Source: Guyparkeria hydrothermalis (GTDB taxonomy: Bacteria; Pseudomonadota; Gammaproteobacteria; Halothiobacillales; Halothiobacillaceae). From it: a stretch of DNA of 64,000 bases. This document shows, piece after piece, positions 1-64,000 of this stretch. The DNA is taken from the NCBI RefSeq assembly GCF_023555375.1, contig NZ_JAJSEE010000003.1:1-64000 (forward strand). Reading direction: 5' to 3'. A model generated the notes under the pieces. It ran no database searches. It was not told the DNA's origin and was given only the letters and a program-made list of their open reading frames with translations. The position numbers and the translations under genes were made by a program. Each line of letters starts with the position of its first letter. The first letter of the stretch is position 1.

Positions 1-52
1 GTTCGGTTGTTCCTCCAAACAGCGTAATAGGGTGGGAGCAGGCCATTCCATT

Positions 53-88
53 AAAAAAGCCCCGGGCCCTTGATCAGGGCACCGGGGC
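53..88 (-). terminator. Rho-independent terminator of the DsrE-family gene
   Basis: Read on the minus strand, a GC-rich stem (GCCCCGG-GCCCTGATC paired with its complement) is followed directly by six T residues. It lies just downstream of the stop codon at 112. The first 52 bases of the window hold no recognisable gene. Confidence 0.85.
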
Positions 89-111
89 GGCCTGCCTGCG
101 GGGTCCTGCCG

Positions 112-588
112 TTACGGGCGAACCAGCACGTAACCGGCGTCGACCAGGTCGAGGATGCGGGCGATGCCTGCCTCGACCGGCTCGGCGGCCGGGTTCATCG
201 CCGGTTCCTTGCCGAGCTTGCGGGTCGCGCCGGCAATCGAGTTCTTGCAGGCGGAGAAGCGCACGCCCTGGTCGGCCAGCGACTGGATGCGCTCGGCGTG
301 ATGGTTGTTGGCGAACAGCATGCTGATGCCGGGACCGAAGGCGACCACCTCGACGTCGATCTGGTCGGGGCCACCGCGCGCCTTCATCACGTTGTTGGCG
401 ACGTTGAGTACCAGGTTCTGGCGCTGCAGGTCGCTCTCCGTGATCTGCAGGACCAGGTGTTCCTTGGCCAGGGTGTTGCCACCGACCTGCTCGATCTTGT
501 CGGCGTCGGCGGCCTGTGCGGCGGTGCCGAAGGAAAACGCGGCGAGCAGCATCAGCCAGGCGGCCGGGAACAGGGAACGGGTTTTCAT
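112..588 (-). CDS. Exported DsrE-family protein
   Basis: A 158-residue protein with a Sec signal peptide (Lys/Arg start, hydrophobic core, AQA-A cleavage near residue 24), so it acts in the periplasm. The mature part resembles the DsrE/DsrF-like fold: a hydrophobic strand near VVAFGPGISML, and a conserved-type Cys in the segment RFSACKNS. Family members handle sulfur or persulfide groups, but the substrate here is unknown. The start at 588 is chosen because AGGAGG lies 8 bases upstream and the signal peptide begins there; a longer frame to 807 has no such support. It is monocistronic with its own terminator. Confidence 0.8.
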   Translation of the reverse strand: MKTRSLFPAAWLMLLAAFSFGTAAQAADADKIEQVGGNTLAKEHLVLQITESDLQRQNLVLNVANNVMKARGGPDQIDVEVVAFGPGISMLFANNHHAERIQSLADQGVRFSACKNSIAGATRKLGKEPAMNPAAEPVEAGIARILDLVDAGYVLVRP

Positions 589-1010
589 GAAAATCCTCCT
601 TGAGCGGTTTTTCGTCGGTTTTTGATTATCACGGGCATGAATTGCATCCCGCCGGTCAGCATACGTGCCGGAGCAGAAAACGGGGCCCATTTCGGGACCA
701 CTTCGCCGGTTAATTTTCGAATGGGGTATCAAGAAAATCTTGGCGGGAAACGGTGCCGAACCGTTCGCGTATCCCTGCCCGGCGCATGCGGGTGCCCGGC
801 AGGCCAAGCTGTTGACCTGACGCTATTTTTTAGCGAACATATCGATTATTCGATCGGCAGGCCTTCCGCCCGCCCCGTCCCACGTGGTTGCGATGTCGCC
901 CGACTCGCCGCCGACTTGCGTCCCGGACGGACCGTCGAGCCAATCCAACCGTTCATGCCACGCCGGCCCACCCGCGCGTGGCGTGGCAAAGGCGTGGTTG
1001 CTTAGATTAC
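589..1010. other. Intergenic region between divergent genes (422 bp)
   Basis: No convincing gene. It must hold the promoters of the divergent DsrE-family and phosphatase genes. It contains a plus-strand promoter candidate at 812-840 and an AT-richer patch around 820-860 with a small CGCTA/TAGCG inverted repeat. Confidence 0.6.
812..840 (+). promoter_or_regulatory. Candidate sigma-70 promoter for the phosphatase gene
   Basis: TTGACC at 812-817 and GAACAT at 835-840 are separated by 17 bases. The -35 is good and the -10 is weak. A CGCTA...TAGCG inverted repeat sits in the spacer. The start codon is 170 bases downstream, so the leader would be long. Confidence 0.35.
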
Positions 1011-1868
1011 ATGACGTTATTCAAACAGCTTTTGAAAAACCCGCGCGGTCGGGATTTCATCGTCGGCGATCTGCACGGCAGTCGGCCGCTGTTGGAAAAG
1101 ATCCTCGACAAGCACGACTTTTCCCCGGAACGGGATCGCGTCATCGCCGTCGGTGACCTGATCGACTACGGCGAGGATTCGCTGGGCACCCTGCGCCTGC
1201 TGGGCGAGCCCTGGTTCTTCTCGGTGGCTGGCAACCATGAGCGGGTGATTGCCAATCACCGCGATGCCCTGGCCGAACGCCAGTTGAGCAAGGCCCAGCG
1301 CGCCGACCTCGAGGCGATGGGCTCGGCCTGGCTGCTGGAGTCCTACGACAAGCTCAAGGACGACAAGTGGGACGACCTGATCACCGAGGTGATGAACCTG
1401 ATCAGCCAGATGCCGCTGATGATCCAGGTCGGTAACGGGCCGGCCGCGGTGGGCGTGGTGCACGCCGAACTGCCCCTGTGGGACTGGGACCAGAACATCG
1501 CCCGTCTCGAGCGGGTCAAGAAGATGACCTACTGGGCCTCGACCAAGGCCGACCCGCAACTCGACACCCTGCTGTGGGGACGCTCTCAGGTCCACGAGGT
1601 GCTCGAGGGCAAGCGGCCCGAACGCAGCGTGCGCGGGATCGACTGGGTCATCGCCGGGCACACCATCACCGGCCAGCCGGTTCGTGACGGCAACCGCCTC
1701 TGGATCGACTGCGGTGCGTGGGACGAACGGCCCGGCCGTGGGCTGGCGTTGGTCGAGGTGGGCGATACCCTCGCCGTCAGCGCGCACTACCATGACCCCA
1801 GCGTGCGAACGCATCGGTTCGTGCGCCGCGGCCACCACTTCCATTCCGTGATCGACGCCACCGGTTGA
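1011..1868 (+). CDS. Serine/threonine-type metallophosphatase (PrpA-like)
   Basis: A 285-residue calcineurin-like phosphoesterase. Metal-binding motifs appear in order: GDLHG near residue 19, GDLIDYGEDS near 48, the GNHE box near 73, a His in VVHAELP and the C-terminal GHT near 216. This order is typical of bacterial PrpA/PrpB-type phosphoprotein phosphatases; the physiological substrate is not predictable. The ATG at 1011 gives a start just before the first motif; the frame extends upstream without homology or a ribosome site. A 60-codon ORF follows after 4 bases and is probably translationally coupled. Confidence 0.85.
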   Translation: MTLFKQLLKNPRGRDFIVGDLHGSRPLLEKILDKHDFSPERDRVIAVGDLIDYGEDSLGTLRLLGEPWFFSVAGNHERVIANHRDALAERQLSKAQRADLEAMGSAWLLESYDKLKDDKWDDLITEVMNLISQMPLMIQVGNGPAAVGVVHAELPLWDWDQNIARLERVKKMTYWASTKADPQLDTLLWGRSQVHEVLEGKRPERSVRGIDWVIAGHTITGQPVRDGNRLWIDCGAWDERPGRGLALVEVGDTLAVSAHYHDPSVRTHRFVRRGHHFHSVIDATG

Positions 1869-1872
1869 GCCC

Positions 1873-2055
1873 ATGCCCGATCTTCACCGCCTCTCACTGA
1901 CGGAACTGCGCCGCCTGATCGAGGTGGCGCGTGCCGAGTTGGATAGCCGCGAGCGCGAGCCGGTCGACGAACAGACCGTGCTCAAGTCGCTGGAGTTGGA
2001 CTTGAAGCGGCACCACCGCCGCAAGGACGAGGATCGCTTCAATCCGTTTGCGTGA
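1873..2055 (+). CDS. Small charged hypothetical protein
   Basis: A 60-residue, highly charged, probably helical protein (LSLTELRRLIEVARAELDSR) with a His/Arg/Lys-rich C-terminus. I do not recognise it. It starts 4 bases after the phosphatase stop, with no clear ribosome site of its own, and is closed by a strong terminator. That supports a real two-gene transcript. It has no signal peptide or Cys. Confidence 0.6.
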   Translation: MPDLHRLSLTELRRLIEVARAELDSREREPVDEQTVLKSLELDLKRHHRRKDEDRFNPFA

Positions 2056-2078
2056 CTCGGGCGCCGTTTCCGGCCCAA

Positions 2079-2108
2079 GAAAAAAGCCCCTCGATCGAGG
2101 GGCTTTTT
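2079..2108. terminator. Bidirectional terminator between the small ORF and purH
   Basis: A perfect palindromic stem (AGCCCCTCGA/TCGAGGGGCT) is flanked by an A run on the left and a T run on the right, so it can end transcription from both converging genes. Confidence 0.9.
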
Positions 2109-2129
2109 CGTTGCCGGGATGGCGCTCGC

Positions 2130-3692
2130 TCAGTGGCGGAAGTGACGCATGCCGGTGAACACCATCGCGATGCCGTGTTCGTCGGCCGCGTCGATCACCT
2201 CCTGGTCGCGCATCGAGCCCCCCGGCTGGATCACGGCCTTGATGCCCGCCTCGGCGGCGGCGTCGATGCCGTCACGGAACGGGAAGAAGGCATCCGAGGC
2301 CATCACCGAGCCCTCGACCGGCAGGCCGGCATCGGCCGCCTTGATGCCGGCGATGCGCGCCGAGTAGACGCGGCTCATCTGGCCGGCCCCCACCCCGATG
2401 GTCTGCTGGCCGCTGGCGTAGACGATGGCGTTCGACTTGACGAACTTGGCCACCTGCCAGGCGAACAGCAGATCCTGGATCTCCGCCTCGTCCGGCGCGC
2501 GTCGGGTGACGATCTTCAGATCCTCCGCACCGACCAGACCATGGTCGAAGTCCTGGACCAGCAGCCCGCCGCCGATGCGCTTGAAGTCCATGCCGGGGGC
2601 CGGCTTGACCGACCAGTCGTCGATGGCCAGTGCGCGCACGTTGGGCTTGGCGGCCAGCTCGGAGGCGGCATCCGCGCCGATCTCGGGGGCGATGATCACC
2701 TCGACGAACTGGCGCTCGACGATACTGCGCGCGGTGTGCGCGTCCAGCGGGCGGTTGAAGGCGATGATGCCGCCGAAGGCCGAGGTCGGGTCGGTGGCGA
2801 AGGCGCGATCGTAGGCGGTGGTGATGTCGTCGCCGGTGGCCACGCCGCAGGGGTTGGCGTGCTTGACGATCACGCAGGCCGGGCGATCGAACTGCTTGAC
2901 GCACTCGAGTGCCGCGTCGGCATCGGCGAGGTTGTTGAAGGACAACGGCTTGCCCTGGACGATGCGGGCACGGGCCAGCGTGCCCGGCGCGGCGTCCGGC
3001 TCGACGTAGAAGGCCGCCTTCTGGTGCGGGTTCTCGCCGTAGCGCAGGTCCATGGACTTGTTCAGCGGCAGGTGCCAGGTCGGGGCGAACGCGCTGTCCT
3101 CGAACTGGCGGCCCAGGTAGTCGGCGATCATGCCGTCGTACTGGGCGGTGTGGCTGAAGGCCGCCCCGGCCAGGCGTTGGCGGGTGGCCATGGAGATGCC
3201 CTCGCCGTTGATCTCCCCGAGTACGACCTCGTAGTCGGCCGGGTTGACCACGATCGCCACGTCGTTGTGGTTCTTCGCCGCGGCGCGGACCATGGCCGGC
3301 CCGCCGATGTCGATGTTCTCGATCGCCGTGGGCAGGTCGCAGTCCGGGTCGGCGACGGTGCGGGCGAACGGGTAGAGGTTGACCACCACCAGGTCGATCG
3401 GGGTGATGCCGTGGGTGGCCATCACTTCGTCGTCGGTGCCGCGACGGCCGAGAATGCCGCCGTGGATCAGCGGATTGAGCGTCTTGACCCGCCCGGCCAT
3501 GATCTCCGGGAAGCCGGTCACGTCACTGACCTCGCGCACCGGCACGTCGTTCTCGCGCAACAGACGGGCCGTGCCACCGGTGGACAGCAGTTCCACGCCA
3601 GCGGCGTGCAGGCCCTGGGCCAGCCCCAGGATTCCGGTCTTGTCGGAAACGCTCAGCAGGGCGCGGCGCGGCTTGACGGCATGATGGCTCAT
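2130..3692 (-). CDS. purH: Bifunctional AICAR transformylase / IMP cyclohydrolase
   Basis: Cytoplasmic enzyme for the last two steps of de novo IMP synthesis. The 520-residue length is normal for PurH. The N-terminal cyclohydrolase (MGS-like) domain begins with [13 protein letters not shown] and contains the STGGTA segment. The C-terminal AICAR formyltransferase domain contains [14 protein letters not shown] and [12 protein letters not shown]. The ATG at 3692 starts just before the first domain. It is a single gene; upstream lies repeat element A and then a dehydrogenase gene on the same strand. Confidence 0.97.
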
Positions 3693-3776
3693 GGTGGGTA
3701 CCCGGTAATCTCAGCGGTAAGTGGTGTCGGCTGCCCCGACGGGCGGGACGCAAACCGCGCATTGTACCCGCTCTTA

Positions 3777-3936
3777 GGGAAGGTCTGCACGCCTAGCCAA
3801 CGCCCCTGGCTTACCGGCTTGTTCGCCATCAAGACGCCGGACCGAGGACGGGCTCATTGCCCGTCGAGGGACGGCTGCGCCGAGTGCGGGCAAACCCGCG
3901 AGCCAGAGATGCCATGGAATCGTGCAGATCTTCCCC
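3777..3936 (-). repeat. Terminal-inverted-repeat intergenic element, copy A (160 bp)
   Basis: Ends are GGGAAGGTCTGCACG (left) and CGTGCAGATCTTCCCC (right), near-perfect inverted copies. The core (GGCTTACCGGCTTGTTCGCC onward, and the GCCGAGTGCGGGCAAAC part) is the reverse complement of the cores of copies B and D, so this copy is in the minus orientation. It lies between purH and the dehydrogenase gene. It encodes no plausible protein. No clear target-site duplication is visible. Confidence 0.8.
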
Positions 3937-3973
3937 GACCCTTGTTGAGCCGCCGCGCCCCCGTCGAGGAGGC

Positions 3974-4834
3974 TTAGTGCGTGGTGGCCTGCTCGCGCAC
4001 GATGCTCTCGAACAGCGAGGAGTAGTCGTGGTTGCCGTGGCCGGCGTAGATCCCTTCCTCCAGCACGTGCTGCAGCCCGATCAGCAGGTGGGTGTCGATG
4101 CCCTGCCCGCCGGCGCTCTGGGTGAACAGGCGGATGTCCTTGAGCAGGTGCTTCAACGGGAAATTGGCCTTCTCGAACGAGTGGCCGAGCATGTTGTCGA
4201 GCTTCTTGTCGAAGGTGGGGGCGTAGAGGGCCGACTCGCGCAGCGTGGCCATGAACTTGTCGACGTCGACGCCTTCGCGCTGCACCAGCCCGAGGCTCAT
4301 GGAGAAGGCGGCGGTGAGCGAGCCGATCAGCTGGTTGAAGGCGAGCTTGGCACCGGCACCGCTTCGAATCTCACCGAAGTGGGTCGGTGTGCCCAGCGTG
4401 CGCAGCAGCGGGTCAAGGCGCTCGACCAGGTCGGCCTCGCCGCCGAGCAGCAGTTGCAGGGTGCCGCTTTGCGCCTGCGGGATGGAACCGAGCACCGGGG
4501 CCTCGAGGTACTGGCCGCCCAGCGCCTCGACCCGGCGGGCGATCTCGGCCGACTCGGACGGAGCGATGGTCGAGCTGTTGATCACCACGTGGTCGCGAAC
4601 GCCGGCCTCGCCCAGCGTGTCGATCACCTCGCGACAGGCCTTGTGGTCGCTGACCATGAGCCAGAGCGTTTCGGCACGATCGGCAAGTTCGGCCAGGTTG
4701 GCGGCGGTGGGGATGTCCTCGATCTCGCGCGGGTGACGGTTATACCCGGTCACCGCCCAGGCCGACTGGGCGAGGCGTCGGGCCATGGCAGTGCCCATCA
4801 GTCCGAGGCCGATCACTCCGATCGTGGTGTTCAT
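3974..4834 (-). CDS. NAD(P)-dependent beta-hydroxyacid dehydrogenase (HIBADH family)
   Basis: A 286-residue protein of the 3-hydroxyisobutyrate / tartronate-semialdehyde / GLYR reductase family. The N-terminal Rossmann fold has GLGLMG at residues 9-14. The family substrate loop is seen as LEAPVLGSIPQAQSGTL, and the catalytic Lys lies in GAGAKLAFN. The substrate cannot be named from sequence. The ATG at 4834 has GAGGG upstream. It stands alone between element A and the divergent dgt gene. Confidence 0.85.
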   Translation of the reverse strand: MNTTIGVIGLGLMGTAMARRLAQSAWAVTGYNRHPREIEDIPTAANLAELADRAETLWLMVSDHKACREVIDTLGEAGVRDHVVINSSTIAPSESAEIARRVEALGGQYLEAPVLGSIPQAQSGTLQLLLGGEADLVERLDPLLRTLGTPTHFGEIRSGAGAKLAFNQLIGSLTAAFSMSLGLVQREGVDVDKFMATLRESALYAPTFDKKLDNMLGHSFEKANFPLKHLLKDIRLFTQSAGGQGIDTHLLIGLQHVLEEGIYAGHGNHDYSSLFESIVREQATTH

Positions 4835-5097
4835 GGCAGTGCCCTCTTCGCTGTTCGGTGCTGCGGATGGTCGCTCGCCACAATCGCGCGGGGCACGGTC
4901 CGTCGTCGGGTGGATTGCGGCGGGTGTACGTTATGCTTGCGCCAGCGGCCGTTCGTTTCCCTGTCGCCACTGGTGGGTTCACGGGCCTTTCAGGCCTCTG
5001 ATTCGGCCTAAGGAGGCTAGCAGAAGCCGGTGGTGATTTCCGGGGTCGACAGGCCCATGTTCCGACTAGTCCCAGGCCACTCTCCCAAGGATGCGTG

Positions 5098-6540
5098 ATG
5101 AGGCAGGATCTCGACAGCCACTGGCGCCGCTGGCTCAATTCCGACCGCCGCCGACCCCGTAGCGGGCAGGGTAATCTCCTGGCGACGGTGCCGGCGCAGA
5201 CGCGCACGGCCATCGAGCGCGACTACGACCGGGTGCTGTTCTCCACCCCGGTGCGGCGCATGGCGGACAAGACGCAGGTCTTCCCGCTGGATCGGTCCGA
5301 CAGCGTGCGCACCCGACTGACGCACTCGCACGAGGTGGCCAACCTGGCCCGCTCGGTGGGCATCGATCTCGTCTTCCACCACGGCGTGGCCGCGGGCTTG
5401 CCCGAGGCATTGCGCGACGTCCCCGCCCTGCTGGCCACCATCGGCCTGGCCCACGATCTGGGCAACCCGCCGTTCGGTCACCAGGGCGAGGATGCGATCG
5501 CACGCTGGTTCGAGATCAACCGTGCCGAGGTGCTGGATGCCGAGCCGGCGCTGAGCGCGGCGATGAAGCAGGACTTCCTGCGCTTCGAGGGCAACGCCCA
5601 GACCTTGCGCCTGCTGACCAAGCTCCAGCTGATCAACGACGACTACGGCCTGAACCTGACGCTCGCGAGCCTCGCCGCCCTGGTGAAGTACCCTGCGGCC
5701 AGCGACGAGATCGACCGGTCGCGCGTCACCCACAAGAAGCACGGCTATTTCCAGTCCGAGCGGGCCCTGATGGACGAGGTCTGGGCCGGGACGGGACTCG
5801 CTCCCGGCCAACGCCACCCGCTGACCTGGATCATGGAGGCCTGCGACGACATCGCCTACTCGGTGCTGGATGCCGAGGACGCGGTCAAGAAGGGGTTGCT
5901 GTCGTTTTCCGATACCATCGCCTTCCTGCGCCACGAGGCGCCCGACGACCCGGTGGTCACGGCGGTCTGCGACGCGGCGGCCGCCGAGCACAAGGCCTAC
6001 CGCCAGGAGCGCCTTTCGCCGGACGAGCTCAACGACATCTCCATGCAGACCTTCCGCATCCGCGCGATCGGCGCGTTGATGGAGGCGATCGGCGAGGTGT
6101 TCATCGATTCGCTGCCAGCCATGGCCGAGGGGGGCTTCGAACAGGAGCTCGTGGACGCCTCGCGTGGCGGGCGTCTGCTGGCCGCGCTCAAGGCCTGCAA
6201 CTGGCAGCACGCCTACCGGCACAAGTCGGTGCTGCGCGTCGAGCTGACCGGCCTGAGGGTCATCCACGGCCTGATGGACGCCTTCTGGTACGCGATCACC
6301 CGGCGCGATGATCCCGACGACCCGGCCAGCCAGCGATCCACGCCGCTGGCCGGCTACCTCTATCAGCGCATCTCGGAGAACTACCGGCGGGTGTTCGAGT
6401 CACCGGGCAACCCGATGCCGATCCGTTATCGCGAGGCGCAGCTGCTGACCGACATGATCTCCGGGATGACCGACAGCTTCGCCGTCAGCCTGTTCGAGGA
6501 ATTCCGCGAGGTGGGTTTCCGCCCGACCACGCAGGCCTGA
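5098..6540 (+). CDS. dgt: Deoxyguanosinetriphosphate triphosphohydrolase-like protein
   Basis: A 480-residue HD-domain dNTPase that splits dGTP (or dNTPs) to nucleoside and triphosphate. The HD metal site is visible as TRLTHSHEVANLARSVG followed by LAHDLGNPPFGHQGEDAI, the Dgt signature. The substrate region YFQSERALMDE and the ACDDIAYSVLDAEDAVKKG motif also fit. The ATG at 5098 has AAGGA 6 bases upstream, better than the overlapping GTG at 5095. The YfbR-like nucleotidase follows in the same direction, so the pair may act together in nucleotide-pool control. Confidence 0.93.
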   Translation: MRQDLDSHWRRWLNSDRRRPRSGQGNLLATVPAQTRTAIERDYDRVLFSTPVRRMADKTQVFPLDRSDSVRTRLTHSHEVANLARSVGIDLVFHHGVAAGLPEALRDVPALLATIGLAHDLGNPPFGHQGEDAIARWFEINRAEVLDAEPALSAAMKQDFLRFEGNAQTLRLLTKLQLINDDYGLNLTLASLAALVKYPAASDEIDRSRVTHKKHGYFQSERALMDEVWAGTGLAPGQRHPLTWIMEACDDIAYSVLDAEDAVKKGLLSFSDTIAFLRHEAPDDPVVTAVCDAAAAEHKAYRQERLSPDELNDISMQTFRIRAIGALMEAIGEVFIDSLPAMAEGGFEQELVDASRGGRLLAALKACNWQHAYRHKSVLRVELTGLRVIHGLMDAFWYAITRRDDPDDPASQRSTPLAGYLYQRISENYRRVFESPGNPMPIRYREAQLLTDMISGMTDSFAVSLFEEFREVGFRPTTQA

Positions 6541-6609
6541 GGGCGGTGGCGCCCCGCTTGGCCCGGTGACGATTGCCGACCGACTTGCCAGAAATTGACC
6601 AGGAGCCCG

Positions 6610-7224
6610 ATGAACGATTCCGACCAGAGTCCCGAGAAAAGCCACTTCTTCGCCTACCTCTCGCGGATGAAGTACATCTATCGCTGGGGGCTGATGCGCA
6701 ACACGCGCAGCGAGAACGTGCAGGAACACAGTCTGCAGGTGGCGATGATCGCCCATGCGCTGGCGGTGATCGGCAACCAGGAGTTCGGCGAGGCCAACGA
6801 CGTCGGCCGGGTGGTCAGCGTCGCGCTCTACCACGACGCCTCGGAGATCATCACCGGTGACCTGCCCACGCCGGTGAAGTACTTCCGCGAGGACATCCGC
6901 GATTCCTACAAGGCCCTCGAGGCGCACGCCGAGCGCAAGATCATCGGCCTGCTGCCCGAGTCATTGCAGGAATCGTTCGCCGAGGTGATCGAGAGCGCCC
7001 GTATCGAGCCCGGGGTGCTGCGGCTGGTCAAGGCCGCCGACTCGCTGTCGGCCTACTTGAAGTGCATCGAGGAGCGCGCGGCCGGCAACCAGGAGTTTCG
7101 CCGCGCCGAGGAGTTCCTGCAGGGCAAGCTCGACGAGATGACCGACCTGCCGGCGGTGGGCTTCTTCCGCGAGCGCTTCGTCGACGCCTTCGAGCTGACC
7201 CTCGACGATCTCAGTCACGACTGA
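6610..7224 (+). CDS. yfbR: 5'-deoxynucleotidase (YfbR-like HD hydrolase)
   Basis: A 204-residue HD-domain nucleotidase that dephosphorylates deoxynucleoside 5'-monophosphates. Seen are SHFFAYLSRMKYIYRWGLMRN, the His motif ENVQEHSLQVA, the HD pair in ALYHDASEIITGDLPTPVKY, and a late KAADSLSAYLKC segment, all characteristic of YfbR. AGGAG at 6601-6605 decides the ATG at 6610. It lies 69 bases after dgt on the same strand. Confidence 0.92.
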   Translation: MNDSDQSPEKSHFFAYLSRMKYIYRWGLMRNTRSENVQEHSLQVAMIAHALAVIGNQEFGEANDVGRVVSVALYHDASEIITGDLPTPVKYFREDIRDSYKALEAHAERKIIGLLPESLQESFAEVIESARIEPGVLRLVKAADSLSAYLKCIEERAAGNQEFRRAEEFLQGKLDEMTDLPAVGFFRERFVDAFELTLDDLSHD

Positions 7225-7264
7225 GCCGACCCGTAAGCGGATCACCTTGCGCCCTGGGGCACCC

Positions 7265-8167
7265 CTATCGGTCGGCGTGGGCGGCGGGTTCGCCCTCGTC
7301 GCGGTCGGCGGTCGCGTCCGCGGTCTCGTCGTCGTAGAAGGTCCGCCGCGAGATCTGGCAGAAGGCGCCCTGGCGCTTGATGAAGTGGATCGAGCCGGCC
7401 ACCACCAGTCCACCGATCACCAGCAGCAACAGGCTGCTCTGCACGTAGCCGAGCGTGACGATGGCCACGCCCACCAGGCCGACGTGGCGTGCCTGGATGC
7501 GCAGCAGGTCCTCGTGCGGCTGGGACAGGGCGGCCAGGGCCGCCCATTCGATCGCCAGCACGATCAGCAGCACCAGCGGGGCGACGGCCACGGCCGGGTA
7601 GGCGACCGCGATCGCGCCCAGCACGCCGATGATCACCAGCACCGCCCACTGGGCGAGACGCTGGTTGCGCGAGCCCCGGTTGCCGGCGCGCAGCGTGCCC
7701 TTCAGGCGTAGCCAGTGGATCAGACCGGTAATGCCGGTCCAGACCCCGATGAAGATGCCCAGCACCGCCGCCAGGCGCAGATCCCAGGCACCGACGTAGC
7801 GGGTGGTCTGCTCCCAGCCGATCACGCCCAGCAGGGTGATGGTGATGCCACTGCCGATCAGCACGATCGCCGCGCCGCGCACCAGGTCGATCAGGCGGGT
7901 GTCCTGGTCACGGCTGGCGCGATACCACGGCGCGGCGGCCACGCCGAAGGCGAGTGCGGCGATCGCGAGCCACGCCTTCCAGCCCATGCCGGGCAGGTCA
8001 CCCGCTGCGCCCGGGAAGAGCGCACCGGCGAGCACGATCAGGATCGCCAGCGGCAGGGCCCACATCCAGACCCGCCGGCGCCCCGGGTGGGTCAGCGCCG
8101 AGAGGGTGATCAGCACCAAGCCGAGTGCGAACCAGCCGGCGTTGTCGATCATCAGTCCGATACCCAT
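7265..8167 (-). CDS. Multi-pass inner-membrane protein of unknown function
   Basis: About 300 residues with roughly eight hydrophobic segments separated by short Arg-rich loops, and a charged acidic C-terminal tail rich in Asp/Glu (DDETADATADRDEGE). I do not recognise a family. The start is taken at the ATG at 8167, which overlaps the previous stop by one base (TGATG) and has AGGAGG 7 bases upstream. Tight coupling to the 118-residue membrane protein suggests the two work as one complex. trxB lies upstream on the same strand. Confidence 0.65.
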   Translation of the reverse strand: MGIGLMIDNAGWFALGLVLITLSALTHPGRRRVWMWALPLAILIVLAGALFPGAAGDLPGMGWKAWLAIAALAFGVAAAPWYRASRDQDTRLIDLVRGAAIVLIGSGITITLLGVIGWEQTTRYVGAWDLRLAAVLGIFIGVWTGITGLIHWLRLKGTLRAGNRGSRNQRLAQWAVLVIIGVLGAIAVAYPAVAVAPLVLLIVLAIEWAALAALSQPHEDLLRIQARHVGLVGVAIVTLGYVQSSLLLLVIGGLVVAGSIHFIKRQGAFCQISRRTFYDDETADATADRDEGEPAAHADR

Positions 8168-8523
8168 CACGCCCCCTCCTTGCCGGTCCGCTCGTGGGCG
8201 AACTGCCGTTCACGGTCGGCCTCGTCGAGCAGGTCCTGCTCGTCGGGCTCGTCCGCCGGCTCGGCATGCACTTCCTGGCGCAGCAGCAGGAAGGCGGTCG
8301 CCGCGGCCTGCGCAGCGAAGAACACCGCGACGGTCGACAGCACCAGCTCGAGCGCGCTTTGCGAGGTCAAGAGCGCGCTGACGGCCGCGACCACCAGGAA
8401 TCCCGCCAGGGTGGTCACGATCAACAGCCCCCGGCCGCAGTGTTCCCGTTCGGCACGCAGCGCGCCGGTCAGGCCGAGCGCCAGTGCCAGCAGCACCACG
8501 TAGGCGGCGATGGTTGGATCCAT
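8167..8523 (-). CDS. Small membrane protein of unknown function
   Basis: A 118-residue protein with about three hydrophobic segments in the first 80 residues, then a polar acidic tail (VHAEPADEPDEQDLLDEADR). Its stop overlaps the start of the following membrane-protein gene by one base. I do not recognise either partner. It lies 68 bases downstream of trxB on the same strand. Confidence 0.6.
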   Translation of the reverse strand: MDPTIAAYVVLLALALGLTGALRAEREHCGRGLLIVTTLAGFLVVAAVSALLTSQSALELVLSTVAVFFAAQAAATAFLLLRQEVHAEPADEPDEQDLLDEADRERQFAHERTGKEGA

Positions 8524-8591
8524 GTCGGTGTTCCTTCGGTCGTGATGGCCGGTCGTCGGACCGGCCGGATGAAGCGGCGAGTCGTGCCGGA

Positions 8592-9659
<1,068 letters not shown>

Positions 9660-9759
9660 CTAGAATGACCCGGTATTCGGGTTCGGCGATGCCTCGCGAG
9701 GCGTCGACCGGGCACGACCAGACTGTAGGATACTCGTCGAAAATTGTTGAGGCCATCGA

Positions 9760-10872
9760 ATGAATTACCAAGGTGAACCGGACTACAAGCACGGCAGCGC
9801 GGAACGACTGGGGGTGCTGCTGCTGAACCTCGGTACGCCGGACGCACCCGAGGCGCCGGCACTGCGCCGGTACCTGGCGCAGTTCCTCTCCGATCCGCGC
9901 GTGATCGAGCTGCCCAAGTGGAAGTGGTGGCCGATCCTGCACGGCATCGTGCTGCGCACCCGCCCGGCGAAATCCGCGGAGGCCTATCGCTCGGTCTGGG
10001 ATCACCACGGCGAGGGCTCGCCGCTGTTGACCATTGCGCGAGCGCAGCAGAAGGGACTGCAGGCGCGCTTGAGCGAACAGATGGCCGGCCCGGTGACCGT
10101 GGCGCTCGGGATGCGCTACGGCAACCCGTCGGTGCCCTCGGCCCTGCACGAATTGCGCGAGGCCGGCTGCCGGCGCGTGGTCGTGCTGCCGCTCTATCCG
10201 CAGTACGCCGGCGCGACCACCGCCTCGACGCTGGACGCGGTCTTCGACGAATTCATGCACTGGCGCTGGGTGCCGGAGCTGCGCACCATCAACCAGTACC
10301 ACCGCGACCCGGGCTACCTCGATGCGCTCGCGGCCAGCATCCAGGAGCATTTCGACGAGCACGGCAAACCCGACAAGCTGATCATGAGCTACCACGGCGA
10401 GCCCAAGCGCTACCTGCTCAACGGCGATCCGTACCACTGCCAGTGCTACGTCACCTCGCGTCTGGTCGCCGAGCGTCTGGGCCTGTCCGAGGACGACTAC
10501 ATGGTCACCTTCCAGTCGCGCTTCGGCCCGGAGGAGTGGCTCAAGCCCTACACCGACGAGACCCTCAAGGCCCTGCCCGGCCAGGGCGTCAAGCACATCG
10601 CCGTGGTCTGCCCGGGCTTCTCCGCCGATTGCCTGGAGACCATCGAGGAGATCGGCGACGAGAACCGCGAGTACTTCGAGGAGGCCGGTGGCGAGACCTA
10701 CCACTACATCCCGGCGCTCAACGACCGCGACGATCACCTCGACGGGCTGGCCCGGCTGGTGCGCCAGCACACCCAGGGCTGGGTCGAGCACAGCGAGTTC
10801 GATGCGGTCGAGGACCAGCGCGAGCGTGACCGGGTGCGCGAGAACGCCCTGAAGGTCGGTGCCAAGCAGTAA
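9760..10872 (+). CDS. hemH: Ferrochelatase
   Basis: A 370-residue enzyme inserting Fe(II) into protoporphyrin IX, the last step of haem b synthesis. Visible are LGVLLLNLGTPDAPE at the start, the catalytic His in IMSYHGEPKRYLLNGDPYHCQC, and the VVCPGFSADCLETIEEI region typical of proteobacterial HemH. TGAGG precedes the ATG at 9760. It is followed 29 bases later by the CinA-like gene. Confidence 0.97.
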   Translation: MNYQGEPDYKHGSAERLGVLLLNLGTPDAPEAPALRRYLAQFLSDPRVIELPKWKWWPILHGIVLRTRPAKSAEAYRSVWDHHGEGSPLLTIARAQQKGLQARLSEQMAGPVTVALGMRYGNPSVPSALHELREAGCRRVVVLPLYPQYAGATTASTLDAVFDEFMHWRWVPELRTINQYHRDPGYLDALAASIQEHFDEHGKPDKLIMSYHGEPKRYLLNGDPYHCQCYVTSRLVAERLGLSEDDYMVTFQSRFGPEEWLKPYTDETLKALPGQGVKHIAVVCPGFSADCLETIEEIGDENREYFEEAGGETYHYIPALNDRDDHLDGLARLVRQHTQGWVEHSEFDAVEDQRERDRVRENALKVGAKQ

Positions 10873-10901
10873 GGTGTCCGGCACGATGGTGGGGCGCGAA
10901 C

Positions 10902-11681
10902 GTGTTGGCTGACGAGGGTCGAAGCGGCCCGCTCTCGGGCATCGGCGTGGTGGTCATCGGCGACGAGATCCTCTCGGGCCGTCGCCAGGACCGGCACCTC
11001 GCCGCGGTCGCCGAACGGCTGGCTGCGCGCGGGTTGGTGGTCGACTGGGCCCAGTTCCTGCCCGACCGCGAGGTCACGATCGTCGACCTGCTGCGTCGCA
11101 GCCGGGCCGACGGCGCCACCGTGTTCTGCTTCGGTGGCATCGGCGCGACCCCCGACGATCTCACCCGGGCCTGCGCGGCCACGGCCTTCGGGCGGCCGTT
11201 GGTACGCCATCCCGAGGCCGCGGCGCTGATCGAGGCCCAGTTCGGCGAGGGGGCCTACCCCAAGCGCATCCTGATGGCCGACCTGCCGGAGGGGGCCGAC
11301 CTGGTGCCCAACCCGTTCAACCGCGTGCCGGGCTTTGCCCTCGAACGGCACTTCTTCCTGCCCGGCTTCCCCGAGATGGCGCACGCCATGCTCGATCACA
11401 TCCTCGCCGGCCCGCTCGTTGGGCTCGGGGATGCGGGCTACGTGGAGCAATCGCTGTGGCTGGTGGACACCCCGGAGAGCGAGCTGGTCGACCTGATGGA
11501 GGCGTTCTGCGCCGCCCATCCGACCCTGCGACTGTTCAGCCTGCCGGTGCTCTCGACCGAGCGTCGTCTGCTGGAGTTGGGCTTCAAGGGCGAGCGCTCA
11601 GAGGTCGAGCGGGCCATGACCGCGCTGGTCGTCGCCCTGGGCGAGCGCGAGATCGTGGCGCATGACCAGCGGCCCGAATGA
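10902..11681 (+). CDS. CinA/MoaB-type molybdopterin-binding-domain protein
   Basis: A 259-residue protein consisting of the MoCF-binding (MogA/MoaB/CinA N-terminal) domain. GVVVIGDEILSGRRQD opens the fold and FGGIGATPDDLT carries the family signature. The C-terminal NMN deamidase domain of full-length CinA is absent, so it matches the short competence/damage-inducible protein A homologues, whose role is unsettled. The start is a GTG at 10902 (GTG TTG GCT) with a G-rich stretch upstream. Confidence 0.85.
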   Translation: MLADEGRSGPLSGIGVVVIGDEILSGRRQDRHLAAVAERLAARGLVVDWAQFLPDREVTIVDLLRRSRADGATVFCFGGIGATPDDLTRACAATAFGRPLVRHPEAAALIEAQFGEGAYPKRILMADLPEGADLVPNPFNRVPGFALERHFFLPGFPEMAHAMLDHILAGPLVGLGDAGYVEQSLWLVDTPESELVDLMEAFCAAHPTLRLFSLPVLSTERRLLELGFKGERSEVERAMTALVVALGEREIVAHDQRPE

Positions 11682-11719
11682 GACCGATGGGCAGCTCCAT
11701 GGGGTGTTCCGGGGGGATT

Positions 11720-11746
11720 GAACTTCATGCGGCCAGCCCTATCTCA
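11720..11746 (+). promoter_or_regulatory. Candidate sigma-E promoter of the degP-like gene
   Basis: GAACTT at 11720-11725 and TCTCA at 11742-11746 are separated by 16 bases, close to the sigma-E consensus (GAACTT, 16-17 bases, TCTGA). The downstream gene is a periplasmic DegP-type protease, a classic sigma-E target. The predicted leader is about 85 bases. Confidence 0.6.
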
Positions 11747-11838
11747 TCGATTTGGCCCCTCTCGACGGCCCCTTTGCGTTGGCCCGGGGCCTGGCTGTTA
11801 CCTTTTGCATGATTCCGAACCGGAATAGGAGTTGGTCG

Positions 11839-13245
11839 ATGAAGGCATTCGTGACAATCCGCCCCGCCGCGGCGCTTCTCGTGGCCGTTGCCGCGACGCT
11901 GTTGCTGCTGGGGTCGCCCGCCCAGGCGCAGTACCCGGATTTCGCCAAGCTGGCGAAGGACAACGCGCCGGCCGTGGTCAATATCAACACCGTCACCAAG
12001 GGTCAGCAGCCGGGCCGTTCCGGCCAGCGCCCGCAGATGCCCAACCTGCCGCCCGGGCCGCTCGGCGACATGTTCCGCGATTTCTTCGAGCAGATGCCGC
12101 AGCAGCCGATGCCGCGCTCCCGGCCGGCCCAGTCGCTGGGATCGGGCTTCATCATCAGCGAGGACGGCTACGTCATCACCAACGCGCACGTGGTCGGTGG
12201 CGCGGACGAGATCAGCGTGCGCCTGAACAACCAGAAGGAGTACCGCGCCGAGCTGATCGGCGAGGACCGCCGCACCGACATCGCCCTGTTGAAGATCGAC
12301 GCCGAGGATCTGCCCACCGTGACCATCGGCGATTCCGACGACGTCGACGTGGGCGAGTGGGTGCTGGCGATCGGCGCGCCGTTCGGCCTGGATCACTCGG
12401 CCACGCACGGCATCGTCTCGGCCATCGGCCGCGACCTGCCCAACGAGACCTACGTGCCGTTCATCCAGACCGACGCACCGGTCAACCCGGGCAACTCCGG
12501 CGGTCCGCTGATCAACGCCGACGGTGAGGTGATCGGCGTCAACTCACAGATCTACACCAACTCGGGCGGTTACATGGGTATCTCGTTCGCGATCCCCGTG
12601 AACGTCGCCATGAACGTCGCCGAGCAGTTGAAGGACACCGGCGAGGTGCGTCGCGGGTACCTCGGCGTGATCATCCAGCCGGTCACCGACGAACTGGCGC
12701 GCTCGTTCGGTCTCGACGACACGCAGGGGGCGCTGATCGCGCAGGTCCAGCCGGACACCCCGGCGGCCGAGGCGGGCCTCGAGTCCGGCGACATCATCAC
12801 CGAATTCAACGGCAAGCCGGTCAAGCGTTCCGGCCAGCTGCCGCGCCTGGTCGGCGCCGCCCCGGTGGGCGAACCGGCCGAGGTGACCGTGATCCGCGAC
12901 GGCGAGGAGATGGCGTTCGAGGTGGTGCTGGCCGAGCTCGATGCCAGTGCGGCGGCCGGCGGCGGTGCGCTGTCGTCGTACGGGTTGTCCGTCATGCCGC
13001 TGGAGAAGGACGATCGCGGCAGCCTCGGCGTGCGCTACGGCATCGAGATCGAATCGGTGGCCGGCGACTCGCCGTTCGCCGGGGCGCTCGAGCCGGGTGA
13101 CGTGCTCCTGGAGGTCAATCGCCGCCCGATGCGCAGCGAGCAGGATCTGGTCGAGGCGCTGTCGTCGGCACCGGAGAATCGCCCGGTTGCGATCCGGCTG
13201 CTGCGCCGGGGTCAACCGCTGTTCCTGGCGGTCGACCTCGACTAA
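11839..13245 (+). CDS. degP: Periplasmic serine protease, DegP/HtrA (Do) family
   Basis: A 468-residue secreted protease/chaperone for misfolded envelope proteins. The signal peptide ends near residue 30 (PAQA-Q). The catalytic triad is seen as H117 (TNAHVV), D147 (RRTDIALLKI) and S220 (NPGNSGGPL), with the loop LDHSATHGIVSAIGR. Two PDZ domains follow, roughly residues 275-365 and 385-468. AGGAG 8 bases upstream fixes the ATG at 11839. A sigma-E-like promoter precedes the gene. It is closer to MucD/DegQ-like Do proteases in length than to E. coli DegP. Confidence 0.93.
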   Translation: MKAFVTIRPAAALLVAVAATLLLLGSPAQAQYPDFAKLAKDNAPAVVNINTVTKGQQPGRSGQRPQMPNLPPGPLGDMFRDFFEQMPQQPMPRSRPAQSLGSGFIISEDGYVITNAHVVGGADEISVRLNNQKEYRAELIGEDRRTDIALLKIDAEDLPTVTIGDSDDVDVGEWVLAIGAPFGLDHSATHGIVSAIGRDLPNETYVPFIQTDAPVNPGNSGGPLINADGEVIGVNSQIYTNSGGYMGISFAIPVNVAMNVAEQLKDTGEVRRGYLGVIIQPVTDELARSFGLDDTQGALIAQVQPDTPAAEAGLESGDIITEFNGKPVKRSGQLPRLVGAAPVGEPAEVTVIRDGEEMAFEVVLAELDASAAAGGGALSSYGLSVMPLEKDDRGSLGVRYGIEIESVAGDSPFAGALEPGDVLLEVNRRPMRSEQDLVEALSSAPENRPVAIRLLRRGQPLFLAVDLD

Positions 13246-13264
13246 TACCCGCGGTTCGACCGGA

Positions 13265-13349
13265 GGAACTTTTAACGGGCTAACCAATCCCACTAAGTGG
13301 CTCCTCATGGAAGAACCGCTGCCCCGGCCCGCTGGCCGGGGTTTTTTTT
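13265..13349 (+). ncRNA. Possible short sigma-E-dependent transcript
   Basis: GGAACTT at 13265-13271 and TCCCA at 13288-13292, 16 bases apart, resemble a second sigma-E promoter. About 30 bases after the -10 comes a strong terminator, with a small CCACT-AAGTGG hairpin between. A transcript of only about 50 bases would result. The TCCCA -10 is off consensus, so this is speculative; the terminator may simply end degP. Confidence 0.25.
13322..13349 (+). terminator. Rho-independent terminator after the degP-like gene
   Basis: A perfect 8-bp stem CCCCGGCC/GGCCGGGG with a four-base loop is followed by eight T residues. Confidence 0.92.
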
Positions 13350-13433
13350 GTCCGCGGACGGGCACTGGCGACCGTCAGGGGCATTGGGCATTCCTGCCGA
13401 CCTTCCTTAGAATCCACCCATTTGGACGAACGC

Positions 13434-14201
13434 ATGCGGGTAATCAGTTTCAACGCCAACGGCATCCGCGCCGCCGCGCGCAAGGGGTTCTTCGACTGGC
13501 TGGCCACGGCGGACGCCGACCTCGTCTGCATCCAGGAGACCAAGGCCCAGGCCTGGCAGCTGGAAAAGGACCCGACCTTCTGGCCCGAGGGCTACCACTG
13601 CCGCTACGTCGATGCCGAGCGCAAGGGCTACAGCGGGGTGGCCATCTACAGTCGGATCGAGCCCAGGGCGGTGACCACCGAGATGGGGCTGGCCGAGTTC
13701 GATGCCGAGGGCCGCTACTGCGCCTTCGACCTGGGCGATCTCACCGTCGCCTCGCTCTACCTGCCCTCCGGCTCGGCCGGCGACCACCGCCAGGCCTCCA
13801 AGGATCGCTTCCTCGAGGCCTTCCTGCCGATGCTGCAGCGGGTTCGGGACGAGGAGCGTTCGCTGATCCTCTGCGGGGACTGGAACATTGCCCACCGCGA
13901 GATCGACCTGAAGAACTGGCGCGCCAACCGCAACAAGTCGGGTTTTCTGCCCTATGAGCGCGCCTGGCTCGATCGCGTGTTCGACGACCTGGGCTTCGTG
14001 GATGCCCACCGGACCCTCAAGCCCGACGTCGCCGAGTACACCTGGTGGTCGAACCGGGCGAATGCCTGGAACAACAACGTCGGCTGGCGGATCGACTACC
14101 AGATCGTCACCCCCGACCTGCGCGAGCAGCTGGCCGACGTGCAGGTCTATCGCGAGGAGAAGTTCTCCGATCACGCCCCGCTGATCATCGACTACCGCTG
14201 A
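13434..14201 (+). CDS. xth: Exodeoxyribonuclease III
   Basis: A 255-residue AP endonuclease / 3'-5' exonuclease for base-excision repair. Motifs in order: VISFNANGIRAA, the metal Glu in CIQETKAQ, GYSGVAIYSR, GDWNIAHREIDLKN, and WRIDYQIVTPDL ending with a SDHAPL catalytic His. Length suits the ExoA/Xth group. The ATG at 13434 is preferred to the TTG at 13422; no strong ribosome site is visible for either. Repeat element B begins 5 bases after the stop. Confidence 0.93.
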   Translation: MRVISFNANGIRAAARKGFFDWLATADADLVCIQETKAQAWQLEKDPTFWPEGYHCRYVDAERKGYSGVAIYSRIEPRAVTTEMGLAEFDAEGRYCAFDLGDLTVASLYLPSGSAGDHRQASKDRFLEAFLPMLQRVRDEERSLILCGDWNIAHREIDLKNWRANRNKSGFLPYERAWLDRVFDDLGFVDAHRTLKPDVAEYTWWSNRANAWNNNVGWRIDYQIVTPDLREQLADVQVYREEKFSDHAPLIIDYR

Positions 14202-14206
14202 GCCAA

Positions 14207-14383
14207 GGGGAAACTCGGCACGATTCGATGGTGCCCTTGGCGGCCCGCCCGAAGGGGCCGGTGGGTTTGCCCGCACTCGGCGTTGCCGTCCCTCGCCGGG
14301 CAATGAGCCCGCCTTCGGCTCGGCGCCTTGATTGCGAACAAACCCGCCAGCCGGAGACACCATCGAATCGGGCGGAGTTTCCC
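14207..14383 (+). repeat. Terminal-inverted-repeat intergenic element, copy B (177 bp)
   Basis: Left end GGGGAAACTCGGCACGATTC(GATGGTG) and right end (CACCATC)GAATCGGGCGGAGTTTCCC are inverted copies over about 26 bases with three mismatches. The core (GGTTTGCCCGCACTCGGCGT...CGCCGGGCAATGAGCCCGCC) matches copy D directly and copy A in reverse. It starts 5 bases after the xth stop and ends 75 bases before the lipoprotein start, so it may shape the xth mRNA 3' end. Confidence 0.82.
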
Positions 14384-14416
14384 TGGGGAACCCTGCGGTG
14401 CGCGTGGCATCTGACT

Positions 14417-14422
14417 TATACT
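14417..14422 (+). promoter_or_regulatory. -10 box upstream of the lipoprotein gene
   Basis: TATACT matches five of six positions of the sigma-70 -10 box, 36 bases before the ATG. No good -35 is seen at the right spacing; the region there is the right flank of element B. Confidence 0.35.
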
Positions 14423-14458
14423 TTTCCAGTAACTCGTCAACGCGCACGGAGGTTCCAC

Positions 14459-14917
14459 ATGAAACACTGGATGACCCTGGTCCTGGCCGTGGTCGGCCTG
14501 GCCTTCCTGTCCGGCTGCGCCAGCAGCCTCTCGAGTGGTGCCTACTCGCGCGATTCGGCCCGCCAGATGCAGACCGTCTACTACGGCACGGTCGACAGCA
14601 TCCGCACGGTGCAGATCGAGGGCACCAAGACCCCGGTCGGCACCGGTGCGGGCGCCATCGCCGGCGGTATCCTCGGCAACCAGGTCGGCGGTGGCAGTGG
14701 CCGCGCGCTGGCGACCGTGGGTGGCGCGCTGCTGGGTGGCGTGGCCGGTTCGGCCGCCGAGGAAGGCATCACCCGCCAGCCGGGCTACGAGATCACCGTG
14801 CGGCTGGACAACGGCCGGACGGTCAGCATCGTGCAGGCTGCCGATGTATCCTTCCAGCCCGGCGAGCGCGTGCGAGTGATCGAGGCGCGTGACGGCACCA
14901 CCCGCGTGACTCGCTGA
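14459..14917 (+). CDS. Glycine-zipper outer-membrane lipoprotein (SlyB/Pcp-like)
   Basis: A 152-residue lipoprotein. The lipobox LSGC puts the acylated Cys near residue 19, with Ala at +2, which favours the outer membrane. A glycine-zipper 2TM segment (GAGAIAGGILGNQVGGGSGR and the following GGALLGGVAGSAAEE) is followed by a small beta domain ending VRVIEARDGTTRVTR. The family helps envelope integrity; the exact role is unknown. GGAGG lies 6 bases upstream of the ATG. Confidence 0.88.
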   Translation: MKHWMTLVLAVVGLAFLSGCASSLSSGAYSRDSARQMQTVYYGTVDSIRTVQIEGTKTPVGTGAGAIAGGILGNQVGGGSGRALATVGGALLGGVAGSAAEEGITRQPGYEITVRLDNGRTVSIVQAADVSFQPGERVRVIEARDGTTRVTR

Positions 14918-14961
14918 GACCGACGGCGCGTAAAACCCGAACGCAGGAAGATGGAGAGACG

Positions 14962-15594
14962 ATGACGGCAACGCCGCGTGGACAGCTATTCGTGATTTCG
15001 GCGCCCTCCGGGGCGGGCAAGACCAGCCTGATCAAGGCCCTGCGTGAACGTCGGCCGGAGCTCGCGCTGTCGGTCTCGCACACCACCCGTCCGCGGCGGG
15101 ACGGTGAGGTCAACGGCGAGCACTATCACTTCGTCGACATCTCGCAGTTCGAGGTGATGCTGGCCCAGGAGGCCTTCGTCGAGCACGCCAAGGTGTTCGA
15201 CAACTACTACGGCACCAGCAAGGCGGCAATCAGCGAGGAGCTCGAGCGCGGCCGCGACCTGATCCTCGAGATCGACTGGCAGGGCGCGGCCCAGGTCAAG
15301 AAGCTGTTCCCCGAGGCGATCTTCATCTTCATCCTGCCGCCGAGCAGCGCCGAGCTGGAAAAGCGCCTGCGCAACCGCGCCTCGGACGACGACGAGGTGA
15401 TCGCCCGCCGCCTGGCCGAGGCCCGGCGCGAGATGAGCGAGTGCCACTGGTACGACTACCTGGTGATCAACGATGCCTTCGAACAGGCGCTCGACGAGCT
15501 CGACGCCCTGTTCACCGCCGCCGGGCTGGAGACCGACCGGCAGCGCGAACGGCACCCCGAACTGATCGCCGATTTGCTGGGCGAGGTCGACTGA
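14962..15594 (+). CDS. gmk: Guanylate kinase
   Basis: A 210-residue enzyme phosphorylating GMP to GDP. The P-loop is SAPSGAGKTSL near residue 14, followed by the GMP-binding SVSHTTRPRRDGEVNGEHYHF and DLILEIDWQGAAQVK. GGAGA precedes the ATG at 14962. The order gmk-rpoZ-spoT-ridA is a conserved gammaproteobacterial cluster linking guanine nucleotide supply and (p)ppGpp turnover. Confidence 0.97.
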   Translation: MTATPRGQLFVISAPSGAGKTSLIKALRERRPELALSVSHTTRPRRDGEVNGEHYHFVDISQFEVMLAQEAFVEHAKVFDNYYGTSKAAISEELERGRDLILEIDWQGAAQVKKLFPEAIFIFILPPSSAELEKRLRNRASDDDEVIARRLAEARREMSECHWYDYLVINDAFEQALDELDALFTAAGLETDRQRERHPELIADLLGEVD

Positions 15595-15662
15595 CCGTAA
15601 ACTAGTGCCCCAAAACGTCTTTTCTCCCGATCCGTTCGCTTGAAGAGACACCGAATCGAGAC

Positions 15663-15694
15663 GCGGCCCGATCGTCCCCCGGATGATCGGGCCG
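15663..15694 (+). other. Perfect hairpin upstream of rpoZ
   Basis: CGGCCCGATC and GATCGGGCCG form a 10-bp stem with an approximately 11-base loop between gmk and rpoZ. No T run follows, so it is not a standard terminator. It could be an mRNA processing or stability element, or a partial attenuator. Confidence 0.4.
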
Positions 15695-15724
15695 TCCAAC
15701 CTGTATACCGAGGCTAAGACACCG

Positions 15725-16051
15725 ATGGCACGCGTAACCGTAGAAGACTGCCTGGACAAGATCCCCAACCGTTTCGAGCTGGTGCTGACCGCTGCCAAGC
15801 GAGCCCGCCAGATCGAGCACGGCGCCGAGCCGCTGGTGCCGATGGGCAAGGAAAAGCCCACCGTCATCGCCCTGCGCGAGCTGGGCGAGGGCAAGATCGA
15901 CCGCGCGCGGATCGACGAGATCGAGAAGCAGATCACCCTGTCGCGTTCCGAGATCACCGAGCAGGAAATCCGCGCCGAGCTGGCCCAGTTCGCCGACGAG
16001 AGCGCTGAACCGGCCCGCCCGGCCACGCCGGCGACCAGCGACGAGGCCTGA
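15725..16051 (+). CDS. rpoZ: RNA polymerase omega subunit
   Basis: A 108-residue small RNA-polymerase subunit that aids beta' assembly. [20 protein letters not shown] and the AAKRARQI segment are the invariant omega motifs, and [12 protein letters not shown] continues the fold. The C-terminus has an Ala/Pro-rich tail. The ATG at 15725 starts at the canonical MARVTVEDC; the longer frame is not supported. spoT follows 25 bases on. Confidence 0.97.
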
Positions 16052-16076
16052 GCCCACGGGCCGGGCTGAGGCACCC

Positions 16077-18260
16077 ATGGAGAGCGGGCAGACAGGGACG
16101 CCGGTCGTTGCCGCGACGGCCGAGTCGCATCTGACCGACGTCTTCTTCGCCCCGCTCGCCCAGCACCTCGCCGAGTACCTGGATGCGGCGGACATCGCCC
16201 GCATCCGCACCGCCTTCGAATTCGGCGCCCAGGCCCACGCCGGCCAGACCCGCAAGAGCGGGGAGCCCTACATCAGCCACCCGATCGCGGTGGCGCACAT
16301 CCTCGCCGACCTGCGCATGGACGAGGCCACCCTGGTCGCGGCCATCCTGCACGACGTCGTCGAGGACACCGACATCGTCCACGACCAGATCGTGGCCGAG
16401 TTCGGCGAGGAGGTCGCGCACCTGGTCGACGGCGTCTCCAAGCTCGCCCAGATCCGCTTCAAGTCCAAGGCCGAGGCGCAGGCGGCCAACTTCCGCAAGA
16501 TGATGATGGCGATGGTCGAGGATGTGCGTGTCATCCTGATCAAGCTCGCCGACCGCCTGCACAACATGCGCACCCTGGGCGTCATGCGCCCGGACAAGCG
16601 TCGCCGCATCGCGCGCGAGACCCTCGACATCTACACGCCGATCGCCAACCGGCTCGGCCTCAATGCCATCCGTCACGAGCTCGAGGACCTGGGCTTTGCC
16701 TCGCTGCACCCGCTGCGTCACCGCATCCTGAGCGAGGCGGTGCGCCGGGCGCGGGGCAACCGCAAGGAGATCGTCGCCGGTATCCAGGAACGCTTCGAGC
16801 AGCGCTTCGCCCACGAACGGCTGACCGCCGACACCCTGGCGCGCGAGAAACGTCCCTACTCGATCTACCGCAAGATGCAGTCCAAGCACCTCTCGTTCAA
16901 GGAGGTGTTCGACGTGTTCGCGGTGCGCGTGCTGGTCGATTCGGTCGACGACTGCTACCGGGCGTTGGGCATCGTGCACAACCTCTACAAGCCGCTGCCC
17001 GGGCGTTTCAAGGACTACATCGCCATCCCCAAGGCCAACGGCTACCAGTCGCTGCACACCATCCTGTTCGGCCCGCACGGCATCCCGCTCGAGGTGCAGA
17101 TCCGCACCCACGAGATGCACCAGTTCGCCGAATCGGGCATCGCCGCGCACTGGCTGTACAAGGCGCAGGGCGACCACGGCTCGGTCACCCAGACCCGGGC
17201 GCGCGAATGGCTGCGCGACCTGCTCGAGATCCAGCAGAAGGCCGGCAATCCGCAGGAATTCCTCGAGTCGGTCAAGGTCGACCTGTTCCCCGACGAGGTC
17301 TACGTTTTCACGCCCATGGGCGAGATCATCGAGCTGCCGCGTCGGGCCACGGCGGTGGACTTCGCCTACGCTATCCACACCGACGTGGGCAACACCTGCG
17401 TGGCCTGCAAGATCGACCGGCGGTTCGCGCCGCTGTCCACGCCACTGGAATCCGGCCAGACCGTCGAGGTGATCACCGCCCCGGGGGCGGTGCCCAACCC
17501 CAGCTGGCTGTCGTTCGTGGTCACCGCGCGTGCCCGGGCGAACATCCGCGCCTACCTCAAGCACCTGCAGGACGCCGAGGCGATTCGTCTGGGTCATCGC
17601 CTGCTGGCCAAGGCCATGGTGGCCGAGGGTTGCGACATCGAGGAGCTCGACGAGGCGCGTATCGACAAGATCCTGCGCGAGTATCACCAGGAAAGCTTCA
17701 ACGACCTGTTGCGCGAGATCGGCCTGGGCAACCGCATGGCCCCGCTGGTGGTCCGCCTGCTCAAGGCCGAGGCCGGCAAGCTCGACCCCGACGAGATCCT
17801 GCGCGAGGGTGGCGGCAAGCAGGCGCCGGTGATCATCAGCGGTACCGAGGGACTGGTGGTCAGCTTTGCCGGCTGCTGCCACCCGGTGCCCGGCGACGCG
17901 GTGGTCGGGTTCCTGTCCACCGGTCGCGGCATCGTGGTCCACCGCCAGGGCTGCTCGAATGCCAGCGATGCCGGCGAGCACCCGGAACGCTGGCTCGCGG
18001 TCGAGTGGGAGGCGGAGCCCACCGGCGAGTACCAGTCGCAGATCAGCATCCAGGCGAACAATGTCCGCGGGGGGCTTGCCCGGATTGCCGCGGCGGTGTC
18101 CGACGCCGGTTCGGACATCGACGACGTGCGCTTCGACGACCGCGACGTGAACCTCACCATCATCGACATCACCGTGCGCGTCACCGACCGGATCCACCTG
18201 GCCCGGGTGATGCGTGCGATCAAGCAACTGCGTGACGTGGTGCGCGTCTCGCGCCACTGA
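16077..18260 (+). CDS. spoT: Bifunctional (p)ppGpp synthetase/hydrolase, RelA/SpoT family
   Basis: A 727-residue alarmone enzyme. The HD hydrolase domain is intact: H68 in YISHP, the HD pair at 92-93 in [11 protein letters not shown], and [12 protein letters not shown]. The synthetase domain has [19 protein letters not shown] and [14 protein letters not shown] ([31 protein letters not shown]) and a C-terminal ACT domain follow. Both catalytic halves look functional, as expected for SpoT. An N-terminal extension of about 20 residues precedes the normal start of homology. Confidence 0.96.
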
Positions 18261-18277
18261 CCCTTCACGGAGAGACC

Positions 18278-18667
18278 ATGAGCCAACGCGAAATCATCCA
18301 CACCGACGACGCCCCGGCCGCCATCGGCCCCTACTCGCAGGCCGTGCGCGTGGGCGACACCGTCTATCTCTCCGGGCAGATCGCGCTCGACCCGGCGAGC
18401 ATGACCCTGGTCGAGGGCGGCATCGAGGCGCAAACCCGGCGCGTGTTCGACAACCTCACCGCCGTCTGCCGCGCCGCCGGCGGTGAGCTTGCCGATGTGG
18501 TCAAGCTGCAGATCTACCTGCCGGACCTGTCCCACTTCGAGACCGTCAACGGCATCATGAAGGAGTACCTTTCCGAGCCGTTCCCGGCGCGTGCGGCGCT
18601 GGGTGTACGCGCCCTGCCGAAGGGCGCCGAGGTGGAAATCGACGGGGTGATGGTCCTGCCTGGCTGA
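18278..18667 (+). CDS. ridA: RidA family 2-iminobutanoate/2-iminopropanoate deaminase
   Basis: A 129-residue cytosolic enamine/imine deaminase that clears reactive intermediates of pyridoxal-phosphate enzymes. [35 protein letters not shown] and the catalytic-Arg end [20 protein letters not shown] are diagnostic. GGAGA precedes the ATG at 18278. It is the last gene of gmk-rpoZ-spoT-ridA and is followed by a terminator. Confidence 0.95.
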
Positions 18668-18690
18668 TCCTCTTCGATAGTCGAAACGAG

Positions 18691-18724
18691 AAAAGGCCCG
18701 GTTGGCATCGCCACCGGGCCTTTT
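18691..18724. terminator. Bidirectional terminator between ridA and the DUF481 gene
   Basis: Stem GGCCCGGT/ACCGGGCC with AAAA before and TTTT after; it serves both converging genes. Confidence 0.85.
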
Positions 18725-18764
18725 GCATGGCGACGCGCGGGCAATCCGCGCGGCGGATGCGCGC

Positions 18765-19496
18765 TCAGTCGAAGTTGTAGACCAGGTTCACCGAGGTGTA
18801 GGTGTCCGTCTTCTCGGTGCCCGCCGGCACGTCGGTGTTGTGCTGGACGGTGTAGGAGAGCTTCATCGCCAGCGTCTCGGTGAGCGAGGTGGACAGGCCG
18901 GTGACCGATTCGATCTCGGTGTTGTCCTGGCCGGCGAGCACGGTGACGTCCTGGTTGAACTTGGCATAGTCGGAAATGCGGTACTCGAAGCCGCTCGACA
19001 GGCGCGCGATGGCATTGGTGTCGCGCTCACCGTCCTCGGTCTCGGCGATGCGCAGACCCGGACCGATCTCGGCGTCCCAGGAACCCCGGTCCGAGATCCA
19101 CAGCTTGCGGCCATAACCGGCGGCGACACTGGATTGGTACTTGTAGCCGGAGAACTCGTCGTGGGTGCCGCGCAGTACGCCGAACAGGTAGTCGCGTTCG
19201 CTCAGCGCGTAGTTGCTCTCGAACTCGCCCAGCGTCCGGTTGGCCGTGTCCTCGCCGTCCTCGCTGGACTGCAGGGTCTCGAGGCGCAGGCGGTGCGTCC
19301 ACGGGCCGGTCACGTAGCCCAGCTTGAACTTGCCGTTGATGGTGGAGGACTCGGTGTTGCCGGTGGTCATCGATGCGCCGAGTTCGGCCGAGCCGGTCCA
19401 GCCGTTGTCGGTCTCGCCGTCGGCGGCCATGGCCGCCGGCATTGCGAGCGGGGCGCAGGCCAGCGGCGCGGCCAACAGCAGGTGACGGGTCTTCAT
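18765..19496 (-). CDS. DUF481 outer-membrane beta-barrel protein (YdiY-like)
   Basis: A 243-residue exported protein with a signal peptide cleaved near AMAA-DG (residues 24-25). Alternating strands such as GWTGSAELGASMTTGNTES and SWDAEIGPGLRIAETEDGERD end in NLVYNFD with a terminal aromatic-polar pattern, as in outer-membrane barrels of the DUF481 family. Function is unknown. It converges on ridA. Confidence 0.83.
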   Translation of the reverse strand: MKTRHLLLAAPLACAPLAMPAAMAADGETDNGWTGSAELGASMTTGNTESSTINGKFKLGYVTGPWTHRLRLETLQSSEDGEDTANRTLGEFESNYALSERDYLFGVLRGTHDEFSGYKYQSSVAAGYGRKLWISDRGSWDAEIGPGLRIAETEDGERDTNAIARLSSGFEYRISDYAKFNQDVTVLAGQDNTEIESVTGLSTSLTETLAMKLSYTVQHNTDVPAGTEKTDTYTSVNLVYNFD

Positions 19497-19559
19497 GGGG
19501 AAACTCCTGATGGATTGGAACGGATGCGATCAGGTCGTCAACGTCGTGCTTCAGACACG

Positions 19560-19580
19560 AAAATGCCCCGACTCGGGGCA
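19560..19580 (-). terminator. Possible terminator downstream of bolA
   Basis: An 8-bp perfect inverted repeat TGCCCCGA/TCGGGGCA is followed on the minus strand by TTTT. It lies 140 bases after the bolA stop and upstream of the DUF481 gene, so it could separate the two transcripts. Confidence 0.45.
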
Positions 19581-19719
19581 TGGGCGTGACGACATTTGGC
19601 GGGGAGCCTAGTCGGTCGATCCATCGTTGTAAACGTATCCGACCCGTTTAATAGGGTTCTCGTCGGGATACGCTCGAGCCCGCAACGGGCGTCCATTCCA
19701 CGCCGTGGCGTTGCCCGGG

Positions 19720-20028
19720 TCAGTGGCCTCCGCCCTGGCAGGCCGGCGAGGCGGGGGCATCCTGGCGGGCAGCCCATTCGGCTGGGCTGTAGGTATGCAG
19801 CGCGAGGGCGTGCAGGCCCTGCTCGAAGGCGGGCTTGAGCGGGTCCTGCGCCAGCCGGTGGCGACGGATCAGCGGCAGGCCGTCGAAGCGATCACTGACC
19901 ACTACCACCCGGAAGTGGCTTTCGATGCGGTCGCCGGCGTGCTGCGCCGACTCGTCGGTGATCTCGAGATGGCTCGGGGCAAGCTCCGCTCGGAGGGTGT
20001 CCTCGATCCATTGCGCGCGTGTGGTCAT
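19720..20028 (-). CDS. bolA: BolA family protein
   Basis: A 102-residue BolA/IbaG-type protein, partner of monothiol glutaredoxins in iron-sulfur metabolism and a stress morphogene. The helix-strand pattern SHFRVVVVSDRFDGLPLIRRHRLA and the terminal HALALHTYSPAEWAAR are typical BolA signatures, including the conserved late His. It sits 35 bases downstream of a GGDEF-EAL gene on the same strand. Confidence 0.88.
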   Translation of the reverse strand: MTTRAQWIEDTLRAELAPSHLEITDESAQHAGDRIESHFRVVVVSDRFDGLPLIRRHRLAQDPLKPAFEQGLHALALHTYSPAEWAARQDAPASPACQGGGH

Positions 20029-20063
20029 CGAAAGTCAGGTCCCGTGGCAGATGAGTGGTCGGA

Positions 20064-22082
20064 TTACAGCAGCCGTACGCCCAGCAGCGGGCGGATGGCA
20101 TCGGCCGGGGTCGGTCGGCCGATCAGGTAGCCCTGGAAGGAGTGGCAGCCCAGCGAGTCCAGCAGATCGCGCTGCTCGGTGGTCTCCACCCCCTCGGCGA
20201 TGATCTCCAGCGACAGGGCATTGCCCATCGCGATGATTGCCCGGACGATCTCCAGGTCGTTGCGGTCGCCGAGGATGTCGCGCACGAAGCCCTGGTCGAT
20301 CTTCAGCCGGTCGAACGAGAATCGCTTGAGATAGCTTAGCGACGAGTAGCCGGTGCCGAAATCGTCCAGTGCCAGGTGGACCCCGAGCTCGCGCACGGCA
20401 TCCAGCATGGTGGCCGCCTGTTCTGGATCATGGACCAGCGCGGTCTCGGTGAGTTCCAGTTCCAGTCGCTCGGGGGGCAGGCCGGAGATATCCAGGGCGC
20501 GTGCGACCCGGTCGGCAAAACAGGGGGCGTGCAGCTGAACGCTGGAGACGTTGACCGAGACGGTGATCGCCTCGCCGGTCTCTCGGCCCCACTCGGCGGC
20601 CTGGCAGGCCGCCTCGGTCATCACCCAGCCGCCGACTTCGACGATCAGCCCGGACTGTTCGAGGAAGGGGATGAAGTCCTGCGGGCCGCATTGCAGCTCC
20701 GGGTCGGGGGCATCCCAGCGCAGCAGGGCCTCGACGCCGGTCACGGCCAGGCCCAGCGCGTCCTGCTGGATCTGGTAGACCAGGTGAAAACGCTCGTGCT
20801 CCAGGCTGTCGCGCAGGGCGCCCAGCATCTCCGAGCGCCAGATCTGCCGTTCGGAGAGTTGCGGGCTGAATACCGCCACCGGTTCGCGCTCGTTCTTCTT
20901 CGCCTCGAACAGTGCCGCGTCGGCTTGAGTGAGCAGCTGGGCGACGTGGCGACTGTGCGTGGGCCAGAAGGCGATGCCGGTGCTGGCGGTCATGATCAGA
21001 TTGGTGCTCTCGAGCTCGAATGAGCGGCGCATCAGCTCGCGCAGGGCCTCACCCAGTACCTCGGGGCCGTCCTCCGGCTCAACGTCGCCGGCGAGGATGG
21101 CGAACTCGTCGCCGGACAGGCGGGCCACCAGCCAGTCTTCACGCGCGCCCAGTTCCCGCAGCCGGTCGGCCACCTGGCGGATCACGCGGTCGCCCTCCTC
21201 GTGGCCATGGCAGTCGTTGATGGTGCGGAACCGGTCGAGGTCCAGCACCGCCACTGCTGCGTGGCGGTTCTCCCGACCCAGCTCGTCCAGCCGCCGCTGC
21301 GCCTCGATCTGGAAGAAGCGACGGTTGTAGAGGTGGGTGAGTTCGTCGTGGATGGCCAGGTCTTCGTACTCGGCCTGCGCGCGCAGCTGGGCGGTGATGT
21401 TGCGCGCGATCACGATGATCGCGTGGCGCTTGCCGTCGGCGTCGAAGACCGGTTGCTTGATGGTCTCGAACACCTCTTCGTCGCCCTCCGGCGAGGTCAC
21501 CACCTCGGTCTCGCGGTGGATCTCGCCCGCCGCCCAGGCACGCTGGTCCGATTGCTGACAATGGTAGAAGGTGTCGCGGAAGCACGGTTCGGTCAGTTCC
21601 GCGAGTGCGTCGTCGTCACGGCCCCACCAGGGCAGGCCCTCGAGGCGGAACAGGTCGAGGGTGGCCTGGTTGGCCAGGAGCCAGCGCCCCTTGCCATCCT
21701 TGACCATGATCACGTCGGGGCTGGCGTCGATCATCAGCCGAACCAGGCGCTCGGTCTCGGCCAGCGCCGACTCGGCGCGCTTCACGCTGGTCACGTCCTG
21801 GAGCAGGTGCAGCTCGCGCGGGGTGGCCTTGGGATCGGGATGCGAGCCGAGATGCAGGTGGCGATACACCCGGTGCTCGTCGCTGTCGCTGGGCGGGTGA
21901 CTGATCAGCCGCGGGCCGGCGTCGCCCTCGCGGTCGTCGAGCATGCCCTCGAGCTTGCTGCTCGCCGGCATGGAGCGCGCCGCCCGATTGATCAGGTGCA
22001 GCCGGCCATCGGCGTCGCGTCCGACCAGCGGATCGGGCAAGGCCTCGAGCCAATGCGAGATATCGTGTCGGCGATCCATCAT
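20064..22082 (-). CDS. PAS-PAS-GGDEF-EAL cyclic-di-GMP signalling protein
   Basis: A 672-residue soluble protein with no membrane segment. Two PAS-like modules (about residues 10-60 and 115-230; the second begins MIDASPDVIMVKDGKGRWLLAN) precede a GGDEF domain (ARLSGDEFAIL, an accepted SGDEF variant, without an RxxD inhibitory site) and an EAL domain with EALLRW and DDFGTGYSSLSYLKRFSFDRLKID. Both catalytic domains look competent. The ATG pair at 22082/22079 is chosen. Upstream of it, only 5 bases separate the start from repeat element C, and the only ribosome-site match is a weak GAGAG. Confidence 0.9.
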   Translation of the reverse strand: MMDRRHDISHWLEALPDPLVGRDADGRLHLINRAARSMPASSKLEGMLDDREGDAGPRLISHPPSDSDEHRVYRHLHLGSHPDPKATPRELHLLQDVTSVKRAESALAETERLVRLMIDASPDVIMVKDGKGRWLLANQATLDLFRLEGLPWWGRDDDALAELTEPCFRDTFYHCQQSDQRAWAAGEIHRETEVVTSPEGDEEVFETIKQPVFDADGKRHAIIVIARNITAQLRAQAEYEDLAIHDELTHLYNRRFFQIEAQRRLDELGRENRHAAVAVLDLDRFRTINDCHGHEEGDRVIRQVADRLRELGAREDWLVARLSGDEFAILAGDVEPEDGPEVLGEALRELMRRSFELESTNLIMTASTGIAFWPTHSRHVAQLLTQADAALFEAKKNEREPVAVFSPQLSERQIWRSEMLGALRDSLEHERFHLVYQIQQDALGLAVTGVEALLRWDAPDPELQCGPQDFIPFLEQSGLIVEVGGWVMTEAACQAAEWGRETGEAITVSVNVSSVQLHAPCFADRVARALDISGLPPERLELELTETALVHDPEQAATMLDAVRELGVHLALDDFGTGYSSLSYLKRFSFDRLKIDQGFVRDILGDRNDLEIVRAIIAMGNALSLEIIAEGVETTEQRDLLDSLGCHSFQGYLIGRPTPADAIRPLLGVRLL

Positions 22083-22087
22083 CTCTC

Positions 22088-22182
22088 GGGGAAACCCTGC
22101 ACGCATGCCATGCCACCCTGGCTTGGCGAGCCGTTCGTGATCAAGGCGCGCCGAGCGGTAAGGCATTCGTGCACATTTTCCC
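22088..22182 (-). repeat. Terminal-inverted-repeat intergenic element, copy C (95 bp)
   Basis: Ends GGGGAAACCCTGCACGCATGCC (written in part) and GGCATTCGTGCACATTTTCCC are imperfect inverted copies. The short core (GGCTTGGCGAGCCGTTCGTG, ATCAAGG) matches copy A in the same orientation. It is the shortest copy and looks internally deleted. It fills 95 of the 109 bases between the PfkB-Rieske stop and the GGDEF-EAL start. Confidence 0.72.
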
Positions 22183-22191
22183 TAGCCACGG

Positions 22192-23475
22192 TCATCGTTG
22201 GACGCTCCCCTCGCGATGGGTCGCCGGGGGCGCGTTGCCATGAGGCGCCCGATCGGCCAGGTAGATCCGGTTGTCGACCCGTTCCAGGGCGACCGCTTCG
22301 AGCCGCTGTCCCTCGCAGGGGCCGGCGGTGCACAGCCCGTCGTCGAGCTGGAAAAAGGCCTGGTGCACGTTGCAGCGCAGTTGCCGTTCGCCCTGGCGCG
22401 TCTCGAGAAAATCGTGCCGCTCCCGCGACAGTGGCGAGCCGTTGTGCGGACAGACGTTGCGCCAGGCACAGACCCGCTCGCCGTGGCGCACCACGATCAG
22501 CGGCGCCGGCCCGCCCGACGCGCGGCCCTGCGGCCACACGCCGATGGCGTCGATCGGCTCGAGGTCCTCCAGCCGGCACAGGAGGTCCGGATCGTCGGCC
22601 GGATCGTTCGGACCCAGCCCTGCCAGCCCGGCCTGCATGAGCTTGCGTTCGGCCAGTCGCACGGCGAATTCCAGCGATTCCAGTGAACCCATCCCGCGCG
22701 CGCGGGCGTGGATGAACCCGGCGATCAGGGTGTCGCCGGCGGCGATGCTGTCAATGACCGTATCGACCGGTCGGGCCGGAACATGAGCGGGCTCGGTCTC
22801 GTCGGGACGCGACAGCCAGGCCCCGCCGCTGCCCCAACCGAGCACCAGAATGGCCTGCGGCGCCCAGCCACGGGCCTCGCGCAGGAAGGCCGCCGGCTCC
22901 TCGAAGCCGCGGCCGTGGGCGAAGGCCCTGGAGAAGAAGATGACGTCGGGAAAGGACCAGAGCTGGTCGAGGTCCGGCCGGTCCTTCTCCACCTCCAGCG
23001 AGATGGGCTGGTCGGTGACCCGCGCGCGCGACAGGGCCAGCATGGCGGCCGTCTCGTCGCAGGCGCGTGCCTCGAAATGCAGCCAGTCGTACTCGCTCGG
23101 GTCGAGGGCCATGAACGCGCCCAGGTCGAATTCCGGCAGGTCGCGCCAGTGGACGATGGTGCGGCTGCCGGTGGCGCGGTTGACCGTGATGTAGGAGGTG
23201 GGCGCGTGGCCCTCCACCCGCCGTGCGTGGCGGGTCTCGATGCCGTAGCGATCCATCAGGTCGGCGATGCGTCGCCCGTCGGCGTCTTCCGCCAGCACGC
23301 CGGCGAACTCGACCGGGTGACCGAACTGGCGCAGCACCCGCAGGCTGTTGGCGACATTGCCGCCGAGCTCCACGCGCTGGGCAACGGCGCGCTGCTCGCT
23401 GTCCTCGGCCGGGTAGTGATCGAGCTCGTTGATGATGTCCAGCGTGGCTATCCCCACGCCCAGCACGTTCGCCAT
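22192..23475 (-). CDS. PfkB-family sugar kinase fused to a Rieske [2Fe-2S] domain
   Basis: A 427-residue protein with two different parts. Residues 1-295 form a PfkB/ribokinase fold closest in look to ketohexokinase-like members: the N-terminal GGN at 38-40 and the anion-hole/catalytic motif DSIAAGDT with catalytic D248 (Ala replaces the usual first Gly). Residues about 300-410 form a Rieske domain with C342-P-H344 and C368-NV-H371, the four cluster ligands, followed by the GP loop in LCTAGPCEG. There is no stop or frameshift between them. The substrate is unknown. It lies between a phosphodiesterase gene and element C. Confidence 0.85.
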   Translation of the reverse strand: MANVLGVGIATLDIINELDHYPAEDSEQRAVAQRVELGGNVANSLRVLRQFGHPVEFAGVLAEDADGRRIADLMDRYGIETRHARRVEGHAPTSYITVNRATGSRTIVHWRDLPEFDLGAFMALDPSEYDWLHFEARACDETAAMLALSRARVTDQPISLEVEKDRPDLDQLWSFPDVIFFSRAFAHGRGFEEPAAFLREARGWAPQAILVLGWGSGGAWLSRPDETEPAHVPARPVDTVIDSIAAGDTLIAGFIHARARGMGSLESLEFAVRLAERKLMQAGLAGLGPNDPADDPDLLCRLEDLEPIDAIGVWPQGRASGGPAPLIVVRHGERVCAWRNVCPHNGSPLSRERHDFLETRQGERQLRCNVHQAFFQLDDGLCTAGPCEGQRLEAVALERVDNRIYLADRAPHGNAPPATHREGSVQR

Positions 23476-23513
23476 GAATCCTTGAGTCCCTCAGTGACGA
23501 TTCCCGGAAGAGT

Positions 23514-24059
23514 CTACGTGTCCCGGCCGCGCTTGGGGAGGGTTACCGCCTCCACCTGCCACTCGTCGACGGTGGCCGTCAGGCGCAGGAAGCCGATCCC
23601 GCCGAAGGCGCGCTGCCGGCCGGCGGCGCCCGGGTTGAGCACCCAGGGTGTCTCGTCGGTGTCGATCACGCGCCGGTGGGTGTGGCCATAGACGATCGCG
23701 CGCGCCTCCGGGTGACGGCGTCGCAGCCGCTCGTGGCGGGTGCGGGCGGGATTGACGCGATGGCCGTGCTCGACCACCAGCCGCCCGCCCGGCAGGTCGA
23801 GGTAGGCCTGCTCGGGCAGGGTGTCGAGCAGTGCCTCGGTGCCTTCCGGCCACTGGCCCGGGGTGTCGTTGTTGCCGCGCACGACCACCAGGTGGCCGCT
23901 TTTCGGGGCCAGCTGGCGCAGTTCACCGGGATCGAGCAGGTCGCCGGCATGGACGATCACGTCCACCTCGGCCAGCCACGGCAGCAGGACGCGTTCCAGC
24001 GTGCCGTGCGTGTCGCTGATCAGGGCGAGCGTGACTCGCTCTTGGTCACCGAGATCCAT
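23514..24059 (-). CDS. YfcE/MJ0936-type metallophosphodiesterase
   Basis: A 181-residue calcineurin-like phosphodiesterase. Motifs: LALISDTHG at the start, VIVHAGDLLD, VVVRGNNDTP, VEHGH and YGHTHR, then VLNPGAAG. This is the complete small YfcE-type active site; activity on phosphodiesters is known for relatives, the natural substrate is not. The ATG at 24059 starts 6 residues before the first strand and overlaps the upstream permease gene by 14 bases, indicating coupling. Confidence 0.85.
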   Translation of the reverse strand: MDLGDQERVTLALISDTHGTLERVLLPWLAEVDVIVHAGDLLDPGELRQLAPKSGHLVVVRGNNDTPGQWPEGTEALLDTLPEQAYLDLPGGRLVVEHGHRVNPARTRHERLRRRHPEARAIVYGHTHRRVIDTDETPWVLNPGAAGRQRAFGGIGFLRLTATVDEWQVEAVTLPKRGRDT

Positions 24060-25296
24060 CCCGCTCTGATGCACAACCACAGGCTTCCTCCCCTGACGCT
24101 TGGCCCGATCCCTGGCTCGGTGCGCTCCGGGCCCGCCGCCGGCGCCAGTAGGCATGAATGGTGACGGCGGTCAGTACCGCCAGCGACGCGATGCCGATCG
24201 CGTTCGCTTCCATGGCGTGGCCGGCGGCCGCCCCGCTCGGCAGGCTCCAGTCGAACGCCCGCCACAGCAGGTCCAGCGCAATCCCGGCGACCAGCGCGCA
24301 GGCGATCACGGTCACCAGGTACAGCGTGATCAGGCGGTTGCCGAAGTGCTTTCTCAGGATGCCGAGCGTGCCGATGTTGGTGGCCGGCCCGGCAAGCAGG
24401 AACACCAGGGCCGCGCCCGGCGACATGCCCGCGACCAGGAGCCCGGCGGCGATCGGCGTCGAGGCGGTCGCGCAGACGTACATCGGGATGCCGATCACCG
24501 CCATCAGGAGGTAGCTGCCCACCAGGCCCCAGGCGTTGTCGAAAAAGCCGTCCGGGATCAGCACCACCGCCGTGGCGGCCACGGCCAGGCCGAAGACCAT
24601 CCACGGCACGATGTCGATCAGCACCTGGCCGAAGGCGTAGGCAAAGCCGCCGGACAGGCGGTCGCGGGCACTCGGCTGGTCCGTTCTCGAGGTCGCCTCG
24701 CCATTGCCGCAGCAGGATGCACCGGATGCCGCCTCGTCGCTGTCGCAGTGGCCGGTGATCGATGGGGTCGAGTCGCAGCAGCTGGCCGCTGTCGGGTTCG
24801 TCTCCCCGCCACAGCAGCCGCTGTCCCGTTCCTCGCTACAGCAGCCATCGACGGCCGCCGAGGGGCTTGTCGTGGCCGCGTGGTCCGGCGCGGGCCCGGC
24901 CAGTCGACCGCTGACCACGCCGGTGACGATCGCGCCGAGGATCGCCGCGATCGGGCGGGCAATGGCATAGACCGGTCCCAGCATGCCGTAGCTGACACTG
25001 ATCGAATCCGGCCCGGTCTCCGGCGTGGCGACCAGGAAGGCCATCGACGGCCCGCGTCCGGCCCCGGCATCCTTGAGGCCCAGCACCGCCGGCACCACCC
25101 CGCAGGAACACAGCGGCAGCGGTGCGCCGATGAATGCCGCGCGAGTGATCGCGCCGGTCGACTCGCCCGACAGGTACTTGGCGATCGCCAGCTGGTCGGA
25201 GAACGCCTTGATCAGCGCGGCGATCACCAACCCCAGCAGCAGCCAGGGGGCGGCCTCCAGCGTCAGGAACCACAGCTCGTTGAACCATTGCGTCAT
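24046..25296 (-). CDS. SO_0444/DUF318-type heavy-metal permease with Cys-rich loop
   Basis: A 416-residue inner-membrane permease. About four transmembrane segments on each side flank a cytosolic loop (roughly residues 148-215) carrying many CC pairs (GCCSEE, GCCGGE, SCCDS, SCCGNG) suited to binding Cu or Zn. The conserved PLCSCGVVP motif has C63 and C65, and ATPETGPDS and AGPATNIGTL are family motifs of SO_0444-type Cu/Zn efflux proteins. A second CGC is near the C-terminus. AGGAGG fixes the ATG at 25296. The substrate metal is inferred from family only. Confidence 0.83.
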   Translation of the reverse strand: MTQWFNELWFLTLEAAPWLLLGLVIAALIKAFSDQLAIAKYLSGESTGAITRAAFIGAPLPLCSCGVVPAVLGLKDAGAGRGPSMAFLVATPETGPDSISVSYGMLGPVYAIARPIAAILGAIVTGVVSGRLAGPAPDHAATTSPSAAVDGCCSEERDSGCCGGETNPTAASCCDSTPSITGHCDSDEAASGASCCGNGEATSRTDQPSARDRLSGGFAYAFGQVLIDIVPWMVFGLAVAATAVVLIPDGFFDNAWGLVGSYLLMAVIGIPMYVCATASTPIAAGLLVAGMSPGAALVFLLAGPATNIGTLGILRKHFGNRLITLYLVTVIACALVAGIALDLLWRAFDWSLPSGAAAGHAMEANAIGIASLAVLTAVTIHAYWRRRRARSAPSQGSGQASGEEACGCASERDGSR

Positions 25297-25456
25297 CGCG
25301 GACCTCCTCGTGGGCCTTCCGGGTCGCGTCAATTCCCCGGCAGGTAGTCCCCAAGTGTCGCACAGATGAAACGGGGCCAGTCGTCCGGGTTCGGGTGTCG
25401 AGGTTATTCGTCCGGGGTCGTGTCCGACGCGGCTTGGCCACGCTGTTTGGCGGGGC

Positions 25457-25482
25457 TATTTGCCTGGGTTATTTGCCTGGGT
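25457..25482 (-). repeat. Two tandem copies of a 13-bp unit at the LytTR stop codon
   Basis: TATTTGCCTGGGT occurs twice head to tail at 25457-25469 and 25470-25482, and a third partial TATT follows. The last base is shared with the LytTR stop codon. Probably replication slippage; it lies just beyond the coding region. Confidence 0.7.
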
Positions 25483-26198
25483 TATTCGTCGAGCGCGTCG
25501 CGTACCGCGCGCCAGGCGCGGCGGCTGATCATCAAGGGCTCGTCGAGGTGATGGACGTGGCAGTGGTGCTGGCCGTCGTGGTGGCTGACCGAGTGGATTT
25601 GCGAGGTGTTGACCAGGCTGTTGCGGTGCAGGCGCAGCAACTGCCCGTCGAAGCGTTCCTCGAGATCGTTGAGGCTCGGTTCGATCCAGGCCTCGCGGCG
25701 CCGACCATCGGCCGGGTCGAGCAGGTAGAGGTGGGTGGCCTTGTCCTCGGCGACCGCTGCGACCACGTGTTCCGGGCCCAGGCGCAGTTCCTCGCGGCCC
25801 AGACGCACGGTCAGGGTCGGTCGGCGGGACTGGTGGCAGCGATTGGGGCGGGCGGCGCGCTCGATCGCCGCGCGCAGGGCCTCGGGCTCGATGGGTTTGA
25901 GCAGGTACCCGGCCGGTGCGGTCTCGCTGGCGGGCAGGGCGCGGTCGGCGTGCGCGGTGGTGAAGACGATCGCCGGCGGCACGTCGGCCTCGCGCAGCCG
26001 ATGGGCCAGCCGGATGCCGTCCTCGCCGGGCATCTCGATGTCGAGGAACACGAGATCCGGCACCGTGCGCATCGCCGCGCAGGCCTCGTCGGCGTTGCCG
26101 GCCTCGGCGACCACCTCGATGCCGCCCAGTCGTCCCAACAGACGGCGCAGCCGGTCGCGGGCCAGCGGTTCGTCGTCGACGATCAGGGCGCGGATCAT
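25482..26198 (-). CDS. LytTR-type response regulator (AlgR-like)
   Basis: A 238-residue regulator. The receiver domain has the acidic pair DD at 8-9, the phospho-acceptor D53 in FLDIEMPGEDG, and a Lys in YLLKPIE. The C-terminal LytTR DNA-binding domain (about 135-235) has RLHRNSLVNTSQIHSV. It overlaps the sensor kinase stop by 4 bases, so the two form a two-component system. Targets are unknown. Confidence 0.9.
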   Translation of the reverse strand: MIRALIVDDEPLARDRLRRLLGRLGGIEVVAEAGNADEACAAMRTVPDLVFLDIEMPGEDGIRLAHRLREADVPPAIVFTTAHADRALPASETAPAGYLLKPIEPEALRAAIERAARPNRCHQSRRPTLTVRLGREELRLGPEHVVAAVAEDKATHLYLLDPADGRRREAWIEPSLNDLEERFDGQLLRLHRNSLVNTSQIHSVSHHDGQHHCHVHHLDEPLMISRRAWRAVRDALDE

Positions 26199-27268
26199 GG
26201 CGCGGCCTTCCCGTCGGTGCGCGGCAGGACCAGCTTGACCCGGAAACGCCCGTCGACCGGGCCGGCGCGCAGCGAGGCCGCCTCGCCGAACATCAGCGCC
26301 AGCCGGTCGCGGATATTGGCGAGCGCCATGCCGTTGCCGTGGTGATCGTCACCGGGAACCAGGTCGTTCTCGATCACCAGACTGATCGACTGCCGCCCCA
26401 CCTGACACTCGACCCGGATCGGGCCGGGATCGGCCTGGCGCTCGACGCTGTGTCGCACGGCGTTCTCCACCAGCGGCTGGAGCGTGAGGATCGGCAGGCT
26501 GATCGCGGGCAGCGGCTCGGGCAGCTGCCAGTCGACGTGCAGGCGCTCGACCAGCCGCCAGTGCTCGATGTCGAGGTAGCGGCGCGCGAGCTCCACTTCC
26601 TCGGCGAGCGTGCTGGTCGAGTCGCTGGCCAGCGCGGCGCGGAACACGCGCGAGAGGTCCAGCACCGCCTGCTCGGCCGCCTCGGGCCGGTCATGGACCA
26701 GCTCGGCGACCGTGTTGAGGCTGTTGAACAGAAAGTGCGGCCGGATGCGCGCGTGCAGCGCCGACAGGCGCGCCTCGGCCGCGGCGTTGATCTGGCGGGC
26801 ATTGCCCAGGTGCAGCGAGAACACCCAGATGCCGATCAGCCCCACCAGCAGGGCGATGGCGAGGTTGTGCAGCAGGAATTCCCCGGCGGTCTCCTGCGGC
26901 TGCCAGCCGATCGACTGCAGCGCACCGAAGGCGACCGCGCTGGTCACGGCGGTGACGGTGAGCAACAGCACCACGATGATGGTCAGCAGGGTCGGCAATG
27001 GCAGCCGGTCGAGCCAGCGTCGCGCGGCGCAGAGCAGCGCCACGGTCACCAGCGCGATCCAGGTCACCAGCCAGAGCGTCGTGCCGAAGCGCGCCCAGCG
27101 TTCCGGTCCCACGCCGGGCACCAGGGTCAGCAGCAACGAGAGTGCCGCCCCCATCGCCAGGGTGATCAGGATCACCCGCGCGGTGCAGAAGGCCGGCAGG
27201 GCGGCGGGCAGCAGCGCGCGGTCGCGGGCGGCATCCCTGGCTGGCGGGTTGGTCGGATGAACGGGCAA
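26195..27268 (-). CDS. LytS/AlgZ-type sensor histidine kinase
   Basis: A 357-residue membrane kinase with about four hydrophobic segments (residues 30-155), then the His_kinase motif IRPHFLFNSLNTV with H178 and the ATPase part LQPLVENAVRH and NGMALANIRDRL. This short AlgZ-like layout lacks a periplasmic sensor domain. The start is a TTG at 27268, supported by AAAGGAG 7 bases upstream; no ATG is available before the first membrane segment. It is transcribed with the LytTR regulator and divergent from argH. Confidence 0.88.
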   Translation of the reverse strand: MPVHPTNPPARDAARDRALLPAALPAFCTARVILITLAMGAALSLLLTLVPGVGPERWARFGTTLWLVTWIALVTVALLCAARRWLDRLPLPTLLTIIVVLLLTVTAVTSAVAFGALQSIGWQPQETAGEFLLHNLAIALLVGLIGIWVFSLHLGNARQINAAAEARLSALHARIRPHFLFNSLNTVAELVHDRPEAAEQAVLDLSRVFRAALASDSTSTLAEEVELARRYLDIEHWRLVERLHVDWQLPEPLPAISLPILTLQPLVENAVRHSVERQADPGPIRVECQVGRQSISLVIENDLVPGDDHHGNGMALANIRDRLALMFGEAASLRAGPVDGRFRVKLVLPRTDGKAAP

Positions 27269-27367
27269 GCGGCGACTCCTTTCGCGTCGATGACCTGACG
27301 GGGTCTATCTTGCCTCAAGGTCTCACGTGAATCGATTCGGGCCTCAGGGTGCCGGCGCTGGCTGCGA

Positions 27368-27373
27368 TATACT
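27368..27373 (+). promoter_or_regulatory. -10 box upstream of argH
   Basis: TATACT lies 72 bases before the argH ATG in the divergent gap with the histidine kinase gene. No convincing -35 is seen at 17 bases. Confidence 0.35.
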
Positions 27374-27445
27374 CGCGCCACGTTCAAATTCCGACGGCGG
27401 CCGGCACGGCCGACCCGATGCGAACCCGATTTGCCGAGGATCACC

Positions 27446-28858
27446 ATGACCGATCGTGACGACAAGCCTGCCGCCAAGCTCTGGGGCGGCCGTTTCTCCG
27501 AGCCCACCGACGCCTTCGTCGAGGCCTTCACCGCCTCGATCGGCTTCGACCAGCGCCTCTACGACGAGGACATCACCGGCTCGATCGCCCATGCCCGCAT
27601 GCTCGCCCGCGTCGGCGTGATCACCGAGGACGAGGCCAAGAAGATCGTCCGCGGGCTCGAGGACATCCGCAATGATATCGAGCGCGGCGATCTCGCCTGG
27701 TCGGTGGAGCTCGAGGACGTGCACATGAACATCGAGGCGCGCCTGATCGACCGCATCGGTGATGTCGGCAAGAAGCTGCACACCGGCCGTTCGCGCAACG
27801 ACCAGGTCGCCACCGACATCCGGCTGTTCATGCGCCGCGCCGTCGACGCGATCATCGAGGAGGCCAACCGCCTGCGCCGCGGGCTGGTGGACCTGGCGGA
27901 GGCCGAGGCCGAGACCGTCATGCCCGGCTTCACCCACCTGCAGGTCGCCCAGCCGGTCAGCTTCGGCCACCACCTGCTCGCCTGGCACGACATGCTCGAG
28001 CGCGACGTCGAGCGCCTGATCGACACGCGAAAGCGCATCAACATCATGCCGCTGGGCTCGGCCGCGCTCGCGGGCACCTCCTACCCGCTCGACCGCGACT
28101 GGGTGGCCAACGAACTGGGCTTCGACGGCATCAGCGAGAACTCGCTCGATGCGGTTTCCGATCGCGACTTCCAGATCGAATTCCTGTCCGCGGCCTCGAT
28201 CCTGATGATGCACCTGTCGCGCATGAGCGAGGAACTGGTGCTCTGGACCTCCGCGCAGTTCAACTTCATCGAACTGCCCGACCGCTTCTGCACCGGCAGC
28301 TCGATCATGCCGCAGAAGAAGAACCCCGACGTGCCCGAGCTGGTGCGCGGCAAGACCGGCCGCGTCTACGGCAGCCTGTTCTCCCTGCTCACCCTGATGA
28401 AGAGCCAACCGCTGGCCTACAACAAGGACAACCAGGAGGACAAGGAGCCGGTCTTCGACGCCGTCGACACCCTGATGGGCTCGCTGCGGGCGTTTGCCGA
28501 CATGATTCCGGCCATCCAGCCCAACCGCGAGCGCATGCGCGAGGCCGCCCGCCAGGGCTTCTCCACCGCCACGGATCTCGCCGACTACCTGGTGCGTCAG
28601 GGCGTGGCCTTCCGCGATGCCCACGAGATCGTCGGCAAGGCCGTGCGCCAGGCCACTGACAAGGGCTGCGATCTCGCCGACCTGTCACTGGCCGAGCTGC
28701 AGGCGCTCTCCGGTCACATCGGCGAGGACGTCTTCGACGTGCTCACCGTCGAGGGCTCCATGGCCGCCCGCGACCTGCCGGGCGGCACCGCGCCCAAGCG
28801 CGTCCGCGCCCGGGCCGTGGCGGCGCGGGCGGCGCTGGATGCGTTCAAGATTGCTTAA
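27446..28858 (+). CDS. argH: Argininosuccinate lyase
   Basis: A 470-residue homotetrameric enzyme splitting argininosuccinate into arginine and fumarate. [10 protein letters not shown] at the start, [13 protein letters not shown], and the catalytic loop [12 protein letters not shown] (GSS at 284-286) are diagnostic. GAGGA precedes the ATG at 27446. The next gene, AT-rich and on the opposite strand, begins its stop 52 bases after argH. Confidence 0.97.
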
Positions 28859-28910
28859 TCTCTGCGGTCAGTCCGCGATATCAATGCCTTTCGGCGTCGA
28901 GTTGTTGCGT

Positions 28911-30239
28911 TTAATCCGGGGGTGGCTGGTGTGACTCCCCAAGGCCGAGGTTTCTTAGTATTTCCCAGACGGGCAAGAAAGCCCTGAAGGATTTGTAGGA
29001 GTATTTTGGCAAGTCATCACTATAATAAATCTCGTCCTCTTTCTGGTCGAATATGTACTTGATGTATTCTTGATATATCTCCCTTATGATTCCGGTTTGA
29101 TAAACATCTAGGTTGTGGTTGAATACGGAATCAAGCATACTTGTTTTTATGCATTCCCAGTTAGGCAAGGAGATTTCTCTGCTTAAGCGAGAGTTATCAG
29201 TGCTTTTAAAGCAGGCTTCGAACTCCTCTATAATTATTTTCGTGGCGAGCCCTTGGAAGTTTTGTTCCATTTGGGCTAGCCACATTTCTTTTTCTTCTTC
29301 GCGGAGCTGGTCTTGTATTTGCTGAATTTCTCTGATTCTTTTTGAGCTTGAGTTGCCAAAAACTATCCCTTGCTCGTTTGCGCTCCTGAATGATGAGAAT
29401 GGGTTTAGGAAGACCGCATATATTACATTTGGATAGGGTATTTCTTGGGCTATGTTCCCCCATTTTTGGGAGGCGTATACAATTGCATGAAACCCCTCTG
29501 ATTCAAGTCTGTGTGACGCAGAGTTGGCGATGGTGTTGAGAGCTGCTTTAGAGTATTCGGGTATTTCACCATGTTTACTCTTGAGATCTGAATCGATCCA
29601 TCCGTCAATGATTGGAAACGCCACCGCAACAGTGCACATGGACCGATCATCCAGCAAGCTGTTCTCAAACCACCGATAGTAATGTTCCTCAGGGTAGTAC
29701 GCTTGTAGTTGGATCGATCCATCCTTCTCCTTGGGAATTAGGGCGGCCGATCTTTTGTTGTTTCCTATAATTTCTTGAGCGTAGGCATCCCTGACAGTCC
29801 GTGATCTCATTGGAGCCACAAGTATGGTGTTGATGGCCTCTTCATTTAGCCCGGGGAATATGGAGCAGAAGTGATTGGCATAAGCGAGGAGTTCGGTATA
29901 GGACTGCCTTTCGGTTTGTTTAGACTTTTTTAGCTCTATTATGGTTAGGCTGCTGGACTCCGAGAGTCCGAATAAGTCAATTCGTGTGGTGGTGTCTTCT
30001 GATTTTTCTAGGCGCAGCTCGCGGGCCGAGAGGGATAAGCTGTAGATCCCGTCTAAAGTTTCGTTTATTTTGACCTCTGTGGCTCTTTGAATGAGGAGTT
30101 TTATTGGCGGGAATCCATTTCCGTTCCATTTGGCTGGCGCCCGTCGTCCTGTGATTAGGTCAGATATTGAGTGTTTGTGGTTCTCATAGAGGAAGTCTCT
30201 GAGCTCATTCTCGCTGAAATTAATTGCTTCTTCTTCCAT
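28911..30239 (-). CDS. AT-rich PD-(D/E)XK nuclease-like protein, probably acquired
   Basis: A 442-residue protein I cannot assign to a named family. Residues 86-120 show a PD-(D/E)XK-like core: D88 in RIDLFG, then E102-L-K104 in TIIELKK, then a helix with Q112 and Y120 (QSYTELLAY). Such cores occur in DNases and defence proteins. The rest is largely helical, with an REEEKEMWLAQMEQ stretch. The gene is strikingly AT-rich (many TTT/AAA runs and AT-ending codons) compared with both GC-rich neighbours, and uses Lys/Asn/Ile heavily. AAAGGA lies 9 bases before the ATG. It stands alone between argH and an esterase gene. Confidence 0.7.
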   Translation of the reverse strand: MEEEAINFSENELRDFLYENHKHSISDLITGRRAPAKWNGNGFPPIKLLIQRATEVKINETLDGIYSLSLSARELRLEKSEDTTTRIDLFGLSESSSLTIIELKKSKQTERQSYTELLAYANHFCSIFPGLNEEAINTILVAPMRSRTVRDAYAQEIIGNNKRSAALIPKEKDGSIQLQAYYPEEHYYRWFENSLLDDRSMCTVAVAFPIIDGWIDSDLKSKHGEIPEYSKAALNTIANSASHRLESEGFHAIVYASQKWGNIAQEIPYPNVIYAVFLNPFSSFRSANEQGIVFGNSSSKRIREIQQIQDQLREEEKEMWLAQMEQNFQGLATKIIIEEFEACFKSTDNSRLSREISLPNWECIKTSMLDSVFNHNLDVYQTGIIREIYQEYIKYIFDQKEDEIYYSDDLPKYSYKSFRAFLPVWEILRNLGLGESHQPPPD

Positions 30240-30291
30240 AGTGTCTTTCCTTTAAAGCCCGCTTCTTCCTCTTTTTTGAGTTCATTGAGCT

Positions 30292-30927
30292 TTATTTTTC
30301 AGGCCCTCGCAGATTTTCTGCCAGCCATGCGACGATATCTTCAAGTTCCTCCGGCAGGATGCCGTGCTCGACCGGATAGTGCCGCTCGGTGACATTCGTC
30401 AGACCGCAATCCTGCAGGAACGCATTCACCATGCCGGCGGCACGTACCGGGATCAGGGTGTCGTGCTCGCCGTGGCCGATGAATACCACCGGGTCGCGGC
30501 CGTCGCTGGGCCGGTCGATCTGCTCGGGGGCGGGCAGCCAGGTCGAGAGCAGCAGCGCGGCCAGCGGCGGGCGCGGCAGGCTCAGCATCAGGCGGTTGGC
30601 GAGCACGCCGCCCTGCGAGAAACCGCCGAGGATAAAGGGGTCGTCGCCGACCGTGTCCTGCACCTGCTGCTGCAGGTCGAAGGTGATGCCGGCGAGGCTG
30701 TCGCGGTCGGCCTCGATATTGCCGTCGTCGGCGATCAGGTCGAACCAGCTGGGCATGGGCATGCCGCCGTTGAGCGACACTGGCGAGACCGGCGCGTCCG
30801 GGCGATGCACGGCCCAGTGGTGGTCGGTCAGCGGCACGCGCTCGGTGATCAGGTCGCTGATCGGGGCGAGGTCGTCGCCGTCGGCGCCGAGGCCGTGAAA
30901 CAGGAACAGGTGCAGCGGTCGGGTCAT
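30292..30927 (-). CDS. Alpha/beta-hydrolase esterase (YpfH/carboxylesterase family)
   Basis: A 211-residue cytosolic serine esterase. The oxyanion HGLGADGDD lies at the start, the nucleophile Ser is in GFSQGG, the catalytic Asp is in [10 protein letters not shown] and the His in PVEHGI. This matches the phospholipase/carboxylesterase family; the substrate is unknown. AT-rich DNA begins at its stop codon, marking the border of the neighbouring acquired gene. Confidence 0.87.
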
Positions 30928-31007
30928 CGTCCGTGGTCCTTTCTGGAAACGTCGCGTTCGTGTGCCCTATAGTCTCGCACGGCAAACACGTTGCAACAGG
31001 AGCTCCC

Positions 31008-31655
31008 ATGGCGGGCGAATTTGATCACCGTGCCGACCGGCGCGACTACCTCCACGGCGTACTGCATCGCCGCGACCTGGCCACCGATCCGGTCGACCAG
31101 CTGGCCCAGTGGCTGATCGCCGCACGCGAGGCGGGCAACTTCGACCCCACCGCGATGTGCGTCTCCACCGTGGACGCCGACGGCTGGCCGTCGGCGCGCT
31201 ACGTGCTGTTGAAGCATTTCGATGCCCGCGGCCTGTGCTTCTACACCGATACCCGCAGCCGCAAGGGCCGGGAACTCGACGCCAACCCGCGTGCCGCGCT
31301 TACCTTCTTCTGGCCGGAGGTCGATCGGCAGGTACGCGTGGCAGGCTTGGTCGAGCGTTTGTCCGACGAGGACAACGAGGCCTACTTCCGCCAGCGCCCG
31401 CGCGGATCGCGGCTGGCGGCGATCACCTCCATCCAGAGCGCGGCGATCGAATCCCGCGAGGCCCTGGAGGCGCGCTTCGAGGACATGGCCGAGCGCTACC
31501 CGGAAGGCGAGGTGCCGCGCAACCCCGCCTGGGGCGGCTACCGCGTGGTGCCGCGCGAGTGGGAATTCTGGCAGGGCCGGCCGTCGCGCCTGCACGATCG
31601 TTTCGCCTACGTGCGCGACGGTGACGGCTGGACGATCGAACGCCTGATGCCATGA
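31008..31655 (+). CDS. pdxH: Pyridoxamine 5'-phosphate oxidase
   Basis: A 215-residue FMN enzyme oxidising PNP/PMP to pyridoxal phosphate. [35 protein letters not shown], the FMN-site [13 protein letters not shown] and the end [24 protein letters not shown] are diagnostic. CAGGAG precedes the ATG at 31008; the ATG starts a normal-length PdxH. It overlaps ung by 4 bases. A TATAGT -10 lies at 30968-30973 with a weak -35. Confidence 0.96.
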
Positions 31656-32374
31656 CGGATTCCGCACTTCAACGTGTCCAGATGGAGCCGGCGTGGCGCG
31701 AGGCGCTCGCCCCGGTGCTGCTCGATACGCCCATGCAGCAGCTGCGTCAGCGGCTGCTCGAACAGGGCAAGCGCGGCACGGTGATCCACCCGAAGCCCGA
31801 CGAGTGGTTCCGTGCCTTCAACCACACCCCGCTCGATCAGGTGCGGGTGGTGATCCTCGGCCAGGACCCGTACCCCACGCCGGGGCACGCCAACGGGCTG
31901 TGCTTTTCCGTGCGCCCGGACGTCCGGCCGTTGCCGAAATCCTTGCTGAACATCTTCAAGGAGCTGGCCGACGATCTGGGCATCCAGAACCGCAACGGCG
32001 ATCTCACCCACTGGGCCGACCAGGGCGTGCTGCTGCTCAACGCCGTGCTGACCGTCGCCTCGGGCCAGGCGGCCTCGCACCAGGGCATGGGCTGGGAGCA
32101 GCTGACCGATCACGCCATCCGCGTGCTCGCCGAGCAGCCGCGCCCGATCGTGTTCGTCTTCTGGGGCGCGCAGGCGCAGAAGAAGGCCGCGCACGTGCAT
32201 CGCCCCGAGCATCTGGTGATCAAGAGCCCCCACCCCTCGCCGCTGTCGGCCTACCGCGGCTTCTTCGGCTCCAAGCCCTTCTCGCGCATCAACGCCTTTC
32301 TCGAATCGCACGGGCTCGAGCCGATCGACTGGCGGACCGGGGTCGAGTCCGGCCCCGAGTCGAGCGGCATCTGA
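31652..32374 (+). CDS. ung: Uracil-DNA glycosylase, family 1
   Basis: A 240-residue DNA-repair enzyme excising uracil. The water-activating motif [19 protein letters not shown] and the DNA-intercalation motif [13 protein letters not shown] are intact, as is LLLNAVLTV. It overlaps pdxH (ATGA), so the two are co-transcribed. REP-like repeat R1 follows 16 bases after the stop, before a convergent toxin gene. Confidence 0.97.
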
Positions 32375-32390
32375 TCACACGCCCAAGAGG

Positions 32391-32523
32391 CCCCACTGTG
32401 GGAGCGGGCCCCGCCCGCGAAGGCCGCTCCAGCGGCCGCCCCGGTCGAGTTCAGGCACGAAACCGAGCCCGGAACTCGCGCGTTCCGCGCGATTCGCGAC
32501 CGAGGGTCGCTCCCACAGTGGGG
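32391..32523 (-). repeat. REP/BIME-like inverted repeat R1
   Basis: Bounded by CCCCACTGTGGGAGCG and CGCTCCCACAGTGGGG, a perfect 16-bp terminal inverted repeat. The interior reads, in reverse complement, nearly the same as R2 (shared GGGTCGCGAATCGCGCG-like part, GAACTCGCGC segment and GGCCGCT-GCGGCC segment). The GTGGGAGC end is a known type of intergenic repeat in high-GC gammaproteobacteria. It lies between the ends of ung and the RES toxin gene. Confidence 0.85.
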
Positions 32524-32615
32524 CTCTGGTTCGAAAGGGCCTCGCCCGCCATCGCGCCGGTGGAATCGATAACGGTCTGGGGTGGGTGCTAACGCGCCGA
32601 GGCGTTGTTGTTCGT

Positions 32616-33368
32616 TCAGACGGCCGGCTGTGGCAGCTGTCCATTGACGCGGAAGGTGTCGGCGGGGAAGCGTTCGATGCGTCCGCCGGTGAGCTGGAGG
32701 AAGGTGACGAGTTCGCCGGTCACCTCGCACAGCCAGCCTTCCCATTCGGTCGGCGATCGTGAGGTCAGGGCCGATGGTTCGAACAGGCCGACATTGATGC
32801 CGCCGGTCGGGTCGCGCGCGGAGGGGAATTCGAAACCCCGTATCCCGGCCTCGCGCATGGTTCGGCCGAGCTGCTGGGTGGCGGCGTAGTCGGCCGGATC
32901 GGTCAGGACGGGCCGTTTGCGGTCGCACGGTGGGCGATGCAGACGCAGGCCGCCATCCGTGCCGTATCTCGCCCGAAACAGGGTGTGGCGGCTGCGAAGC
33001 GGGGATGAGGGCGGCGTCTGCATGCCGGACCAGAACACCAGGCGATAGTAGGCGGCTTCCGCCAGCGCGGTGTCGGTGGCCAGCGATCCGTAGAGCAGGG
33101 ACGGCTCGAATCGGCCGCCGAAGCGCGAGCCGTGCCTCAGCGGTGGATAGCGGAAGGGCGTGAGCAGCAGGTAGTGCAGATCCTCACTGCCGGGGCGCGG
33201 CGGGGGCTTGGTCGCCTCGAGCATCTCCTCGAGCACGCTCTGCTCCTCGAGGGTGTCGACCAGCCCGGTCGTCGCGACCTGCTCCTGGCTCTCGACGATG
33301 CGAGTCAGCACGCCGCCGATCGGCTCGATGCGTTCGGCGAGTTCGCACTCCTGCCACAGGTCCGGCAC
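32616..33368 (-). CDS. RES-domain NAD+-targeting toxin
   Basis: A 250-residue protein with a RES domain across about residues 65-220: PFRYPPLRHGSRFGGRFEP supplies the Arg pocket, SLLYGSLATDTALAEAAYYR the Tyr/Glu helix, and GFEFPSARDPTGGINVGLF the Ser/Asn end. RES toxins degrade NAD+ and are paired with MbcA/ParS/Xre antitoxins, as here. The start is a GTG at 33368, 3 bases after the antitoxin stop. About 65 residues precede the domain. Confidence 0.87.
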   Translation of the reverse strand: MPDLWQECELAERIEPIGGVLTRIVESQEQVATTGLVDTLEEQSVLEEMLEATKPPPRPGSEDLHYLLLTPFRYPPLRHGSRFGGRFEPSLLYGSLATDTALAEAAYYRLVFWSGMQTPPSSPLRSRHTLFRARYGTDGGLRLHRPPCDRKRPVLTDPADYAATQQLGRTMREAGIRGFEFPSARDPTGGINVGLFEPSALTSRSPTEWEGWLCEVTGELVTFLQLTGGRIERFPADTFRVNGQLPQPAV

Positions 33369-33371
33369 GCC

Positions 33372-33740
33372 TCAGACCTTGCCGCGAATCGCGTCCAGGT
33401 AGTCGCAGACATGCACCAGCCCGACCACGGAGAGCATCTGCTCCGCCGGGATGCCGCCGGTGTGCCGGTTGGGCGTGTGCATCCAATGCTTCATCTGCGC
33501 CTCGTCGCCGTCCATCAGCGCATACAGGCTTCGGTAGCAGCGCACGAGCAGCAGGGCCAATTGGCCGTTCTGGCTTTCCGGGTCCACGCCCGAGCGGGTG
33601 ATGGTCGAGCGGTTCTTGCCGACGATCCGACCGATCCGGGTCTGGCTCAGGCCGAGCCCGCGTCCGGCGTTGAACAGGGCCTTGGCCAGCACCATGGCCT
33701 TGTCTTTCGAGGCGTTGTTGGGGGCGACGGCGAGGGTCAT
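33372..33740 (-). CDS. MbcA/ParS/Xre-type antitoxin of the RES toxin
   Basis: A 122-residue protein with an Xre-like helix-turn-helix in the middle (GLSQTRIGRIVGKNRSTITR) and a C-terminal MbcA/ParS toxin-binding domain (LMDGDEAQMKHWMHTPNRHTGGIPAEQM; the P-x-G loop inserts in toxin sites). It comes first in the operon, 3 bases before the toxin, which suits autoregulation at the promoter below. CGGAG lies 7 bases upstream of the ATG. Confidence 0.87.
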   Translation of the reverse strand: MTLAVAPNNASKDKAMVLAKALFNAGRGLGLSQTRIGRIVGKNRSTITRSGVDPESQNGQLALLLVRCYRSLYALMDGDEAQMKHWMHTPNRHTGGIPAEQMLSVVGLVHVCDYLDAIRGKV

Positions 33741-33767
33741 GTCACGACTCCGGTGTTGCGTATTCCA

Positions 33768-33796
33768 ACGATAGGATCAAAAGTGTGCGTATGCAA
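33768..33796 (-). promoter_or_regulatory. Promoter and possible operator of the RES/Xre operon
   Basis: On the minus strand TTGCAT (33796-33791) and TATCGT (33773-33768) are 17 bases apart, a good sigma-70 promoter. It is bracketed by the halves TGTTGC and GCAACA, so an Xre-type repressor site overlapping the promoter is plausible. Confidence 0.6.
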
Positions 33797-33844
33797 CAAC
33801 AAGGCATGGCGTGTTGCAGGCGCTGGTGTTCAAGCGAAACCCTT

Positions 33845-33966
33845 TGTGGGAGCGACCCTGGGTCGCGAATCGCGCGGGACGCGCGAGTTCCGGGTTCGGC
33901 GGTGTGCAACGTCCAGATCGGGACGGCCGCTGGGGCGGCCTTCGCGAGCGGGGCTCGCTCCCACAG
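33845..33966 (+). repeat. REP/BIME-like inverted repeat R2
   Basis: Ends TGTGGGAGCG and CGCTCCCACA form a terminal inverted repeat. The interior resembles R1 in the opposite orientation. Together R1 and R2 bracket the RES/Xre operon as an inverted pair. Right after it lies a second repeat, R3. Confidence 0.85.
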
Positions 33967-33971
33967 GGTGC

Positions 33972-34040
33972 GTAGGAGCGCCTTCAGGCGCGATGGGATC
34001 GGGTGCCGCCTCGTTATTTCGCGGCTAAAGCCGCTCCTAC
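33972..34040 (+). repeat. REP-like inverted repeat R3 overlapping the radC stop codon
   Basis: Ends GTAGGAGCG and CGCTCCTAC are perfect inverted copies, with inner CCTTCAGGCGCGA and CGCGGCTAAAGCCG parts. The right end overlaps the radC stop codon (34037-34039). Confidence 0.8.
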
Positions 34041-34708
34041 AGCAGCCCCCGCTCGGCCATCGAGATGCAGGGCCGGCCCACCACCACGTGATCGAGCAGG
34101 CGTACGTCGATGAGATTGAGCGCGTCGCGGAGCCGTTCGGTCAGGCGCCGGTCGGCGCTGCTGGGTTCGGCGACGCCGGAGGGGTGGTTGTGGGCAAGGA
34201 TCACCGCCGCGGCGTTGTGGCGCATCACGGCCCGGACCACCTCGCGCGGGTGGACGGCTGCCTGGTCGATGGTGCCGAAGAACAGTCGCTCGAAGGCGAG
34301 CACGCGGTGGCGATTATCCAGGTACAGCACGCCGAATACCTCCTGGGTCTCGCCGTCGAGCTCGGCCTGCAGGAAGCGGAACACCGCCTGCGGGCTGGCG
34401 ATATCCGGCCCGACGCGCAGCTCTTCGGCGAAGTAACGCCGCGCCAGTTCGAGCACCGCCTGCAGCTGGCAGAACTTGGCATCCCCGAGCCCGCGGGCGT
34501 GAGCGAAGTCGGCGCGCGAGGCACTGAGCAGCGCGCTGATCGAGCCGAAGTGCGACAGGAGATCTCGGGCGAGATCCACGGCCGAGCGGCCGGCCACGCC
34601 GGTGCGCAGAAAGATCGCCAGCAGTTCGGCGTCGGAGAGGCTGGCCGGCCCTCGGGCCAGCAGGCGTTCGCGTGGCCGCTCGGTGGTCGGCCAGTCGGTG
34701 ATGGGCAT
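34037..34708 (-). CDS. radC: RadC family JAMM-domain protein
   Basis: A 223-residue RadC/YicR-type protein: N-terminal UPF0758 helical part ([27 protein letters not shown], then a helix-hairpin-helix-like segment) and a C-terminal JAB/MPN metal site [15 protein letters not shown]. Despite the name, a role in repair is not established. The ATG at 34708 has GAGGGA upstream. Its stop codon TAG is part of repeat R3, so the last codons may derive from the repeat's insertion or have been selected around it. Confidence 0.92.
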
Positions 34709-34754
34709 GGTGATTCCCTCCCTGGAATCGTCATGACAGATGAATGGTGTCCGG

Positions 34755-35516
34755 TCAGTTCGGCGGACGCGCCCCCAGCAGGAGCCCTGCCGCGCGCCAC
34801 TGTTCCAACTGCTCGTCGGCAAAGCCCAGCAGTTCGTCTACCGGGCGGCCGAAGGCCTCGGCCAGCTGCGCAATGATCTCGCGGCCGGTCTGCTCCTCGG
34901 CCTCGGTGAGCGCGAGCAGCAGCTGGGCGCTGCCCGGCGTGAGATTGAGCGCGAACGGCGCGCCGTGCTCGTCGCGGTGCAGGGCCAGGTGGTGCATACC
35001 CGCCGGCGGGATTTCGGGCCCCTCGCCGGCCTCGAGGGCCGCGGCGAGGCGGTCGACCGGGTAGGCGGTCACCATCAGGCGCACCAGCGAGGAGACCACG
35101 GGCTGACCGGCGAGCAAGTCGCCGTCCGCGTCGAGGTCGGCCGGGGCGGGGTCGGCGTCCTCGGCCATCAGCTCGAAGCGGGCCAGCTCGTAGGCGGCCA
35201 GTTCGCGCTGCCAGTCGGCCAGCTCGGGGCGTTCCTGCAAGAACTCGGCGAACTCGGCCGGCAGGTCGCGCAGGATCGGCGAATGGGCCGGGTGGTCGCG
35301 GAAGAACGGCCGGGTCAGCCCCTGCCAGTCGGCCTCATCGAGGCTGGCGCGCAGCGCCGGGAAGGCGTTTTCCAGCGTGCCGTCGATGTTGTTGAAGAAC
35401 AGCTTGGCGTACCAGGCCATCCGCTCGGGCTTGCTGCCCGGGGGTGGCGGGTTGGTTTCCGGATCACGCACGTAGCGCGTGAATGCCTCCTGGGTTTCCT
35501 TGAAGCTCGATCCCAT
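34755..35516 (-). CDS. hvfC: HvfC-type (DUF2063) partner of the MNIO maturase
   Basis: A 253-residue protein with the DUF2063 putative DNA-binding-like N-terminal domain ([16 protein letters not shown], then [18 protein letters not shown] and [23 protein letters not shown]) and a C-terminal beta/helix region. In characterised HvfABC/bufferin systems this protein recognises the precursor leader and presents it to the DUF692 enzyme. It overlaps hvfB by one base (TGATG), so the two are translationally coupled. No DoxX-type gene follows; radC does. Confidence 0.85.
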
Positions 35517-36373
35517 CAGGCGGCCTTGCTGCCCAGCGCCCGTTCCCCGGCGCGGCGGATCTGGGCGACCTCGCCCATCAGCTCGTCGAGCGGCGGGATG
35601 TCGAAGTCGCGTTCCAGCAGCGTCGGCACCGGGCCGACGTGGCGGTAGGTGTGCTCGAGCAGGTCCCACACCGGGGCGCTGACCGGCGCGCCGTGGCTGT
35701 CGATGATCAGGTCGTCCTCGACCTGGTGGTGGCCGGCGACGTGCAGGTAGCGCACCCGCTCGGCGGGCATCGCGTCGATGAAGGCGTAGGGGTCGTAGCC
35801 GTGATTGACGCTGTTGACGAACACGTTGTTGACGTCGAGCAACAGGTCGCAGCCGGAACGCTCGAGGATTGCCAGGATGAACGTCCGCTCGTCCATGGTG
35901 GATTCCACCGGCGAGTAGTAGGAGACGTTCTCCAGCACCAGTCGGCGGCCGAGGCGCTGCTGGACGGTGCAGATGCGCGCGACGACGTGATCGATTGCCT
36001 CCTCGGTGAAGGGGATCGGCATCAGGTCGTAGAGGTGGGCGTTGTCCGAGCAGAACGACAGGTGCTCGCTATAGAGCGCCGGTCGGTACTCGTCGAGGAA
36101 TTCGCCCACGGCGTCGACGAAGTCGAGGTCCAGCTCCGCCGGGCCGCCGATCGAGAGCGACAGGCCGTGGGTGTAGAGCGGGTAGTCCTCGAGCAGGGCC
36201 TTGAAGCGTTCCTTGACCGGCCCGCCGAAGCGCAGCCAGTTCTCGGGCGCGACCTCGAGGAAGTCGACGTTCGGGCGTTGCTCCTCGATCTCGCGCATGA
36301 GCGGACCGCGACGCAGGCCGATGCCGACGGGAACGTGTTGCGTGACGCTGGGGCTGGCGGATTGGGGGCTCAT
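35516..36373 (-). CDS. hvfB: HvfB-type (DUF692) multinuclear iron-dependent oxidase
   Basis: A 285-residue TIM-barrel MNIO enzyme. Likely iron ligands lie in YTHGLSLSIGG, YSEHLSF, LENVSYYS, LLLDVNNVFVNSVNHGYDP and YLHVAGHH. Family members convert Cys in small exported precursors to oxazolone-thioamide or related groups, making metal-binding RiPPs. It lies 134 bases downstream of a matching precursor gene and overlaps hvfC. Upstream, the hvfA-hvfB gap holds GC-rich inverted repeats (for example GACGGCGGC at 36402-36410 with GCCGCCGTC at 36489-36497), which could set the ratio of peptide to enzyme. Confidence 0.9.
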   Translation of the reverse strand: MSPQSASPSVTQHVPVGIGLRRGPLMREIEEQRPNVDFLEVAPENWLRFGGPVKERFKALLEDYPLYTHGLSLSIGGPAELDLDFVDAVGEFLDEYRPALYSEHLSFCSDNAHLYDLMPIPFTEEAIDHVVARICTVQQRLGRRLVLENVSYYSPVESTMDERTFILAILERSGCDLLLDVNNVFVNSVNHGYDPYAFIDAMPAERVRYLHVAGHHQVEDDLIIDSHGAPVSAPVWDLLEHTYRHVGPVPTLLERDFDIPPLDELMGEVAQIRRAGERALGSKAA

Positions 36374-36507
36374 GGCAGGCCTCCCGGAACGCTGGATGGC
36401 CGACGGCGGCAGCCACCGGCCGGGGGTGTTTTGGGGCCGACGGCACTCGGCCGGCGGCCTTCATCGGCCGGCGACGGCCACGCGGGCCGCCGCCGTCAGG
36501 GCGTGGC

Positions 36508-36747
36508 TCAGGACTTGTCGTCGTCCTTGTCGCCATCGCCCTTCTCTTCGTCCATGCTGCTGCCGCACTGGCCGGCACCGCAGGCCATTTCGGCGGTCTG
36601 GAAGGTGCCCGCGTGGGTGGACTCGGAGGCGAACGGGTTGCCGTTGCCCGCGGCCATGGCCGAGGAGCCGGCGATGGCGGTGGCCAGGGCGGTCGAGCCG
36701 ATCAGCAGGTGCTTCTTGGTCTGGCTTTTCTTGGATTGGGCTGTCAT
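36508..36747 (-). CDS. hvfA: HvfA-type exported RiPP precursor peptide
   Basis: A 79-residue precursor. The N-terminus is a Sec-type leader with a long Lys-rich n-region (residues 1-12) and a hydrophobic stretch ending AMAA near 33. NPFA at 37-40 is a typical start of the mature HvfA region. The core CGAGQCG has C56 and C61 at the same spacing as the EGKCGxGKCG core of known HvfA, but with the EGK replaced and only one double motif. An acidic Asp/Lys tail (EEKGDGDKDDDKS) follows. It precedes hvfB and hvfC on the same strand. Modification and copper binding are inferred from the family. Confidence 0.82.
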   Translation of the reverse strand: MTAQSKKSQTKKHLLIGSTALATAIAGSSAMAAGNGNPFASESTHAGTFQTAEMACGAGQCGSSMDEEKGDGDKDDDKS

Positions 36748-36944
36748 CTCGTCAGATCCTCTCGTTGGGGTTCGCGCGGCCGGGCCGCGTTGACGTGAAG
36801 GTGGCCGGGATGGCCACCGGTGAATTGATCATGGCCAACATTAGACCGTAAAACCAGAGCAAGTTGCTGCGATTTGATAGCCCCGTCAGCTGGTTGCCCA
36901 CCCACGGGTTCCGTGTGTGGCCGGCTGCCAGGCTCGCCAAGGTC

Positions 36945-37553
36945 TCACTGGGCCGTCAGGTCGCGACGTGGCTGGTCGATGCCGTCGGTGCAGACCTCGA
37001 GGGTCGGGTCCTCGATGCAGCGCTCGGCGGCCCGCAGCCGCTGGTCGAGGTACTGCGGGTAGAAGTCCGGCACGGTCACGCCCTTGAGCTCGTCGACCAC
37101 TTGCTTGCCGTCCGGGGCGAAGTAGATCACCTCGGGGACCAGCTGTACGCCCTGCAGGCGGGCGAACTCGACCGGGGTGTAGGCGGTGCCCTGCCATTCG
37201 ATCTCCGGCAGGTCGGAGTCGATCTCCACCCGGCGGATGATCAGTCGGCCCTCGTAATCCGGGTCGTTGGCCATGGTCTGCAGGAACTCGTCGTCGACCG
37301 TCCGGCAGTAGGTGCAGTAGGTGGCGTGGAAGAACATCAGCATCGGGATCTGTTGTTCCTGCATGTAGGCCAGATCCGCCTGGACGTTCTCCAGGTCGCT
37401 CATCAGGGGCACCTCGTCACGCGCGGTGCTGGCGGTCGGCTCGTCGGCCTGCCCGGGCGGGGTGGCCATGCCCATGAGCAGTAGGCCGGCCAGCGGCGCC
37501 AGCGTGGCAAGGGCGAGACGGGTGACGTAGCGGGTTGGGGTGATTGCAGGCAA
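36945..37553 (-). CDS. Exported thioredoxin-fold protein (SoxW-like)
   Basis: A 202-residue protein with an N-terminal hydrophobic signal segment (residues 10-32) and the redox motif C80-TY-C83 in FFHATYCTYCRTVDDEF, in a thioredoxin fold with TPVEF/VPEVIYFAPDG as the cis-Pro region. Two further Cys near the C-terminus may pair. The likely start is a TTG at 37553 with GGGAGAG upstream; an ATG start would remove the signal peptide. It lies upstream of hvfA on the same strand, so it may keep the exported peptide's Cys reduced, or serve cytochrome assembly. Confidence 0.8.
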   Translation of the reverse strand: MPAITPTRYVTRLALATLAPLAGLLLMGMATPPGQADEPTASTARDEVPLMSDLENVQADLAYMQEQQIPMLMFFHATYCTYCRTVDDEFLQTMANDPDYEGRLIIRRVEIDSDLPEIEWQGTAYTPVEFARLQGVQLVPEVIYFAPDGKQVVDELKGVTVPDFYPQYLDQRLRAAERCIEDPTLEVCTDGIDQPRRDLTAQ

Positions 37554-37766
37554 GGTTTTCTCTCCCGGCTGGGCCAGTGACCGATTGGGTCCCGGATTGT
37601 ATGCGTTTTGGACAATGTCGCTTCAGCCCGGTTCCCCGAGTGCGTTGTCCGAGTCGGTTGCCCGGGCCCCGTGTCCGACCGCGGCATCCGGGTTACCATG
37701 GCGCCTGTTTCTCGACGTGGCGGACACCGCTTCCGCCCCGTCCGGTTGCCAGAATGAGGATGACAG

Positions 37767-38735
37767 ATGAGCAAGGCATTTTCCGAGGGCCGCGTGCTGC
37801 GGATCGCCACCCGAGCCAGCCTGCTGGCGCTTTGGCAGGCGGACTTCGTCGCCGCGGAGCTGAAAAAGCGCAATCCGGGCCTCGAGGTTGAGCTGGTCAA
37901 GATGACCACCCGCGGTGACCAGCTGCTCGACAGCCCGCTGTCGAAGATCGGCGGCAAGGCGCTGTTCGTCAAGGAGCTCGAGGTCGCCATGCTCGAGGAT
38001 CGTGCCGACATCGCGGTGCACTCGATGAAGGACGTGCCGATGCAGTTCCCGGATGGCCTGGGGCTGATCGCCATCCTCGAGGGCGACGACCCGCACGATG
38101 CCTTCGTCTCCAACAAGTACGGCAACCTCGACGAGATGCCGGCCGGCAGCGTGGTGGGCACCTCCAGCCTGCGCCGCGAGACCCAGGTGCGCGAGCGCTT
38201 CCCGGACCTCCAGGTCAAGACCCTGCGCGGCAACATCCACACCCGCCTGCGCAAGCTCGACGACGGCGAGTACGACGCGATCATCCTGGCCGCCTCGGGC
38301 CTCAAGCGCGCCGAACTGGCCGATCGCATCACCCATCGCCTGTCGGCCGAGGAATCCTTGCCGGCGATGGGCCAGGGCGCGCTCGGCATCGAGGCGCGCA
38401 GCGACGATGCGGCCGTGCATGCGCTGATCGACCCGCTGATCGATCGTGACACCACCACCCGGGTGACCGCCGAGCGGGCCTTCAACACGCGTCTGAACGG
38501 CGGTTGCCAGGTGCCGATCGGCGGGCATGCCCTGCTGGTCGCGGACGACCAGCTCTGGCTGCGTGGCTTGGTCGGTCGCCCGGACGGCTCCGAGACCCTG
38601 CGCGACGAGATCACCGGGCCGCGCGATCAGGCCGAGGCGCTGGGCATCGAGCTGGCCGAGCGCGTGCTGCGTGCGGGTGCCGACAAGATCCTCGCCGAGG
38701 TGGGCATCGAGACCGAGGCCCCCGGTCAGGGCTGA
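37767..38735 (+). CDS. hemC: Hydroxymethylbilane synthase (porphobilinogen deaminase)
   Basis: A 322-residue enzyme joining four porphobilinogens. [49 protein letters not shown] and [25 protein letters not shown] are diagnostic, and the dipyrromethane-binding Cys lies in [19 protein letters not shown] precedes the ATG at 37767. First of hemC-hemD-hemX-hemY-ubiD, divergent from the thioredoxin gene. Confidence 0.97.
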
Positions 38736-38739
38736 GCCC

Positions 38740-39558
38740 GTGACCGACCACCGCTTGCCGCCGATCCGCGAGGTGGTGCTGACGCGACCGGCGGGCAGCA
38801 ACGCCGGGCTGCAACAGGCCTTACTCGAGACGCGCCCCGCCGGCTGTCCCCAGCCGATCGTCACCATCCATCCGCTGCTGGCAATCCGGCCGCTCCCTCG
38901 AGGGGGCGACCTGCCCGACGCGCTGGCGACCATGACGTCCGCGGATCTGGTGGTGTTCGTCAGTCCGCGCGCGGTGGAGGCGGCCCGGGCCGTGCGCCCG
39001 CTGACCGACTGGCCGGCGCGCGAGTTTGCGGCGGTGGGGGCGGCCACCGGGCGCGCGTTGGCCGATGCCGGTCGACCCGCCACCTTCCTGCCCGATTCCT
39101 CGGAGGACAGCGAGGGATTGCTCGACTGCCTGCGCGAGGCGCCCATGAGCGGCCGGCGCGTGTGGATCGTCCGTGGCGAGACCGGGCGGGAACTGCTCGC
39201 CGACACCCTGGCGGCACGCGGTGCCGAGTCGCGTTTCGTCGCCGTCTACCGGCGTGAATGCCTCGAGCCGCCGGCAGCGGCGCCGGCCGGGCCGGCCAGC
39301 CTCTGGATCATCACCGCCCCGCAAGCACTCGACTGCCTCGCGCGGCTCGCCGCCGGCACGCATGGCAGCGAGTCGGGGCTGCTAGACTCCTCCTTGCTGG
39401 TCATCAACGAACGTGCGCGCGAGCGGGCGCGGGCGCTGGGCTTCCGCGGCCCGGTCGCCCTGGCCGGCGGCCCCGGGGTCGATACCCTGGCCCGAGCGAC
39501 CTGGCGGCTGATTGCCGACCGGGCCGATCGGCAGACGGCCACGCCGCCGAGACATTGA
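38740..39558 (+). CDS. hemD: Uroporphyrinogen-III synthase
   Basis: A 272-residue enzyme closing hydroxymethylbilane with ring inversion. The family is divergent; seen are VVLTRPAGSNAGLQQAL at the start, LVVFVSPRAVEAAR, FAAVGAATGRALADAG and the C-terminal ALAGGPGVDTLARA. The start is the GTG at 38740 (MTDHRLPP), 4 bases after hemC. The position between hemC and hemX supports the call. Confidence 0.9.
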   Translation: MTDHRLPPIREVVLTRPAGSNAGLQQALLETRPAGCPQPIVTIHPLLAIRPLPRGGDLPDALATMTSADLVVFVSPRAVEAARAVRPLTDWPAREFAAVGAATGRALADAGRPATFLPDSSEDSEGLLDCLREAPMSGRRVWIVRGETGRELLADTLAARGAESRFVAVYRRECLEPPAAAPAGPASLWIITAPQALDCLARLAAGTHGSESGLLDSSLLVINERARERARALGFRGPVALAGGPGVDTLARATWRLIADRADRQTATPPRH

Positions 39559-39614
39559 GCGGGCGCCGTGCGCATGACCGCCTCCATCCGATCGCATCCA
39601 GACTGGGGATGAGC

Positions 39615-41177
39615 ATGGACAAGAAAGACAACGACAAGCAGGCCGAGGAAACCCGGGCCAAGGAAAGCCAGACCAAGGAAACCGGGGCCGGGACGCCTGC
39701 CCGCGCGGGCAAGACATCGGCCTCGTCCAACGCCTCGACATCGTCTGCCACGGCGGGCAACAAGGACAAGGGCCAGAACCCGGGGGACAAGGGCCAGTCC
39801 GGCAAGGGCGACGCCCAGAAGGCTGCCGCCCAGAAGCCGACCGCAAAGGGTGGGGCCAAGCCGGGCGAGAAGCCCGCCGCCTCGGGCAAATCGGAACCCC
39901 CCTCGACGACTGGCGGTGACAAGACCGCCGGGGACAAGCCGAAGGACGTCTCGCCGACCCAGACAAGCGAGTCGGACGCCTCCGCTGGCGAAACCGCCAA
40001 GGGCAAGGGCGCGAACGGGGGCGGCAAGCAATCGGGCGGAGCCAAGGTGACCGCCTCCGCTGGCCGGCCCCGCCGGTCGGCCACGCCGTGGCTGGTGATC
40101 GGCCTGCTGGTGTTGTTCGCGCTGGCCGCCGTCGGCGGATGGCAGCTGTGGCAGCTTCAGCAGACCGTCCAGTCGCAGGCGAGCGAGCAGGCCGCACAGG
40201 ACCAGGCGTTGGGCGAGCAGCTCGAGCAGCAGGTCACGCGCCTGAACGACGAGTTGGGGTCGACCCGCTCGGCCGTTTCCGCGCTGGAAGATCGCGGCGA
40301 GGCCATCCGCAAAGAGGTCGAATCCGGTCTGCAGGCCCAGCTGGCGGACCTCGCCGAGCGACAGGATCACCTCGACGAGCGGATCGCTCGCATCGACGAT
40401 CGTCTGTCGCGTGGCGAGATCGCCTGGAAGACCGCCGAGATCGGTTTCCTGCTCACCCGCGCCCAGGAGCGGCTGACCATTGGCCGTGACCCGGACGGGG
40501 CGATGCTTGCCCTGAGGCTGGCCGACCAGCGCGTCGCGGCGCTGTCGCGCCCGCACTGGCTGCCGTTGCGTTCGGCGATCAGCGATGCCATCGCCGAGAT
40601 CGAGGCGACCGGCGAAGGCGACCGCGTGGGGCAGGCCCTGGCGCTGCGCCGCCTGACCGACCGGGTCGAGGACTGGCCGCTCGCCGACGAGGCCGGCGCT
40701 GGTGACAGCGAGCCGGCCGAGGCCGCTGCCGAAACCCCCGAGCCAGGCGAGTCGTTGCCGGAAGACGCGGCCTGGTACGAGAAGGCCTGGGCGGCCACCC
40801 GCGGCTGGGTCGCCGGCCAGGTCAGCGTGACCCGCTCGGACACCCCGACCCAGCTGCGCGAGCGCGTCGCCACCGATCGCGAGATGCGCCTGTGGTTGAC
40901 CGCCGTGCGCGAATCCCTGCTCTCGCGCGACCAGGACGCGCTTTCCACCACGCTCGAGGAGGCGCGCGGCTGGCTCGAGTCGCACTACGCGACCGACGCG
41001 GACGGACCGGCCAAGGCCCTCGAGGCACTCAAGCGAACCCGGGAGCGGTTCGCCAGCCGCGACTTCCCGTCGATCGACGCCGTGCTCGACGCCTGGGAGC
41101 GGGCCAACGCCCGCGAGAAGGCTCGCGCCGACTCGGTCGACGTGACCGCTGAGACCGGCAAGGAGGACCCGTCATGA
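39615..41177 (+). CDS. hemX: HemX-like membrane protein
   Basis: A protein of about 520 residues. A Lys/Ala/Gly/Ser-rich low-complexity N-terminus of about 150 residues is followed by one transmembrane helix (WLVIGLLVLFALAAVGGWQLW) and a coiled coil of Gln/Glu-rich heptads (SEQAAQDQALGEQLEQQVT, LADLAERQDHLDERIARID), then the HemX domain with EIAWKTAEIGFLLTRAQERL. Its biochemical role is unknown despite the conserved place in the hem cluster. The ATG at 39615 has GGGG 6 bases upstream; an ATG at 39609 is also possible. It overlaps hemY by 4 bases. Confidence 0.85.
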   Translation: MDKKDNDKQAEETRAKESQTKETGAGTPARAGKTSASSNASTSSATAGNKDKGQNPGDKGQSGKGDAQKAAAQKPTAKGGAKPGEKPAASGKSEPPSTTGGDKTAGDKPKDVSPTQTSESDASAGETAKGKGANGGGKQSGGAKVTASAGRPRRSATPWLVIGLLVLFALAAVGGWQLWQLQQTVQSQASEQAAQDQALGEQLEQQVTRLNDELGSTRSAVSALEDRGEAIRKEVESGLQAQLADLAERQDHLDERIARIDDRLSRGEIAWKTAEIGFLLTRAQERLTIGRDPDGAMLALRLADQRVAALSRPHWLPLRSAISDAIAEIEATGEGDRVGQALALRRLTDRVEDWPLADEAGAGDSEPAEAAAETPEPGESLPEDAAWYEKAWAATRGWVAGQVSVTRSDTPTQLRERVATDREMRLWLTAVRESLLSRDQDALSTTLEEARGWLESHYATDADGPAKALEALKRTRERFASRDFPSIDAVLDAWERANAREKARADSVDVTAETGKEDPS

Positions 41178-42496
41178 AGCGCCTGATCGTCTGGATCGTC
41201 CTGCTGGCCGCCGCGGTCGCCGCGGCCGTGTATTTCCTGCCGGGTGCCGGCGTGGCCATGCTCGAGTTCGCCGGCTGGCGGGTCGAGACCACCGCCATCG
41301 GTCTGGTGTTGATGGTGCTGGTCGCGCTGATCGTGTTGCAGTTGCTCTGGCGGCTGATTGCCGGGGTCTTGCACCTGCCGGCGCGCCTGAGCCGCCGGTC
41401 GGCCGAACAGCGCCGTCGCGCTGCGGACGAGAAGCTCCTGCGCGCCTGGGCCGAGCGTCAGCGTCGTCAGACCGAACTGGCGCAGCGTTACGCGCTGGCC
41501 GGGGTGGAGGACGGCAGCCTGCCGCCCATGCACTTCCAGGTGGCGATCGACGCCCTGCTCGACGGGCTTGACCCGTCACGCCAGGGCGCCGCCCCGCGCG
41601 GTCGTGCCGAGACCCGCGAGGAGATCGGCGACCTGTTCGAGACCGTCGGGCGCCGGTTTCCCAAGTTCGCCGAGTTCCTACGGCTGCACATCGTCCAGCG
41701 CCTGATCGCGCTGCGAGAGGTCGAGTGGGCGCGGGCCATGGTCGAGCCGCTGGTCGAGACCCATCCGCGCGACGAGGCCATCCTGCTGATCCGGGCGCAG
41801 TTGCTCGAGATGGCCGGCGAGTACGAGGACCTCGCGCGACTGCTGCCCACCCTGCGCCGCATCAAGGACAAGCGCCTGACCGCCGACGAGCTGCTGCGCA
41901 TCGAGCGTGTGGTGCTGCTCGGCCGGATCGAGGCCGCCTCGCGATCGCGTGACCTCGATGCCCTCTCGCGGCTGTGGTCGGAGGCCGGGCGCAACGTGGT
42001 CGACAGCCCGTCGGTCACGATCGCCTACGCCGAGGCGCTGGCCCGAGGCGGGGCCGAAGACGCCGCCGCCCGCGTGCTGGAGAAGCGGCTCGGGCGCACA
42101 CTCGAGGCACAGACGCTGCATGCCTGGGCCGAGCTGCGTCACGACAAGCCGGTCGAGGCGCGCAAACGCCTGCTCAAGCTGGTGCCGGACGACTGGAGTG
42201 AACCGGCCAATGCCCCGGACGTGGGCCGCGCCCGCGAGCGGGCCGCGTTCGCCTACGCGATGGCGCGCCTGGCCCTGGCCGAATCCGATCCCACCGCCGC
42301 CCAGCTGTGGGTGAGCCGGCTGGGTCCGCTCGACCAGGAGCTGCGCTATCTCGCCGTCGCGGCGCGGGTGCACGCCCGTCTGCGCGACAGCAACGAGGCC
42401 GCGCTGCTCTACGAGCGCGCCCTGGCTCGCGCGGGCCTGGAAACGAGTCCGGCCCCGCAACCCGTGAAACCGTCCGCGACCGACGATGGCCGCTGA
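41174..42496 (+). CDS. hemY: HemY-like protein with TPR region
   Basis: A 440-residue inner-membrane protein. Two N-terminal helices (residues 3-25 and 40-62) form the HemY_N domain, followed by TPR-like helices ([42 protein letters not shown]). This is the proteobacterial HemY of the hem cluster, not protoporphyrinogen oxidase; its role is unknown. It overlaps hemX (ATGA) and ubiD (11 bases), making a tight operon. Confidence 0.9.
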
Positions 42497-44066
42497 TCGG
42501 GCGGCCAAGGCGGCCAAGGCGTCCAAGGGGGCGCTGGCCGACCTGCGGCGCTTTCTCGACCAGCTCGAGCGCCAGGGTGAACTGGTCCGGGTGACCGAGC
42601 CGGTCGACCCCGACCAGGAGATGACCGTGCTGGCCGACCGCGTTCTGCGCGCCGGCGGCCCGGCGCTGCTGATCGAGAACCCGGTCGGCTTCGACACGCC
42701 CGTGCTGCTCAACCTGTTCGGCACGCCCGAGCGCGTGGCCCAGGGCATGGGTGGTCAGACGCTCGAGGACCTGCGCGAGATCGGTCGGCTGCTGGCCTTC
42801 CTCAAGGAGCCGGATCCGCCGGCCGGTCTCAAGGAGGCCTGGCGGAGCCTGCCGATCTTCAAGAAGGTGCTCGACATGGCGCCGCGCCGGGTGAAGAAGG
42901 CGCCGGTCCAGGAGGTGGTGATCGAGGGCGACGAGGTCGATCTGGCCCAGTGGCCGATCCAGACCTGCTGGCCGGAGGATGCCGCGCCGCTGATCACCTG
43001 GGGGCTGACCACCACGCGCGGCCGGCCGCGCAAGGGCGGCGGGCTCGAGTCCAACCCCGAGGATGCCGCGGCCGCCGGCCGCGAGCGCCTGAACATGGGT
43101 ATCTATCGCCAGCAGGTGATCGGCCGCAACCGGGTGATCATGCGCTGGCTGGCGCATCGCGGCGGGGCGCTGGATTTTGCCCATTGGCAGGAGACCCATC
43201 CCGGCGAGCCTTTCCCGATCGCCGTGACCCTGGGCGCCGACCCGGCCACCATCCTCGGCGCGGTCACCCCGGTGCCGGACACCCTCTCCGAGTACGCCTT
43301 TGCCGGGCTGCTGCGCGGCGAGCGCACCCGGCTGGTCGAGTGCCTGTCGCACGACCTGCTGGTGCCGGCGAATGCCGAGATGGTGCTCGAGGGCTTCATC
43401 TATCCCAACGACACGGCCGTCGAGGGCCCGTACGGGGATCACACCGGCTACTACAACGAGACCGAGACCTTCCCGGTGATGACCATCGAGCGCATCACCC
43501 ATCGCAAGAACCCGATCTACCACAGCACCCACACCGGCCGCCCGCCGGACGAGCCCGCCATCCTCGGGGTGGCCCTGAACGAGGTGTTCGTGCCGCTGAT
43601 CCAGAAGCCGTTCCCGGAGATCGTCGACTTCTACCTGCCGCCGGAGGGCTGCTCCTACCGCATGGCCGTGGTGTCGATGAAAAAGCAGTACCCGGGGCAC
43701 GCCAAGCGCGTGATGATGGGCGTGTGGAGCTTCCTGCGCCAGTTCATGTACACCAAGTTCGTCATCGTGGTGGACGACGACGTCGACCCGCGTTCCTGGG
43801 AGGACGTGATCTGGGCGATGACCACGCGCATGGACCCGGTGCGCGACACGCACCTGGTCGAGAACACCCCGATCGACTACCTCGACTTCGCCTCGCCCGT
43901 CTCCGGGCTCGGCGGCAAGATGGGGCTGGATGCGACCACGAAATGGCCGGGCGAGACCGACCGCGAATGGGGCCGGCCGATCCGCGCCGACCGGCAGGCC
44001 GAGCAGGCGATGGCCTCGGTCTTCGAGTCGGTGATGGCGCGGGCCGAGGCCGCGCAGAAGGACTGA
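42486..44066 (+). CDS. ubiD: UbiD family prenylated-FMN decarboxylase
   Basis: A 526-residue enzyme, expected to decarboxylate 4-hydroxy-3-polyprenylbenzoate in ubiquinone synthesis. [23 protein letters not shown] at the start and the cofactor/catalytic regions [37 protein letters not shown] and [21 protein letters not shown] fit UbiD of normal length. The N-terminus has a short Ala/Lys extension. It is last in the hem cluster and converges on a diguanylate cyclase gene. Confidence 0.95.
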
Positions 44067-44094
44067 ATTCCCGCTTCAGCCCGGGCCCGCGCGG

Positions 44095-45507
44095 TCAGTC
44101 GACCGGGTCGGCCGAGAGCACGCAGCGATTGCGGCCCTGCTCCTTGGCCTGGTAGAGCGCGTCGTCGGCGCGCGAGAAGACCGTCTCCATCTCCTCGTTG
44201 GGCTCGAACTCGGCCAGTCCGCAGGATGCGGTCACGCCGATCTCGCGGCCGCGGTAGCGCAGCTTGGTGCGCGTCAGTTTCTCGCGGATGCGCTCGACCA
44301 CCTTGAGGGCGTCGTCGCCGGCGGCGGTCGGCAGCAGCATCACGAATTCCTCGCCGCCGAAGCGCGCGATCATGTCGACGTCGCGGATCAGCTTCATGAA
44401 GGTCTGGGCGACGATGATGAGGGTCTTGTCGCCGGCCTGGTGGCCGAGCTGGTCGTTGATCTCCTTGAAGCGGTCGAGATCCCAGATCGCCAGGGTCAGC
44501 GGCGTCTCGTCGCGGCGCATGCGGGCCATTTCCAGGCGCACGCGATGGTCGAAGGCCAGCCGGTTGGGCAGCCCGGTGAGGTTGTCGCGGAACAGCTTCG
44601 CCTCGCTCTGCTTGAGCTGCTCCTCGAGCATGCGCGTCTGGTCCTCAAGGCGCGCCAGTCGTTGCCGCAGTTTCTCGTTGTCCGCCTCGACGTCTTCCTG
44701 GCGGCGCTCCTCGCCCTGCTGGAAGGCCTGTACCTGCTGGCGAATGCGATTGATGCGTTCGCGTACCACGAGCTTGAGGCCGTCGAGGTCGTCGGCCGAT
44801 TCCACCTGGGCGTCGATGTCGTCGACCTGCTGGCGCAGCGAGTCGTCGAGCTTGAGTCGCGCGTCGCGCTGCACGGCGAGATCGTCGCTCTGGGCCTGGC
44901 TGAACTGGTCGATGTCGGCCAGGGCCTCGGTGACCTGCTCGAGAAAGCGGGTGAGTTCGCCCTTTTCCTTCTCGATCGCCTGGCGCATGTCGTTGATCAG
45001 CGTGGCCGCGCGGTCGATCAGGATGCTGGGCAGGGTGCGGTCGCTGGGGTCGTCGATCGCGGCGATCAGGCGGGCGCGACGGCCCTCGAGCGAGTCGACG
45101 AAGGCGATCCGGTCGAGCAGCAGGGGCAGCACCTCGCGCACGTGCGCGGCCGAGCCGTTGTGCGTGCCGTGGCTGGCCGGGGCGGGTTCCGGCTGATCAT
45201 CCACGTCGGGCTGGCTGGCCTCGAGCTCGCGGATCCGTCGCGCCAGGTCCTCGAGTTCGCCCTTGAGCCGGCCGACCTCGAAGGCGTGCTCGTCCTGCTT
45301 GCGCGCCTTGTCGCGTATCCGGGCGGCGGCGTCGGCGAGTTCCGGGTAGGCCTTGTCGACGGCGAACAGCACCCGCGAGAGGGTCAGCTTGAGCAGGCCA
45401 CCCAGTTCCTGGTCGTGGTCCTCGAGTCGGCCGAGTTCGCCCAGCAATTGTTCGTAGCGCTCGCGGTAGTCGTCCTGTTCCGTCGACGCGGTCGGTGCCT
45501 CGGCCAT
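44095..45507 (-). CDS. Diguanylate cyclase with long coiled-coil sensor region
   Basis: A 470-residue soluble GGDEF protein. The first about 225 residues are helical and of unknown sensing role, followed by coiled-coil heptads (about 225-300: FQQGEERRQEDVEADNEKLR, LARLEDQTRMLEEQLKQSE). The catalytic domain has NLTGLPNRLAF, ARFGGEEFVMLLP and an RDVD inhibitory site five residues before GGEEF. It should make cyclic-di-GMP with product inhibition. A GGGAGAG site lies about 10 bases before the ATG. Confidence 0.9.
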   Translation of the reverse strand: MAEAPTASTEQDDYRERYEQLLGELGRLEDHDQELGGLLKLTLSRVLFAVDKAYPELADAAARIRDKARKQDEHAFEVGRLKGELEDLARRIRELEASQPDVDDQPEPAPASHGTHNGSAAHVREVLPLLLDRIAFVDSLEGRRARLIAAIDDPSDRTLPSILIDRAATLINDMRQAIEKEKGELTRFLEQVTEALADIDQFSQAQSDDLAVQRDARLKLDDSLRQQVDDIDAQVESADDLDGLKLVVRERINRIRQQVQAFQQGEERRQEDVEADNEKLRQRLARLEDQTRMLEEQLKQSEAKLFRDNLTGLPNRLAFDHRVRLEMARMRRDETPLTLAIWDLDRFKEINDQLGHQAGDKTLIIVAQTFMKLIRDVDMIARFGGEEFVMLLPTAAGDDALKVVERIREKLTRTKLRYRGREIGVTASCGLAEFEPNEEMETVFSRADDALYQAKEQGRNRCVLSADPVD

Positions 45508-45541
45508 CGTTGCGTTCTCTCCCTGGGATCAAGTGCCTAGA

Positions 45542-46381
45542 CTAGTTCGGTTTATGCGGCGATGGTAGCGCGATGCTCATGGCCACCGGGATGTGGTCGG
45601 AACCGCCGATCGGGCGCGCCTCGGTACCGCGGATGTCGAGCGACTGGCTCACCGCGATGTGGTCGATGGCCCGCTGCGGCTGCCAGCGCGGGTAGGTCAG
45701 CGGCGGGCGCGTCGGCAGCTTCAGGCCGTTCTCGATGCACCACTGCTGCATGCCCGGATCGTCCGGCTCGCAGTTGAAATCCGCCATCACCACCACGTAG
45801 CCCGGCACGTCGGCCAGCTCGCCCAACTGGTCGAACTGCATCTGGCGGGCCCGACGGCTCAGGGCCAGGTGGGTGTCGATCACGCGCAGCGGGTGGCCGT
45901 CCCAGCGGAAGTCCGCCACCAGCGCCCCGCGACCCGGCATGCGCCCGGGCAGTGGACACTGGGTGATGTCCCGTGGCTGGATGCGGCTGATCAGGCCGAG
46001 CGCGTGCTTGCCGAACTGGCCCAGGTCGCGGTTGACGCGCACCGCCCAGTGGGAGAGCTCGGCCAGTTCGGCCAGGTGCTCGGCCTGGTTGAGGAAGCGG
46101 CTGCGGATCGAGCCGGCATCCGCCTCCTGCAGGCCGATGATGTCGAAGTGCGACAGGGTCGGGGCGATGGCGGCCAGGCTGCGGGCGCGGTCGGCGCTGG
46201 GCAGCAGGTGCTTCCAGCCGCCGGTGAGGTAGTCGCGGTAGCGGTGGGTGGCGATGCCGACCTGGATGTTGTGCGAGAGCAATCGCAGCGGCTGGTGGCC
46301 CCGCACGGCGGTGAAGTCGTCGGGCCCGCCGGTGGCCGGGCTGCAGCTCAGGCAGCGTCGGCTGGCCGCCCGGCGGATCAT
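45542..46381 (-). CDS. Endonuclease/exonuclease/phosphatase-family hydrolase
   Basis: A 279-residue EEP-fold protein. Motifs: RLLSHNIQVG with the metal Asn, the metal Glu in IIGLQEAD, VIDTHLALSRRARQMQ, VVMADFNCEPD and the terminal GSDHIPV His. Substrate unknown. The first about 25 residues have extra Cys (RCLSCSP). Its start overlaps the TPP-enzyme stop (ATGA), so the two are coupled. Confidence 0.85.
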   Translation of the reverse strand: MIRRAASRRCLSCSPATGGPDDFTAVRGHQPLRLLSHNIQVGIATHRYRDYLTGGWKHLLPSADRARSLAAIAPTLSHFDIIGLQEADAGSIRSRFLNQAEHLAELAELSHWAVRVNRDLGQFGKHALGLISRIQPRDITQCPLPGRMPGRGALVADFRWDGHPLRVIDTHLALSRRARQMQFDQLGELADVPGYVVVMADFNCEPDDPGMQQWCIENGLKLPTRPPLTYPRWQPQRAIDHIAVSQSLDIRGTEARPIGGSDHIPVAMSIALPSPHKPN

Positions 46382-48021
46382 CCGCCCACCAGGGTCTCGC
46401 CGAGCCGCCGGGTGAGCTGCTCGTTCTCGCGGTAGTCGACCGGCACGTCGATCACGCAGACCGATTCGCTGGCCATCGCCTCCTTGAGGATCGGCAGCAG
46501 GCCGTCGCCGGATTCGACCCGGTAGCCCTTCGCACCGAAGCTCTCGGCGAGCTGGACGAAGTCCGGGTTGCCGAAGTGCACGCCGGTGGAGCGGCCGAAA
46601 CCGCGGCGCTGCTTCATGTCGATCAGGCCGTAGCCGCCGTCGTTCCAGATCAGCACGATGATCGGCGTGTTGCAGCGCACGGCCGTCTCGAGTTCCTGGA
46701 CGTTCATCAGGAAGCCGGCGTCGCCGGTCGCGGCGACTATGTGGCGTTCCGGGTAGAGCAGCTTGGCGGCGATCGCGCCGGGCAGGGCGATGCCCATGCT
46801 GGCAAAGCCGTTGGAGATGAGGCAGCTGTTGGGCCGCTCGGAGCGGTACATGCGTGCCAGCCACATCTTGTGGGCGCCGACGTCGGAGATGACGATGTCG
46901 CGGCTGGAGAGCGCCGTGCGCAGGTCCCAGATCAGCTTCTGCGGCTTGATCGGCAGGCAGTCGTCGTCCGCGTGCCGGTTCATGTCCTCGATCAGCGCCT
47001 CGCGCAGGTCGCGGAAGGCCGGTCCCTCGTGCGGGGTGGTCAGCTCGCCCAGGCGCTGCATGGCGGTGTTGATGTCGCCGACGATGCTGGTCGCGACCGG
47101 GTAGTGGGCGTCGACCTCGGCCGCCTCGGTGTCGACGTGGATGATCTGCCGATCGCGGGTGGGGTGCCACAGCTGCGGGTGGTACTCGACCAGGTCGTAG
47201 CCGATGCAGACGATCACGTCGGCCTGGTCGAAGCCGACGTTGACGTAGTCCTTCGACTGCAGCCCCACCGAGCCCAGCGCCATCGGGTGACGGAACGGGA
47301 TCACGCCCTTGGCCATGAAGGTGTTGGCGACCGGGATGTTGAGCCGTTCGGCCAGCTCCGCCAGGGCCTCGCTCGCCCCGGCCCGCACCACGCCGTGCCC
47401 GGCGAGGATGATGGGATGGCGGGCGGCGCTCAACGCCTCGGCGGCCTGCTCGAGGCTCGACTCGCGCGGCTGGCTCGCCCCGTTCGAGGTCACCGGCAGG
47501 GGCGAGGCAAACCCCGATTCGACCGGCATGGCGGCGACGTCCTCGGGCAATTCGATGAAGCTCGCCCCGCCCTTGCCGGCCTCGGCGAACTTGGCCGCCC
47601 GGCGCACGGTTTCCGGGATGGCCGAGGGCGTGATGATCCGTGAGGCGTAGCGGGTGATCGGCTCGAACATCCGCACGAGGTCCAGCACCTGGTGCGATTC
47701 CTTGTGCAACCGGTCGATGCCCGCCTGCCCGGCGATGGCGATCAGCGGGGCGTGGTCCATGTTGGCATCCGCCACGCCGGTGACCAGGTTGGTCGCCCCG
47801 GGGCCGAGGGTGGAAAAGCACACGCCCGGCTTGCCGGTCAGTCGGCCGACGATGTCGGCCATGAACGCCGCGCCCTGCTCGTGACGAGTGACGATCAGCT
47901 CGATCGAGGACTCGTTGAGCGCGTCGACGAAATCGAGGTTCTCCTCGCCCGGGATACCGAAGACGTACTGGACGCCCTCGTTCTCCAGGCAGCGCAGCAG
48001 CAGCTGGGCACCGGTGCTCAC
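46378..48021 (-). CDS. Acetolactate synthase-like thiamine-diphosphate enzyme
   Basis: A 547-residue TPP enzyme of the AlsS/IlvB-like group. The catalytic Glu is in YVFGIPGEEN; CFSTLGPGATNLVTGVADA and the GDAGF...WNDGGYGLI TPP/Mg motif (GDG-type) are intact. No IlvN-type small subunit is adjacent, so it may be a catabolic or specialised enzyme rather than the anabolic one. The start is the GTG at 48021 with GAGGA about 8 bases upstream. dsbA lies 31 bases upstream on the same strand. Confidence 0.85.
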   Translation of the reverse strand: MSTGAQLLLRCLENEGVQYVFGIPGEENLDFVDALNESSIELIVTRHEQGAAFMADIVGRLTGKPGVCFSTLGPGATNLVTGVADANMDHAPLIAIAGQAGIDRLHKESHQVLDLVRMFEPITRYASRIITPSAIPETVRRAAKFAEAGKGGASFIELPEDVAAMPVESGFASPLPVTSNGASQPRESSLEQAAEALSAARHPIILAGHGVVRAGASEALAELAERLNIPVANTFMAKGVIPFRHPMALGSVGLQSKDYVNVGFDQADVIVCIGYDLVEYHPQLWHPTRDRQIIHVDTEAAEVDAHYPVATSIVGDINTAMQRLGELTTPHEGPAFRDLREALIEDMNRHADDDCLPIKPQKLIWDLRTALSSRDIVISDVGAHKMWLARMYRSERPNSCLISNGFASMGIALPGAIAAKLLYPERHIVAATGDAGFLMNVQELETAVRCNTPIIVLIWNDGGYGLIDMKQRRGFGRSTGVHFGNPDFVQLAESFGAKGYRVESGDGLLPILKEAMASESVCVIDVPVDYRENEQLTRRLGETLVGG

Positions 48022-48052
48022 GGGGTGATCCTCGCGGCGATCAAGGGGGCGA

Positions 48053-48688
48053 TCAGCGGCGCTCGTCACGAATCTGCTCGACCAGCGAATCGACCACCTC
48101 GAGCATTTCCACGTTGCCGCCGGCAAGGCGGCCGGTGACCAGGAAACGGCCATCGACCAGCAGGGCGGGCACGCCGCGCACCTCGGCCGCCTGAGCGATC
48201 TGGCCGGTCTGGCGGATGGCGTTCTGCGTGCCGAAGCCATTGAAGGCCTCGAGGAAGGCCTCGCGGTCGACGCCTTGCTCGGCGTAGAAGTCGGCGATCG
48301 AGTCGGCGTCGGTCAGCCGGGTGCCTTCCTCGTGGATGGCGTGGAAGACCTTGGCGTGCGTTTTCTCGACCGCGTCGAGCTGGTCGGCGGCGTAGAAGGC
48401 GCGGGTCAGCGGGAGCCAGTGCTGGCCCAGGGCGAGGGCGCGACGCTCGAAGACCACGTCCTCGTCGAGTTCCTCGAGCCACGGCTCGAGTTCCCCCTCG
48501 AGGTAGTAGCAGTGCGGGCAGCCGTACCAGAAGAACTCCTGGACCAGCACCTTGCCTTCCGGCGAGCTGACGTCGGTCTGCACCTCGCGGTAGCCGTTGC
48601 CCTCGGCGGCCATGGCCGGCGTGGTCAGGATCAGGGCGGCGGTGGCGAGCAGCGCGGTGGCCAGTGTCTTGAGGCGTGTGACGAGCAT
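48053..48688 (-). CDS. dsbA: Periplasmic thiol:disulfide interchange protein DsbA
   Basis: A 211-residue exported oxidase. The signal peptide ends at PAMA-AE (residue 27). The active site is C57-PH-C60 in FFWYGCPHCYYLE, and the cis-Pro is in VRGVPALLVDGRFLV. It introduces disulfides into exported proteins. GGAGACG lies 6 bases before the ATG at 48688. It sits 140 bases downstream of ccsA, so it may serve apocytochrome folding. Confidence 0.94.
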   Translation of the reverse strand: MLVTRLKTLATALLATAALILTTPAMAAEGNGYREVQTDVSSPEGKVLVQEFFWYGCPHCYYLEGELEPWLEELDEDVVFERRALALGQHWLPLTRAFYAADQLDAVEKTHAKVFHAIHEEGTRLTDADSIADFYAEQGVDREAFLEAFNGFGTQNAIRQTGQIAQAAEVRGVPALLVDGRFLVTGRLAGGNVEMLEVVDSLVEQIRDERR

Positions 48689-48768
48689 GGAGCGTCTCCG
48701 TGTGTCGGTCGTGTCGGTGTTGGGTAGCGGGTGGGCAGCGGACCGGCCCGGACCCCGGAACGAAGTAT

Positions 48769-48803
48769 GGGGCAGTCCTGCTGCGTTTGCAGCCGGCTGC
48801 CCC
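48769..48803 (-). other. Hairpin between ccsA and dsbA
   Basis: GGGGCAG (48769-48775) pairs with CTGCCCC (48797-48803), with an inner CTGC/GCAG pair. No T run follows on the minus strand, so it is not a clear terminator; it may be a processing or partial termination site. Confidence 0.45.
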
Positions 48804-48828
48804 ATCGGTTGGTCGTGGCCTGTACCGG

Positions 48829-50037
48829 TCAGAGTTCGCCGTAGGAGTGCAGGCCCGAGAGGAACATGTTCACGCCAAGGAAGGCGAAGCTGGTGATGAA
48901 CAGGCCACCGATGCTCCACCAGGCCATGACCGGACCGCGCCAGCCCTTGGTCAGGCGCATGTGCAGCCAGGCGGCGTAGTTCAGCCACACGATCAGGGCC
49001 CAAGTCTCCTTCGGGTCCCAGCTCCAGTAGCCGCCCCAGGCCTCGGCCGCCCACATGGCGCCGAGGATGGTGGCGATGGTGAAGAAGGCGAAGCCCAGCG
49101 CGATTGCCTTGTACTGGATGTCGTCCATCACCGACAGCTTGGGCAGGCGGTCGTTGGGGCCGTCGCCGCCCATCTTGTGCTTGATCAGGTAGGCGATGCC
49201 GACCATGGCGGCGATGGCGAAGGTGCCGTAGCCGACGAAGTTGGCCGGTACGTGGATCTTCATCCACCAGCTGTTGAGCGCCGGAACCAGCGGCTCAATC
49301 ACGTGGGCCTCACGGTCGAACTGGTACCAGAGCAGGAAGGCCAGCGCGATGCCGATGATCAGCATCACGAAGCCGCCCAGGCTGCGGTTGTTGTAGCGCT
49401 TCTCGTAGTAGAGGTAGAGCAGCGCGGTGAACACGGCGAAGACGATGAACACCTCGTAGAGGTTGCTCACCGGGATGTGGCCGTAGTCGAGGTTGATCAG
49501 GTAGCCCTCGCGCCAGCGGGAGAAGAAGGCGACGAAGCCCATCACCGAGCCGGACCAGACCAGCGCCGAGCCGACCTTCAGGCCGTACGTCGAGCGTGCC
49601 AGCGTGGCGATGAAGTAGGTCGGGATCGCGAGGAAGTAGAGCGCGACCATCCACATCGTGGCCGAGGTGCTGGAGAGGAAGTACTTGAACAGGAAGGTCG
49701 ATTCCTGGAACTCGGCCAGCGCGGCGCGCCCGATGGCCCCGTCGGCGCCGAGGATGTTGTACTGCCAGACGGCGTAGGTGGAGATGATCGCCACGATCCC
49801 CACCAGCCAGCGCGTCGCCGGCCAGACCCAGCCAAGGAAGCCCAGGCCCAGGGCGGTACCGAACAGGGTGCCGGTGGTGTAGAAGTCCAGCGACTCGCTG
49901 TACTGCACGTAGCCGATACCGGCGATCACCAGCATCGCCACCGTCCACAGCACGTCGACCAGGCCGACGCGTCGCGGTGACGGCAGGTTGGAGGTGGGTT
50001 GATAGCCGTTGACCATCTGTTCGTTCGGGACAGACAT
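48829..50037 (-). CDS. ccsA: Cytochrome c biogenesis protein CcsA/ResC (System II)
   Basis: A 402-residue polytopic haem-handling protein. The WWD-type haem motif is present as WGGYWSWDPKETWALIVWL, with flanking conserved His in the HIPVSNLYEVF and KIHVPANFVGYG segments. With ResB it forms the synthase that delivers haem to apocytochromes c. AGGAG fixes the ATG at 50037. It is 34 bases downstream of resB. Confidence 0.94.
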   Translation of the reverse strand: MSVPNEQMVNGYQPTSNLPSPRRVGLVDVLWTVAMLVIAGIGYVQYSESLDFYTTGTLFGTALGLGFLGWVWPATRWLVGIVAIISTYAVWQYNILGADGAIGRAALAEFQESTFLFKYFLSSTSATMWMVALYFLAIPTYFIATLARSTYGLKVGSALVWSGSVMGFVAFFSRWREGYLINLDYGHIPVSNLYEVFIVFAVFTALLYLYYEKRYNNRSLGGFVMLIIGIALAFLLWYQFDREAHVIEPLVPALNSWWMKIHVPANFVGYGTFAIAAMVGIAYLIKHKMGGDGPNDRLPKLSVMDDIQYKAIALGFAFFTIATILGAMWAAEAWGGYWSWDPKETWALIVWLNYAAWLHMRLTKGWRGPVMAWWSIGGLFITSFAFLGVNMFLSGLHSYGEL

Positions 50038-50071
50038 CGTCGTTTTCTCCTGCGCGGATTGTCCGGCGCCT

Positions 50072-52141
50072 CTAGCCCTTGTCGGGCGTCGTGGACGCGT
50101 CATTCTGGTCATTTGACCCGGTCTGACGCATGAGTTCATCGCTGAACTGGGCGAAGGCCTGGTCGAAGTCGATGTTCTTGCGGGCATCCGTGCCGGCGAC
50201 CACCACCCGGTGGTGCGTCGGTTGGCCATCATCGTTCACGCCGGCGGGTTTGATCAACACCCACAGCCGACGGTAGTGGATGTAGAACAGCATGAAGATG
50301 CCGACCGTCAGCATCAGCGAGCCCAGGTACACCCAGAACATGCCCGGCGCGCGGGTTACCTCGAGGCCGGTCGACTGGATGTGATTGAAGCCGGTGGGCG
50401 CGACGAAGATCGGCGAGCCGTAGTTGGGGATGACCGTGACCACGTCGAGCGCCTTCTCGAAGAAGTCGGCGTCCTGGTCGGTGAATTCCTCGATGCCCTG
50501 CGCTTGCAGCGTTTCCATGAAGGCGCGCATCAGCACCGACTGGACCACGCGGAACGAGGACTCGCGGGCCTGCTCGGCCATCTCCGGCGGCATGTCGCGT
50601 TCGGCGAGCTGCCGGTCGACCTGCTCGCCCAGGGCGGAGAAGCCCTGCTCGACGAAGGTCCCGACCATGTCGGCGATCGAGCGGGCCGCGGCGCTCTGGG
50701 CCGCGCCGCCCTGGCCGCCCTGCGGGGTCTGCGCGACCAGGTCGGCGGCGATGCGGGTGACCTCGTCGCGGTCCTTCAGGGTGGCGTAGAAGCCCATGAA
50801 GGTTTCGAGCGAGCCGTTGCGGTCGGCGGGGATGAACAGGAACTGCTGCTGGGCCCCGACCTCCGGGGTCACGCCGCTCAAGAAGTACTTGGTGCCGTCG
50901 AATTCGACCGGCTGGAAGTAGTTCTCGTACTCGATCGCCTGGCCGGCGGCATCACGCAGTCGGAAGGTGACCGACGGGCCGAAGTTGGTGTTTTCGCGGT
51001 TGCCGTCCGGGCCCTCGGTGGGGTTTACGTTGAACAGCGAGAAATCGCGGAACTCGAGGGTGTACTTCTCGCCGTTGAAGTCGAAGGTCCGCTCCTGGTT
51101 GATCTTGCCCTCGAGCGCCTGCTTGGTGCCGGCGTCGCCGAACAGCTGCCAGGCGTTGAACTCGAGCTCCGTGCCGCCATCGCCGAAGCTCGACTGGAAG
51201 ATGTTGTAGCCCTTGTACTTGAGCGGGTGGTTGACCCGGATGGTCTCCTCGATCACCTCGCCCGTTTCCTTGTCGGTCAGGGTGAGATCCGAGTTGAAGG
51301 ACTTGGGCATCCCGGTGTCGTAGTGCTCGATGTGGAAATCGTTCACCTCGATCTTGAACGGCAGGTTCTGCACCACGTAGCCGTCCTTCAGCCCGATGAA
51401 GGCCACGTCGCCCCACTTGCCCTCGGGGATATTGACCGACCCGCGGAAGCCGGCCAGCGCGCCCGGCGGCAGGTGGGATTCCTCGGGCACCTGGCTGACC
51501 GGCAGGTCGCGGGTCTCCACCTCGACCACGCCCAGCATGTTGAGCGTCTTGAGGTACATCTTGCTGTCGATCAGGCCGCCGACCAGGATCACGACCATCC
51601 CGAGGTGGGTGAGCACGTAGCCGATGCGGTTCATGCCGCCCTTGCGCGCGGCCACCAGGGTCTCGCCCTCGCGTTCCTTGACCCGTGCCTTGTAGCCCAG
51701 CTGGCTGAACAGGCCCTGGGTGCGCTCGACGATGGTCGCCGCCGGCAGGCCGCTCTCGTACTGGCGGGAATGGGCGAAGGCCCGAAGCGACTTGTCCTGG
51801 GCGTTGAGGCGGAAGCTCCGGATGTCGCGCATGAAGCCCGGGGTGTTGCGGATCAGGCAGGCGCTGGTCGAGGCGAGCAGGAACAGCAGGATGGCGACGA
51901 ACCAGCCCACCGAGTAGACGTCGTAGAGCCCCAGGGTGTTGAACACCTCGAACCAGAACGGGCCGAACTCGATCAGGTAGTCGTTGAACGGCTGGTTCTG
52001 CTGCAGCACCGTGCCGATCACCGAGGCGATCGCCAGGATCGACAGCAGCGCGATCGCCAGGTTCATCGACGTGAGCCAGGTGTACAGGCGCGAGCTCAGG
52101 CTGCGGCGGCGTTTGCGGGCGGTTTGGGCCTGGGAGGTCAT
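50072..52141 (-). CDS. resB: Cytochrome c biogenesis protein ResB/Ccs1 (System II)
   Basis: A 689-residue membrane protein. Transmembrane helices near residues 23-45, 75-95 and 170-190 and a last one near 620 flank a large periplasmic domain. SSRLYTWLTSMNLAIALLSILAIASVIGT is the ResB start and SVGWFVAILLFLLASTSACLIRN follows. It is the ResB half of the cytochrome c synthase, with ccsA next. The periplasmic domain carries a Gln/Ala-rich helical insertion (about residues 465-560). Confidence 0.93.
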   Translation of the reverse strand: MTSQAQTARKRRRSLSSRLYTWLTSMNLAIALLSILAIASVIGTVLQQNQPFNDYLIEFGPFWFEVFNTLGLYDVYSVGWFVAILLFLLASTSACLIRNTPGFMRDIRSFRLNAQDKSLRAFAHSRQYESGLPAATIVERTQGLFSQLGYKARVKEREGETLVAARKGGMNRIGYVLTHLGMVVILVGGLIDSKMYLKTLNMLGVVEVETRDLPVSQVPEESHLPPGALAGFRGSVNIPEGKWGDVAFIGLKDGYVVQNLPFKIEVNDFHIEHYDTGMPKSFNSDLTLTDKETGEVIEETIRVNHPLKYKGYNIFQSSFGDGGTELEFNAWQLFGDAGTKQALEGKINQERTFDFNGEKYTLEFRDFSLFNVNPTEGPDGNRENTNFGPSVTFRLRDAAGQAIEYENYFQPVEFDGTKYFLSGVTPEVGAQQQFLFIPADRNGSLETFMGFYATLKDRDEVTRIAADLVAQTPQGGQGGAAQSAAARSIADMVGTFVEQGFSALGEQVDRQLAERDMPPEMAEQARESSFRVVQSVLMRAFMETLQAQGIEEFTDQDADFFEKALDVVTVIPNYGSPIFVAPTGFNHIQSTGLEVTRAPGMFWVYLGSLMLTVGIFMLFYIHYRRLWVLIKPAGVNDDGQPTHHRVVVAGTDARKNIDFDQAFAQFSDELMRQTGSNDQNDASTTPDKG

Positions 52142-52280
52142 CGGCTAGCCTTCGCGGGATTCGGGTAGGTTCGTGGCGACGGTCGGCATCGAGATGCGTT
52201 CGCCAGCATGTTCAGACGCCGGCATGCCGCCCGGGTTCCCCGGCAGGCGGGGCTCGGGCCGGCGTGCCGGCTGACTCGGC

Positions 52281-52916
52281 TCAGTCGAGGCTGGCGATGT
52301 GCGCGGCCAGCACGTCGATTTCGTCGTCCGTGAGCTCGGCGGCCAGTGGCGTCATCAGGGCGGCCTGGCCGGCGGTGCGCTTGCCGTCACGGTAGTCCTT
52401 GAGCGACTGGGCGACGTAGCTGGCGGACAGGCCGCGCAGGGCCGGGAAGCCCGCCGGCTGGTTGCCGTGGCCTTCGCTGTGGTGACAGGCGGCGCAGGCG
52501 GCGACGTTCTCGCGGCCCTGGTGGTACAGGTCCGCGCCCAGCGCGGAGCCCTCGGCGGCGGGGCTGGCCACCTTGCGCTCCTGGGCGGCGTAGTAGGCGG
52601 CGATGTCCTGGATCTGCTGGTCGCTCAGGCCCGCGGCCTGGCCGTTCATGATGGCGTTCTCGCGCTTGCCGTCACGATAGGCGGTCAGTTGCGAGGCGAT
52701 GTACTTGGCCGGCTGGCCGGCGAGCGACGGGAAGGCCGGGTTGTTGCTGTTGCCCTTGTCGCCGTGACAGGCAGCGCAGGACTGGGCGGCCTCGCGGCCG
52801 GCCTTGATCGAGCCGCCCTCGCTGGCCTGGGCGGCGCCGGCGAGGAAGGTAAGCCCCAGAAGCAAGCCGGCGGTGAAACGGCCGCGACGCGGCATCGGGT
52901 GAACTGCTGTCATCAT
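52281..52916 (-). CDS. Dihaem cytochrome c4
   Basis: A 211-residue exported cytochrome with two CxxCH haem sites: SCAACHG in the N-terminal half and ACAACHH in the C-terminal half, each followed by the methionine-type ligand segments (ENAIMNGQA and AALMTPLA). The two similar halves give the c4 layout, an electron donor to terminal oxidases. The signal peptide ends near AAQA-SE. The start is taken at the ATG pair 52916/52913; the ribosome site is weak. resB and ccsA follow. Confidence 0.92.
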   Translation of the reverse strand: MMTAVHPMPRRGRFTAGLLLGLTFLAGAAQASEGGSIKAGREAAQSCAACHGDKGNSNNPAFPSLAGQPAKYIASQLTAYRDGKRENAIMNGQAAGLSDQQIQDIAAYYAAQERKVASPAAEGSALGADLYHQGRENVAACAACHHSEGHGNQPAGFPALRGLSASYVAQSLKDYRDGKRTAGQAALMTPLAAELTDDEIDVLAAHIASLD

Positions 52917-53471
52917 CGCTAACAATCTCGTTGTGGTTCGCGTTCGGCCGGCCCTGGCCTTGATCAAAGGGGTTTCGAAGCGCCCCGAGTATAGGAATTC
53001 AGCCGAGCAATTCACTGCGGTATTCCCGGATTGGCTCGAAGCCCCATCAAAACGACCCGTAATCAAACCGCATAAGTCACTCGCTTGCAACCTTGCGGCG
53101 TGGCAGGATGCCTGGGGAAGGTCTGCACGGCTACCAACGCCTCTGCGGGTCGCCAGACGTCCAGCTGCTAGGCGCAGTGCGCCGCCCAATGGCCGTCGTC
53201 ATTGGCAAGCGCTGCAACGCCGCAGATGGGCGTCTGGCGTCCCGCCCTGCGGGGCTTGTTGGTGTGCCCGCCCTCGGTGTTGCCGATTCTCGCCGGGCAA
53301 CGAGCCCGCCTTTGAATCGGAGCCTTCCGGCGCCTTGATGGCGAACACGCCGGCAAGCCAGAGGGATTGGTAGCCGTGCAGGCCTTCCCCAATGGGAAAA
53401 CACGGGCTTGGGTCCGTGGCGCCCTCCCCCTTCCGCTTCACTCTCCTTACTGCAACGCCGGGTTGATCCGC
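52917..53471. other. Divergent intergenic region between cytochrome c4 and engB (555 bp)
   Basis: No gene is supported. The left part (52917-53110) is AT-richer and should hold the cytochrome c4 promoter; I could not fix a clear -35/-10 pair. The middle is filled by repeat element D. The last about 80 bases precede engB and show no strong ribosome site. Confidence 0.6.
53114..53390 (+). repeat. Terminal-inverted-repeat intergenic element, copy D (277 bp)
   Basis: The longest copy. Ends GGGGAAGGTCTGCACGGC(TACCAA) and (TTGGTA)GCCGTGCAGGCCTTCCCC match over 24 bases with one mismatch. An extra inner inverted pair (GCCAGACG / CGTCTGGC) occupies the left half; the right half carries the core shared with copy B (GTGTGCCCGCCCTCGGTGTT, CGCCGGGCAACGAGCCCGCC). 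No transposase. No clear target duplication. Confidence 0.85.
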
Positions 53472-54110
53472 ATGACCAACGACGCCACTCGACACCAACG
53501 CCGCCTGTTCGATGCCGCCACCTTCATCAAGAGCGCCCCGCGCCTGGCCGACATCGGCGAGGACATCGGCGCCGAGGTCGCCTTCGCCGGACGCTCGAAT
53601 GCCGGCAAGTCCACCGCGCTCAATGCGCTGGTCGGCCAGAAGGCGCTGGCGCGCACCTCGCGCACGCCGGGACGCACCCAGATGATCAACCTGTTCGGCC
53701 TGGGCGGCGAGACGGAGGGCGCGCGCCGCCGGCTGGTCGATCTGCCCGGTTACGGCTTTGCCAAGGTGCCCGAGCGGGTGCGCCGTGCCTGGGGCGAGGC
53801 GATGGCGCAGTACTTCGCCGAGCGCCAGTCGCTGGTGGGCGTGGTGGTGATCATGGACATCCGCCATCCGCTCAAGGCGCTCGACCAGCAGATGATCGAC
53901 TACGCGGTCGCGCGCGGCCTGCCGGTGCTGGCCCTGCTGACCAAGGCCGACAAGCTCAGCTTCGGCCAGGCCAAGCAGACCGTCGCGCGGCTGGCCCGCG
54001 AGCACCCCCTGCCCGATGGCGAGTGGATGGCCTTCTCCGGCACCAAGGGCACGCACGTGCGCGAGGTGCGCGACGTGATCAGCGCCTGGCTCGACCGGGC
54101 GCCGGACTGA
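53472..54110 (+). CDS. engB: Ribosome biogenesis GTPase EngB/YsxC/YihA
   Basis: A 212-residue GTPase. G1 is GRSNAGKST near residue 46, then TPGRTQMINLF, G3 in VDLPGYGFAKV and G4 in LTKADKL, as in EngB, needed for 50S assembly. The ATG at 53472 gives a normal length. The neighbouring divergent cytochrome c4-resB-ccsA order is a familiar proteobacterial arrangement. Confidence 0.95.
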   Translation: MTNDATRHQRRLFDAATFIKSAPRLADIGEDIGAEVAFAGRSNAGKSTALNALVGQKALARTSRTPGRTQMINLFGLGGETEGARRRLVDLPGYGFAKVPERVRRAWGEAMAQYFAERQSLVGVVVIMDIRHPLKALDQQMIDYAVARGLPVLALLTKADKLSFGQAKQTVARLAREHPLPDGEWMAFSGTKGTHVREVRDVISAWLDRAPD

Positions 54111-54121
54111 CGCAGGCGGAC

Positions 54122-54856
54122 TCAGCGCGTCTCGAGCGCCAGGTCGGCGACCAGCGGCAGGTGGTCGGAGATGCGCGGCACGATCGGATCGCGGATCGCC
54201 TTGAGTGACCGGGCGTGCAGCGGCCCGCGAATCCATATCTGATCGAGCGGCAGCAGCGGCCGTCCCGCGGGGAAGGTGCGTCGTGCCGGCAGCCGGGTCA
54301 GCTCACGATGCAGCACCCGCAGGCTGCGCGCCCGCGGTAGCCACTCGTTGAAATCACCGGCCACCAGCAACGGCTCGCTGCCGGGCAGTTGGGCCAGCGC
54401 GTCGGCCAGGCGCCGGCCCTGTTCGCGCCGCTCTACCAGGCTCAGGCCGAGGTGCACCGCCCAGCAATGCAGTTCGCCTTCCGGCAGGTCGATACGCGCC
54501 CGCAGCGCCTGGCGGGGTTCGCGGTTGACGTGCGAGAGCTCCAGCGGGTCGTCGGGGTGGATCGGCCAGCGCGAGGCGATCAGGTTGCCGAACCCGGTCA
54601 CTTCGCCGGGGCGGTGCAGGCAGCCGCGCTCGTGGGTCGGGGCGAACAGCCAGTGCGGCAGGATGGGCGCAAGCGCCCGCAGCAGCCGGTCGTCGGCCGG
54701 GTCGGCGGCGAGGTTGGCCTCCTGCAACGCCACCACGTCCGGGTCGAGCAGGCGCAGCACCCGCGCGGTGCGTTCCGGGGTGTAGCGGCCGCGATGGTCG
54801 ATGCAGCTGTGGATGTTCCACGTGACGAATCGCAGCCGACGTCCACCGTGCGTCAT
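54122..54856 (-). CDS. Endonuclease/exonuclease/phosphatase-family hydrolase
   Basis: A 244-residue EEP-fold protein: FVTWNIHSC, VVALQEAN with the metal Glu, VHLGLSLVERREQ, LLVAGDFNEW and the end RISDHLPLVADL. Substrate unknown. Its ATG overlaps the stop of the upstream PLD-VTT gene (ATGA), so it is probably made together with that membrane protein. Confidence 0.87.
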   Translation of the reverse strand: MTHGGRRLRFVTWNIHSCIDHRGRYTPERTARVLRLLDPDVVALQEANLAADPADDRLLRALAPILPHWLFAPTHERGCLHRPGEVTGFGNLIASRWPIHPDDPLELSHVNREPRQALRARIDLPEGELHCWAVHLGLSLVERREQGRRLADALAQLPGSEPLLVAGDFNEWLPRARSLRVLHRELTRLPARRTFPAGRPLLPLDQIWIRGPLHARSLKAIRDPIVPRISDHLPLVADLALETR

Positions 54857-56997
54857 GATCCCCCCGAGGCCTGCTCCCGCAGGGCCAGCCAGCGAGACAG
54901 CCCCCAGCCGATGCCGATGAACGCCGCGGTGATCAGTGCCAGCAGGCCGATGGTCGTCGCCGAGGGCTCGAGCAGGGTGCGCAGGAGCTGGTCGGAGAAG
55001 ATCGTCAGCGCGATCGTGCCCGGCGCGAGGCCGGCGAGGCTGCCGATGAGGAAGTCGCGGAAGCGGATGTGGGTGGCGCCGGCGACCAGGTTGACCACGG
55101 CGAAGGGGGCGAGCGGGACCAGTCGCAGCGAGAACACGGTCAGGATGCCGCGTCGGGCGAGTCGTCGCGAGAGCCGGTCGAGGCGCCTGCCTGCCAGCCG
55201 GCGCAGGGCCTCGGCGCCGAGAAACTGACCACCGAGAAACCCGGTCAGCGCGGCCGTCACCAGGGCGCCGTAGGCCAGCCCGAACCCGGCCCAGGCGCCG
55301 AAGAGCAACCCGGCGACCACCACCACCGGCGTGGCCGGCACCCCCAGCAGGAGCCCGACCACCGCCAGGCCCAGGAAGGCCCAGGCGCCGCCGGCCGCGT
55401 CGCGCAGTGCGGTCAGCCGGTCGAGCAGTTCCCCCGGGGCCAGCGCCTCGCCCAGCGGCGTGAACTTGAGCAGGCCGGCGATCACCACGAACAGCGCGAT
55501 CAACAGGGCAAAGCCCGCGGCCTTGCGCCGCACGGGGCGGCGCGCCTTCTTCTCGATGAACATGTCGATCAGTTCCTCCGGCGGGCGGGCGCGTTCGGGG
55601 TCGATCACCGCCGCGTCGGGCACCTGGCGGTCGATGGCCGGGTCGAGCGTGATGGTCAGCGGCTCGAGCCAGCGCTCGGTCCCGGGGTGGTTGAGGGCAT
55701 CGATGGCCGCGCTCACCGAGCCGTGTTCGCCCTCGGCCGCGGCGACCGCCGCCGGTGTGCAGCCCAGGTGCTCGGCGAGCAGGTCGCGACGCATGGCGGC
55801 GATGGCCGCGCGGCTTGCCTCGTCGTCGCCGAGCACGGAGAGATTCAATTCGCTGTCGAAGCCCATCGAGCGATTCGAGGTGTTGGCCGAGCCGAGGTTG
55901 ATCTCGCGGTCGTCGCCGATCACGAGCTTGGAGTGCAGGCTGACCATGTCCGGCTCCAGCCCGGCCACCGCCGGGTAATAGAGCCGCAGCCGGCCGTGCC
56001 GGTCGGCCTCGCGCAGGCGCTCGACCAGGCGGGCGCGCAGCACGTCCATGGTCAGCCGTTCGAGCCAGCCGTCCTTTTCCCTCGGGAGCAGCAGGATGAC
56101 CTCCGGGCCGTGCGCGTCCTCGAGTCGTTCGATCAGCGCCTCGCCGATGCGGTGGCTGGTGAAGTACTGGTTCTCGATATAGAGGCAGTGGCGGGCCTCG
56201 CCGATCAGTCGGCACAGCCGGGTCTCAATCTCGCGCACCTCCGACTGGTCGCGCCAGGCCGGCAAGGTGCGCGCGATGCCCACCCGGGCGTCGTCGAGAG
56301 CGACGGCGACGTGCTCGGCCGGCCACGGGGCGGGCGGGTCGACGGGCCCGGGTGGATCCAGCCGTTCGCCGGTGGCCCGGTGCCAGCGCTCGCGTGCGAG
56401 ATCGCCCAGGTCGCGGCAGATCGGCCCGGTGACCGCGAAGGCCAGGTCATGGAAGGGGGGGAACGGCTTGCCGTCCGGGTCGCGCCGCAGCGGCTCGTCG
56501 GCGGCGTGGGCGCGACGGTCCCAGCGCCACTTGGACGGGTCGAAGCCGCCCACCAGGGCGGCCCGGTCGTCGATCACCAGCATCTTCTGGTGGTGCGAGG
56601 CCCCCATGGGGTGTTCGCCGTCGTACTGCACCTTCAGGCGCGGGTGGCGGGCCATCGGGCGCGAGAACAGCGGCAGCCACTCGCGCTCGAAGGCGTAGAT
56701 CATGGCGAAGTCCCAGGGCAGCAGGTGGATGGTCAGCCCCGGGTTCTGCTCGAGTGCGCGGTGCAGCACGGCGGTCAGGTGGCAGGGCGCCCGGCCGGCC
56801 TCGCAGGGGCGATGCATCTCGACCCGGCTGTCGACGTCCCAGCAGAGGATCACCGCCTGCTGGCGGGCCGCTCCCAGCATCTCGGCGAACGCCGGGAACC
56901 AGTGCTCGCCGTCGACGACCAGCCCGAGCCGGTCGGCACGATTGAGGCGCCAGAAACCCTCGGGGGTGGTCTCGTCGTTGCCGGTGGTCATCGTCAT
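54853..56997 (-). CDS. Phospholipase D-like enzyme fused to a VTT (DedA/TVP38) membrane domain
   Basis: A 714-residue protein. Two HKD motifs form a complete PLD site: H136-x-K138 in ASHHQKMLVIDD and H355-x-K357 in SLHSKLVIGDD, each with a following GG/GS box. From about residue 520 a hydrophobic VTT domain follows (FLGLAVVGLLLGVPATPVVV, LRLVPLAPFAVVNLVAGATHI). PLD activity on phospholipids at the membrane, with lipid handling by VTT, is inferred. The ATG at 56997 has GGAGG 13 bases upstream; 56991 is an alternative. An EEP gene is coupled downstream. Confidence 0.88.
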   Translation of the reverse strand: MTMTTGNDETTPEGFWRLNRADRLGLVVDGEHWFPAFAEMLGAARQQAVILCWDVDSRVEMHRPCEAGRAPCHLTAVLHRALEQNPGLTIHLLPWDFAMIYAFEREWLPLFSRPMARHPRLKVQYDGEHPMGASHHQKMLVIDDRAALVGGFDPSKWRWDRRAHAADEPLRRDPDGKPFPPFHDLAFAVTGPICRDLGDLARERWHRATGERLDPPGPVDPPAPWPAEHVAVALDDARVGIARTLPAWRDQSEVREIETRLCRLIGEARHCLYIENQYFTSHRIGEALIERLEDAHGPEVILLLPREKDGWLERLTMDVLRARLVERLREADRHGRLRLYYPAVAGLEPDMVSLHSKLVIGDDREINLGSANTSNRSMGFDSELNLSVLGDDEASRAAIAAMRRDLLAEHLGCTPAAVAAAEGEHGSVSAAIDALNHPGTERWLEPLTITLDPAIDRQVPDAAVIDPERARPPEELIDMFIEKKARRPVRRKAAGFALLIALFVVIAGLLKFTPLGEALAPGELLDRLTALRDAAGGAWAFLGLAVVGLLLGVPATPVVVVAGLLFGAWAGFGLAYGALVTAALTGFLGGQFLGAEALRRLAGRRLDRLSRRLARRGILTVFSLRLVPLAPFAVVNLVAGATHIRFRDFLIGSLAGLAPGTIALTIFSDQLLRTLLEPSATTIGLLALITAAFIGIGWGLSRWLALREQASGGS

Positions 56998-57092
56998 GCG
57001 GGCGTTCGTGCCTCCGTTGTGGGTGGCCAGGGGGGCGTCGTGCGTCGATCGTAGTGCACCTGGCCGGGCTCGCGTGGCGGGCGCCGCGATCG

Positions 57093-57713
57093 TCAGGCGC
57101 TCAGCAGGGCCCACCAGGTCAGCGCCGAGATCGCGAGCCAGATTGCCGGGGGTGTCAGCAACAGGCCGCGCAGCAGCACTCCGCGACGCCGTGGCAGCCG
57201 GGCCATCAACAGCAGGCCGATGGTGGTAATGGCCGTGGGATCGGGTGCGATGGCGACAAGTTCCGTGCCTGCCGGCGCCCGTCCGGCCACGAGCCAGGCG
57301 AACGGGTGGAGCAGCAGGCCCCAGAGTGCCAGCCCCAGCCCCAGCCAGTGGCGGGTTCGGGGTGGTGCCGGTGGCTCGAGCGCGAGGCCCGGGCCGGGCC
57401 AGGCCAGGAGCAGCAGGGCGGCCGCCTGGATGACGAACAGGCCGGCGAACCAGGGCGCGGCCAGGTTGATCTCCGCGTACAGCCCGAAAAACCGCCAGGC
57501 CACCCAGCCCCAGGCGGCGGCCAGCAGCGCGGCGGCCACCCGGTGGGCGGCCTCGTGGCGCGAGGCGGCCAGCGAAAGCATCGCCAGGACAAGTCCCGCC
57601 AGCAGCCAGTGGCCCGGCCAGATCGCCTCGTTGAGTCGTTCGAACAGCCGCGCGTAGCTGCCCGGCGAGAACATCAGCAGGTCGGTCGGGCGGTAACTGA
57701 GCCAGGTGTCCAT
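57093..57713 (-). CDS. DUF6064-like membrane protein
   Basis: A 206-residue protein with about six hydrophobic helices. The N-terminal WLSYRPTDLLMFSPGSYARLFE fits the DUF6064 family. Function unknown. It lies between the aldo/keto reductase gene (7 bases downstream of it) and the PLD-VTT gene, all on the minus strand. Confidence 0.75.
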   Translation of the reverse strand: MDTWLSYRPTDLLMFSPGSYARLFERLNEAIWPGHWLLAGLVLAMLSLAASRHEAAHRVAAALLAAAWGWVAWRFFGLYAEINLAAPWFAGLFVIQAAALLLLAWPGPGLALEPPAPPRTRHWLGLGLALWGLLLHPFAWLVAGRAPAGTELVAIAPDPTAITTIGLLLMARLPRRRGVLLRGLLLTPPAIWLAISALTWWALLSA

Positions 57714-57720
57714 CGGTGCG

Positions 57721-58674
57721 TTACCGCGCCCGCAGGTGCTCGGCCATGCGGCGGCGCAATCGTTCGTCGGGCAGCGGGCCGCGCAGGGCGGTCATGTTCT
57801 CGCGCATGTGCTCGACCCGGCTGGTGGCGGGGATCGCGCAGGTCACTGCGGGGTGGGCGATCAGGAACTTGAGCAGGAAGTCGGCCCAGTTCGTCAGCCC
57901 GGCCTCGAGCGCCCAATCGGGAAACGGGTGGCGCTTGACCCGATCGATCAGCCGGCCGCCCTGGAAGGGGCGGTTGGCGATGAAGGCAATACCCCGCTCC
58001 CCGGCCAATGGCAGCAGGCGCTCTTCGGCCTCGCGGTTGGCCAGGCTGTAGCTGGCCTGGACGAAGTCGATCGGCCACTCGCGCATGATCCGCTCGATCT
58101 CGGCGTGCCGACGGCCATGCGAGGTGGTGATGCCGACGAAGCGCAGGCGGCCTTGCTCGCGCATGTCGAGCAGGTGCTCCAGGTGCGGCTCCCAGGCGAC
58201 CAGGTTGTGCACCTGCATCAGGTCCATGCGCGCGAGTCCCCAGCGGCGCTCCGATTGCGCGACCTGCTCGGCGGTGGCGTCCCCGTCCGGCGTCCAGACC
58301 TTGGAGGCGGCGAACACGGGCGGATTGCCGCCGATCTCGGCCAGTGCGTGGCCGACCACCGCCTCGGACGAGCCGTACATGGGCGAGGAGTCGACCAGCT
58401 CGCCGCCGGCGTCGAGAAAGGCGCGCAGCACCTCGGTGCGCTGCGTCCGGGCCTCGGGGTCCGAGCCGACGTTGAAGGTGATCCAGGTGCCCATGCCGAT
58501 CGCGGGCAGATCCTGACCATCCGGCAGCGGACGGGTGATGCACTCTCCATCGAGTGGCTCGGCGCCGAGGGAGGCGGGCGCCCAGCCGGAGCCCAGCGCG
58601 GCCCCGAGGGTGCCGCCCAGGCCGGCGGCGGCCAGTTGCAGCGCGCGGCGTCGCGACAGGTCGGTCTCCGCCAT
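57721..58674 (-). CDS. Tat-exported aldo/keto reductase
   Basis: A 317-residue protein with a twin-arginine signal (LSRRRALQLAAAGLGGTLGAA), so it folds before export. The AKR barrel has IGMGTW, D and Y in VDSSPMYGSSE, the catalytic Lys in FAASKVWT and His in MQVHNL. The NADP-binding C-terminal part (IPATSRVEHMRENMTAL) is present. Substrate unknown. GGAGG precedes the ATG at 58674. Confidence 0.88.
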   Translation of the reverse strand: MAETDLSRRRALQLAAAGLGGTLGAALGSGWAPASLGAEPLDGECITRPLPDGQDLPAIGMGTWITFNVGSDPEARTQRTEVLRAFLDAGGELVDSSPMYGSSEAVVGHALAEIGGNPPVFAASKVWTPDGDATAEQVAQSERRWGLARMDLMQVHNLVAWEPHLEHLLDMREQGRLRFVGITTSHGRRHAEIERIMREWPIDFVQASYSLANREAEERLLPLAGERGIAFIANRPFQGGRLIDRVKRHPFPDWALEAGLTNWADFLLKFLIAHPAVTCAIPATSRVEHMRENMTALRGPLPDERLRRRMAEHLRAR

Positions 58675-58870
58675 GGCCGTGCCTCCGTGGAAGGGAAAGA
58701 CTGGGTTGACCATAGTCGTCGCGACCCGGAGAGGCCAGCCATTTTGGTTCGATTTCGACGATCTCCGCGCGGCGCGTTGTCGGGCAAAAGCTGGGCGTGG
58801 TTCGGTTATTGAAAACAGAATATTCAAACATTTGATAACGCTGATTTTTATTCTGATTTCAGTCGCCGCT

Positions 58871-58900
58871 TTGACGACGTTATGCTGGCGTGCCAATAAT
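58871..58900 (+). promoter_or_regulatory. Candidate promoter of the c-haem GGDEF-EAL gene
   Basis: TTGACG at 58871-58876 and AATAAT at 58895-58900, 18 bases apart, make a good sigma-70 match. The gene starts 112 bases downstream. Confidence 0.55.
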
Positions 58901-58929
58901 GACCACACGGGGTTTGTGGTCTTGTGGTC
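58901..58929 (+). promoter_or_regulatory. Operator-like repeat cluster at the predicted transcription start
   Basis: GACCACA (58901-58907) and TGTGGTC (58915-58921) form a perfect 7-bp inverted repeat with a 7-base spacer. TTGTGGTC is then repeated in tandem (58914-58921 and 58922-58929). Position right after the -10 suggests a regulator site or a leader hairpin. Confidence 0.45.
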
Positions 58930-59012
58930 GCGAGCCAGGACGCGGCCCAGGGACGACTTGATAACAGCCGAGCGGGTTGGCGGCTTTCTGGACCAGGGAA
59001 GGGAAAGGGCCG

Positions 59013-61658
59013 ATGGAAAACGCGACGGAATCACCGCGGGGCAAGCCGGCCGGTCCGATCGGGCGCGTGTTCGGCTGGTTGCGCTCGCTGCGCGCGCTGA
59101 TGCTGATCGTCGCGCTGGTCGTTTCGGTGCTGGTGACCGCGGCGGTCTACCTGGTCACCGAATCGGTCTTCACCCAGGCGGTGCAGCGCGCCTCGGTGCA
59201 GAACGCCCGCGTGTTGGCCGACGGCACCTTCAACGCCATGTACCAGATCATGCGCCAGGGCTGGACGCGTGATCAGCTCAACGAGTTCCTCGATTCTCTC
59301 AACCAGCGCGCCGACCCCGGCGCGGTGATCAACGTCTATCGCGGCTCGCGGGTCAACGAGCTGTTCGGTCGCCTCGAGCAGCCCGCCCCCGACCCCACCG
59401 CCATGGCCGCCTTCGAGACGCGCCGGACCCACGTCGAGGCCGGCGACCAGATGGTGCGCTACGACCGCCCGTTGGTCGCCAACGCCGAGTGCCTGCAGTG
59501 CCACGTCAATGCCGATGCCGGCCACGTGCTCGGCGTGCTCTCGATTCGCCAGCCGATCGGTCCGATGATCGAGCAGGCGCACGACGAGCTGGTCGACCGG
59601 CTGATGCTGATCGTGCCGGCGCCGCTGCTGGCCGCCCTGCTGATCGCGGGGCTGCTGAGCTGGCGGCTGGGGCGCTCGGTCAAGCGGCTCAATCGCTCGG
59701 TCGAGCAGGTCAACCGGGTCGAGGACCTGGCCGCCCTGCGCTTTGCCGGTGCCTCGACCGGGTTCACCGAGTTCGACGAGGTGCTCTCGCGGGTCGACGC
59801 GCTGACCGACAAGGTCCGCCACGTGGCGATCGACCGCAACCTGCTCGAGTTCGAGATCGGCCTGCTCGAGCACTTCGTGATCACCTCCGACGTGGTGCGC
59901 GACTGGCGCCGCTACGTGCGCGACCTGCTCGAGGAGATCAACCGGCAGTTCAGCGTCCACGGCGTGTTCACCGCCTTTTCGATCGCCGATCGGCCCATCG
60001 GCGTGGACGTGTTCTGGCACGGCCCGGTCGACGAGGTAGTCGCCGCGCGGCTCGACCAGGAGATCAGCCGACAGGTGGGCGAGGGCCTGGGAGATGGCCT
60101 GGGGGGTCAGACCCACGAGGTCACCCCGCGCCAGCACCCCGGCAAGGACGGGGTGCCGGTGACCGATGCCGGTCGCCTCGACCTGCACACCAAGATCCTG
60201 TCGATGGACCTGCCGCCAATGCGGGGCATGGTCGGGCTGATCGTGCCGATGGGCGAGGCGCGCGTGCCGGTGAAGAAGCTGGTGATCGAGTCGATCCTCT
60301 CCACCCTGATCAACGTGGTCGGTTCGGTGCGCGCGATCGAACGCCACACCGAGGACCTCGAGTACTTCGCCACCCGCGACCCGCTCACCCGTCTGTACAA
60401 CCAGCGCATGTTCTGGTCGCTGCTCGACTACGAGATCGGCCGCGCCCGGCGCCACGAGTACCGTTTCGGCCTGATGGTGATCGACCTCGACGACTTCAAG
60501 CGGGTCAATGATCGCTACGGTCACGGCTTCGGCGACGACTACCTGCGCCGCGTCGCCGACCTGCTCGCCGACGGCCTGCGCGACGGTGACATCGTTGCCC
60601 GGTACGGCGGCGACGAGTTCGTCGCGATCCTGCCGGACGCCGACGACGACATCGCCGACCAGGTGGCCGGCCGCCTGCTCGCCCGCGCGCAGCAGACGGT
60701 GATCGCCGCACCGGACGGCGAGTCGTTGCGGCTGTCGCTGTCGATCGGCCTGGCCGTGGGGCCGGTGGACGCGGCCGACCCGGCCTCGGCGCAGGCGCTG
60801 TTCTCGTTGGCGGACCAGGCGATGTACCGCGCCAAAGCCGCCGGCAAGAACCGGCTGGCGGTGGCCAATCGCGACGAGGTGCGGGCCGTCGAGCAGGTCG
60901 AGGGCGCCTCGGCGGAAGCGATCACCGCGATCGATCCGGACACGGTGTCGGTGGTCTACCAGTCGATCCGGCAGGCGAATGGCGAGGTGATCGGCGCCGA
61001 GGTGTTCGCCCGTGCCCGCGTCGGCGAGCGGTTGGTGCCGGCCGCCGACTTCGTGCGTGCGCTGGGGCGTGACCAGTTGATCGATCGCGTCGACCGGCAG
61101 GTGGTCGAACGCGTGCTGGGCGATCCGGCGATCCGCGGTTTCGCCGGCCGACTGTTCTTCAATATCGCCCCCACCAGCCTGATGGAGGCGCGGTTCGTCG
61201 ACTTCCTGCTGACCGCGGTCGAGCGCTCGACGCTGGCCCCCGGGCAGGTGGTGGTCGAGATCAGCGAGAGCCCGCTGGCCGGCGAGATCGGCGCGCTGGC
61301 CGGGCCGCTGGGCGATCTGCGGGCCGCCGGACTGCGTCTGGCGATCGACCATGCCGGCTCCGGGCGCGAGACGCTCAGTTACCTGCGCCGGTTCGAGGTC
61401 GACTACGTCAAGATCGAGGCCGACTGGCTGTGCGATCGCAAGGTCAGTCGCCGTGACCGGGCCTTCATCGACGGGCTACTCACCATCGCCGAGACCCTGG
61501 GGGTGACCGTGATCGCCCACAACGTCGAGACCGACGCCCAGGTGGAATTGATCCGCGGGTTGGCGATCGATCTCATGCAGGGCTATCGCTTCGCCCGCGA
61601 AAGCAGCACCCCGCCCGTCGTGCCGGCGACGGTCAGCGACCGGGGCGGGCCAGCGTGA
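59013..61658 (+). CDS. Membrane c-haem-binding diguanylate cyclase with degenerate EAL domain
   Basis: An 881-residue protein. Helices at about 26-48 and 196-216 flank a periplasmic sensor of about 145 residues containing C160-LQ-C163-H164, a c-type haem site as in DUF3365/Tll0287-like sensors. A cytosolic linker leads to GGDEF (GGDEF at 532-536, with RDGD inhibitory site), which should be active. The C-terminal EAL-like domain lacks the motif (EVF in place of EAL) and has DHAGSG for DDFGTG, so phosphodiesterase activity is unlikely. GGGAAAGGG precedes the ATG. Its end overlaps the convergent LysR gene by 26 bases. Confidence 0.9.
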   Translation: MENATESPRGKPAGPIGRVFGWLRSLRALMLIVALVVSVLVTAAVYLVTESVFTQAVQRASVQNARVLADGTFNAMYQIMRQGWTRDQLNEFLDSLNQRADPGAVINVYRGSRVNELFGRLEQPAPDPTAMAAFETRRTHVEAGDQMVRYDRPLVANAECLQCHVNADAGHVLGVLSIRQPIGPMIEQAHDELVDRLMLIVPAPLLAALLIAGLLSWRLGRSVKRLNRSVEQVNRVEDLAALRFAGASTGFTEFDEVLSRVDALTDKVRHVAIDRNLLEFEIGLLEHFVITSDVVRDWRRYVRDLLEEINRQFSVHGVFTAFSIADRPIGVDVFWHGPVDEVVAARLDQEISRQVGEGLGDGLGGQTHEVTPRQHPGKDGVPVTDAGRLDLHTKILSMDLPPMRGMVGLIVPMGEARVPVKKLVIESILSTLINVVGSVRAIERHTEDLEYFATRDPLTRLYNQRMFWSLLDYEIGRARRHEYRFGLMVIDLDDFKRVNDRYGHGFGDDYLRRVADLLADGLRDGDIVARYGGDEFVAILPDADDDIADQVAGRLLARAQQTVIAAPDGESLRLSLSIGLAVGPVDAADPASAQALFSLADQAMYRAKAAGKNRLAVANRDEVRAVEQVEGASAEAITAIDPDTVSVVYQSIRQANGEVIGAEVFARARVGERLVPAADFVRALGRDQLIDRVDRQVVERVLGDPAIRGFAGRLFFNIAPTSLMEARFVDFLLTAVERSTLAPGQVVVEISESPLAGEIGALAGPLGDLRAAGLRLAIDHAGSGRETLSYLRRFEVDYVKIEADWLCDRKVSRRDRAFIDGLLTIAETLGVTVIAHNVETDAQVELIRGLAIDLMQGYRFARESSTPPVVPATVSDRGGPA

Positions 61659-62559
61659 TGTCGCCGAGCCGCTCGCCGGCCTGTTCGCGCGCCAGTCGCA
61701 GGAAGGCGTCCAGGTAGGCCAGCCGGTGTTCGTCACGGCGCACCGCCAGGTGCATGGTCGCGGTCAGGCCATCGCCCAGCGGCCGGGCGGTGACGGTGCC
61801 CCGGGTGAGCTCCTCGCTGATGGCCCACTTGGGCAGGGCGGCCACGCCGTGACCGCTGGCGACCCACTGGGCGATCATCGCGGTGAGCTCCGATCGGCGT
61901 GATCCGGCCGGCTCGACCCCGGCGGGATCGAGAAAGCGGCGATAGATGTCGAGTCGATCGCGCTCGACCGGGTAGCCGATCACGGTCTGGTCGGCAAGCA
62001 TCTCCGGGGTGATGCGTGTCTCGGCGGCCAGGGGATGGCCGGGGGCGAGCACCAGCACCACCGGGTAATGGAACAAGGGCTCGAAGTGCAGCTCCGGGTC
62101 GTCGACCGGATCGGAGCTGATCACGCCGTCGAGCTGACCGCGGCGCAGGGCGTCGATGGCATCGAAGCTGAACGACATCGACAGGTCGGTCTCGATCGAG
62201 GGCCACTGCGCGCGGTAGTGCTCGAGGGTCGGGATCAGCCAGGTGAAGCAGGAGTGGCACTCCAGTGCCAGGAACAGCCGCCCGGTCGCCCCGCCGGCGA
62301 TCTGGCGCAGGTCGCGGTCGAGCCGATCCACCTCGGGCAGCACGGTGTCCGCCGCGGCCAGCAGCCGTCGCCCGGCCTCGGTCAGTCGCATCGGGCGCGA
62401 GCTGCGCGAGAACAGCGGCGTCTCGTAGTACGACTCCAGCGCACGGATCTGGTGCGACAGGGCCGACTGCGTCAGATGCAGTCGGTCGGCCGCCGCCGCC
62501 AGCGAGCCGGTCTGCTCGATCGCGCGGATGGTCTTGAGGTGGCGCAGTTCCAGGAACAT
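61633..62559 (-). CDS. LysR-family regulator (MetR-like)
   Basis: A 308-residue regulator. The N-terminal winged HTH is FLELRHLKTIRAIEQTGSLAAAADRLHLTQSALSHQIRALE; the effector domain follows, with ECHSCFTWLIPTL and SDPVDDPEL typical of MetR-like members. Homocysteine sensing is known for MetR but not shown here. It lies downstream of gor, beyond a terminator, so it probably has its own promoter. Confidence 0.85.
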   Translation of the reverse strand: MFLELRHLKTIRAIEQTGSLAAAADRLHLTQSALSHQIRALESYYETPLFSRSSRPMRLTEAGRRLLAAADTVLPEVDRLDRDLRQIAGGATGRLFLALECHSCFTWLIPTLEHYRAQWPSIETDLSMSFSFDAIDALRRGQLDGVISSDPVDDPELHFEPLFHYPVVLVLAPGHPLAAETRITPEMLADQTVIGYPVERDRLDIYRRFLDPAGVEPAGSRRSELTAMIAQWVASGHGVAALPKWAISEELTRGTVTARPLGDGLTATMHLAVRRDEHRLAYLDAFLRLAREQAGERLGDITLARPGR

Positions 62560-62576
62560 GGGTGTTGCCTTCGCTC

Positions 62577-62615
62577 AAAAAAATTGGCCGACCGGGTTGT
62601 CCCGCGCCGGCCAAT
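62577..62615 (-). terminator. Rho-independent terminator of the glutathione reductase gene
   Basis: ATTGGCCG pairs with CGGCCAAT, with further inner pairing, and on the minus strand is followed by a run of seven T residues. Confidence 0.88.
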
Positions 62616-62643
62616 GGGGTTGCGTGGCGAGTGGCTGTCGCGG

Positions 62644-64000
62644 TCAGTCCCGCGGGGTCTTCAGGGTCACCAGCTCCTCGGCCGAAGTCGGGTGCAGGGC
62701 GACGGTGTCGTCGAACTGGCCCTTGGTCAGGCCAGCCTTCACCGCGACGGCGAAGCCCTGCAGCATCTCGTCGGCGCCGTCGCCGACGATGTGCAGGCCG
62801 GCGACGCGCTCTTCCTTGCCGACGCAGACGAGCTTCATCGCCGTCTTGAAGCCGTGCGAGGAGAGCGCGTAGCGCATCGGCGTGAAGGTGGTCTCGTAGA
62901 CCGTCACCAGCTTCTTCCCAAAGCGCTCGACCGCCTGCGGCTCGGTCAGGCCGACGGTGCCCAGTGCCGGGTGGGCAAAGACCACCGTCGGGATGGTCTC
63001 GTACTCGAGGTGCGCGTCGTTCTGGCCGTCGAACAGGCGATCGGACAGGCGGCGACCCGCGGCGATGGCCACCGGCGTGAGCGGGTACTTGCCGATGATG
63101 TCGCCGATCGCGTAGATGCCGGGAACATTCGTGTTCTGGTAGGCATCGACCGGGATCATGCCGTTTTTCTCCACCTCAACGCCGGCCTTGTCCAGCCCGA
63201 TGTCGTCGGTGTTCGGCTTGCGGCCGACCGCCCAGATCACCTGGTCGAACGGGCCGAGTGTCTCGCCGTCCGCACCGTGGATGATCGTGCCCTCGTCGGT
63301 CTTCTCCAGCTTCGAGACCTTGTACGGCAGGTGGGTCTTGATGCCCATCTGGTGCAGGTTCTCGGTGGCCGTCTCGCGGATCAGCGGATCGAACGGCGCA
63401 AGCACCGTGTCGAGCATGTCGAGCAGGGTCACCTCGCTACCCAGTGAGCGCAGCACGCCGGCGAGCTCCACGCCGATGTAGCCGCCGCCGATCACGGCGG
63501 TGCACTCGGGCAGTTCGTCGAGCTCGAAGAAGCCGTCGGAGGTGATGCCGTGCTCGGCCCCCGGTACCGGCGGCACCAGCGGGCGGCCCCCGGTGGAGAT
63601 CACGATGTGGTCGGCGGTGTAGGTGGTGCCGTCGACATCCACCTTGTTGTCGCCGGCCAGACGGCCGTAGCCCTCGAGCACCTCGAGGTCGAGGTCCTTG
63701 GCGTAACCGTTCCAGAAGTTCGTGATGCCGGCGATGAACTCGCGGCGCTTTTTGGTCAGCGTGCCGAAGTCCACCGTGCCCGGGGCCTCGGGGAAGCCCC
63801 AGTCGACGGCGTCGGCCCGATCGTGGGCGAGGTTGGCGGCGTACCACATGACCTTCTTCGGCACGCAGCCGACGTTGACGCAGGTGCCACCGAGCGCGGT
63901 GGGCTCGACCACGGCGACGCGCTTGCCGTGCTGGGACGCGCGTTCGGCGACCGCGAGGCCGCCGGAGCCGCCGCCGAGGACGATCATGTCGAAATGCTTG
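62644..64000 (-). CDS. gor: Glutathione-disulfide reductase (5' end outside the window)
   Basis: At least 448 residues of an FAD/NADPH flavoenzyme. GGGSGG at the start, the redox disulfide in [28 protein letters not shown] and the C-terminal [10 protein letters not shown] with the catalytic His mark the glutathione reductase branch. An ATG at 63987 lies in the frame, but upstream codons read KHFD before it, matching the usual TKHYD-type N-terminus, so the true start is probably just beyond base 64000. The gene is therefore partial here. Confidence 0.9.

Follow-up and report, generated by a model that had tools for sequence, protein, structure and literature searches.

A single gene of the window (the whole stretch of 64,000 nucleotides of Guyparkeria hydrothermalis DNA analysed here) was found to encode a ketohexokinase-type PfkB kinase joined in frame to a C-terminal Rieske [2Fe-2S] domain. 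The kinase–Rieske pair recurs in some 25 families, has by a parsimony reading been fused three times and follows Rubisco from genome to genome, which points to an unrecognised step of sugar metabolism in autotrophic Gammaproteobacteria. The pair is tentatively read, at somewhat less than an even chance, as a ketose 1-kinase that uses ATP, serves autotrophs and methylotrophs and is tied to redox state through its Rieske partner. Each domain is of an already known kind. What is new relative to the literature searched is that the two are paired, have been fused repeatedly and go with autotrophy; no description of a PfkB or sugar kinase paired with a Rieske protein was found there.

Coordinates and integrity of the fused gene

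The earlier note had described one frame holding a PfkB kinase and a Rieske domain with the four ligands C342, H344, C368 and H371. This was confirmed by the open reading frame, Pfam matches and alignment, and the gene was placed on the minus strand, which the note had left unstated (Table 1). PF00294 (PfkB) was matched over residues 4–277 (E 1.6e-25; 90.5 bits, curated cut-off 25.8) and PF00355 (Rieske) over residues 324–390 (E 5.2e-8; 33.1 bits, curated cut-off 20.3). Membership of both families was further supported by the aspartate of the PfkB C-terminal signature (D248) and by a full set of C-x-H ... C-x2-H ligands. A ribosome-binding-like AAGGA lies just 5' of the ATG. The GC content of the gene was 70.6% (67.9% for the window, which contains zero N).

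Table 1. Positions of the fused gene, its domains and motifs, and the two flanking genes in the window.
Feature	Position	Strand	Basis or remark
Fused ketohexokinase-type PfkB kinase and Rieske gene	22192..23475	minus	ATG to stop, 427 aa
PfkB/ketohexokinase domain, residues 1–288	22612..23475	minus	PF00294, human KHK identity, model fit to 6ul7
Catalytic Asp248 (human KHK D258) in S-I-A-A-G-D-T	22732..22734	minus	Alignment; 76/76 relatives
Rieske [2Fe-2S] domain, about residues 292–408 (Pfam core 324–390)	22252..22602	minus	Kinase-linked Rieske profile
First Rieske ligand box, C342-P-H344	22444..22452	minus	
Second Rieske ligand box, C368-N-V-H371	22363..22374	minus	
Extra cysteine pair, C382 and C387 (C-x2-G-P-C)	22315..22332	minus	Beyond second ligand box
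Metallophosphoesterase (Metallophos_2) gene	23514..24155	minus	Directly upstream of fused gene
PAS-GGDEF-EAL protein gene	20064..22166	minus	Directly downstream, 25-bp gap

As the earlier note had remarked, the kinase motif around D248 reads AAGD in place of GAGD. AAGD was shared by 11 of 74 classified relatives (GAGD in the remainder) and is compatible with the PfkB signature pattern; it was dismissed as an unusual motif and assigned to ordinary variation. A sequencing error joining two genes, named in the earlier note as what might undo the observation, was likewise rejected, as was a chance fusion: the full kinase and Rieske frame with all ligands was kept in 45 of 46 loci picked as fused, and the single failing locus (L047) carried a frameshift in its kinase part. 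Intact fusions came from four families, namely Halothiobacillaceae (the family of the window), Thiomicrospiraceae and two others.

Assignment of the kinase half

The best solved relatives of the kinase were human and mouse ketohexokinases (KHK; E 7e-44 to about 1e-43), followed by sulfofructose kinase (1e-13), and the kinase domain was about 34% identical to human KHK. An AlphaFold2 model of the protein (mean pLDDT 86, pTM 0.75) was matched to human KHK-C (PDB 6ul7) with Z 41.1 and an rmsd of 1.3 Å over 287 residues, whereas sulfofructose kinase and ribokinases each gave Z 34. Both sequence and fold therefore placed it with eukaryotic-type ketohexokinases over other PfkB enzymes. In a mutational study of human KHK, D15, N42 and N45 were essential, R141 and K174 were important and D258 served as base (PMC11332825). 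All six of these fructose-binding and catalytic residues were kept in the window protein (D13, N40, N43, R137, K164 and D248) and were invariant in 76 of 76 relatives. Because of the KHK homology, the fold match and the six retained residues, a predicted ATP-dependent ketose 1-kinase activity, within that branch of the PfkB family to which eukaryotic KHKs belong, is well supported.

Human KHK-A/C (PDB 2hlz, 2hqq and 6ul7) thus share the fold, fructose pocket and catalytic residues of the window protein, which differs in being bacterial, in its C-terminal Rieske part and in that its kinase activity is predicted. Sulfofructose kinase YihV (PDB 7ag6), the next best relative of known function, is also a PfkB ketose kinase, but is 25% identical and has no Rieske part. 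A haloarchaeal enzyme reported as the first prokaryotic KHK with a physiological role is likewise a PfkB-family protein that makes fructose-1-phosphate; its kinship to eukaryotic KHKs is described as no more than distant, and its gene is clustered with 1-phosphofructokinase and aldolase genes (PMC11519228). Judged from the description in that paper, the protein studied here is set apart by its eukaryotic-type match, its Rieske partner and its setting, in which no 1-phosphofructokinase/aldolase cluster was seen. The fused gene was the sole PfkB gene found in the window genome, so no PfkB-type 1-phosphofructokinase was found there to use fructose-1-phosphate, a point against the function proposed below. 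The relatives form a wide bacterial set close to human KHK, and this KHK-like clade appears uncharacterised within the literature searched.

Fusion and adjacency across genomes

Domain architecture and phylogenetic spread were surveyed in 369 Gammaproteobacteria genomes, of which 102, from 55 families, carried the kinase; the same genomes were searched with a profile (A2) built from Rieske proteins linked to the kinase. Kinase and Rieske were fused, or separated by a few tens of bases, in 39 of the 102 genomes and 25 of the 55 families. The two were on the same strand in every case, with the Rieske 3' of the kinase except in G270, and the kinase stop and Rieske start overlapped by 4 bases in L098, L120 and L128. 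A phylum-wide draw gave just two matches, each within this class, from which no absence in other classes is concluded.

Within Halothiobacillaceae, the query was matched over both domains in 24 of 26 other genomes. The remaining two assemblies are incomplete (G003 with partial matches, G008 with no match). The named genomes nearest to the fused protein were those of Guyparkeria and Halothiobacillus, which are sulfur-oxidising autotrophs. Among other named genomes, those of Hydrogenovibrio and Thiomicrorhabdus had the same architecture at 34–38% identity.

Three changes of the label 'fused' were required on a maximum-likelihood tree built from 76 kinase domains (Halothiobacillaceae with one neighbouring family; Thiomicrospiraceae; one lone family), a parsimony count on a tree whose bootstrap is not fully settled and whose deep branches are poorly resolved. 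Genes that are adjacent in some genomes and repeatedly fused in others are classic evidence of a functional link. Such a link between kinase and Rieske is accordingly supported by the 25 families and three fusion events, much more strongly than by one gene alone, and to this extent the interpretation given in the earlier note, a real fusion of functionally linked parts, is upheld. That note had also named wide occurrence of the fusion with a known function as a ground for refutation; the occurrence proved wide, and no known function was found.

Character of the Rieske half

C342, H344, C368 and H371 were invariant in a 13-sequence alignment, and the Rieske ligands were kept in 42 of 42 kinase-linked copies. 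Modelled alone, the domain (pLDDT 86) resembled NirD and the soluble Rieske ferredoxins of dioxygenases (e.g., PDB 1vck and 7bui). CarAc (1vck), BphF (1fqt) and NirD share its Rieske fold and C-x-H / C-x2-H ligand boxes, but are about 18–25% identical; the window domain differs further in an additional invariant C-x2-G-P-C and in being partnered with a kinase, not with an oxygenase or nitrite reductase. The window protein fell outside the NirD family (TIGR02378, equivalog-domain; 19.9 bits, cut-off 74.65) and outside the dioxygenase ferredoxin subunits AndAb and HcaC (AndAb, 14.5 bits against 150). The separate Rieske proteins of the pair were also far under the NCBIfam ferredoxin-subunit equivalog cut-offs, and no oxygenase was seen near them.

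The Rieske part seems to modulate and not to catalyse, since no Rieske of this kind was detected in 43 of the 102 kinase-bearing genomes; in another 20 it was encoded elsewhere in the genome. The pair C382/C387 was invariant in alignments A1 and A2 and in 42 of 42 kinase-linked Rieske sequences, and was also present in stand-alone Rieske relatives without the kinase (L137, L139, L141 and L143). It could form a redox-active disulfide beside the cluster.

The resemblance to dioxygenase ferredoxins and NirD would be expected if the Rieske instead carried electrons for another enzyme, an oxidoreductase acting on the substrate or product of the kinase, the two proteins serving consecutive pathway steps with no mutual regulation. 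Kinase and Rieske are indeed often separate proteins, and Rieske relatives were present in 82 genomes that have no kinase. In the loci examined, however, no oxygenase or reductase gene was a recurrent neighbour of the pair, and three direct fusions favour contact with the kinase itself; we consider this reading rather unlikely. The suggestion of the earlier note that the kinase product is handed to an oxygenase or reductase is likewise left without support by the lack of such a neighbour.

Two of the stand-alone Rieske relatives (L139:2650-4916 and L141:3861-5563) adjoin large proteins that by eye resemble SLC13/ArsB-type transporters.

Metabolic setting

The Rubisco large subunit was detected in 94 of 102 kinase-bearing genomes versus 82 of 267 Gammaproteobacteria genomes that lack the kinase (odds ratio 26; raw counts, kinship ignored), after RuBisCO matches weaker than about 1e-30 had been dropped by eye. 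Counted by family, again raw and with kinship ignored, it was present in 52 of 55 kinase-bearing families versus 34 of the remaining 127 (the total of 182 being the highest family label seen). The window genome has Rubisco. Among the eight kinase-bearing genomes without it, three belong to one family (f3) and encode hexulose-6-phosphate synthase above the cut-off, which points to the RuMP pathway; another is the incomplete genome G309.

Sucrose genes were also associated with the kinase, less tightly than Rubisco: PF00862 was matched in 64 of 102 kinase-bearing versus 38 of 267 other genomes and, among Rubisco-positive genomes only, in 60 of 94 versus 30 of 82. In the window genome, one sucrose cluster (L133:9303-13877, contig 3) comprises a GH100 neutral invertase, a sucrose-phosphate synthase with a phosphatase domain and a separate sucrose-phosphate phosphatase. 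These findings would suit plain fructose salvage, in which invertase or sucrose synthase would cleave the sucrose made for use as compatible solute, the fructose so released would be phosphorylated by the kinase and the Rieske would be an accessory. Against it, 38 of the 102 kinase-bearing genomes had no PF00862 match, the Rieske is left unexplained and a second candidate fructokinase is commonly present. A ROK kinase of the window genome was nearest to Mak-type fructokinase, yet under the cut-off of that family (381 vs 443 bits), and Mak-like proteins were found in 33 of 45 kinase-bearing genomes tested and in 18 of 35 Rubisco-positive genomes without the kinase (two weak matches left out). 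A role as the only fructokinase of the cell was rejected on these counts. Since the two kinases occur together, the KHK-like enzyme does not replace Mak, and its presence is not accounted for by fructose salvage alone; we regard salvage as unlikely.

Proposed function of the kinase–Rieske pair

In the redox-coupled ketose 1-kinase that we favour, a free ketose would be phosphorylated by ATP at its C1 hydroxyl to give a ketose-1-phosphate. The substrate might be fructose, or else some pentulose or heptulose that has escaped from the Calvin or RuMP cycle. The Rieske would act as a soluble-ferredoxin-like C-terminal redox module, in cis when fused or in trans when separate. The genomic linkage makes redox gating plausible: the oxidation state of the cluster may set the activity or stability of the kinase, so that output of ketose-1-phosphate would track the redox state of the lithotrophic cell. 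It would then be, to our knowledge, the first sugar kinase under the control of a Rieske cluster. The product might allow stray Calvin or RuMP ketoses to be recycled through aldolase cleavage, or might be a signal such as fructose-1-phosphate, an effector of Cra in E. coli (PMC11157272). The fuller version, in which the cluster is reduced or oxidised with the respiratory or electron-donor state of the chemolithoautotrophic cell and so switches the making of ketose-1-phosphate, as a signal or for the clearance of stray ketoses, is possible but on the doubtful side. If true, a redox-gated ketose kinase would be a new mode of sugar-kinase regulation, and iron-sulfur gating of a sugar kinase could be tested with one purified protein.

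Flanking genes

The genes around kinase and Rieske differed from family to family and were housekeeping genes in Thiomicrospiraceae and Thioalkalivibrio. No conserved metabolic operon that would name the substrate was present among the kinase loci examined, and identification of the substrate from operon context was abandoned because of this variation. Phosphoribulokinase was encoded within several kb of the kinase in 5 loci and Gph/Rpe near it in a few, too loose a proximity to build on. That neighbours vary, and that 63 of the 102 kinase-bearing genomes have no adjacent Rieske, might suggest inherited gene order or shared expression, with the fusions as neutral read-throughs free of functional coupling, but the pair persists while its surroundings change, three fusions are placed on the kinase tree and the Rieske ligands are invariant in all linked copies, which leaves this improbable.

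In two further loci of Halothiobacillaceae, L134 and L135, a homologue of the Metallophos_2 gene likewise lies upstream of the kinase. The PAS-GGDEF-EAL neighbour probably lies outside the kinase–Rieske function; just past it, at window positions 19720-20028, is a BolA-family gene.

In seven loci (L125:7299-12569, L097:7749-13226, L091, L092, L124, L126 and L129), a large homologous protein of 700–1880 aa was encoded 5' of the kinase. The two copies tested contained two cyclic-nucleotide-binding domains, a rhodanese domain and a C-terminal formylglycine-generating-enzyme-like domain, an odd combination. In L094 and L122, from a family with RuMP-pathway genes, the kinase–Rieske pair comes directly after a gene that by eye resembles adenylate kinase.
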